Positions 1 through 33,265 of a DNA stretch of 33,265 nt are shown piece by piece. The position numbers and the translations under genes are program-made. The number at the start of each line of letters is the position of its first letter. The stretch's first letter is position 1. The stretch spans positions 1-33,265 of the forward strand of contig JAGOVS010000018.1 of assembly GCA_018060625.1 (NCBI GenBank). Direction: 5' to 3'. The notes below the pieces were generated by a model, which worked only from the letters and a program-made list of their open reading frames with translations, was not told the DNA's origin and made no database searches. This DNA comes from Bacteriovorax sp. (lineage in GTDB: Bacteria > Bdellovibrionota > Bacteriovoracia > Bacteriovoracales > Bacteriovoracaceae).

Positions 1-375
1 ATCGGAAGCTTGTATTTTAGTAACGTAATGATGTTGCCTCCCTGTTCACTTTGTTGGTGGCAAAGAATTTGTATGTATCCTCTCGTGCTGCTTTTTACGG
101 CAGCATTTATTCGTAAAGACCAAAACTGCATATTTTATACAACACCAATCATACTCATAGGATTCTTAATTTCTAGCTACCATAACCTTTTATATTACGG
201 ATTAATTGAAAAAAGCATTATCCCATGCACTTCTGGGGTCAGTTGCACCTCGATACAAATTGAGTGGCTAGGGTTTATCACTATTCCTTTACTCGCCTGG
301 ATTGCCTTTGCCGGGCTTTTCATACTTTCAATTTATTCACTATTAAACCCAAGGAATTCAAATGAAAAAAAATAA
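1..375 (+). CDS. DsbB/BdbC-like disulfide oxidoreductase, 5' end missing
   Basis: Membrane protein of the DsbB/BdbC family, which reoxidises a periplasmic DsbA-type thiol oxidase and passes electrons to quinone. The frame is open from base 1, so the gene starts outside the window and the first membrane helix is missing. The hallmark CSLCWWQR lies near the visible N-terminus, followed by a hydrophobic helix, a loop with a second cysteine pair (PCTSGVSC) and two more helices (IILIGFLISSYHNLLYY; FITIPLLAWIAFAGLFILSI). These match the two redox-active cysteine pairs of the family. The stop overlaps the start of the next gene by 14 bases, so the pair is probably translationally coupled. Its partner is the DsbA-like protein downstream. 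Confidence 0.9.
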   Translation: MGSLYFSNVMMLPPCSLCWWQRICMYPLVLLFTAAFIRKDQNCIFYTTPIILIGFLISSYHNLLYYGLIEKSIIPCTSGVSCTSIQIEWLGFITIPLLAWIAFAGLFILSIYSLLNPRNSNEKK

Positions 376-1036
376 AAAAGTCGAAATCAAAAACCGATTA
401 AATAAAGAAATAAAAATAATAATCGCATCGTTAATAGGTTTGTCCTTGATTGCTATTGCTTTCTTTTGGTTTACTCAAATCAACACCCCTATGCCACCTG
501 AGTCAATTATTCCTGAAAATCTAACAAGGGAATTTAACCACAAAATAGGCCCAGATAGTGCAAAAGTTAAAATCGTAGAATTCTACGACCCGGAATGTGA
601 GGCTTGTTCGGCCTTCTATCCGTATGTAAAAGAGACTATTAAACGATATGAAAAAGATGTTCAATTAACCGTAAGATATGCTCTTTATCATGGGAATTCT
701 CTATTGGCGGCCAAGGCTTCTGATGCGGCTGCACTACAAGGAAAATTTTGGAATTTTCAAGAATTACTTTTTTTAAACCAACATGAGTGGTCTCATAAAA
801 ACGAATCCTCTATCTCTTTTTTTGTAAAATACGCACAAGATTTAGAATTAGATATTTCAAAATTCAAAGCAGACATCGAAGATCCAAGTAGAATAGAGTC
901 CATTAATATTGATATTGAAGATGGAAAAAAACTAGGAGTAAATGGTACACCCACCATTTTTGTAAATGGAAAAAAGCTACTTAATATTTCTCCGAGTTCC
1001 TTTCAAGAATTAGTTGAACTTGAACTGAAAAAATAA
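362..1036 (+). CDS. DsbA-like thiol:disulfide oxidoreductase (thioredoxin fold, membrane anchored)
   Basis: Protein of 224 residues with a cytoplasmic lysine-rich start, one membrane anchor at about residues 18-40 and a DsbA/BdbD-type thioredoxin domain facing the periplasm. The catalytic motif is C79-E-A-C82 within VEFYDPECEAC, and the cis-proline loop is GTPTIF (P197). The family introduces disulfide bonds into exported proteins. The gene overlaps the DsbB-like gene by 14 bases, the usual oxidase and reoxidase pairing. The CEAC dipeptide differs from the CPHC of E. coli DsbA, so redox potential and direction (oxidase or isomerase) cannot be told from sequence. A strong bidirectional terminator follows ten bases after the stop. 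Confidence 0.9.
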   Translation: MKKNKKVEIKNRLNKEIKIIIASLIGLSLIAIAFFWFTQINTPMPPESIIPENLTREFNHKIGPDSAKVKIVEFYDPECEACSAFYPYVKETIKRYEKDVQLTVRYALYHGNSLLAAKASDAAALQGKFWNFQELLFLNQHEWSHKNESSISFFVKYAQDLELDISKFKADIEDPSRIESINIDIEDGKKLGVNGTPTIFVNGKKLLNISPSSFQELVELELKK

Positions 1037-1045
1037 GTAATTAAC

Positions 1046-1079
1046 AAAACGGCAGATCAGCATAATGACCTGCCGTTTT
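1046..1079. terminator. Bidirectional intrinsic terminator between dsbA-like and CDF genes
   Basis: The arms AAAACGGCAG (1046-1055) and CTGCCGTTTT (1070-1079) are perfect complements around a 14-base loop, whose ends TCA/TGA can pair further. The A-tract before and the T-tract after make it usable from both sides, which suits the convergent genes ending at 1036 and 1082. Confidence 0.9.
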
Positions 1080-1081
1080 AA

Positions 1082-1720
1082 TTAAATTACACATTTTTCT
1101 TCTGATTCTTTAAATTCTTTCTTAACAACTAATAAGATTTTATAAGAAGCTGATACCGAAAGATAGGCCATCAAGATAGCGACAATTAAATCTGGCCATT
1201 TCGATGAAAAGTAATAAACACCACTCGAAGCAATAATAACGGCCAAATTTCCGATAGCATCATTTCTTGAACAAAGCCACACCGATTGCATATTGCTGTC
1301 TCCCTCTTTAAACTTAAAAAGAAGAAATGCAACAAAACCATTAATGATCAAAGCAAGGCTTCCTACCCAAGTCATAGTAAAATAATTTGGGACTGAGTCA
1401 CTGTAAAAACGAATTATGGCATCGCCTAAAACCCAAATTCCAAACCCAAGCATAAAAAATGCTTTAAGAAGTGAAACTTTCGCCCTTGAACGAATCGCTG
1501 AACTAAGAACAAAAAGAGTAATGAAATAATTAACACTGTCCCCTAAGAAATCAATAGCATCAGCTCGTAAAGATAAAGACTGCGATAAAACACCTTGAAT
1601 ATTTTCAAGAAAAAACATCGAGAAATTTAAAACAAGAGCTATCCACAATGCTCTTTTGAAATTTTTATTCACTTCATTTATTTTGACATCTAAACCATTA
1701 CCACAACAATGATCACTCAT
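1082..1720 (-). CDS. CDF-type cation transporter, short form
   Basis: Membrane protein of 212 residues of the cation diffusion facilitator type, with about six helices and no cytoplasmic C-terminal domain. After the cysteine-rich N-terminus MSDHCCGNG, helix 2 carries acidic metal-site positions (RADAIDFLGD, D54, D57 and D61 in place of the common HxxxD), and a second site is suggested by NDAIGN. The start at 1720 is chosen because GGAGAAA lies just upstream; longer frames add 50 residues that do not look like protein of this family. It is divergent from the MerR-type gene, so the regulator may also control it. The likely substrate is Zn, Cd or another divalent metal; the sequence does not decide. 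Confidence 0.8.
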   Translation of the reverse strand: MSDHCCGNGLDVKINEVNKNFKRALWIALVLNFSMFFLENIQGVLSQSLSLRADAIDFLGDSVNYFITLFVLSSAIRSRAKVSLLKAFFMLGFGIWVLGDAIIRFYSDSVPNYFTMTWVGSLALIINGFVAFLLFKFKEGDSNMQSVWLCSRNDAIGNLAVIIASSGVYYFSSKWPDLIVAILMAYLSVSASYKILLVVKKEFKESEEKCVI

Positions 1721-1798
1721 GTTTTTCTCCACTATTTTCGTTGATCCAACTATCAAATTATGAACATAAAGAATTTCCCAACGGCCGCAAATTTCCCC

Positions 1799-1830
1799 TT
1801 GACCATGTACCCAAGTACATAGTTTATAAT
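1799..1830 (+). promoter_or_regulatory. MerR-type promoter with 20-bp spacer and central dyad
   Basis: TTGACC (1799-1804) and TATAAT (1825-1830) are separated by 20 bases instead of the usual 17. The spacer contains a perfect dyad, ATGTAC-CCAA-GTACAT (1805-1820). Overlong spacers with a dyad between -35 and -10 are the hallmark of promoters that MerR-family regulators activate by DNA distortion. The first downstream gene encodes such a regulator, so the operon is probably autoregulated and metal-inducible. Confidence 0.85.
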
Positions 1831-1851
1831 AAACAAGCAAGGAGATCAAAG

Positions 1852-2286
1852 ATGACCGAACATGCACCATTAATGACCATTGGAAAACTGGCCAAGGCCC
1901 TCGGTCTTAACAGTGAAACGATACGATATTATCAACGTGAAGGAATGATTAGACAACCAGCTAAAGGAAATAATGGCTATCGTTACTACAGCAATGAGCA
2001 TCTTTCACGAATTATCTTTATTAAAAAGGCCCAGGAACTAGGCTTTTCATTGGCAGAAATAAAAGAACTTCTAGAACTTAACACAAAGCCAAAACTCACT
2101 TGTGCCAGCGTAAAACAAAAAACAATCGCCAAAATCAAAGAAATTGATTCAAAAATGGCCGATTTGCAAAGAATGAAAAGCAGCTTAGAGAAACTATCCA
2201 ACGCTTGTGATGCAAGCCAAGATCAAATTAGACAATTCAAGGTTCAGGAATGCTTCACCATTGGTCTGGATTGTAATTGCTCATAA
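1852..2286 (+). CDS. MerR-family metal-responsive transcriptional regulator
   Basis: Protein of 144 residues with the MerR layout: an N-terminal winged HTH (MTIGKLAKALGLNSETIRYY), a wing segment (NGYRYYSNEHLSRI), a long dimerisation helix and a C-terminal cysteine-rich end. Cysteines are C84, C119, C134, C141 and C143. The 35-residue distance between C84 and C119 is the same as in MerR (C82/C117) and ZntR (C79/C114), so this is a metal or metalloid sensor rather than a drug sensor. The start at 1852 follows AAGGAGAT (1839-1846). It leads an operon with arsenic-type resistance genes, where an ArsR repressor would be more usual. The inducer (As, Cd, Hg, Zn) cannot be fixed from sequence. Confidence 0.9.
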   Translation: MTEHAPLMTIGKLAKALGLNSETIRYYQREGMIRQPAKGNNGYRYYSNEHLSRIIFIKKAQELGFSLAEIKELLELNTKPKLTCASVKQKTIAKIKEIDSKMADLQRMKSSLEKLSNACDASQDQIRQFKVQECFTIGLDCNCS

Positions 2287-2301
2287 AAAAAAGGAGATAT
2301 C

Positions 2302-2754
2302 ATGAAACGTTTTCACATTCACATTGGAGTAAAAGATCTAAACGAGTCCGTTCAATTTTATTCAACTCTTTTTGGACAAGCACCATCTAAAATAAAAGAC
2401 GATTATGCTAAATGGATGCTTGAAGATCCAAGAATCAATTTTGCAATATCAACTAGAGCTAATAAAGAAGGTGTCGATCATCTTGGACTTCAAGTAGACC
2501 AAGAACATGAGCTTGCAGAACTTACTACGCGATTAAAAAAGGCAGATCTTGGTGTATTTGATGAAGGAGAAACAACTTGTTGCTACTCTGAATCAACTAA
2601 GGCCTGGGTTAAAGATCCATCAGGTATAGCCTGGGAAGCCTATCACACAATGGCAGATAGTGAGATTTTCAGCGAAAAATCTAAAACCTTGGATTCTACA
2701 AAGAGTGCTTGTTGCGCTCCTGTATTAAATAAATCCAAATCAAGTTGCTGTTAG
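2302..2754 (+). CDS. ArsI/CadI-family metalloenzyme (vicinal oxygen chelate fold)
   Basis: Protein of 150 residues in the glyoxalase/vicinal-oxygen-chelate superfamily, ArsI/CadI branch. ArsI members are Fe(II) dioxygenases that break the C-As bond of trivalent organoarsenicals; CadI members are linked to cadmium. Visible features are the N-terminal metal-site strand with H5 and H7, H60 in the second strand (VDHLGLQV), the vicinal pair C93-C94 in ETTCCYS, and E112 in AWEAYHT. These match the metal triad and thiol pair known for ArsI. The C-terminal tail adds two more CC pairs (137-138 and 149-150). AAGGAGAT precedes the start. The position between a MerR regulator and arsC/acr3 favours a role in arsenic detoxification. 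Confidence 0.88.
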   Translation: MKRFHIHIGVKDLNESVQFYSTLFGQAPSKIKDDYAKWMLEDPRINFAISTRANKEGVDHLGLQVDQEHELAELTTRLKKADLGVFDEGETTCCYSESTKAWVKDPSGIAWEAYHTMADSEIFSEKSKTLDSTKSACCAPVLNKSKSSCC

Positions 2755-2761
2755 GATAACT

Positions 2762-3190
2762 ATGAAAAAATCCATCCTTTTTCTTTGCACTGGAAATTCA
2801 TGTCGCTCGCAAATGGCCGAAGGCTTTGCTAAGAAATATTTCAGTGATAAATACAGCATCTACTCTGCGGGAATTCAAAAGCATGGCATGAACCCAAGGG
2901 CGGTAAAAGTGATGAATGAACGTGGAGTAGATTTGTCCACACATTCATCTAAAACACTTGATGACATTGGGTCTATCCTTTTTGATTATGTCTTTACTGT
3001 CTGTGGCCATGCAAATGAAAATTGCCCTCTTTTTTTAGGAGGTAAGGCAAAAATTATCCATGTTGGATTTGATGATCCTCCCAAACTGGCATTTGGATTA
3101 ACTAATGAAGAGGAAATATTAAGTCACTATCGTCGTGTTCGAGATGAAATCGAATTATTCACAAAAGAATTACAAAAATACCTGGAATAA
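2762..3190 (+). CDS. arsC: Arsenate reductase, thioredoxin-coupled (LMW-phosphatase type)
   Basis: Protein of 142 residues that reduces arsenate to arsenite. The N-terminal P-loop [10 protein letters not shown] holds C9, C14 and R15. The redox pair C81/C88 lies in [12 protein letters not shown], and the acid loop is DDPPK. This three-cysteine layout is that of the thioredoxin-dependent ArsC of plasmid pI258, not the glutaredoxin type of E. coli. It starts 7 bases after the ArsI/CadI gene and is followed after 2 bases by the ACR3 pump, so the product arsenite is removed by its neighbour. Confidence 0.93.
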
Positions 3191-3192
3191 AA

Positions 3193-4248
3193 ATGAAGAA
3201 ACTATCTTTCCTTGATACTTATTTAACCTTGTGGATTTTCTTAGCGATGATCTTTGGAATTTTTTTAGGAGTTATTTCTCCAGGCACAACCCATTTTATA
3301 AATTCATTATCAGTTGGCACAACCTCTGTTCCTATTGCCATTGGATTGATTTTGATGATGTATCCTCCGCTGGCCAAGGTAAAATACGAAGAAATTAGAT
3401 TAGTCTTTAAAGACAAAAAAATTCTTGTCTTATCACTTGTTCAAAACTGGATGATTGGCCCATTGTTGATGTTTGGCCTGGCAGTCATGTTCCTAAAAGG
3501 AGAGCCCGACTACATGATGGGACTCATCCTTATTGGCCTGGCAAGATGTATCGCAATGGTATTGGTTTGGAATCAGTTAGCTGATGGAAATTCTGAATAC
3601 TGTGCGGGTCTGGTTGCTTTTAACTCTATCTTTCAAATTATCTTTTTTCCCATTTATGCCTATTTCTTTATGACTTACCTTCCCGCGCTTTTTGGTCTTC
3701 CAAGTTTTGAAGTCAATTTTACCATGGGAGAAATTGCTCAATCTGTAGGGATTTATCTTGGAATACCTTTTTTGATGGGCTTTATAACAAGAATTTATCT
3801 CCTTAAATCAAGAGGAGAAGCTTGGTACGAGCAAACATTTATTCCCCGAATAAGTCCACTAACTCTCCTCTTTTTGTTATTCACAATTGTCATTATGTTT
3901 TCGTTAAAGGGAGATAAAATTGTCGAGTTACCTCTTGATGTCATAAAAATCGCCATCCCTCTCACTCTTTACTTTTTAATCATGTTTTTTGTATCATTTT
4001 ATATAAGTAAAAAAGTAGGAGCAGATTATTCTCGGGCCGTCACTTTATCGTTCACGGCCGCCTCAAATAATTTTGAATTGGCAATCGCCGTGGCCATCGC
4101 TACTTTTGGCATTCACCATGGAGCAGCTCTAGCAGCTGTCATTGGACCACTTGTCGAAGTGCCAGTTCTCTTAGGTCTCGTTAAGGTTTCGCTCTGGATG
4201 AAAGGACGCGCTTTTGACAAAATACAAGGAGGCAAAAACATAGCCTAA
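3193..4248 (+). CDS. ACR3-family arsenite efflux permease
   Basis: Protein of 351 residues with about ten membrane helices, typical of ACR3 carriers that export arsenite using the proton motive force. The conserved cysteine is in [18 protein letters not shown] (C119), and the conserved late segment is [20 protein letters not shown]. The N-terminus [16 protein letters not shown] is also typical. It is the last gene of the MerR-ArsI/CadI-ArsC operon. The final 78 bases overlap the end of the convergent gene on the other strand, and no terminator hairpin is visible. Such proteins are often labelled ArsB, but the family is ACR3. Confidence 0.93.
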
Positions 4249-5835
4249 AAAAATCCCTACAAGATGATGAATAGCTAAAAAGCTTTCACGTTGAATGCAA
4301 ACAAAAAAGGCATGAAACAAAAAGGGTATAAGCAACCAGGAATTTTTCTTTAAAACAAATACACTTGCTCCGACAAGAGCAAAAACTGCGTTACTTGTAC
4401 CATAATCCTTTTCAGCTAGAACTTGTTGCCACCAATATGTCGAAGTGAATTTTAAGGTCATTGCTAATAAGAAATGAGTCATTGGATTTGACAACCATAA
4501 CCCCACCGCAGTGATGAGCAAGATGAAGCTTGCTCCAAATACATATTCAAGTGCACCAGCAAAAACTAAAAATGAAAGCTGATCACCCACTAAATGTAGA
4601 GAGTGATTATGAAAAAGTGGACCTAACCACAAACCTAAAGTTGAAACTTTACCGGGGATATATGCCGATAAATCATAAATTCTACTTCCCACTTGAGTAG
4701 TGTTCTTAAGTAAATGAATGGATACAAAAAAAACAAAGAGTGACATTGTCCATTTTAATCGAAAAGCAAGAGTGAGTTCTTTATTTTTTTCCAATAATGT
4801 ATATGAGGTGACTGACTTTTTAAGCTTCAGATTTTGTCTATAAGCATACCAACTTCGTAATAAAAATATTTTGAAAAAACCTCGAGAAACGTGCAACTTA
4901 AAAACATTTTTCAGCATACGCCCTAACTCTGGACGATCTGTTGCTAGATATAGTGGACGCATACTCGTAGGCCCCAATTTCATCTTAAATTGATAGAGAC
5001 TCTTAAAATTATAGCCCCATTTCCATTTGTCAAAAATACGAGTCAACTCTTTTGAATTTCTCTCACCTGAAGAAATCTCTGCCAATGGACAGGCACCAAG
5101 CCGAACTTCTAAAATCCCGTCCTGGTATAACATACGCATTGCTTCTATAATAAGGAGTTCCGCGCTCCCACTTCTTGAATTTTTTCTCCTTAAAATGTCA
5201 TTAAAAAAATAACCAATAACCTGATCTTCAGAATAGATCGGTGTTGCTGTTAGGAGTGCTGCCATTTTTTCTTTGTCTTTTAAGATGAAAAATCGCTTGT
5301 AACTTTCATATGAAAATGGGTCTATCACATTTAAAAATTCTAGGGGGGCCATTTTCTTTTGTGAGAGCCACTCTTTTTTTAATTCTTCTGCTTCATCTCG
5401 AAATTTATCTAGCTCTTCAGCTGATAGCTCAAATACTTTTGCGCCTCTGCGTTTTAAGCTTTTTGCAATAGGCACATTGTAAAGTGGGTCTATGTGACCT
5501 GAGAAATATTCGTGTAAATTAAATATTGGTTCTACTCCAATCTGCCAAACGTAAAAACCATTTTGATTAAGAGTTGTCGCAAGTTGTTTTGAAATGGGAA
5601 AGATCAGTTTATCTTTGCTCTTAAATTCTTCATTTTTACAAAAGTGATTAATAATTTTTAACTTATTTCCTTCAGGAGTAAGTGGCTCATTGGCCAGTCC
5701 CACTACTCCATTCTTTATGCTGTATCTTATTTCACCTTCATTTTTTGAATCTTTGAAGGAACTAAAATGGGGATAAAGGGAGACGAGAGAACTTGTGCGA
5801 TCGCCATATTTTGTAAAGTAATTTTCTGATTCCAT
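4171..5835 (-). CDS. DUF2156/LPG-synthase-C-like domain fused to a rhomboid-like membrane domain
   Basis: Protein of 554 residues with two parts. Residues about 1-310 resemble the DUF2156 (lysyl-phosphatidylglycerol synthase C-terminal, GNAT-like) domain, an aminoacyl or acyl transferase fold; there is a typical segment around [17 protein letters not shown]. Residues about 360-540 are membrane helices with rhomboid protease signatures: H409-x4-H414-x3-D418 (Asn in active rhomboids), then GALEYVFG, then YGTS481NAVFALVGA, and H524LVGIFLG. The Ser/His dyad positions are therefore present, while the oxyanion Asn is Asp. I infer a membrane enzyme acting on lipid or protein, but no substrate can be named. 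The MprF flippase domain is absent. The start has only a weak ribosome site (TTGGAAAAACA before ATG). Confidence 0.75.
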
Positions 5836-6004
5836 ATTGTTTTTCCAATTGAATTTCTTTAATTCTAAATTCTCATTGAAAACTTCTCAAGCATGGAAAA
5901 AGAGACCCTTTTTGACTAATACTCTCTACTATTCTCAAAAAGACTTACGCTAATAGTTATTATCTCTCATTGAATCCATACTTAAGTTGTGATAGCTCAC
6001 ATCT

Positions 6005-6793
6005 ATGGAAATCATTAAAAATCTGCCTATCGTGTTAGAATTAAGAAAAAAAATATTTGAATATAAATTTTCAAATCACACCAACGTCAATTACTTCAGA
6101 GGTATTTTTAACAATTTTTCAGATGCCCAAGCTTCTTCACCTCTTACAAAACCAATAGGATATGACAATCAAGATTCGGCCAATCTCTACAAAGAGAAAA
6201 TGAAAAAAATTTATTCTACTGATTATCCAGTTCTTTTTTGGATCAAGCACTATCAAGCGAATATTCAGCGAGTTTTTGACTTCGGAGGCCATATTGGAGT
6301 TCACTATTACGCCTTTTCAAAATACCTCGATTTTTCCACGCTCAATAATTGGACCATTTGTGACGTCCCCGCTGTCCTTAAAGAAGCAAAATTGCTTGCC
6401 AAGCAAAACGAAGCAGATAAGCTGAGGTTTGCTAGTGATATTTCAGAATGTGAAGGCCATGACCTTTTTTTAGCAAGCGGCTCTCTTCAATACTTGGAAT
6501 GGGAACTGCATGATAAATTAAAAGAACTTAGAACACCTCCAGTATTTGTTATTATTAACTTGCTTCCCTTACATCAAAACACTAAAACGATCACCCTCCA
6601 AAGTATTGGAACTTCATTTTGTCCATACTACCTAAGAAATGAAGCTGATTTCATTTCAGGACTATCTGAAATCGGATATCAACTCATCGAAGTATGGAGT
6701 AATGAAGAAAAAAAATGCAATATTGCTTTTGAAAAGGAAAGATCTCTTGATTTTTATAGAGGAATGATCTTTCAATTGAATAAAAACCACTGA
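6005..6793 (+). CDS. TIGR04325-type putative SAM methyltransferase
   Basis: Protein of 262 residues resembling the TIGR04325 family of putative methyltransferases, often found with surface polysaccharide genes. The SAM-binding motif I is VFDFGGHIGVHYYAF, followed by NWTICDVPAVL at the second strand and the acidic region FLASGSLQYLEW. No sugar or polysaccharide genes flank it here, so it stands alone. The region upstream (5836-6004) is shared with the divergent fusion gene, and no clear ribosome site precedes the ATG. Substrate unknown. Confidence 0.75.
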   Translation: MEIIKNLPIVLELRKKIFEYKFSNHTNVNYFRGIFNNFSDAQASSPLTKPIGYDNQDSANLYKEKMKKIYSTDYPVLFWIKHYQANIQRVFDFGGHIGVHYYAFSKYLDFSTLNNWTICDVPAVLKEAKLLAKQNEADKLRFASDISECEGHDLFLASGSLQYLEWELHDKLKELRTPPVFVIINLLPLHQNTKTITLQSIGTSFCPYYLRNEADFISGLSEIGYQLIEVWSNEEKKCNIAFEKERSLDFYRGMIFQLNKNH

Positions 6794-6914
6794 TCATCTA
6801 ATTTCCAATAATTTAGTGCCCAAACGTCTGTAATTTTTACCGATAGACCACAAATTCATAAAAAACTATCTTATATTCAATAAAAACAAGACTTAATAAC
6901 AGCGGATTTTTTGT

Positions 6915-7529
6915 ATGAAAACAACAATTGCTCTTTTCTTTTTACTCTTTAGTCAAATTTCCTCTGCAACAAAATCCAATATAAGCGAAGATATAAGATC
7001 AATTTTAAACTTAGAAGATCACAACCAAATTATATTTTCAATTTCCCAAATTCAAAAAGGAAAAATCATTCCTTCTTCCTTTGAATCACATATAAAATTC
7101 CAATTAAAAATTGAACTAATTCACTATAACAATATATTAGAAACTGAAGATACTTTTATAAAAACTGATCGCAGCCTAGAGGCCAATAATGATCAATTGG
7201 GATTAAGCGCTGGAATGATTCTTTTTTCTCAAAACAATCCACTCGAACTTGTACCTGTTCACGGTGTCGTTAGAATCAAAGCAAATGATTTAAATACTCT
7301 CTTGACCACTGTTCCCAATCCATACTACGCTGATTTAAAGATCTCTCTTATCAAAGTTGGGCTTTTTACAGATGAAGAAATTGCCAACATTACTTTTGAT
7401 ATGAGTTACCTTCGACATTATTTAGACACAGTTCTTAGAAAAAATCAGACCCTAGAATGGAATTTAAAAAACGATAAAACTAAAACTAAGGCACTCTTAA
7501 ATATTCGATTGGTTAATACTAAATATTAA
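6915..7529 (+). CDS. Exported protein of unknown function
   Basis: Protein of 204 residues with a Sec signal peptide (MKTTIALFFLLFSQISSATK, cleavage near residue 19). The mature part is polar, without cysteines, and alternates strands and loops; no family is recognised. It lies alone between a methyltransferase gene and a P-type ATPase remnant that begins 6 bases after its stop. This close spacing suggests the two were once an operon. Confidence 0.65.
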   Translation: MKTTIALFFLLFSQISSATKSNISEDIRSILNLEDHNQIIFSISQIQKGKIIPSSFESHIKFQLKIELIHYNNILETEDTFIKTDRSLEANNDQLGLSAGMILFSQNNPLELVPVHGVVRIKANDLNTLLTTVPNPYYADLKISLIKVGLFTDEEIANITFDMSYLRHYLDTVLRKNQTLEWNLKNDKTKTKALLNIRLVNTKY

Positions 7530-7535
7530 GGAAAA

Positions 7536-8008
7536 ATGGAACACAAGTATTCGTGGCATTCTCTAGATCCTCAAAACGTTATTAGTGTTTTAGTTACTAA
7601 TCACAACAACGGCCTTTCAAATAGCGAAGTCACCAATCGCCATAAGTAATAATGACTATTGCTCTTGCTGTAGATATACAGAGAATGTCTCGCAAAGTAT
7701 CCATTATTCGGGCCTTGTCTGACGTAGAAACCTTGGGCTCAATTTCGATGCGCTCCTCAACCCAGTCCGCATTTTCCTGGAATCTCTTAAAAAATCCTTG
7801 GCTCATTGGTGGGCTAATATTCGGAATGATCCTACAATTCTCAATTATTTATTTGCCAAAACTTGGGGCCTTTTTTCACACAAGACCTATCGAAGCAAAA
7901 CAACTTTTTCAAATCATTGCCCTCTCAAGTATCGTTCTTTGGAGCGAAGAAATAAGAAAATTCATTTTACGATCCTCTAAAGCTCGACCTGAATTCCAAT
8001 CTCCATAA
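7536..8008 (+). pseudogene. Remnant of a P-type cation ATPase with internal deletions
   Basis: Three pieces of one P-type ATPase lie in order. Bases 7536-7649 encode the N-terminal cytoplasmic start (YSWHSLDPQNVISVL, NNGLSNSEVTNR) and hit a stop after 37 residues. From 7652, TIALAVDIQRMSRKVSIIRA and LSDVETLGS match the segment just before the phosphorylation site. This runs directly into the C-terminal membrane region (NLLKNPWLIGG, FSIIYLPKLGAFF, SEEIRKFIL). The aspartyl phosphorylation loop (DKTGT), nucleotide-binding domain and most helices are gone. The pieces resemble the Ca2+/cation-pumping P2 group. The end overlaps the 3' end of kup by 32 bases. Confidence 0.85.
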
Positions 8009-9872
8009 CTTGATCTCTTGGTAGTTTAAAATAAGTTGTCGCATCTTGAGCATTGGCCGATTGAAAGGCAAAAAGTTTTTCTCGCCAAATGGCCATCCCT
8101 GGAAGAGTTGTTGCAAAAAGATTTTCTTTGCCAATAAAGTAAGTTGTGTCTTTAGAATGAATCGAAAAACCATCCAATTCAATATTTTCAATTTCCTCTG
8201 GGATATTGGGATTATCCATATATCCATAGCGAATTATGATTGTATGGCACCCATGCCCAATACTATCGACTTCAATTCGTTTTGATTTTTGAACGTGAGG
8301 AACTTCTTCTGTGACGACACGAAGAAACACAAGATTTTCATGAACAGTTTTAAAATGATTGAAAGTATTTATAAGTGCATAAGGTGTATAAACGAGACCA
8401 CTAGACATATAGATGGCCACACCGGAATTGCGATGAGGTTTTGTTTTCTCCAGCATTTCTAAAAAACGACCTAGTGGCATGATCTTATTTTGATTTCGAA
8501 TCTCAAGAAGTCTTCGTCCTCTTTTCCAAGTCGTCATAATCGTAAAAATACACACACCCACCAGAAGAGGAACCCATCCTCCATCAATAATTTTCAGTAA
8601 ATTGGCCCCTAAAAATGAAAAATCAATCAACAAAAAGAATCCGCAAATCAAGAGAGCTTTTCCAAGACTCCAATTCCATCGCTCTCTGGCAACAACAAAA
8701 AAAAGAATAGTCGTAATGGCCATAGTTGTTGTAACAGCTATCCCATAGGCCGCTGCGAGATTGCTTGAAGTCTTAAAAGCTAGAACGAGGGAGATACAGG
8801 CAAGCATTAAAAGAGTATTCATACTTTTGACAAAAATTTGTCCGTATTCTTTAATCGAAGTATGCATAATTCTCACTCTAGGAATAAATCCTAAGTGAAC
8901 AGCATGCATCGTTATAGAAAAAACTCCAGTAATCAGTGCTTGAGAAGCAATGACCGTTGCACAAGTGGCAAGGAGAACGAGAGGTGTGAGCATCCACTTA
9001 GGGGCCATGAGAAAGAATGGATTTTTCACAGCTTCAGGCATATGAGTTAACAGCGCTCCTTGGCCAAAATAATTAAGAATTAAACAAGGAAGGGCCACAA
9101 AAAACCAAGCTCGCTGGATTGGTTTTTTTCCAAAATGTCCCAGATCTGAATAAAGCGCCTCCCCTCCCGTAACGACTAAAAAGACTGAGCCCAATACCAT
9201 AAAACCATTCCACTGATTTTCCATAAAAAAACGAAATGCATAATAGGGATTCATTGCAAACAAGACGTCTGGAGCTTTAACAATATTATAAATACCAAGA
9301 GAGCCGAGTACTAAAAACCATAACAACGTAATTGGACCAAAAACTTTTCCCATTACACTTGTACCAAATCTTTGAACGGAAAAAAGTGCCACTAAAATGA
9401 CGATCGTGATTGGCACAATATAGGGAGTAAAAATAGGTGTAATTAATTCTAATCCTTCAACAGCAGATAAAACAGAAATTGCCGGAGTAATCATTCCATC
9501 TCCATAAAGCAATGCCGTCCCAAAAAGTCCAAAGAGGACAAGCTTTTCCTTGGAACGAGAAAGTTGGCCATTATGTGGTGAAATGAGCGCGGTTAGGGCC
9601 AGTATCCCCCCTTCTCCTCTATTATCTGCCTGCAAAACATAACGTAAGTATTTAATGGAAATAACAATGATAAGAGACCAAAAAATTAGGGATAAGACTC
9701 CATAAATCGAGGAAGCTGAAAGGGCAATATTATGTCCATGATGAAAGGACTCTTTAAGTGCATACAATGGACTTGTTCCAATATCTCCATAGACGACACC
9801 TAAGGCACTCAAAGCAAGTAGGAAATGATAACGCTTAGAATGGTTTACATTTTGATCATGGCGAGCAGACAT
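7977..9872 (-). CDS. kup: Low-affinity K+ uptake transporter Kup
   Basis: Protein of 631 residues, close to the 622 of E. coli Kup, of the KUP/HAK/KT family of K+/H+ symporters. About twelve membrane helices are followed by a hydrophilic C-terminal domain. Signatures are ALSALGVVYGDIGTSPLYAL and ADNRGEGGILALTAL at the start and YGDGMITPAISVLSAVEGL later. The start at 9872 is chosen because GGAG lies about nine bases upstream; the frame could begin 17 residues earlier, but that stretch is not Kup-like. It is divergent from the TerC-like gene and convergent with the ATPase remnant, another cation transporter. Confidence 0.96.
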   Translation of the reverse strand: MSARHDQNVNHSKRYHFLLALSALGVVYGDIGTSPLYALKESFHHGHNIALSASSIYGVLSLIFWSLIIVISIKYLRYVLQADNRGEGGILALTALISPHNGQLSRSKEKLVLFGLFGTALLYGDGMITPAISVLSAVEGLELITPIFTPYIVPITIVILVALFSVQRFGTSVMGKVFGPITLLWFLVLGSLGIYNIVKAPDVLFAMNPYYAFRFFMENQWNGFMVLGSVFLVVTGGEALYSDLGHFGKKPIQRAWFFVALPCLILNYFGQGALLTHMPEAVKNPFFLMAPKWMLTPLVLLATCATVIASQALITGVFSITMHAVHLGFIPRVRIMHTSIKEYGQIFVKSMNTLLMLACISLVLAFKTSSNLAAAYGIAVTTTMAITTILFFVVARERWNWSLGKALLICGFFLLIDFSFLGANLLKIIDGGWVPLLVGVCIFTIMTTWKRGRRLLEIRNQNKIMPLGRFLEMLEKTKPHRNSGVAIYMSSGLVYTPYALINTFNHFKTVHENLVFLRVVTEEVPHVQKSKRIEVDSIGHGCHTIIIRYGYMDNPNIPEEIENIELDGFSIHSKDTTYFIGKENLFATTLPGMAIWREKLFAFQSANAQDATTYFKLPRDQVMEIGIQVEL

Positions 9873-9986
9873 AGAATTCTCCAAAAATTTTCTATCAAAT
9901 TTGTAAAAAAAAATTATAATCAATATTCTGTATTATAAAGACATCAACTATTAAGGCAATGTTCAAATACCTAAAGGATCAAAATA

Positions 9987-10724
9987 ATGGAAAACTTATT
10001 CTCCCTCAGCTCAATTGTCCCATTTCTGACACTCTTTTCACTTGAGCTTGTTTTGGGAATCGATAATATTATTTTTGTTTCCATTCTTTCTTCAAAATTG
10101 CCAAAAGATCAGCAACAAAAAGCGAGAACGCTGGGTCTGGGCCTTGCCGTTATTACGAGAATTATTCTTCTGCTTTCCATTTCCTGGGTGATCGGCCTTA
10201 CGGCCCCCCTCTTTTCGCTTTTTGAAATGCCTATTTCTGGACGCAATTTAATTCTACTCATTGGAGGGTTATTTCTCATTGCTAAAAGTACTCATGAAAT
10301 CCACCAAAAACTTGAGGCCGACGAGGAAGTCTCCGATGCTAGCAAAGTCCCAAATAAGTTCATGGGGGTGATTATTCAAATTTTGCTTTTGGATATTGTC
10401 TTTTCTCTCGATTCTGTCATTACCGCTGTTGGAATGGTTAGCAATGTCTCTATTATGATCGCGGCCGTTATGGTTTCAACCGTCGTGATGATATTTACGG
10501 CCTCTGCTATTTCACAATTTGTTGAGAGACATCCAACTGTTAAAATTCTTGCACTAAGTTTTTTACTCCTTGTTGGAGTCACTCTTATTGCAGAAGGACT
10601 TAATCAGCATATTTCAAAGGGATATATTTATTTCTCCATGGCCTTCTCATTATTTGTGGAATCTATCAATATTCGCATGAAGAAAAAGAAGAATCATGTT
10701 CAGCTAAAGAAAACCTGGAAATAA
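9987..10724 (+). CDS. TerC-family integral membrane protein
   Basis: Protein of 245 residues with about seven helices. The paired acidic motifs of the TerC family are present: FSLELVLGIDNIIFVSIL in the first helix and LLLDIVFSLDSVITAVGMV in the fourth. TerC relatives are linked to tellurite resistance and, in better-studied cases, to manganese export and metallation of exported enzymes. This single-domain type lacks the CBS and CorC parts of YoaE-like proteins. The ribosome site AAAGGATC lies ahead of the start. It ends six bases from the end of the convergent YqaA-like gene. Confidence 0.9.
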   Translation: MENLFSLSSIVPFLTLFSLELVLGIDNIIFVSILSSKLPKDQQQKARTLGLGLAVITRIILLLSISWVIGLTAPLFSLFEMPISGRNLILLIGGLFLIAKSTHEIHQKLEADEEVSDASKVPNKFMGVIIQILLLDIVFSLDSVITAVGMVSNVSIMIAAVMVSTVVMIFTASAISQFVERHPTVKILALSFLLLVGVTLIAEGLNQHISKGYIYFSMAFSLFVESINIRMKKKKNHVQLKKTWK

Positions 10725-10730
10725 TAAAAA

Positions 10731-11285
10731 TCATTCCACAATAACACCGGTATCTTTAAGCTCGTCTTTAAGACCCCACAGCTTTTTGAGCAGATTAGGT
10801 GCATGAGAACCAAGGTAAGACATGATCATGAATTTGATCAATCGTCCAAAAAAAATGACTAGTAAAAGGTCTTTTATTGGTGTGTGAACAAGTGCTGCCA
10901 GAATAACGGCCGGCTGTTGGGCAAGAGGAGTGAGGGCCACAAAAAACACCAAATAAAGTCCATATCTTTCAAAAAATTCTTTCGTCAGTAGCCATGATTG
11001 AGACTCAATGAGACTAGGGTACCAATCGAGGATTAAATCAATTCCGAATTTATCGACAAACTGTGCAAGGAGCAAGGCCCCAAGTGTTGATCCAACTGTC
11101 ACGAAAAAAGCTAGACTCAACCATCTTTTCGGAACGAGCATTGCATTCGATATCAAAATCCCATCATTGGGGATGACAACCACAAAATTATCAAGAGCGG
11201 CGAGAAAACCAATAAAAGGGGGATACCAGAATCGATCTGCAAAATGCTGAAAGTATTTTACAATTTTTCTTATTTTTTCATGCAT
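10731..11285 (-). CDS. YqaA/VTT-type (SNARE-associated) membrane protein
   Basis: Protein of 184 residues with four or five helices, resembling the YqaA branch of the DedA/VTT (SNARE_assoc) superfamily. It has a typical start (PFIGFLAALDNFVVVIPNDG), a glycine-containing helix (TVGSTLGALLLAQFVDKFG) and the proline-rich segment ALTPLAQQPAVILAAL. VTT proteins are linked to membrane lipid scrambling and envelope stability; YqaA itself has no settled role. The start has only a weak ribosome site. It is divergent from the GAF-PAS gene. Confidence 0.75.
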   Translation of the reverse strand: MHEKIRKIVKYFQHFADRFWYPPFIGFLAALDNFVVVIPNDGILISNAMLVPKRWLSLAFFVTVGSTLGALLLAQFVDKFGIDLILDWYPSLIESQSWLLTKEFFERYGLYLVFFVALTPLAQQPAVILAALVHTPIKDLLLVIFFGRLIKFMIMSYLGSHAPNLLKKLWGLKDELKDTGVIVE

Positions 11286-11346
11286 AATAAAACTCTACAA
11301 CGTCCTACTAGAATATCAATCCCCACACAATTTTACTTATTGATAG

Positions 11347-11376
11347 TGCCCTATTTTTAGGGCATATGGAATGCCC
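11347..11376 (+). promoter_or_regulatory. Two mutually exclusive hairpins in the leader of the GAF-PAS gene
   Basis: TGCCCTA (11347-11353) pairs with TAGGGCA (11358-11364), and GGGCAT (11360-11365) pairs with ATGCCC (11371-11376). The two stems share GGGCA, so only one can form at a time. The second is followed by CTCTCTTTT. This is the layout of an attenuator, but neither a transcript start nor a ligand can be shown from sequence. Confidence 0.4.
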
Positions 11377-11498
11377 CTCTCTTTTGATTGTGCAAAGAAT
11401 AGTGTTCCAACTCTTTTAATACACTATCATCTGCGACCCTCTACTCAAAACGCGCGATAATGGGACTTGTTAAGTAAATCAATCCTAAGAGGCCTAGT

Positions 11499-12344
11499 AT
11501 GAATCACTCCCTTATACCAGAAGATGAAAAAGAACGGATGAACCAATTACAAAAATTTCAAATCCTGGACACACTGCCGGAGAATGCTTTTGATGAACTA
11601 ACTAAGCTTACTCACCTTGTTTGTGGTGGACAAATTTGCTTAATCAGCTTTATCGATCATCAACGGCAATGGATTAAATCAAAAAGAGGAACAAATATTG
11701 AACAAATTTCTCGGGATATTTCTTTTTGCGCACTTACCATTTTGCAAAACGATGTGTTTGAAATTGTTGATGCCTTAAAAGACGAATCATTGAGAAATCA
11801 TCCCTTCGTCACAGATCCCCCCACGATTCGCTGGTATGCCGGTGCCCCCCTCATAACCAGGGGAGGGTTTAAGATTGGTACTTTATGCGTCTTGGGCGAC
11901 ACACCCCAGAGATTATCTCTCCTCCAAAGAGAGGCATTAGTGAGTCTCGCAAAACAAGTCGTCAACTTGCTTGAGTTAAGGGAGCGAGAAATACAATTAA
12001 GAAAGCAAACAAAAGAACTAGAAAACCTTTTTGATCTCTCCTTAGAATTGATTTGTATCGCGGGTGTTGATGGTTATTTTAAATACCTTAATCCGGCCTG
12101 GACCATTGTCTTAGGATACTCAGAGGAAGAATTAAAATCACAACCGCTGACTCATTTTATTCACCCAGATGATATTTTAAAAACGTTAGAGGAAATTGAA
12201 AAATTAAAACAAGGAGAACTCACCATTAACTTCTCAGTTCGCTTTTACGCAAAAGATAAAACGTATCGTGAGCTCAATTGGTTTGCTTACCCCGAAGAAA
12301 AGGGAGAGAAAATTTTTGCTATTGCTAGAGATATAACAAAATAA
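11499..12344 (+). CDS. GAF-PAS sensor protein without output domain
   Basis: Protein of 281 residues with a GAF domain (about 20-160; segments FDELTKLTHLVCGG, RWYAGAPLITRGGFKIGTL), a short linker helix (EREIQLRKQTKELENLF) and one PAS domain (about 172-281; YFKYLNPAWTIVLGYSEEEL, HFIHPDDI, ending IFAIARDITK). Proteins with this arrangement normally continue into a histidine kinase, GGDEF or phosphatase domain; here a stop follows right after the PAS core and the DNA beyond shows no continuation. It may act by binding a partner protein or be the remaining front end of a larger sensor. There is no transmembrane segment, so it is cytoplasmic. AGAGG precedes the start. Confidence 0.85.
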   Translation: MNHSLIPEDEKERMNQLQKFQILDTLPENAFDELTKLTHLVCGGQICLISFIDHQRQWIKSKRGTNIEQISRDISFCALTILQNDVFEIVDALKDESLRNHPFVTDPPTIRWYAGAPLITRGGFKIGTLCVLGDTPQRLSLLQREALVSLAKQVVNLLELREREIQLRKQTKELENLFDLSLELICIAGVDGYFKYLNPAWTIVLGYSEEELKSQPLTHFIHPDDILKTLEEIEKLKQGELTINFSVRFYAKDKTYRELNWFAYPEEKGEKIFAIARDITK

Positions 12345-12473
12345 TCCCTCTTCCTGCCGAATAATCTTCTAGATAAAGTGAATAAAATCTGTAAACATAA
12401 TTTAAATCATTTTTTTCTCACTTCTCACTCGTTAATCTTCATTTAGAGACTGATAACCTCAAGGAAATTCTCT

Positions 12474-14771
12474 ATGAGTATTTATTACTTTGATCAAATT
12501 ACTAAAGCTGACTCATTTTTAGGAGGCAAAGGATTTTCCTTAGGCTTAATGAAAAACGCGGGTTTTCCTGTTCCCGACGGATTAATTTTGACTGAAATCC
12601 CAGTAGGGGAAAATGAGTGGAATGAAATCTATGTATGGTGGAAAAAAATCAATTCACCAAAAATTGCGGTGCGAAGCTCTGCGGTGGGAGAAGATTCAAG
12701 TGAGCAGAGTTTTGCTGGACAAAATTCCACCTTTCTCAACATTGAAACTGAAAGTGGTTTAAGAAAAGCTGTCATCAACTGCTTTCAATCAATGCATAAA
12801 AAATCGAGTTCCCTTTATCGAGAACATTTCTTAAAAGAAAAGGCCATTGATGCTAAAATGAACGTCGTCCTACAAGTCATGGTCAACCCCAAACTCTCTG
12901 GGGTCTTTTTTAGCATCGATCCAAGGAATAATGAGAAGGGCTGGATTGCTGAGGCCATTGAAGGATTTGGTGAGGATCTTGTTTCTGGTAAAAAAACCCC
13001 TTGGCATTTTGAAGAAAGAACAAATTCAGAGACTACTCTTTTTGATATTGGCGAACTAGTTCATACGGGAAAGTCCGTTCGTGATTTTTTTGGACTAGAA
13101 ATTGACATGGAATGGGCCATCGATCAAAACAATCAACTCAAAGTTCTTCAGGCAAGACCCATTACCGCTCTCTCTGGTAAGTCAGAAGAAAAAAGGATGA
13201 TCGATGAAGAACTTAGAAGATTAAAGGAAACTCACTCTCCTGAAACCATTTGGGACGGAGGGACGTTTGCGGAATGGAGTGGCCCCCCTAGCGAACTTAC
13301 TTTTAGTATTTGGAAAGAGGCTTTTTCAAAACAACATGCCTTCTCAAAGGCATTACAAAAATTGGGATATTTAGGTATTGATGAGGAACTACCAACCTCT
13401 GGACACTCGCTACTGGAAAAAATATTTGATCGAGGATACGTCAACATCTCGATGATGGCACCGCTTTATTTCGGACCAATCCCCTATAGCCTTGATTACG
13501 ACCGAGAAACAAAACTTAAATTTGATTTTAGCAAAATGAATTTAAAAACCTTCCTCCTTACTCCTTTTACGATGGCCAGGATGATCAAAGTAAGTTTTCG
13601 TCTTTCCACTGAAAGACAAAAATGGATAAGTGATTGCTCTAAAGAATTGATCCGCTTCAGTGCCATCAGCTTCCGTGAGAAAAATGCCTCTTCCTATAAA
13701 CATCTTTCTAATGAAGAACTCCTAGCGACTTTTAAGAATGAAGTTGAGCAATTTTATAATGATCATTTACTCTGGCCATTAGTCCTGATCACTCTCATTG
13801 AATCCACCTCGCAAAGTTTGAAGGCCCTCATGAGAGGAGTTCTTCCTGATGATCAAATTCAACAAAAGATAAATCACTGGCTTGGTATTGGTATTCATAC
13901 CGTGACAATGGATATGAATATTGACTACGGAAATGCTTGTCTAGATCTTAATAAAAGAAATTATTTTTTAGGAAAATATGGTCACCGAGGACCTGGAGAG
14001 CTAGAGCTTTCTAATCCCAGATGGCTGGAACTTGGTGACTCCGCTTTTATCAAGATGCTAACCTCTCAAAGAATACAAACTGCAAATAATGAACTAGCGG
14101 TTGAAAATGATATTCAACAGCTCAATACTTATAAAAAACAAGTGATCGAAAAAGAGTGGATACTTCTCAAAGAAATGCTCGAGCTCCGGGAAAAATGGAA
14201 AATGAATCTCCTGTCCCCTTACTCACATATTCGCTACCTCGCTCTTGAAATAGCGAAACGAGAAAATCTTGGAGAAAACATTTTTTGGTTCAGCTACCAA
14301 GAAATTATCAATAGAGATTGGGACTTAGAGAAAGCAAAAAAAAGAAAAAATCATTGTGAAATGAGCAAGTCTATTTTTCTTCCCAGTATTGTCAGACTTT
14401 CAAATTTAGAGGATATACTCTCTAATAAAAATGAAATAAATAGCAGTAAAATGATCAAGGGAGAATCACTGTCACCGGGCCTCGTCTTTGGTGAAATTCG
14501 TATTGTCACTGACCCTGAGACGGTTAATACAGACTCATGGCCTGAGAATACAGTTTTAGTGGCCGAATCGACAGACCCAGGATGGACTGGGCTTTTCTTA
14601 AAATCAAAAGCTGTCATCGTTGAAAAAGGAGGCGTTCTCTCTCATTGTGCAATCGTTGCCAGAGAAATGAACCTGCCTGCTGTCAGTGGAATCAAACAAT
14701 GTCATCTTCATTTTAAAGATGGCGATAAAATTTGGGTGGATGGAAATAATGGACGTGTTACATTGGCTTAG
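12474..14771 (+). CDS. PEP-utiliser-type phosphohistidine enzyme (PEP synthase/rifampin phosphotransferase-like)
   Basis: Protein of 765 residues. An N-terminal PPDK-type ATP-grasp domain (about 5-235) carries GGKGFSLGLMKNAGFPVPDG and IAVRSSAVGEDSSEQSFAGQ. A long middle part (about 240-680) is not recognised. The C-terminal swivelling domain has the phosphohistidine motif GGVLSHCAIVAREMNLP (H724). The PEP/pyruvate TIM barrel of true PEP synthase is missing. The order ATP-binding, acceptor-binding, histidine domain is that of rifampin phosphotransferase-like enzymes, which phosphorylate a small molecule using the beta phosphate of ATP. I infer such an activity on an unknown acceptor. AAGGAAA precedes the start. 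The end overlaps the next gene by 23 bases. Confidence 0.82.
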   Translation: MSIYYFDQITKADSFLGGKGFSLGLMKNAGFPVPDGLILTEIPVGENEWNEIYVWWKKINSPKIAVRSSAVGEDSSEQSFAGQNSTFLNIETESGLRKAVINCFQSMHKKSSSLYREHFLKEKAIDAKMNVVLQVMVNPKLSGVFFSIDPRNNEKGWIAEAIEGFGEDLVSGKKTPWHFEERTNSETTLFDIGELVHTGKSVRDFFGLEIDMEWAIDQNNQLKVLQARPITALSGKSEEKRMIDEELRRLKETHSPETIWDGGTFAEWSGPPSELTFSIWKEAFSKQHAFSKALQKLGYLGIDEELPTSGHSLLEKIFDRGYVNISMMAPLYFGPIPYSLDYDRETKLKFDFSKMNLKTFLLTPFTMARMIKVSFRLSTERQKWISDCSKELIRFSAISFREKNASSYKHLSNEELLATFKNEVEQFYNDHLLWPLVLITLIESTSQSLKALMRGVLPDDQIQQKINHWLGIGIHTVTMDMNIDYGNACLDLNKRNYFLGKYGHRGPGELELSNPRWLELGDSAFIKMLTSQRIQTANNELAVENDIQQLNTYKKQVIEKEWILLKEMLELREKWKMNLLSPYSHIRYLALEIAKRENLGENIFWFSYQEIINRDWDLEKAKKRKNHCEMSKSIFLPSIVRLSNLEDILSNKNEINSSKMIKGESLSPGLVFGEIRIVTDPETVNTDSWPENTVLVAESTDPGWTGLFLKSKAVIVEKGGVLSHCAIVAREMNLPAVSGIKQCHLHFKDGDKIWVDGNNGRVTLA

Positions 14772-16242
14772 TCAAAATCATGAATTAGCAACCAAAGGCA
14801 TGACCCCTGGAATTATTCCAATGGTGCTTATTCCTTTAACGGCGCTTACGGTGGCACTCACTTCAGTTGCAGGAATTATTGCTGGATGGTTTGGCGTAAA
14901 GCTTCATGCAGAAGGGCCTAAACAACTCTTAGAAGTTCTCCTAAAAAAAAGAGTTCTTGTTTCAATGCTTTTAATCAATCTCTTAGGGATTGGTGCTTAT
15001 AAGGCCTATGGTTATGTTAAAAATCTTCCCAGTTTCATTTCTACAATTAATCGCCATTCCAAAAATGAGGCCATTAGCTCTCGGGAAAAATATGCAGATG
15101 AGCGAACTCGAAATCATGATTATATCGGAATCATCCCCGCTGAAAGCAACTTCTCAATTCAACTAGAAAAGGAAATCACGCTTCCCAAAGGAGCTTTTCG
15201 TTCCGGACTAATTTCAGGCAATTCCCTTTTCTATGGACTTGACGATGGCCGTATTTATGAATTTAACAAAAATGATCTCTCTATAAAACGCTCTTTTTTT
15301 ATTGGCACCCAAGTCACCACAAGACCCATTATTTACAAAAATCGGCTTTATTCAGGAGAAGGGAATCACTACACACATCATGCGCGCATTTATTCTTTTG
15401 ATTTACAGACAGGAAAATTCATAGGGGCCTTTACAACAAAAGGGCACACTGAGGGTCAGCCTCTGTTGGGAATCTTTAACGGTATCGATTATCTTTTTAT
15501 TACTGCTGGAGTAGATGGGCTCTATGCCCTCGACCCATTAACCATGAAAGAAATATGGCATCAAAATGACGGACACCTGGATGCTACAGTGAGCATTGAA
15601 GACGGAGTTGTATTTGCAGGTTCGGGAGTTGAAAAAGGAGCAGGAAGAGATAGAAGTTACGCTACTGCTTATCAGGCTTCAACAGGCAAGAAAATTTGGA
15701 AAACTGAATTACCAATCTCTAATTGGATGCATCCCATAGTGACCAAAAAGGATGTTTGTTATGTTTTAGGAGAGATCTATTTTAAATCAAGTGTTGGTCT
15801 TTTTTACTGTCTAGATAAAAAAACGGGCACTGCAAGTTATGCACTTCCATTTAATGCCCCCATTGCCTCGAAGCCTCTATATTTAAGAGACAACAATGAG
15901 GAATATGCCTTCTTTGGTGATTTTCACGGTGAAATTTGCGGAATAAGTATTACGAAAAAAGAAAAAATGTGGTGCCACAAAACAGGAAATGCAAAAACAA
16001 ACTACGCGCTCTCAAGTTTTGATTATGATCCAGTACATGGCGTTCTCTGGTATCCAAGCAATGACAACGGCCTTTTTGCACTTGAGCCTAAAACAGGAAA
16101 AATGTTAACACACTGGACTCCTGGTCCCACAGACGCTAAATGGATTGACAACTATGCCTCTGTCAGCATTGATGGCGACAGGATCTACCATATGGACATC
16201 AATGGTCATTTAAGAAAATTCAAAATTGAATTTAGACCTTAG
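14749..16242 (+). CDS. Membrane-anchored PQQ-type beta-propeller protein
   Basis: Protein of 497 residues with two N-terminal hydrophobic segments (PMVLIPLTALTVALTSVAGI; VSMLLINLLGIGAY) and then a long exported domain of repeats. Each repeat has the form gGlyALDp-tG--W typical of PQQ-like beta-propellers (GVDGLYALDPLTMKEIWH, AYQASTGKKIWK, GLFALEPKTGKML). There is no PQQ dehydrogenase active site, so a structural or binding role is more likely. The start at 14749 lies inside the preceding gene and gives a 23-base overlap, suggesting coupling; an alternative ATG at 14800 would remove the overlap. The end overlaps the convergent rhodanese gene by 11 bases. Confidence 0.8.
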   Translation: MDVLHWLSQNHELATKGMTPGIIPMVLIPLTALTVALTSVAGIIAGWFGVKLHAEGPKQLLEVLLKKRVLVSMLLINLLGIGAYKAYGYVKNLPSFISTINRHSKNEAISSREKYADERTRNHDYIGIIPAESNFSIQLEKEITLPKGAFRSGLISGNSLFYGLDDGRIYEFNKNDLSIKRSFFIGTQVTTRPIIYKNRLYSGEGNHYTHHARIYSFDLQTGKFIGAFTTKGHTEGQPLLGIFNGIDYLFITAGVDGLYALDPLTMKEIWHQNDGHLDATVSIEDGVVFAGSGVEKGAGRDRSYATAYQASTGKKIWKTELPISNWMHPIVTKKDVCYVLGEIYFKSSVGLFYCLDKKTGTASYALPFNAPIASKPLYLRDNNEEYAFFGDFHGEICGISITKKEKMWCHKTGNAKTNYALSSFDYDPVHGVLWYPSNDNGLFALEPKTGKMLTHWTPGPTDAKWIDNYASVSIDGDRIYHMDINGHLRKFKIEFRP

Positions 16243-16576
16243 TATTTGTCCAAGGCCCGGCGTTCATGACATGGATAAAACCTTTTTGTTTGAGAATTCC
16301 CATCGCGGCCGCACTGCGGGCCCCTGAAGCACAACAAAGAATGATCATTTTCTCTTTATCAAGTTTAGAACACTCTTCGCTTAAGCGATCAAGGGGAATA
16401 TTACGACTCTGGGGATTCGAGTGGCCAAGGAATTCTCCAGCTGATCTTACATCCACAATAATGGCCCCCTTACTCAAGAGATCAGGAATTTTCTTTTTTA
16501 CTGAATAAAAGCGATAAAAGCGATATGAGAAAAAAACAATTAAGACAATAACTAAAATATAATTAATATTATTCAT
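16232..16576 (-). CDS. Membrane-anchored single-domain rhodanese
   Basis: Protein of 114 residues with one N-terminal membrane helix (INYILVIVLIVFFSYRF) and a rhodanese domain. Signatures are the strand IIVDVRSAGEF, the NIPLD segment and the active loop CASGAR (C82 to R87), which fits the CxxxxR sulfur-transfer pattern, followed by GILKQKGF. Rhodaneses carry persulfide sulfur; the acceptor is unknown. It overlaps the methyltransferase gene upstream by 8 bases, and GGAAGGAAG lies just before its start, so it is probably the last gene of the minus-strand group starting at 18276. Confidence 0.9.
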   Translation of the reverse strand: MNNINYILVIVLIVFFSYRFYRFYSVKKKIPDLLSKGAIIVDVRSAGEFLGHSNPQSRNIPLDRLSEECSKLDKEKMIILCCASGARSAAAMGILKQKGFIHVMNAGPWTNTKV

Positions 16577-17186
16577 AACTTCCTTCCTTTATCTTTTTAA
16601 AAACAACTAAAAAAATGGGGTATGATTTATCATTCTTGCTTATATTATGGATGACTTTATAGGCCAACAAATGAAGACCAGTTAGTTTCCCCCAAGATGC
16701 TACTTGCTCCTTACTAAAACCAAAATGATGAACTCCCATTTTTGCCGGATCTGGATGAAAACTTCCATCCTCTTTATCTAAATCAATTATGCAAATAAGG
16801 CCATCCTCTTGAGTGAAATCTTTCAATTTTCTTACCATCTCAAGAGGATTAACCAGATGATGAAAGGCCATAGAAGAAAGAACTAGATTAAAATTATCTT
16901 CATCTAGTTTTTCGTTTTCTAAATTGCAAAAATAAGATTTTACATAGGGAATGCCATCAAATTTCTTATTGAAGATTTCAAGCATTCCCAGTGAAGTATC
17001 AACCCCTACCAATTGATTCTCATTTTTTACAAATTGACTCCCCAAAAGACCTGTTCCACACCCTACTTCTAAAATCTTTAATTTTTCCTCATGAAGAAAG
17101 AAAGAAATCTCTTTGGCGTAATGAGCGCTTAATTCGATTTTTTCAGGTGTATCCCAGGAATTGGCCAATTGATTAAAGTGATTCAT
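16569..17186 (-). CDS. Class I SAM-dependent methyltransferase
   Basis: Protein of 205 residues of the Methyltransf_11/25 type. Motif I is ILEVGCGTGLLGSQF (residues 38-52), the acidic end of strand two is LVGVDTS, and the motif IV/post region is LVLSSMAFHHLVNP. It has no membrane segment and should be cytoplasmic. GGAGATGAA precedes the start. Substrate unknown; the closest known styles are small-molecule methyltransferases. It sits between a secreted unknown and a rhodanese. Confidence 0.88.
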   Translation of the reverse strand: MNHFNQLANSWDTPEKIELSAHYAKEISFFLHEEKLKILEVGCGTGLLGSQFVKNENQLVGVDTSLGMLEIFNKKFDGIPYVKSYFCNLENEKLDEDNFNLVLSSMAFHHLVNPLEMVRKLKDFTQEDGLICIIDLDKEDGSFHPDPAKMGVHHFGFSKEQVASWGKLTGLHLLAYKVIHNISKNDKSYPIFLVVFKKIKEGSYE

Positions 17187-17206
17187 TTCATCTCCAAATA
17201 AAAAAT

Positions 17207-17713
17207 CTAATGACTTTGGACTAAGACATCGGCAACTCCAACGGCCCCAACAACGGGTAATCGATTGGAAACCATATGCATCTTATTGACAATTTTTTTA
17301 TCTTTTAAAAGGATGAAACCTGATTGATCTTTTGAAATTTCAAATTCATACATTTTATGAACCCCCGTTATTCCATTGTAAAGAGTATCCATCGTCACAA
17401 TTCCCCCTCTTTCAAAGTCAAAATGATCAGCAAGCAATCGCAAAATAATGAGTTTACGCACTTTGTCCTCTTTTATAATCATGCCATCAGTGTTAATTGC
17501 ACCAAGATCCAGAGTCAATCTCTCTAATAATTTTCCCTTTACGTACTCATCTCTAAAAATGTTTTTTATAATTCGATCGTCCTCATCTGTTTGGGCAATA
17601 AGTTTATAAATGCTTATTTCCTCATCATTTGTTACAACGGATAGCACTGTTTCTTTTGCAAACAAGGAAAAAGAAATCAATAGTGAGAGACAAAAAAATC
17701 CAATTTTTTTCAT
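17207..17713 (-). CDS. Exported protein of unknown function
   Basis: Protein of 168 residues with a Sec signal peptide (MKKIGFFCLSLLISFSLFAK, cleavage after LFA). The mature part is rich in charged residues and has no cysteine or recognised domain. GGAG precedes its start. Its stop is 20 bases before the methyltransferase start and it follows the CBS gene by 23 bases, so it belongs to that operon-like group, but the shared role is not evident. Confidence 0.65.
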   Translation of the reverse strand: MKKIGFFCLSLLISFSLFAKETVLSVVTNDEEISIYKLIAQTDEDDRIIKNIFRDEYVKGKLLERLTLDLGAINTDGMIIKEDKVRKLIILRLLADHFDFERGGIVTMDTLYNGITGVHKMYEFEISKDQSGFILLKDKKIVNKMHMVSNRLPVVGAVGVADVLVQSH

Positions 17714-17736
17714 AATTACTCCATTCTCTATATAAA

Positions 17737-18276
17737 TTATTTTAAGACTAAATGATTGTACACAACGGCCTTTAGAATATCTGTTCTAGAAATCATTCCA
17801 ACCAGGGAATGTGTTTTATCTATGATTGGTAAGGCACTTATTTTTTCTTCCATCAAAACCCGAGCAATATGGGCAAGAGGCGTTTCTTCTTCCGCGACAA
17901 TGAGGACTGTCGTCATAATATCTTCCACTTTCAGAAAAGAAAATGTCCCAGAAAGATCAACCTTTAAGAGGTCCCTATCAGAAATCATTCCAATGATTTT
18001 ATGATTTTTTAAAATAGGAATGTGTCGAAATTGTCGTTTCTTCATTTCCTCTCGAACGCTTATAAGAAGTGAGTCTATGGGCATTGAAAAAACCGGACGA
18101 TTCATAATATCAATGGCGAAAAAATCTTTTTTTTCCAAAGGAAGAGTACGCAGCGTTTTACGAGAGGAATCAGAGTGAATTTCAGTCCTCTCTAAACGGG
18201 CCTTTTCAAAATCTCCTTCGAGATATTTAAAGTGATAAGGATGCAATAGTCCTTTAGTCGATAAAAAAAATGCCAT
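17737..18276 (-). CDS. CBS-domain-pair protein
   Basis: Protein of 179 residues with an N-terminal tail of about 50 residues and two CBS motifs (about 54-110 and 117-175). Typical segments are DIMNRPVFSMPIDSLL, RQFRHIPIL, KIIGMISDRDLLK, then EDIMTTVLIV, ISALPIID and LVGMISRTDILKAVV. CBS pairs bind adenosyl ligands such as AMP, ATP or SAM and control an attached or partner protein; no catalytic domain is fused here. AGAGGTC precedes the start. It is the first gene of a minus-strand run with a secreted unknown, a methyltransferase and a rhodanese. Confidence 0.9.
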   Translation of the reverse strand: MAFFLSTKGLLHPYHFKYLEGDFEKARLERTEIHSDSSRKTLRTLPLEKKDFFAIDIMNRPVFSMPIDSLLISVREEMKKRQFRHIPILKNHKIIGMISDRDLLKVDLSGTFSFLKVEDIMTTVLIVAEEETPLAHIARVLMEEKISALPIIDKTHSLVGMISRTDILKAVVYNHLVLK

Positions 18277-18338
18277 AATGACCTCTTTTTTATTTTATCC
18301 TTAATTTTTAGACTACTGCAACCTCTCATCTCTTTGAA

Positions 18339-18914
18339 TTACTCACTAAGGCAATCTAGGTCATAATCTCTATGATAGTTTTGAGCGATAAATGACCTCA
18401 AACGACTTACCGGAATATACACATCAGAATCTTTTTCGTTGTAAAGCTTTGCGGCCATTCCTAATTGAGAAGCAGCTGCAATCTCCTTAGGACTCTCACC
18501 TATATAGGCCGATGGGCATGCTCCTGCTCTATTAATGGCCTTCAAAAACAAAGTAGGTGCAGGCTTCATTTCGCTATTTTTAAGTGGAAGAATAATTTCA
18601 TCATAAATCCCCCAATCAAATGGTTCCGATTCATCCCATCCTTCTTGGATGGCCTTTTTTAATGTTAACAACTTTTCGTCATAATCCATTCCCCAAGCCT
18701 CAGGAATATTAGTAATAATACCAATTCTAAAGCCCTCTCGTTTCAGCTCATCCATATACTCACGGGCCCCATGCATATATTTAAGATGCTTCATATCGCT
18801 CGTGTTGATGACAGTATCTCCTAAATCAAAATATATCCACGGTGCCTTATCTTGCGCTTTAACGTTAAATGAAAACAAACTCACTAGAAATAAAAGCCCT
18901 GAAAGTTTCTTCAT
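18339..18914 (-). CDS. Exported HAD-like hydrolase
   Basis: Protein of 191 residues with a signal peptide (MKKLSGLLFLVSLFSFNVKA) and a HAD-type fold. Motif I is WIYFDLGDTVIN (D30), motif II is the threonine in GIITNIPE (T68), the lysine of motif III is in SEMKPAPTLF, and motif IV is the acidic stretch YIGESPKEIAAASQLGM. The normal second aspartate at +2 of motif I is Gly with Asp at +3, as in some HAD subgroups. Exported HAD proteins are less common than cytoplasmic ones; acid phosphatase-like activity in the periplasm is possible. AAGGAGG precedes the start. Confidence 0.75.
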   Translation of the reverse strand: MKKLSGLLFLVSLFSFNVKAQDKAPWIYFDLGDTVINTSDMKHLKYMHGAREYMDELKREGFRIGIITNIPEAWGMDYDEKLLTLKKAIQEGWDESEPFDWGIYDEIILPLKNSEMKPAPTLFLKAINRAGACPSAYIGESPKEIAAASQLGMAAKLYNEKDSDVYIPVSRLRSFIAQNYHRDYDLDCLSE

Positions 18915-19052
18915 AATTCCTCCTTGAAGATTTTTTATCTACTCTTTAATTCTATTGTCGGTCTACTCTCCCTGGAAAAATCTGAGCTGCATCAGAGAAT
19001 TCTGATCTATTAATCATCTAACGCAGTAATGTTTTAAAAGTTTAGAGAAGGT

Positions 19053-19062
19053 GGGGGGGGGG
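19053..19062 (+). repeat. Homopolymeric run of ten G
   Basis: Ten G in a row (with GGT before) in an AT-rich 293-base gap between the HAD-like gene and the small exported gene at 19208. I see no coding frame here. The tract lies about 145 bases upstream of the ATG and could vary in length by slippage. Confidence 0.9.
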
Positions 19063-19207
19063 AAGCTTGAGTCATTTTATCCACTAAGGCAATTATCAGA
19101 CCAACGCACAGCGCTCTTTAAGAAATTCAGAGATCATTTTATTGCTTAAGCTTTTTGCTCGTTGTAGATTCATTTTTATAAGCGAATATACCAACTAGGA
19201 GTCTTTT

Positions 19208-19450
19208 ATGAAAAAATGGATTCTCGCTCTTTCTCTTCTTTTCTCGTTTGGAAGTTTTGCTTCAGCAAATCTGGACCAATTAACACCAATCAATGAAGGT
19301 GACTTTGCTATCTCATGCGGAGAAAATGAAGAAGCCGTTCAAATTATCGTAGGTCGCTATTGCATCGTACGTGATCCGATAACTCATACTTGCATGTTTT
19401 GGGAGAATCTTTACAAAGAAATTTGCCAACCAAAATCAGAAAACAATTAA
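19208..19450 (+). CDS. Small exported cysteine-containing protein
   Basis: Protein of 80 residues with a clear signal peptide (MKKWILALSLLFSFGSFASA) and a mature part of about 60 residues containing four cysteines (ISCGENEE, GRYCIV, HTCMFW, KEICQP), likely two disulfides. No family is recognised. AGGAG precedes the start and a strong terminator follows directly, so it is a monocistronic gene. The DsbA-like system in the same window would be a suitable folding partner, but this is only inference. Confidence 0.75.
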   Translation: MKKWILALSLLFSFGSFASANLDQLTPINEGDFAISCGENEEAVQIIVGRYCIVRDPITHTCMFWENLYKEICQPKSENN

Positions 19451-19454
19451 TATT

Positions 19455-19480
19455 AGACCCCTTTTTGGGGTCTTTGTTTT
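19455..19480 (+). terminator. Intrinsic terminator of the small exported protein gene
   Basis: AGACCCC (19455-19461) pairs with GGGGTCT (19467-19473) across a five-T loop, followed by TTGTTTT. It begins five bases after the stop at 19450. Confidence 0.92.
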
Positions 19481-19577
19481 CCCAATCCCCCTCCTAAAAA
19501 CTAAAGCGTCGCATATTGAGCATACCTGACTAGCATGTCTACAATTATCCCTCATCAAAATTAAAGAGGACTTTATA

Positions 19578-20588
19578 ATGAAATACCTTCTCACAGCATT
19601 GAGCTCTTTGCTCTTTTTTACTCATTCATATGCAACGATCGATCTTCAAGATATTGAAAGGCAATTATCGACTTCAGGGCTAAGAGGAGAAATTCACGGA
19701 TCAGTTAGTGATTCTCACTTGTATGTTTTATCATATCGAAATCCACAGAACTTTTTTGACAATATTCAATTGCCATTAACTTCGGAAAGTCAGGACATAC
19801 TAAAGCAGCTTTCTTCCTTAAAACGTCATCAAGTCTATCTCGTCAAAGGAACTTTTGTTAAAAACAAGGCCCCTGTTAAACACATCAATTTGACTTCCCT
19901 AGAATTGATAAAAGATTACTCCTCACGTCTTGATCAAATGCCTTATGTTTACCAAGGAGATCTTAATGACCTCAATCAAAAAACAGAATACATAGCAAGA
20001 GTTCATGCTGTCGGACAAGATGGTAAAATGCTTGTGACTGAATACAAGGATCGCATTGTTCCCATCGTTGTCACGGAAGTAAGCTCACAGGAATTGGTTA
20101 AGCAACTTTATCGAGGAGACCTTATCCGTGTTCGTTATACAATGAGAACTGAACCAGAAGCTCCCATTCACCTCTCCTTAGTTCACTCAAAAGGATTACC
20201 CATCAATCAAAAACCAGTTGAACTTCTTGAGTCTTTAGTAAAATCACATGGTACTCCAATACAAAAATCAGGAAGCCTTATCATGTTCCCTAAAAGTCCT
20301 CAAATTAACACAAACGTCTATGCTCTTCTTGTTGAAGATGCTGAAGGATCTACCATTCAATACACATTAGCGAACTTAGAAAATCCTGAGCTTTTCAAAC
20401 AAATCAGAGAGAAACTTGAAAAAGTGTGGAATGAGAATATGGCAGGAGCGAGTAATGATCGCAATAAATTTGTTAATCGCAAATTACAGGTAACGGCAAA
20501 AGGGATTTGTAATATGGTTGACCAAGGCCAGGCCAATCCACAAATCCTTATTCAATCCGTAGATGATGTTAATGTTGTTATCCAGTAA
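19578..20588 (+). CDS. Exported protein of unknown function, in operon with ParB-like gene
   Basis: Protein of 336 residues with a signal peptide (MKYLLTALSSLLFFTHSYAT). The mature part contains beta-rich segments, perhaps OB- or barrel-like (KHINLTSLELI, EYIARVHAVGQDGKMLV, RGDLIRVRYTM), and a helical end. A single cysteine lies near the C-terminus. GAGGAC precedes the start. It is followed after 21 bases by the ParB-like gene. No known family is recognised. Confidence 0.7.
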   Translation: MKYLLTALSSLLFFTHSYATIDLQDIERQLSTSGLRGEIHGSVSDSHLYVLSYRNPQNFFDNIQLPLTSESQDILKQLSSLKRHQVYLVKGTFVKNKAPVKHINLTSLELIKDYSSRLDQMPYVYQGDLNDLNQKTEYIARVHAVGQDGKMLVTEYKDRIVPIVVTEVSSQELVKQLYRGDLIRVRYTMRTEPEAPIHLSLVHSKGLPINQKPVELLESLVKSHGTPIQKSGSLIMFPKSPQINTNVYALLVEDAEGSTIQYTLANLENPELFKQIREKLEKVWNENMAGASNDRNKFVNRKLQVTAKGICNMVDQGQANPQILIQSVDDVNVVIQ

Positions 20589-20609
20589 GCAAGTATTGGG
20601 AGTTGTGTA

Positions 20610-21542
20610 ATGAAAGTACAAACAGAAACAAGAAAATTAAGAGATCTAAAAGCGACCAATGCTTACCTTCGGCTAGGGACCGATGTCAGTGATTTGGAAA
20701 AATCCATACAGACTGTTGGGCTTATTGCCCCTCTGGTTGTCTCCGAAACAAATATTATATTAGCAGGGGCCCGACGCTATCAGGCCCTTTTAAACTTGGG
20801 TTATACAGAAGCTCCGGTAGTCATTATCCAGAAAGGAGAATTGGAAAAAGAGCTCATTTCTATTGACGAAAATCTAGTGCGAAAAGATTTGAGCAAAATT
20901 GAAATTGAAGGGCACCTAAGAAGGGCCAAAGAAATCTACCAAAAAATCCACCCTGCCTCCAATGAAGAAGAAAAAGAAGTAGAGGTGTTTGTCCAGGCTG
21001 ATCAAAATCCAAAGGAAGACAAACAAGATAAAAAGAAAGTCATTCTCCCCTCTGAAAAATTTTTACACCTCGTCGCTGAAAAAACGGGTCTTTCCCCAAA
21101 ACAAATTCACGAAGCAATCAATCGTGACGAAATGGCCGCTCCAGATGTCAAAGAAGCCAGACAGAACGGGGAACTCTCTATTGGCCAAACCAATGAGATC
21201 GTCAAACTCTCTGCAAGCGAACAAAAAAAGTCCCTTAATCATCTAAAGACTCTCCCTATCAGGGAAATTCGCCAATTTGTTAAACTTGCAAAGACTAAAG
21301 GAGTCGATGAAGCATTAAAAGGAACCCCAAAGCAACCCCATGCTCGAGAGTTTAATGAAATTGAAATAACCTTAAAGAAACTGCATAAGAAATTAAAGCA
21401 ATTAGAAATAGAAGGCATAACTCTCGAACATTTTCCAGAGGGAGCAAGGCAGGCCTTTTGTGAAATAATCAATTTTTCAAAGGATTATGGTGAAATCCCA
21501 TTCGCCTCAAGAAAAGAATATAGAGAAGAGAGTCTAAATTAA
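20610..21542 (+). CDS. ParB/Spo0J-like protein
   Basis: Protein of 310 residues. The N-terminal ParB/sulfiredoxin-like domain has GLIAPLVVSETNIILAGARR (G53-A-R-R) and the contact segment ENLVRKDLSKIEIEGHL. A ParB-type HTH follows after a charged linker (LVAEKTGLSPKQIHEAINR; ELSIGQTNEIVKLS). The ParB CTPase fold includes GxRRxxA, which here reads GARRYQA. No ParA and no parS-like site are visible nearby, so this is an orphan ParB-like DNA-binding protein rather than a chromosome partition gene. GGGAG precedes the start. Cytoplasmic, although its operon partner is secreted. Confidence 0.85.
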   Translation: MKVQTETRKLRDLKATNAYLRLGTDVSDLEKSIQTVGLIAPLVVSETNIILAGARRYQALLNLGYTEAPVVIIQKGELEKELISIDENLVRKDLSKIEIEGHLRRAKEIYQKIHPASNEEEKEVEVFVQADQNPKEDKQDKKKVILPSEKFLHLVAEKTGLSPKQIHEAINRDEMAAPDVKEARQNGELSIGQTNEIVKLSASEQKKSLNHLKTLPIREIRQFVKLAKTKGVDEALKGTPKQPHAREFNEIEITLKKLHKKLKQLEIEGITLEHFPEGARQAFCEIINFSKDYGEIPFASRKEYREESLN

Positions 21543-21559
21543 ATTCATCATTCTTGTGA

Positions 21560-22234
21560 TTAATCATCGGCCCCCTCTCTTAGTAGACTAAGGATAAATA
21601 AATTGCTCTCTATATATTTATGAATTGAAATAGCTATGTAGGAATTTCCATTTTTACTGAGTAATCCTACTTTTTTTATAAAAGTATATTGGGGTCTGAA
21701 ATAAAAAAGATAATCTAAATAGTGAAGAATTTTTTGAGGATTTTCATAACCATCGGTGATTTTGGAAGTTTTTCCAATTTCAAACTCGCTTAGAACTTTA
21801 TCATTTGCTATTTTTTTCGTATTACACGAAAGATAAAACTTATGAGTGGACGATTTAAATTCGATGGTTGAACTCAAGTTGTAAAAGTCATCTTGCGATT
21901 GAATTCGATTAAAAAGATCCACCATCTCCAAATCTTCTTTAGTTAAACTAAATTTTTCTAAACTCTCAACACAGACAACCGAAGGATTAGGATCTGGTTC
22001 ATCTACTGAAAGCCATTCGGCCAAAGTAAGATTTAGAATTTGAGCAATTTTTAAAATAGTGCATATATCTAATGGGGCCTGCCCGGCCTCCAATCGCTGA
22101 TAAGTTCTCAAACTAATACAGAGCAATTGGGAAATTTGCCCTTGGCTTACATTTGCTAATTCTCTATAGAGTTTTAATTTATAGAGAATTCGACAGGTAC
22201 ACGAATTAATGCTTAATTTTGAAAATTCTACCAC
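21560..22234 (-). CDS. XRE-type HTH transcriptional regulator
   Basis: Protein of 224 residues with an N-terminal XRE HTH (about 20-75; YRELANVSQGQISQLLCISL then TYQRLEAGQAPLDICTILKI). The C-terminal 140 residues are not recognised and are rich in aromatic residues, perhaps a ligand-binding or dimer domain. The start appears to be GTG at 22234; no clear ribosome site precedes it. It is divergent from the SCO1/PCu(A)C pair, so it may regulate it or the ParB-like operon it converges on. Confidence 0.82.
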   Translation of the reverse strand: MVEFSKLSINSCTCRILYKLKLYRELANVSQGQISQLLCISLRTYQRLEAGQAPLDICTILKIAQILNLTLAEWLSVDEPDPNPSVVCVESLEKFSLTKEDLEMVDLFNRIQSQDDFYNLSSTIEFKSSTHKFYLSCNTKKIANDKVLSEFEIGKTSKITDGYENPQKILHYLDYLFYFRPQYTFIKKVGLLSKNGNSYIAISIHKYIESNLFILSLLREGADD

Positions 22235-22378
22235 TCAATTGATTTGCTATGCTCACATTTGAAAGTCATCTAAAAATTCACAAACATGATAAAAAACAGC
22301 TAAAAAAAGACTATATCATTATTCATTTTTAAAAAAATCTGCCATATTTGGCGTAAGAGATATTCTCAATGACAAGGA

Positions 22379-22400
22379 CACTCTTAATGCTTTAAGAGTG
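22379..22400. promoter_or_regulatory. Perfect 9-bp inverted repeat directly before the SCO1-like gene
   Basis: CACTCTTAA (22379-22387) and TTAAGAGTG (22392-22400) are exact complements around TGCT. The repeat ends five bases before the ATG, where the ribosome site should be, and no other AGGAG is seen. It could be an operator dyad or an RNA hairpin that controls translation. Confidence 0.6.
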
Positions 22401-22405
22401 AAAAA

Positions 22406-23002
22406 ATGATGAAAAAGAAAGGCATTTTAAAATCGCTTTTAAGTACTGTTGCTCTAATGTCCCTGCTTATATTCTCTTATTTGTACACAAAAGAGCAATT
22501 TCAATTCAATCCCCTCACCTACCCTCTCTTAACACCAAGAGGAGAGGTTAAACTTGTGGATGAGTTGCAAAAAAAGAAGCTTACCCTTTTATATTTTGGC
22601 TTTCTTACCTGCCCTGATGCCTGTCCAACGACTCTTTCTACAATAAGCTCTGTTTTTAAAGCACTTCCTTCTTCCGATTTAGAAAAAATTAATTTCTTTT
22701 TTATCGATCTTGATCCCGAACGCGATTCCATTGAAAAACTAAAAACCTATTCTCAATTTTTTCATCCTCTCATCACGCCAATATCTGTCCCCCTTAAGCA
22801 TCTTGATTCATTTACGCGCTTTTTTGACATAGTTTTCATGAAAGTACCCTTAAAAAATTCAGCAATGGGATATACTATCGATCACTCAACACATCTTTTA
22901 ATTGTAGATTCAAAAGGAAAAATTATTTCTCATATTGAACATGGAACCAATAAAAATCTTACTCTGGCCATTTTAAAAAAGCATCTTACGGAGGTTAAAT
23001 GA
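22406..23002 (+). CDS. SCO1/SenC-family copper chaperone
   Basis: Protein of 198 residues with an N-terminal membrane anchor (about 10-27) and a thioredoxin-like SCO domain. Copper ligands are the CxxxC pair C69-P-D-A-C73 in YFGFLTCPDACP and H160 in TIDHSTHLLIVD; DLDPERDSIEKL is also typical. SCO proteins load the CuA site of cytochrome c oxidase or act as thiol reductases. It overlaps the PCu(A)C gene by 4 bases, a pairing known from copper delivery to respiratory oxidases; no oxidase genes are in the window. The first two codons are both ATG, so the exact start is uncertain by one residue. Confidence 0.93.
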   Translation: MMKKKGILKSLLSTVALMSLLIFSYLYTKEQFQFNPLTYPLLTPRGEVKLVDELQKKKLTLLYFGFLTCPDACPTTLSTISSVFKALPSSDLEKINFFFIDLDPERDSIEKLKTYSQFFHPLITPISVPLKHLDSFTRFFDIVFMKVPLKNSAMGYTIDHSTHLLIVDSKGKIISHIEHGTNKNLTLAILKKHLTEVK

Positions 23003-23430
23003 AATTCGTACTCTTATTAAGTCTTTTACTCAGTCTCTTTTCATTTTCGACAATCGCCTCGGAAAACACAGGCATTGAAATTAAAAATGCAACTATCAAA
23101 CTTCCCCCACCTGGAAGTGTCACAACGGCCATGTTTGGGGAGCTTGTTAACCATTCATCAAAAGACGTTCACCTCCTAGATGTCTTGGGAAAATTTGCCA
23201 AGACGTTTGAATTGCATACCATGGATATGAGCAATGGACGAATGAGTATGAGAAAAGTTGAGAACATATTAGTAAAAAAACTTTCAACAACGGTCTTATC
23301 TCATGGAGGCCTGCATGTGATGATTTTTAATTTAAATAAAGCTTTAATTGAAAATGAACAAATTGAAGTGAGTTTTGTATTTGAAAATAATGTGACAATT
23401 AAAACAAAAGCTACTGTAAAAAAAGATTAG
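22999..23430 (+). CDS. PCu(A)C periplasmic copper chaperone
   Basis: Protein of 143 residues with a signal peptide (MKFVLLLSLLLSLFSFSTIA). The mature domain carries the family motif H-x10-M-x21-H-x-M exactly: H73, M84, H106 and M108. Other methionines lie close by (HTMDMSNGRMSM). PCu(A)C holds Cu(I) and hands it on to SCO or CuA sites. CGGAGG within the end of the SCO gene serves as ribosome site, and the ATGA overlap implies coupled translation. Confidence 0.95.
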   Translation: MKFVLLLSLLLSLFSFSTIASENTGIEIKNATIKLPPPGSVTTAMFGELVNHSSKDVHLLDVLGKFAKTFELHTMDMSNGRMSMRKVENILVKKLSTTVLSHGGLHVMIFNLNKALIENEQIEVSFVFENNVTIKTKATVKKD

Positions 23431-23445
23431 ATCAAAAAAAAGAAA

Positions 23446-23463
23446 GGCCACCCGAAGGTGGCC
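23446..23463. terminator. Terminator hairpin after the SCO/PCu(A)C pair
   Basis: GGCCACC (23446-23452) pairs with GGTGGCC (23457-23463) around CGAA. The plus side is followed only by TTCATT, whereas the other side reads TTTCTTTTTTTT, so it should work best for transcription arriving from the minus-strand gene at 23716-24456. Confidence 0.8.
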
Positions 23464-23715
23464 TTCATTGCATAAGGAAACAAGTTTTTTGTTACTGAAA
23501 AGTTAAAGAGTGCTGTTACGCGCCTTTAATAATAATAAAATTTCTTTCATCATTTTTTTCAATCTCTTTTCTTGCACAATATGGTGTAACTCCCACACTG
23601 TTTCAATCCCTACTTGGCTTAATTGCATCGATCATGCCAAGAGATTGATGCCAGTAAGCGATTGATTTTTCAAAAGAGAGTTACCGTTCTTGGGGACAAT
23701 TACCCCAAACGAATT

Positions 23716-24456
23716 CTACTTCCAATCCTTAATACCGTATTTATCTAATATCGTTTTTAATTCGCCACTTTTTCTTAAAGCAATCATTCCATCATTCAAT
23801 ATTTTTGCATATTCTTTTGATTTCGGATTTTTAAAAGAAAAAGCTATATAGAGTGCATCTGGTGGATTACAGCCTGCATTTTTAAATTCAGCGTCTGATT
23901 TTTCTTTAGCAGCGGTATATTTAAAAACATGCTCATTTTCAATCACGACATCAACTCGGCCAGCCAATAACTTTTTCATATTGGTTGTCACTGCTTTATC
24001 CCCCTGAACAGGATCAAAGGATTGACTATTTTTTTTCATGTATTCATTTACAACATCAGTATAGGTATAGCCTCCGACAGTTCCGATTTTTTTCCCTTTT
24101 AATTGATCAACTGTTTTATAAACAAAGTCACTTCCCGCTTTCACAAAAAAGCATTCATTATTTTGGCCAATGATTTCTGTCGATCTATGCCCATTCGAAA
24201 GATCAAAAATAGAGGCCCCTATAACTCCCGCAACATCTCCATTCTCCGCATCTTGTAAGGCCCTATTCCACGAGACTGTTTTGTATTCAATTTTATGTCC
24301 TGCTTTCTCGAAAACGTGTTTGGCCACTTCTACCATGTATCCTGGATTTTTATCAGCAGGATCACAATTATATGGACACCAGTTATCTGCTTCCAAAACA
24401 ATCGTATCGGCTAAAAGTGTTGAACTAAACAAAAGCATAAGAAAAACGATTTTCAT
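23716..24456 (-). CDS. Periplasmic solute-binding protein (SBP_bac_3 type)
   Basis: Protein of 246 residues with a signal peptide (MKIVFLMLLFSSTLLA) and the family-3 extracellular solute-binding fold. Typical parts are NPGYMVEVAKHVFEKAGHKI, the VSWNRALQDAENGDVAGVIG segment, VDQLKGKKIGTVGGYTYTDV, LAGRVDVVIEN and the ending LKTILDKYGI. No ABC permease or ATPase gene is adjacent, so this is a lone binding protein, as is common for this branch in proteobacteria. Ligand unknown, perhaps an amino acid. AGGAG precedes the start. Confidence 0.9.
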   Translation of the reverse strand: MKIVFLMLLFSSTLLADTIVLEADNWCPYNCDPADKNPGYMVEVAKHVFEKAGHKIEYKTVSWNRALQDAENGDVAGVIGASIFDLSNGHRSTEIIGQNNECFFVKAGSDFVYKTVDQLKGKKIGTVGGYTYTDVVNEYMKKNSQSFDPVQGDKAVTTNMKKLLAGRVDVVIENEHVFKYTAAKEKSDAEFKNAGCNPPDALYIAFSFKNPKSKEYAKILNDGMIALRKSGELKTILDKYGIKDWK

Positions 24457-24590
24457 AAGAACTCCTTTCTTGAAAATTATTTATAAGAAAAATCCTTTTA
24501 TAAAAAAAATAAAAGACAAACACAGATCATATATTTATTAGCACTATCTTTCTTATTTGAGAGATAATGTCCACTATGCATAGATTGAAT

Positions 24591-24899
24591 TTAGTTCACA
24601 TCTAGAGTCTCAAACATTCCAATTAATTTTGCCTTAACAACGCAAGTATCCATGTCTATGTAAATTGCCCCTATGCGATCAACTCGTTCGCCATTGCCAG
24701 CATCTCCATCGAAAATGGAGATATTGGTGATTCTAGTATTGTCCCATAACATGGAAACCCCTATCCCAATTTTTTTGGCAGAATAGCGCTTGGCCATCAT
24801 CATTGCCCTATCTTTTACAAGACCATCGGCTTGAATATCATCGCAAGAAAAAACCGAAACATTCGCAATGAGTAGTGTTAAAAACAGTAGTGCTTTCAT
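24591..24899 (-). CDS. Small exported protein of unknown function
   Basis: Protein of 102 residues with a signal peptide (MKALLFLTLLIANVSVFSCD). The cysteine at the predicted cleavage region (FSCDD) may be a disulfide partner of the one in DMDTCVV; a lipobox is not convincing. The rest is strand-rich. AGAGGAC precedes the start. No family recognised. Confidence 0.6.
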   Translation of the reverse strand: MKALLFLTLLIANVSVFSCDDIQADGLVKDRAMMMAKRYSAKKIGIGVSMLWDNTRITNISIFDGDAGNGERVDRIGAIYIDMDTCVVKAKLIGMFETLDVN

Positions 24900-25088
24900 G
24901 AGTCCTCTTTGTTTAATTTAATATTCCTTTTATCTATAATCATAATCCAATTTTTCGTTCTTTAAAATACTATTAAAATTAAGGACTTTTCTCATAGATG
25001 GCAGATTTGGAAAAAGTCATTTGCTCAACTTTTAGGACTTGCAACCAATCATGGAGGTGCTTACACTACGAAAGCAATCAATTGCCGT

Positions 25089-25292
25089 GTGGTTGTTTAC
25101 ATGGGAGATGATGCAATCGATGAATGCTTTTATAAACTTAGAAATCAAACTGAATTATTAATTCGGACGGAGGGATGCAGCTCATCTGCAAATAGGACCA
25201 GGCTTAATCGTCCTGAAGATATCATTACCTTGAAAATGACAACCTTGGACTTTAATTTTCATCAATACTGTTCAGTGTTTTCGTATGAATAA
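25089..25292 (+). CDS. Doubtful short reading frame, possibly the end of a broken gene
   Basis: A reading frame of 67 residues from a GTG codon. The same frame is open further up, from 24966 (109 codons in all), but contains no good start with a ribosome site, and the only well-placed ATG (24998, with AAGGA upstream) is in another frame. A frameshifted or start-less small exported protein is possible (KAINCRVVVYMGDDAIDECF). No family recognised. Without this frame, the gap 24900-25294 holds nothing I can support. Confidence 0.3.
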   Translation: MVVYMGDDAIDECFYKLRNQTELLIRTEGCSSSANRTRLNRPEDIITLKMTTLDFNFHQYCSVFSYE

Positions 25293-25294
25293 AC

Positions 25295-26023
25295 TTAAAA
25301 ATCTCCTCGTAAGCCCACTGTCGCATAATGTAGCCAAGCAAAGTTATACACTTTGTCTTTGTCAGCACCACCTTCAACCATTCGATACCCAGCTAAAACG
25401 GAGAAAGATTTTTGAAGTTTATAATCTAGTAAAAAGGCAACATCAAACGCTCGCCCTTGAGGAGCGGCCAACCCATCCAGATCAATCCTGAAAATCCAAT
25501 TTGGACTCAGCTGATTTTTTGCCTGGGCATTCAGTAGCGGAACAAACCCAATATTTTTTTTACTAGAAATACTAGATCCTTGAGAAAGTCTCACCTCGGC
25601 TTGGCGAATTTTAGCTGTGCCTCCTAATGCAAATGTCCACGAGTTTATCGAGGGAAAATGATAAGCGTAGGTCAATCGATAAGAATTAAATTTGTAAAAT
25701 GCATCTGCTGAACCGGCCGAAAAGGTTGTGCCATTAAATAAAACTGTCCCTGGTAAAGTTGCCTTGATATTTGCCTCGAAAGGAGCAAAGAGAGCGCGAA
25801 TTTCATGGCGTTCATTAAATTGCTTTCCCACGTAAAGACGAAGAGCTTCAAAAGGCCCTTGATCGAAATCACTTAAATCAAACTGCGTTCCTCCCACACC
25901 TGGAATGCGCTGATCATTACGGGTCTGATAAACCAATGCGCCTTCAACCTGAATAAAAGAGTTTGTCTCGGCCCATAGGCTTGCACTTATCATCGCGAGA
26001 AATAAAATTAATAATTCCTTCAT
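25295..26023 (-). CDS. Predicted outer-membrane beta-barrel protein
   Basis: Protein of 242 residues with a signal peptide (MKELLILFLAMISASLWAE). The mature part shows alternating strands with aromatic ends (SYRLTYAYHF; FSVLAGYRMVEGG; FAWLHYATVGLRGDF) and finishes with a C-terminal phenylalanine, the signature recognised by the BAM machinery. Eight to ten strands are likely, in the style of small OmpA/OmpW-like barrels. AGGAT precedes the start. No specific ligand can be inferred. Confidence 0.75.
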   Translation of the reverse strand: MKELLILFLAMISASLWAETNSFIQVEGALVYQTRNDQRIPGVGGTQFDLSDFDQGPFEALRLYVGKQFNERHEIRALFAPFEANIKATLPGTVLFNGTTFSAGSADAFYKFNSYRLTYAYHFPSINSWTFALGGTAKIRQAEVRLSQGSSISSKKNIGFVPLLNAQAKNQLSPNWIFRIDLDGLAAPQGRAFDVAFLLDYKLQKSFSVLAGYRMVEGGADKDKVYNFAWLHYATVGLRGDF

Positions 26024-26351
26024 CTCATCCTACTAATTAAAGGGGCTAAATTCTAATATTATTTTAATCATATTTATACCAAAGAAACAGCTACTATTTA
26101 TCAATAATTAAAATAGAAATTTTCGCAATACCCACAAAAACGAAATTGAATTGCCACTGCGAGCGTTTCAAGGTGCTATATCCCTTACGGATACAGTGAC
26201 ATTGATGATTAGTTCGAAATAGACCGCAGTGAAATTAAAATTTCAGCAAGATTTTAGCTCTTTACCAAAAAGACATGAGCTTCAATGCCATTTCACTCTA
26301 AAGCATAAGATTCAACAACAAACAATGGCTTACAACTATTTGGTTTCGAAG
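26024..26351. other. Intergenic stretch without recognisable gene
   Basis: This 328-base gap lies upstream of the barrel gene (start 26023) and downstream of the LysR gene (stop 26352), both on the minus strand. All frames are broken by stops. I see no tRNA cloverleaf, no strong terminator and no repeat. It presumably carries the promoter of the barrel gene. Confidence 0.5.
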
Positions 26352-27227
26352 CTAAATTAATTGACGAATCCAACCAGCATTAATAGGGGATTTGGTAATT
26401 AGTTTGATTTTTTGATGACATGAATAAGGACATCCAATGACCTTCAAAATTACCCATTGTTTAGAATCAATATATGGTTTTGCAAGATAGTCAGGAAGAT
26501 AAGCTAATGCTTTTCCTTGTGAAACAATTTCTTCAATCAATTTGAGACTTGAACTTCGGAAAGTAATGGTTCTTTGAAATTTATCATCACGCCATCCATC
26601 AACAGATTGTTTATTGCCCACTTCTCCGAGGAGTGATCTGTTGGGGCTGACGAATTCATATTGCAAGAGTTTTTCAATTGGAACTGACTTGTTCTTGTTC
26701 TGAAATTTTGCAAGAGGATGATCTAAACTGACCACGGTAACAAATGAAGCATCTGTTATATTCTTAGTTTTAAATTCGTCTGATGAATCTTGTGTAATAA
26801 TCGCAAAATGCGTTTCTCTTTTTCGAACTTTATCCATTGCCTCACCTTCTGTGCAAGCAATGAATTCAAAAATTACTTTTGAAAATCTTACTTTCACTAT
26901 TTCGGTAAATTCTACACCAAACTTTGCAAGTAGCACTTCAGGTCCTGCGATATTAACAGTTATTTGTCCTTCAGCTCCGCTGATTTCTAATTTAGCCGCT
27001 GATTCAAGTTGAACAATTTGTGAAGCGCGATCTTTTAATATATGGCCATGGTCAGTTAATTTTATATTTCTGCCAATGCGCTCGAAGAGCTTAACTTGAA
27101 GTTCTTCTTCTAAGCGAGTAATCGCTTTACTCAACGAACTAGGAGAAATCCCTAGGTCCTCTGAGGCGTGGTGAATGTTCTCGTGTTTAGCGACACCTAA
27201 AAAATAGCGCAATTCAAATATTTCCAT
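26352..27227 (-). CDS. LysR-family transcriptional regulator
   Basis: Protein of 291 residues with the LysR winged HTH at the N-terminus (MEIFELRYFLGVAKHENIHH, SPSSLSKAITRLEEELQVKL, LFERIGRNIKLTDHG) and a two-lobed effector-binding domain (ITVNIAGPEVLLAKFG; FAIITQDS; VSLDHPLAKF; GKALAYLPDYLA). The ATG at 27227 fits the LysR family start; a longer TTG start would add 12 residues. It is divergent from the truncated Old Yellow Enzyme gene, the usual layout of a LysR regulator and its target. A perfect dyad lies just upstream of its start. Confidence 0.92.
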   Translation of the reverse strand: MEIFELRYFLGVAKHENIHHASEDLGISPSSLSKAITRLEEELQVKLFERIGRNIKLTDHGHILKDRASQIVQLESAAKLEISGAEGQITVNIAGPEVLLAKFGVEFTEIVKVRFSKVIFEFIACTEGEAMDKVRKRETHFAIITQDSSDEFKTKNITDASFVTVVSLDHPLAKFQNKNKSVPIEKLLQYEFVSPNRSLLGEVGNKQSVDGWRDDKFQRTITFRSSSLKLIEEIVSQGKALAYLPDYLAKPYIDSKQWVILKVIGCPYSCHQKIKLITKSPINAGWIRQLI

Positions 27228-27230
27228 AAT

Positions 27231-27246
27231 CGAAACAATAGTTTCG
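27231..27246. promoter_or_regulatory. Dyad between LysR gene and ene-reductase gene
   Basis: CGAAAC (27231-27236) and GTTTCG (27241-27246) flank AATA. The dyad lies 4 bases before the LysR start codon and 46 bases before the divergent gene, so binding could repress the regulator's own gene. LysR sites are often imperfect dyads; the assignment to this LysR protein is inference. Confidence 0.55.
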
Positions 27247-27292
27247 TATTTGTTTCTTTTCAAGGAAAATGTTTAATTATAATTTGCACGAT

Positions 27293-27901
27293 ATGAAAAC
27301 TACTAAATTAAACAGATGGTCCAAATTCACTTTAAAAAACAAAACATTTAAAAATCGTGTGGTTGTTCCTCCCATGGCATCTCAAACCGCCGATGTTTTA
27401 GGATTTGTAACGATAAATACTCTAAAACATTATGAGAGATTGACTGAGGCCAAGCCTGGATTATTGATTGTGGAATACACTTATGTTCATCAATCAGGAA
27501 GAAGTGAAGGAAATCAATTGGGTATTCAGAGCGATGCTCATATTGAAGGATTATCACAAATTGCAAAATTAATAAAAAACTCCGGAACATTGGCCGGAAT
27601 TCAATTAAGTCATGGTGGCGGAAAATCTGATAGAGAATTAACTAATGGCAAGCTTATGGGACCTAGTCGAATCGCTGTTCCCGTAAAAGACCAAAAGATT
27701 GAAGTTCCAGATCCCATGAGTAAAGATGAAATCGAATTATGGAAATCGGCATTCATCAATGCAACTGATCGTGTGGTTAGTGCTGGCTTTGATTTGGTAG
27801 AGCTGCACTCTGCTCATGGTTATGGTCTTAATCAATGGCTTTCACCAATTACTAATCAGCGCACTGATGAATATGGAAAAAATAAGCAACAGATTAATTA
27901 A
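27293..27901 (+). pseudogene. Truncated Old Yellow Enzyme-family NADH:flavin oxidoreductase
   Basis: A 202-residue frame matching the first part of an OYE-type FMN barrel of about 340-370 residues: KFTLKNKTFKNRVVVPPM, GIQLSHGGGKS, GPSRIAVP and the active-site region FDLVELHSAHGYGLNQWLSP. It stops after TNQRTDEYGKNKQQIN, exactly where intact members continue into the second half with the FMN phosphate site. Downstream DNA contains no continuation. The frame itself is undamaged, so the truncation may be recent. The ATG at 27293 is preferred by family alignment; 27269 is an alternative. The product should not bind FMN normally. Confidence 0.8.
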
Positions 27902-27985
27902 TTTTAGAAAAGTGAGAAACCGGTTTTGATCTATTTATAAAAAAATTGAGTGATAAAAGCGATACTAATAAAAAAGGAGAAACTT

Positions 27986-28300
27986 ATGACCTATGTTTTT
28001 ATGGGACTAATTTTAAACGCTAATGTATATGCCTTTGATATGAGTCAAGTCGATTTACAAAATTGTGAACCAATACGAAGAGATGATTTTGTTATGAAGG
28101 TCATTCCACAGTTACCAGGCTTCAATGTAAAAGTAGAGTTTTTTATAAAAGGAAAATCTATCGGAACGGATGATGTATGGTATACTCCATTAAAAGTTGG
28201 AGGGGTATTTAGAGGAAATAACCTATACTACATGAATAGTTTTCATCGTGATGAATCACTCGTTATAAGCACGCAAGAAAATAGCTGTTATACATTCTAG
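27986..28300 (+). CDS. Small exported protein of unknown function
   Basis: Protein of 104 residues with a short signal peptide (MTYVFMGLILNANVYAFD). Two cysteines (NCEPIRR and NSCYTF) could form one disulfide. AAAGGAGAAACTT precedes the ATG at 27986, which is better than the ATG 12 codons earlier. A strong terminator follows. No family recognised. Confidence 0.65.
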   Translation: MTYVFMGLILNANVYAFDMSQVDLQNCEPIRRDDFVMKVIPQLPGFNVKVEFFIKGKSIGTDDVWYTPLKVGGVFRGNNLYYMNSFHRDESLVISTQENSCYTF

Positions 28301-28337
28301 CTTTCTCAACAAACAATAAGATAATGCGCGAAGAAAT

Positions 28338-28378
28338 AAAAAACGGCCATCGATGAAAAAAAGCGATGGCCGTTTTTT
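28338..28378. terminator. Strong bidirectional terminator
   Basis: AAAAAACGGCCATCG (28338-28352) and CGATGGCCGTTTTTT (28364-28378) are perfect complements around an 11-base loop. It separates the exported protein gene (+, ending 28300) from the HigBA module (-, ending 28445) and may mark the edge between chromosome and mobile element cargo. Confidence 0.95.
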
Positions 28379-28444
28379 TATTTATCGATAACAATAGTGT
28401 TTGGCCAAGAGTTCTTTTCACATCATGTTTTTAATTGTGACATT

Positions 28445-28735
28445 TTACGCTGCAAATTCCGATGCATCCCAATCTGCAAAGGCAAGTAATCCTGGATGAA
28501 CATTAAGCGCTTTTCCTAAAATTTTTGCCCGACTAATCCCCATAACAATTCGATCATGCTCAAGTGATGATATTGTAGCTTGCTTTAAATTAGTTAAATT
28601 AGCCAAGTCACTTTGAGTGAGGTTATTTAATTCTCTATAAATTCTTAGTGCCTTACCAGGAGTTAGATTTCCATATCTTTTATCAGAGATAAATTCTTCT
28701 TTTAGTGCTTCTTTTACTTTTTTTCCTAATTTCAT
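28445..28735 (-). CDS. HigA-type XRE antitoxin
   Basis: Protein of 96 residues with a central XRE HTH (about 26-80; NLTPGKALRIYRELNNLTQS, LANLTNLKQATISSLEH, ISRAKILGKALNVHPG). Its ATG overlaps the stop of the toxin gene by 4 bases (28732-28735), the toxin-first order of HigBA-type modules. Antitoxins of this type neutralise the toxin and repress the promoter by binding a dyad. It is the last gene before a strong bidirectional terminator. Confidence 0.88.
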   Translation of the reverse strand: MKLGKKVKEALKEEFISDKRYGNLTPGKALRIYRELNNLTQSDLANLTNLKQATISSLEHDRIVMGISRAKILGKALNVHPGLLAFADWDASEFAA

Positions 28736-29016
28736 AATTTTCTCCTGTAATCGTGAGGAGTAACCTCGAATACAAAAACCTTAACTTCTTTTTCCATCAC
28801 TATATAAATAACTCGCCATTGATCATTAAGAGAAGAGGATCTTGCCCCTGCCCACTCACCTTTTAACGGATGATCTCTGTACCCATTTATAGCCTTTATC
28901 CCGGCCACACCTTGCAACTGGATAACATTTTTCCAAGCATCGAAATAATCGCGTATTTCAATGGGTGCCTTCTTTAGAGCTTTATCTGCTGACTTAGATG
29001 TATCAACCTTGTACAT
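28732..29016 (-). CDS. RelE/HigB-superfamily toxin
   Basis: Protein of 94 residues of the RelE/ParE fold, HigB-like branch, which cuts mRNA on the ribosome or blocks gyrase depending on subtype. Typical parts are KSADKALKKAPIEIRDYFDA, GYRDHPLKGEWAGARSSSLN, QWRVIYIVMEKEVKVFVFEV and TPHDYRR. The last R/K and H residues are in the region of the catalytic site of RelE relatives. Toxin gene first, antitoxin second, with a 4-base overlap. The promoter predicts a leaderless transcript starting at the ATG. Confidence 0.88.
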   Translation of the reverse strand: MYKVDTSKSADKALKKAPIEIRDYFDAWKNVIQLQGVAGIKAINGYRDHPLKGEWAGARSSSLNDQWRVIYIVMEKEVKVFVFEVTPHDYRRKL

Positions 29017-29051
29017 TACTTAATAGTAATATAACTTTTAAGTAATGTCAA
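29015..29051 (-). promoter_or_regulatory. HigBA promoter and operator, predicted leaderless start
   Basis: On the minus strand TTGACA (29046-29051) and TACTAT (29023-29028) are 17 bases apart; the expected transcript start falls at 29016-29017, the A of the toxin ATG. The 9-bp arms ATTACTTAA (29015-29023) and TTAAGTAAT (29038-29046) overlap both boxes and the start codon, with a third half site AGTAAT at 29025-29030. This fits autorepression by HigA. Confidence 0.7.
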
Positions 29052-29208
29052 TTTTCGGGTATAAAATACCAGTGAAGTTCTAACCATCACTTTGGGTCGT
29101 CTTGTAATATTCTGAAATTGTGGAGATGTTTTAATGGCGCATTCGTATAAGCGCCTTTAATATTAACTATATAGATATATGAGAAGCCAAGAAAAGCCAA
29201 ATTTAAGC

Positions 29209-30159
29209 TCAAGTTAAATTTATAAAATTTTGATAATTTGATTTATCAATAAAACGTCGATCTTCGCTTACGTATGGAACTTCATCGATTAGTTTTAACG
29301 AGGAATTAGACTCGACCATATTATCTGGAAAAACGACTAAATTGTTTTTTGCTTTATTACGAACTGAAGGATACAAAATCCCTTGAACTCCGGCCAATTT
29401 ACAATAATGACCAAATAATTGTGATGGAGCTGGTTGATCTAACCAAGCGGCCCAAACAGGATAATGCTCATTAAAGAAAAAACTTTTTACGACTTCACTA
29501 TCTGTGGCCATTGTTAATTCTATTTTTAATTTTTTACCTAAATTTTTATAATAATCAGGTACTACTATGTCTTTAATTACATCAGTAAAAGCAACTAATG
29601 TATTATCATTTGTAAGATCAATATAATTTTCCAAATTTACTCTAACTCGATTAAACGAGAATGATTCATTCGGTTGTAATGCAAAATGTTTAAGATCGCT
29701 CTCACTTTGTTCTTCAGTTGATCTATGATATTTTTCTGTAAATGCGGTTTCATAATCCTCTGCCAAATACAAACCTATAAAGTAACTTGAAAAAGAACTT
29801 GATTGTGCAATATTAAATCTTCCGCCAGGAGGAAGTTTTACACTCCCTACTCCATTTAAGGGATCTGCTGCAAATTTAGAACTAACGATTCGCCCAAAAT
29901 CACAATTTAGATTTTCAACTTTCGTTGAATCTATTGAACCGATGATATCATCAATTCTTTTTTCGCGCTCATCTAGTAAATATTTTTGAAAGTCTTTCCA
30001 GAATTGTCTCTGATCATCTGTAAATTTAGTAATTCTTTTTATTTCATTTTCTACATACTGACTTGGTAGTAGCTTTCTAAACCCATTTCGGAGTACTACT
30101 TCTCTACCTTCTATGAAAGTCTTCAGCGATTTTAATCCGTGGCCTTTACGTTTACTCAT
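29209..30159 (-). CDS. RES-domain toxin with N-terminal extension
   Basis: Protein of 316 residues whose residues about 105-285 resemble the RES domain, NAD+-degrading toxins named for conserved Arg, Glu and Ser. Visible candidates are R114 in GGRFNIAQ, E137 or E142 in YLAEDYETAFTEKY, and S265 in LYPSVRN. The usual RES toxin is about 150-230 residues; here about 100 extra residues precede the domain, containing a charged helix (FWKDFQKYLLDEREKRIDDI). It follows the Xre/MbcA-type antitoxin gene by 7 bases, the normal gene order for this TA family. Toxin action is inferred from family; the N-terminal extension is unexplained. Confidence 0.85.
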   Translation of the reverse strand: MSKRKGHGLKSLKTFIEGREVVLRNGFRKLLPSQYVENEIKRITKFTDDQRQFWKDFQKYLLDEREKRIDDIIGSIDSTKVENLNCDFGRIVSSKFAADPLNGVGSVKLPPGGRFNIAQSSSFSSYFIGLYLAEDYETAFTEKYHRSTEEQSESDLKHFALQPNESFSFNRVRVNLENYIDLTNDNTLVAFTDVIKDIVVPDYYKNLGKKLKIELTMATDSEVVKSFFFNEHYPVWAAWLDQPAPSQLFGHYCKLAGVQGILYPSVRNKAKNNLVVFPDNMVESNSSLKLIDEVPYVSEDRRFIDKSNYQNFINLT

Positions 30160-30166
30160 CTAAAAT

Positions 30167-30538
30167 TTAATATCCTTTACGTGATGCAAATATAAATTTA
30201 AGCACGTATTGAGAACGGCCTGCCACAATTAATTGACGTGGACTTGATCCACCAAAATTTGGATTTGGAGTTTTTATCCAAAACTTTGTTTTATTCAAAT
30301 CACCATCAAATACTTCTGCGACTCGTTCAATAGCTCCTGCTAATTCGCCCAATCTTTCTTTTGTTTTTTGTGAAATACGATCCTCTCGAAGAGCATCTGG
30401 ACTCACACCAAAAATATGAGCAAGCTCCTTACGTGAAACGTCCAAAAATCCTTGCACTTCATCTATCTTTACTTCACCTGTTTCGCTAAAAAATCCAAGA
30501 CGATTTGGAAATAGTGATTCAGTAATAGTAGTCGACAT
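30167..30538 (-). CDS. Xre/MbcA/ParS-type antitoxin
   Basis: Protein of 123 residues with an N-terminal HTH region (about 26-62; EVQGFLDVSRKELAHIFGVS) and the C-terminal toxin-binding Xre/MbcA/ParS (DUF2384) domain (LAGAIERVAEVFDGDLNKTK, FWIKTPNPNFGGSSPRQLI). The conserved F-W-x-x-x-P-N-P-x-x-G motif is typical. It is expected to neutralise the RES toxin by blocking its active site and to repress the shared promoter. GGAGAAGAT precedes the start. Direct repeats lie upstream. Confidence 0.9.
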   Translation of the reverse strand: MSTTITESLFPNRLGFFSETGEVKIDEVQGFLDVSRKELAHIFGVSPDALREDRISQKTKERLGELAGAIERVAEVFDGDLNKTKFWIKTPNPNFGGSSPRQLIVAGRSQYVLKFIFASRKGY

Positions 30539-30561
30539 AAAATCTTCTCCTTTTATGTACT

Positions 30562-30608
30562 TAATACCTCTTCGGCTTTTTTACCTTGTTTTATACCGAA
30601 ATTATACC
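30562..30608 (-). promoter_or_regulatory. Repeated GGTATAA boxes upstream of the RES/Xre module
   Basis: On the minus strand GGTATAA occurs at 30602-30608 and 30591-30597, with the related GGTAAAA (30579-30585) and GGTATTA (30562-30568). The first two are 11 bases apart, about one helical turn. TATAAT at 30601-30606 may be the -10 box. The arrangement fits cooperative binding of the antitoxin. Confidence 0.55.
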
Positions 30609-30687
30609 ACTTTTTCACCGAAAAACATCCCTACTTAGGCTTTAGCTCAACCACTTGAAATTAAAGAAGAAAATTTATATTAAATAA

Positions 30688-30715
30688 CATGGGGAGTAGA
30701 AATTACTTCCCCATG
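30688..30715 (-). terminator. Hairpin after the integrase gene
   Basis: CATGGGGA (30688-30695) pairs with TCCCCATG (30708-30715), and the inner GTA/TAC can extend it past one bulged base. On the minus strand it lies 10 bases after the integrase stop and is followed by TTATTT. The T-run is weak, so it may terminate or only stabilise the transcript. Confidence 0.55.
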
Positions 30716-30724
30716 CCATAGATT

Positions 30725-31876
30725 TTACCTTGAAAACAAGTTTACTACGTTATCCATAACCTCTCGCTCAGTAGGCAATATATTAAGCACCTCAGTTGCC
30801 CCTGATTCATTCACTCCTGCAAGTCTCACATAGAACTCCATCGTCTTTAGATTTTTCCAACCACAAATTTTCATTACAATTGCTGGTGGTACATTTTTTG
30901 ACAACAATTGTGTCGCAAAACAAGCTCTGAGTGCATGAAACTTCACAGAGGGGAGGCCATTATTAATTAAAAACGTTCTCAACTCTCTTGCTTGTAAACC
31001 CTTATCCCAATACCAACTTCTAGGTAGAACAAACCTTTGCTCATTATCCGGTCTAGATTCTAAATTTAATTTCAACTCTATAAAAATAGATTTGAGTTCA
31101 TTAGATATTGGTACATTTCTCCAATAACCTGCTTTAGTAGATTTAACAGAGTTAAGTCGAGAGTTATATGATTTTGAAACTCTTATTAATAAATTTTCAA
31201 AATCGATATCATCCCACTCAAGAGCATATAATTCACCATTTCGCATTCCTGTTAAAAGTGCTGTCGCCCAGATAGGATACCAAGGACTTTGAATTTGTTT
31301 TGCAAGATCGAGAAATTTTTTAATTTCCGTGAGAGTTAATATTTCAGGAACTTTTTCTTCCGTTTTTTTCAACTCTAATCCCGTAAAAGGAGAAGGAATT
31401 GGTTTCCTTATATATCTCTCTTCTATTCCATAAGTGAAAATTGCATTTATAAAACTTCTGATTTTTTGCTTTGCTCGATAAGATAAATTTTGAAGCTCCA
31501 TCGCTTTTATTATTTCTTTACCATCGGCCCTAGTTAGTTCATCAGCAGGCTTATCCATCCAACTCATAGTCCATTTTTTTACAGTCGTTGAAATATCTTG
31601 AATTGTCGTAACACTTAAATTTCTTCCAAGACCTGCATAAGAATCCTTTTCCCACTTTTCAAATAAAGTTTTCCAAGGCATTCCCAATCCAGATTGAATC
31701 CCTAGATCTTTAGATGCTTCTGCAATTAATTGCTTCTCAATTCTTAAAGCAGCTGCTTTTGATTCTATTCCTGAAAAATTTCTTTGTGCTCGAAGTGCAG
31801 GGTTTTCCTTGCTTCTAAGATTTACATAAACTTTCCAAAACACCTTCTCATCTTTGCGATATGATTTAATTCCCAT
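30725..31876 (-). CDS. Tyrosine-type site-specific integrase
   Basis: Protein of 383 residues of the phage/ICE integrase type. An N-terminal AP2-like arm-binding part is followed by a SAM-like core-binding part (about 68-160) and the catalytic domain. Active-site residues are R212 (ATALLTGMRNGELYALEW), K248, H314 and R317 (FHALRACFA), W340 in the H/W position (ICGWKNLKTMEFY) and the nucleophile Y349. All catalytic positions are present, so it should be active. Its ATG overlaps the stop of the excisionase-like gene by one base. No att site or tRNA target was identified. Confidence 0.94.
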   Translation of the reverse strand: MGIKSYRKDEKVFWKVYVNLRSKENPALRAQRNFSGIESKAAALRIEKQLIAEASKDLGIQSGLGMPWKTLFEKWEKDSYAGLGRNLSVTTIQDISTTVKKWTMSWMDKPADELTRADGKEIIKAMELQNLSYRAKQKIRSFINAIFTYGIEERYIRKPIPSPFTGLELKKTEEKVPEILTLTEIKKFLDLAKQIQSPWYPIWATALLTGMRNGELYALEWDDIDFENLLIRVSKSYNSRLNSVKSTKAGYWRNVPISNELKSIFIELKLNLESRPDNEQRFVLPRSWYWDKGLQARELRTFLINNGLPSVKFHALRACFATQLLSKNVPPAIVMKICGWKNLKTMEFYVRLAGVNESGATEVLNILPTEREVMDNVVNLFSR

Positions 31877-32151
31877 TAGAAACCTCCAATTTTTTGAGCA
31901 TTTTCAAGTAGGGAATCCAAATCCTTTCTTTTAAAATAGAGTCGTCTTTGAAATTTACGAGCAGAAATTTGTCCTCGACAAACTGCTGTTCTCAAAGCAC
32001 CGACAGTCATTCTTAAATAGAAAGCCGCTTCTTCACTATTCATCCATATTAGATTGTTAAAGAACTTCATTGATCCGCTTGAATCAACGGACTCAGTATA
32101 TTCTTTTTTATTCAAAATGTAATGTGAGATTGATAATTCATTATTTGTCAT
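31876..32151 (-). CDS. Excisionase-like HTH protein
   Basis: Protein of 91 residues ending in a MerR/excisionase-type HTH (LIWMNSEEAAFYLRMTVGAL, QISARKFQRRLYFKRKDLDS), the HTH_17 style of small Xis proteins. The first 35 residues have no recognised fold. The start at 32151 has AAAGGA upstream. It sits directly before the integrase gene with TAATG overlap, so it may act as the directionality factor or as a regulator of the integrase. Confidence 0.8.
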   Translation of the reverse strand: MTNNELSISHYILNKKEYTESVDSSGSMKFFNNLIWMNSEEAAFYLRMTVGALRTAVCRGQISARKFQRRLYFKRKDLDSLLENAQKIGGF

Positions 32152-32171
32152 CAAATTCCTTTGCTAAGTTA

Positions 32172-32474
32172 TTAAAGTAACGACTGCCCAATAGAAAATG
32201 CCCTTACTTCAAAGTACTCTTTTTCAAGTCCTTCCTTGTTGGTAAACGTTTTTAAGAATACATGGCCTCGCACAAAAACCTCATTTCCTTTTCGAAGATG
32301 AACCGAGCATAGTTCTGCCAATCTTCCAAAGACTACAACTTTACGCCATATAGTCGCGCTTTGATCATTAACAATACCTACGGACATTTCGCAAACAGGT
32401 TCGCCTTTTCTTGTATAAGCGAGATAGGGATTAATTCCAAGACGGCCAGCAATTAATTCAATCTTGTTATGCAT
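32172..32474 (-). CDS. Short single-stranded DNA-binding protein
   Basis: Protein of 100 residues with an SSB-type OB fold: N-terminal ELIAGRLGINPYLAYTRKGE, then CEMSVGIV, TIWRKVVVFGRLAELCSVHL, KGNEVFVRGHVFLKTF and EVRAFSIG. The acidic C-terminal tail that recruits partner proteins in housekeeping SSB is missing, and the OB domain is trimmed. Such short SSBs are common on mobile elements. AAGGAG precedes the start. It implies that the element goes through a single-stranded stage, as in conjugative or rolling-circle transfer. Confidence 0.87.
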   Translation of the reverse strand: MHNKIELIAGRLGINPYLAYTRKGEPVCEMSVGIVNDQSATIWRKVVVFGRLAELCSVHLRKGNEVFVRGHVFLKTFTNKEGLEKEYFEVRAFSIGQSLL

Positions 32475-32492
32475 AAATTAAATCTCCTTTAA

Positions 32493-32870
32493 TTAAATAC
32501 TAAGTTTCTTCACAAGAAATTCACCAAGAGTGAGCGATGTTTTATTCTTTTCATTATGATCATCCAATAATCGCTTCACTCGTTCCATTTCGCTTAAGCT
32601 TTGATCTTGAATTTTTTCAATATCCTTGGAATTAAGCTTCGGAATCGCATAAATTACCAAGTCCCTAAAATTAATCTCTCGTCCGTACGCTTTATTATTA
32701 GCTTCAGACAACAGTTTAGTTACCAACAACAGAACTTCTTGATCATCACCCAAATCAACAAAAAATTTATTCTTCTGCTCTTCTTTTCTCTCCTCTCCCT
32801 CCTTTTTCTTGCTCTTTCTCCCTCTCTTCTTCTCCTCTTTCCCATCTCTATTAATTACTACATCTCTCAT
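32493..32870 (-). CDS. Lysine-rich unknown protein, first gene of integration module
   Basis: Protein of 125 residues. The first 35 residues are extremely rich in Lys, Glu and Arg (KEEKKRGRKSKKKEGEERKE), giving a purine-only DNA stretch. The rest is a compact, mostly helical domain (FVDLGDDQEVLLLVTKLLSE, INFRDLVIYAIPKLN, TLGEFLVKKLS). The basic tail suggests nucleic-acid binding. It starts 17 bases from the nested inverted repeat and is followed by ssb, the excisionase-like gene and integrase. No family recognised. Confidence 0.7.
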   Translation of the reverse strand: MRDVVINRDGKEEKKRGRKSKKKEGEERKEEQKNKFFVDLGDDQEVLLLVTKLLSEANNKAYGREINFRDLVIYAIPKLNSKDIEKIQDQSLSEMERVKRLLDDHNEKNKTSLTLGEFLVKKLSI

Positions 32871-32886
32871 AACCTATTCCCCTTAT

Positions 32887-33017
32887 ATCCCTGCCAACTC
32901 GCCTCTTACTCTCTATTCTCTCCCCCAAATTGACCTCATCCTCATAACTACGTGGAGAGGGGGAGGTCAATTTGGGGGAGGGAATTTCCTAAATGATATT
33001 GGCGAGTTGGCAGGGAT
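32887..33017. repeat. Nested pair of long inverted repeats
   Basis: The outer arms ATCCCTGCCAACTCGCC (32887-32903) and its exact complement (33001-33017) enclose inner arms CTCCCCCAAATTGACCTC (32920-32937) and exact complement (32963-32980). CCTC (32940-32943) and GAGG (32957-32960) can extend the inner stem. No reading frame here is convincing. The left edge is 17 bases from the start of the first gene of the integration module. Confidence 0.95.
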
Positions 33018-33149
33018 GATTTTTTCATTGGCGACAAATAATCAGCTCAAGTGCAACTCAAAACACACTTAAGTGCTATTAGAAAAAACTTCGTTAAATT
33101 TCATCCATTTTCCAAAGACGAGGCCCGTTGTGTTTATTAAAAAAAACAA

Positions 33150-33168
33150 CCTCCCGTAAAACGGGAGG
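33150..33168 (-). terminator. Terminator of a minus-strand gene beyond the window
   Basis: CCTCCCG (33150-33156) pairs with CGGGAGG (33162-33168) around TAAAA. On the minus strand it is followed by TTGTTTTTTTT, the usual intrinsic terminator layout. The gene it serves must lie to the right, outside the window. Confidence 0.85.
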
Positions 33169-33177
33169 TATTGATAA

Positions 33178-33223
33178 GGGCCCTCGAAGGGCCCAATTGT
33201 TGCCATCTTGACCCCTGAAGGGG
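33178..33223. repeat. Two further GC-rich short hairpins
   Basis: GGGCCC-TCGAA-GGGCCC (33178-33194) and CCCC-TGAA-GGGG (33212-33223) follow the terminator hairpin closely. They share the core CCCT(C/G)GAAGGG in similar form. Together with 33150-33168 they form three hairpins in 74 bases. Nothing coding was seen between 33018 and the end of the window. Confidence 0.75.
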
Positions 33224-33265
33224 CCTACAAAAAGCCCATCTGTTCATCACGCCGCTCTTCCTTTT

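Follow-up and report, generated by a model that had tools for sequence, protein, structure and literature searches.

MOBC relaxases are poorly understood, and few of their transfer origins (oriTs) have been mapped. The Replic_Relax family (PF13814) has been equated with MobC (PMC5357655). No covalent DNA intermediate has been seen for MOBC relaxases, and TraX binds five direct repeats situated 70-120 bp from nic (PMC12857230). In the CloDF13-related oriTs (pMET1 / HPI-ECOR31), the nic sites lie inside an inverted repeat (PMC2262945). CloDF13 itself, the MOBC prototype, carries nested repeats upstream of mobB (a mobB-like gene in our search), in which the outer arms CCGGCCCCCGTCAG / CTGACGGGGGCCGG form a perfect 14-bp stem around an inner TGACCACCC pair; a relaxase-motif fragment was found downstream of mobB. 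Plasmid pAM373 of Enterococcus faecalis has a double nested perfect inverted repeat, with inner arms of 25 bp containing a TGACC core, outer arms of 18 bp and a loop containing ACG. The repeat lies between the genes of a MOBC relaxase and a TraG-type coupling protein, and five direct repeats follow beyond the outer arm. An oriT and nic map for the pAD1/pAM373 group (relaxases TraX / Orf8) was reportedly published by Francia and Clewell in 2002. The literature that we searched on ICEs and relaxases of Bdellovibrio gave nothing specific, and no ICE of this kind was described there for Bdellovibrionota.

We analysed a window of 33,265 nucleotides from Bacteriovorax sp., which is the whole of one contig (C120), and a nested inverted repeat close to its end. 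The outer arms (32887-32903 and 33001-33017) are 17 bp long and 100% complementary. The inner arms (32915-32943 and 32957-32985) are 29 nt long and 90% paired, with a perfect core of 18 bp (32920-32937 / 32963-32980). An earlier note on this DNA had reported nested perfect arm pairs of 17 and 18 bp and had considered a chance origin negligible. Both pairs are present, the inner one being longer than stated, and chance accounts poorly for them: when the last kilobase was shuffled 60 times, perfect arms reached 12 bp at most, compared with the observed 18 bp, and none of 200 shuffles folded as well as the real repeat, for which single-strand folding gave z values of -9.1 and -10.7 (RNA, two strands) and -11.6 (DNA). 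Searched at the DNA level on both strands, the genome of the window matched at this one site only, so the structure is not an ordinary dispersed repeat; the note had named scattered arms as a refuting result. The contig stops 248 bp beyond the repeat, and neighbours on that side were therefore invisible to the note's author; the repeat's key partner is the relaxase, which lies beyond the window. Within the repeat, the conserved inner hairpin (32921-32979, minus strand, as aligned to our covariance model R1) has a TGAC/GTCA core and an ACG-containing apical part. It scored 74.6 bits with R1 (E 1.4e-18) and is probably the nic region.

All the features of pAM373 listed above have counterparts in the Bdellovibrionota loci, a likeness judged by layout. 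The direct repeats of pAM373 are 12 bp long, whereas those of Bdellovibrionota are 11 bp, and its loop is longer; moreover, it is a Firmicutes plasmid without an ssb-xis-int operon, and overall DNA identity is absent. R1 matched pAM373 (E 2.4e-5) and Peribacillus pC (E 0.0018), both over a short range, as well as pBdHAGR1 of Bdellovibrio sp. HAGR004 (E 1.2e-6), and each of these matches lies near a MOBC-like gene. In pBdHAGR1 a 20-bp outer stem is found just upstream of a Replic_Relax gene, but this is a plasmid with an only distantly related relaxase. A first relaxase query of PLSDB returned no match; a relaxase from another family led to pBdHAGR1 and Peribacillus pC. The enterobacterial CloDF13 differs in its imperfect inner stem and longer loop, which R1 missed, and in having the coupling protein MobB between oriT and relaxase. 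R1, which is supported by covariation and also recognises the pAM373 region, supplies many natural variants from which the rules of nicking and binding can be read. On 311 plasmid records, almost all of them from enterococci, there are relatives of the oriT-like segment of pAM373 (NC_002630.1, 14380-14640; L215), and some small E. faecium plasmids match it only around the inner hairpin, as oriT mimics would.

The repeat is adjoined by an operon of four genes on the minus strand. Its first gene (32493-32870) encodes a protein of 125 amino acids that has a basic N-terminus and belongs to no known family. It is followed by genes for a short single-strand DNA-binding protein (ssb, 32172-32474; PF00436, E 2.1e-14), an HTH_17 excisionase-like protein (xis, 31876-32154; PF12728, E 9e-8) and a tyrosine integrase (int, 30725-31876; PF00589, E 1.2e-18). 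The ssb-xis-int operon of the earlier note is thus correct as to these three genes but incomplete at its head, and the distance from the repeat to the first gene, given there as 17 bases, is 16 nt between the outer arm and the ATG at 32870. The 125-aa protein has homologues in 73 of the 129 genomes from this family; PLSDB held no match to it. AlphaFold models (pLDDT 61 alone, 72 with 12 relatives) brought no credible PDB match and so lent no support to a relaxosome-accessory role. The integrase had a single, distant match in viral contigs, so this is not an obvious phage module; neither the hairpin pattern nor the exact CloDF13 sequence was found in viral contigs. No tRNA genes were found within the window, and among ICE parts (T4SS, coupling protein, relaxase, integrase) it holds only the integrase, together with xis, ssb and the oriT-like repeat.

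Across the hairpin from the operon, related loci encode VirB2-like, VirB4-like, VirB9-like (CagX) and VirB10-like (TrbI) proteins, a coupling protein of the TraG/TraD type (Pfam) and a protein of about 244 amino acids, here called c2. Most of the 27 loci with the 125-aa gene have T4SS genes, coupling protein and relaxase upstream, and relatives carry T4SS, coupling protein, relaxase and integrase in one element. PF13814 was matched by 8 of 28 c2 proteins (best 5.2e-7); its curated score was reached by many related genes, and the members nearest the window gave no single-sequence match. Those from other families matched the NCBIfam model 'MobC family replication-relaxation protein', under its curated cut-off. 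Profile comparison of c2 with the MOBC relaxase of pAM373 gave E 1.7e-5 and 79% probability, and D152, E170, E172, K176 and R180 (pAM373 numbering) were invariant in the alignment. They coincide with those that Francia et al. (2013) reportedly found to be catalytic in TraX of pAD1. On these comparisons, c2 is a MOBC relaxase with the PD-(D/E)XK-type residues common to the family.

The linkage between hairpin and relaxase extends beyond this family. R1 matched 77 of the 124 genomes of the family and 90 of the 192 sampled across Bdellovibrionota, and a scan of ~85,000 species for the exact hairpin pattern gave 33 matches, all in groups labelled Bdellovibrionota. At 18 of 20 hairpin loci from other Bdellovibrionota families, c2 lies within about 15-410 bp, before the hairpin in some and after it in others, and most of these loci have no integrase nearby. 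The two exceptions are L211, near a contig end, and L213, which has xis-int only. L084 and L085 likewise combine the hairpin with xis and int, the relaxase being absent nearby; the genomes of L084, L085 and L213 hold relaxase-bearing loci elsewhere. When loci were chosen by PF13814 alone and the hairpin was then sought, it was present in 13 of 20; most of these loci, first located by a pattern independent of the relaxase, had also served in building R1.

What the sequences show directly is the structure, its covariation (see below), the MOBC genes linked to it and its occurrence at known MOBC transfer regions. A transfer origin was among the options of the earlier note, and it is strongly supported by the MOBC relaxase linkage and by the architecture of pAM373 and CloDF13. 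Because the hairpin is linked to MOBC relaxase genes across families and the same architecture is found at known MOBC transfer regions, we consider the nested repeat to be, very probably, the MOBC-type oriT of an ICE family in Bdellovibrionota. Plasmid loci, and loci with a relaxase but no integrase nearby, weigh against a recombination site, which the note had also listed. The hairpin's position near xis-int, both in this family and in the relaxase-less L084, L085 and L213, would agree with an attP-type integrase site or with an origin of vegetative replication for the excised element, but no integrase was found in the fetched flanks of the relaxase-linked loci L194, L196, L197, L201-L204, L206-L208, L210 and L212, and the hairpin is present at plasmid transfer regions. 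Furthermore, in L077, L078 and L086 the module is closely followed by tRNA genes at its integrase end, which suggests that some members have their tRNA attachment sites at that end. We regard the attP or replication-origin reading as very unlikely, while a replication role may exist alongside transfer.

In related loci with the 125-aa-ssb-xis-int operon, the nested structure lies upstream with different arm sequences and the pairing kept. The earlier note had advised looking beside homologous ssb-int modules and for covariation in the stems, and both searches were positive. The covariance model detected the hairpin in every one of the 27 longer loci that carry the 125-aa gene. When 37 inner hairpins were aligned, both sides had changed in 13 of the 17 pairs, a count biased in part by selection since pairs 11-17, and partly 9-10, were demanded by the search pattern; pairs 6-8, which were not demanded, are paired in 35, 35 and 36 of the 37. 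The covariation score of these hairpins was 0.593, compared with 0.181 when shuffled and at most 0.194 when slid. TGAC/GTCA and the AC in the loop are invariant. Of 48 related loci, 39 had an outer stem, of varied sequence, that surpassed those of shuffled flanks (p <= 0.025); in the other 9 it was not significant.

The share of G-U pairs was 4.6% for one strand and 3.8% for the other, and such rare G-U pairs, similar on both strands, fit DNA better than RNA. This bears on the 5' RNA leader considered in the earlier note, in which a leftward transcript would regulate the 125-aa gene, ssb, xis and int, and on the related idea that the relaxase or the 125-aa protein uses the repeat as its operator. 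In the window alone, the stable fold and the gap of only 16 nt between outer stem and first start codon would suit such a leader, but elsewhere the hairpin stands before or after the relaxase gene without a fixed downstream gene, the G-U frequencies reveal no RNA-strand bias, and an Rfam scan gave no match. A leader or operator in place of an oriT is extremely unlikely in our view; autoregulation may occur alongside the transfer role.

The hairpin might also act as an Frpo-like single-strand DNA promoter or leading-region site, driving early expression of the 125-aa-ssb-xis-int operon from the incoming strand in the recipient. It is placed directly before an operon with ssb, as in plasmid leading regions, and the stem of many members contains a TTGAC box. 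The first T of this box, however, changes with its pairing partner (T 19, C 14, G 4), which suggests that the pairing and not a promoter box is kept, and the hairpin is also found at relaxases with no operon gene within about 9 kb. We judge this reading improbable as the main function, but an attachment-site or Frpo-like promoter role could have been added to an oriT. The neighbouring SSB, which the earlier note took to favour a single-strand role, fits a conjugative element; the structure also occurs without ssb.

Three tandem 11-bp repeats, TTAAGTGTGTT, TTGAGTTGCAC and TTGAGCTGATT, lie beyond the outer stem of the window (33040-33072, minus strand). In 40 loci, 11 was the sole enriched lag (mean z 1.99; other lags <=0.43) in the sequence that flanks the outer stem towards the relaxase. 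The repeats are probable relaxase binding sites, and their distance from the inner hairpin is comparable to the 70-120 bp between nic and the repeats bound by TraX. At a MOBC-type oriT of this layout, the winged-helix part of the relaxase would bind the 11-bp direct repeats, and its nuclease part would nick one strand in or beside the inner hairpin with its conserved TGAC/GTCA arms and ACG-containing loop. Judging from the genes present, the coupling protein would pass the nicked strand to the type IV secretion channel, and the hairpins would let the single strand fold into a form that can be recognised and, in the recipient, re-joined. The 125-aa-ssb-xis-int operon, on the side of the oriT away from the transfer genes, may then serve establishment, single-strand protection and integration.

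The window's own copy retains a remnant of the MOBC relaxase gene (33069-33128, minus strand), comprising the last 19 codons, TGLVFGKWMKFNEVFSNST, and the stop. Its translation matches the C-terminus of c2 in two related genomes (G012 and G013). Beyond the remnant the sequence is unrelated to c2, and no c2-type relaxase was found in the window's draft genome (about 91% complete). Since only these 19 codons remain and the draft genome yielded no c2, either an assembly break or chimera cut this copy short, or it is a derivative that lacks the relaxase (an oriT-only satellite). We tentatively regard it as possible that the element is a natural satellite, which kept the oriT, the 125-aa gene, ssb, xis and int and lost the relaxase bar its last 19 codons, and which belongs to phylum-wide Bdellovibrionota integrase-plus-oriT elements travelling on MOBC ICE machinery. 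Between 33129 and 33265 there are two short G+C-rich inverted repeats, one of them followed by a T run (terminator-like, minus strand); the contig may be chimeric here, or the element may truly end in this segment.

The loci L084, L085 and L213, with a hairpin but no nearby relaxase and with relaxase loci elsewhere in the genome, resemble the oriT mimics of the pWBG749 system (PMC8136818). They differ in being integrated, in having their own integrase and in the relaxase family concerned. Some genomes (G005, G039 and G128) had 15-17 R1 matches, where one site may count on both strands, and several such elements probably coexist in one cell. The R1 matches across the phylum point to a common occurrence of conjugative elements and likely satellites among these bacterial predators.

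Two toxin-antitoxin-like pairs follow the integrase on the minus strand of the window, at 29209-30538 and 28445-29016. They comprise a RES-domain protein with an Xre/MbcA/ParS-type antitoxin and a YafQ/HTH pair, and L097, L090 and L086 have related pairs close to their integrase. At the other end of the window, positions 1082-4248 encode a cation efflux protein, a MerR regulator, a glyoxalase-family protein, a low-molecular-weight phosphatase-family protein (ArsC-like) and an SBF-family transporter (Acr3-like), a likely arsenic/metal resistance cluster in which the arsenic part is our reading of the gene families.
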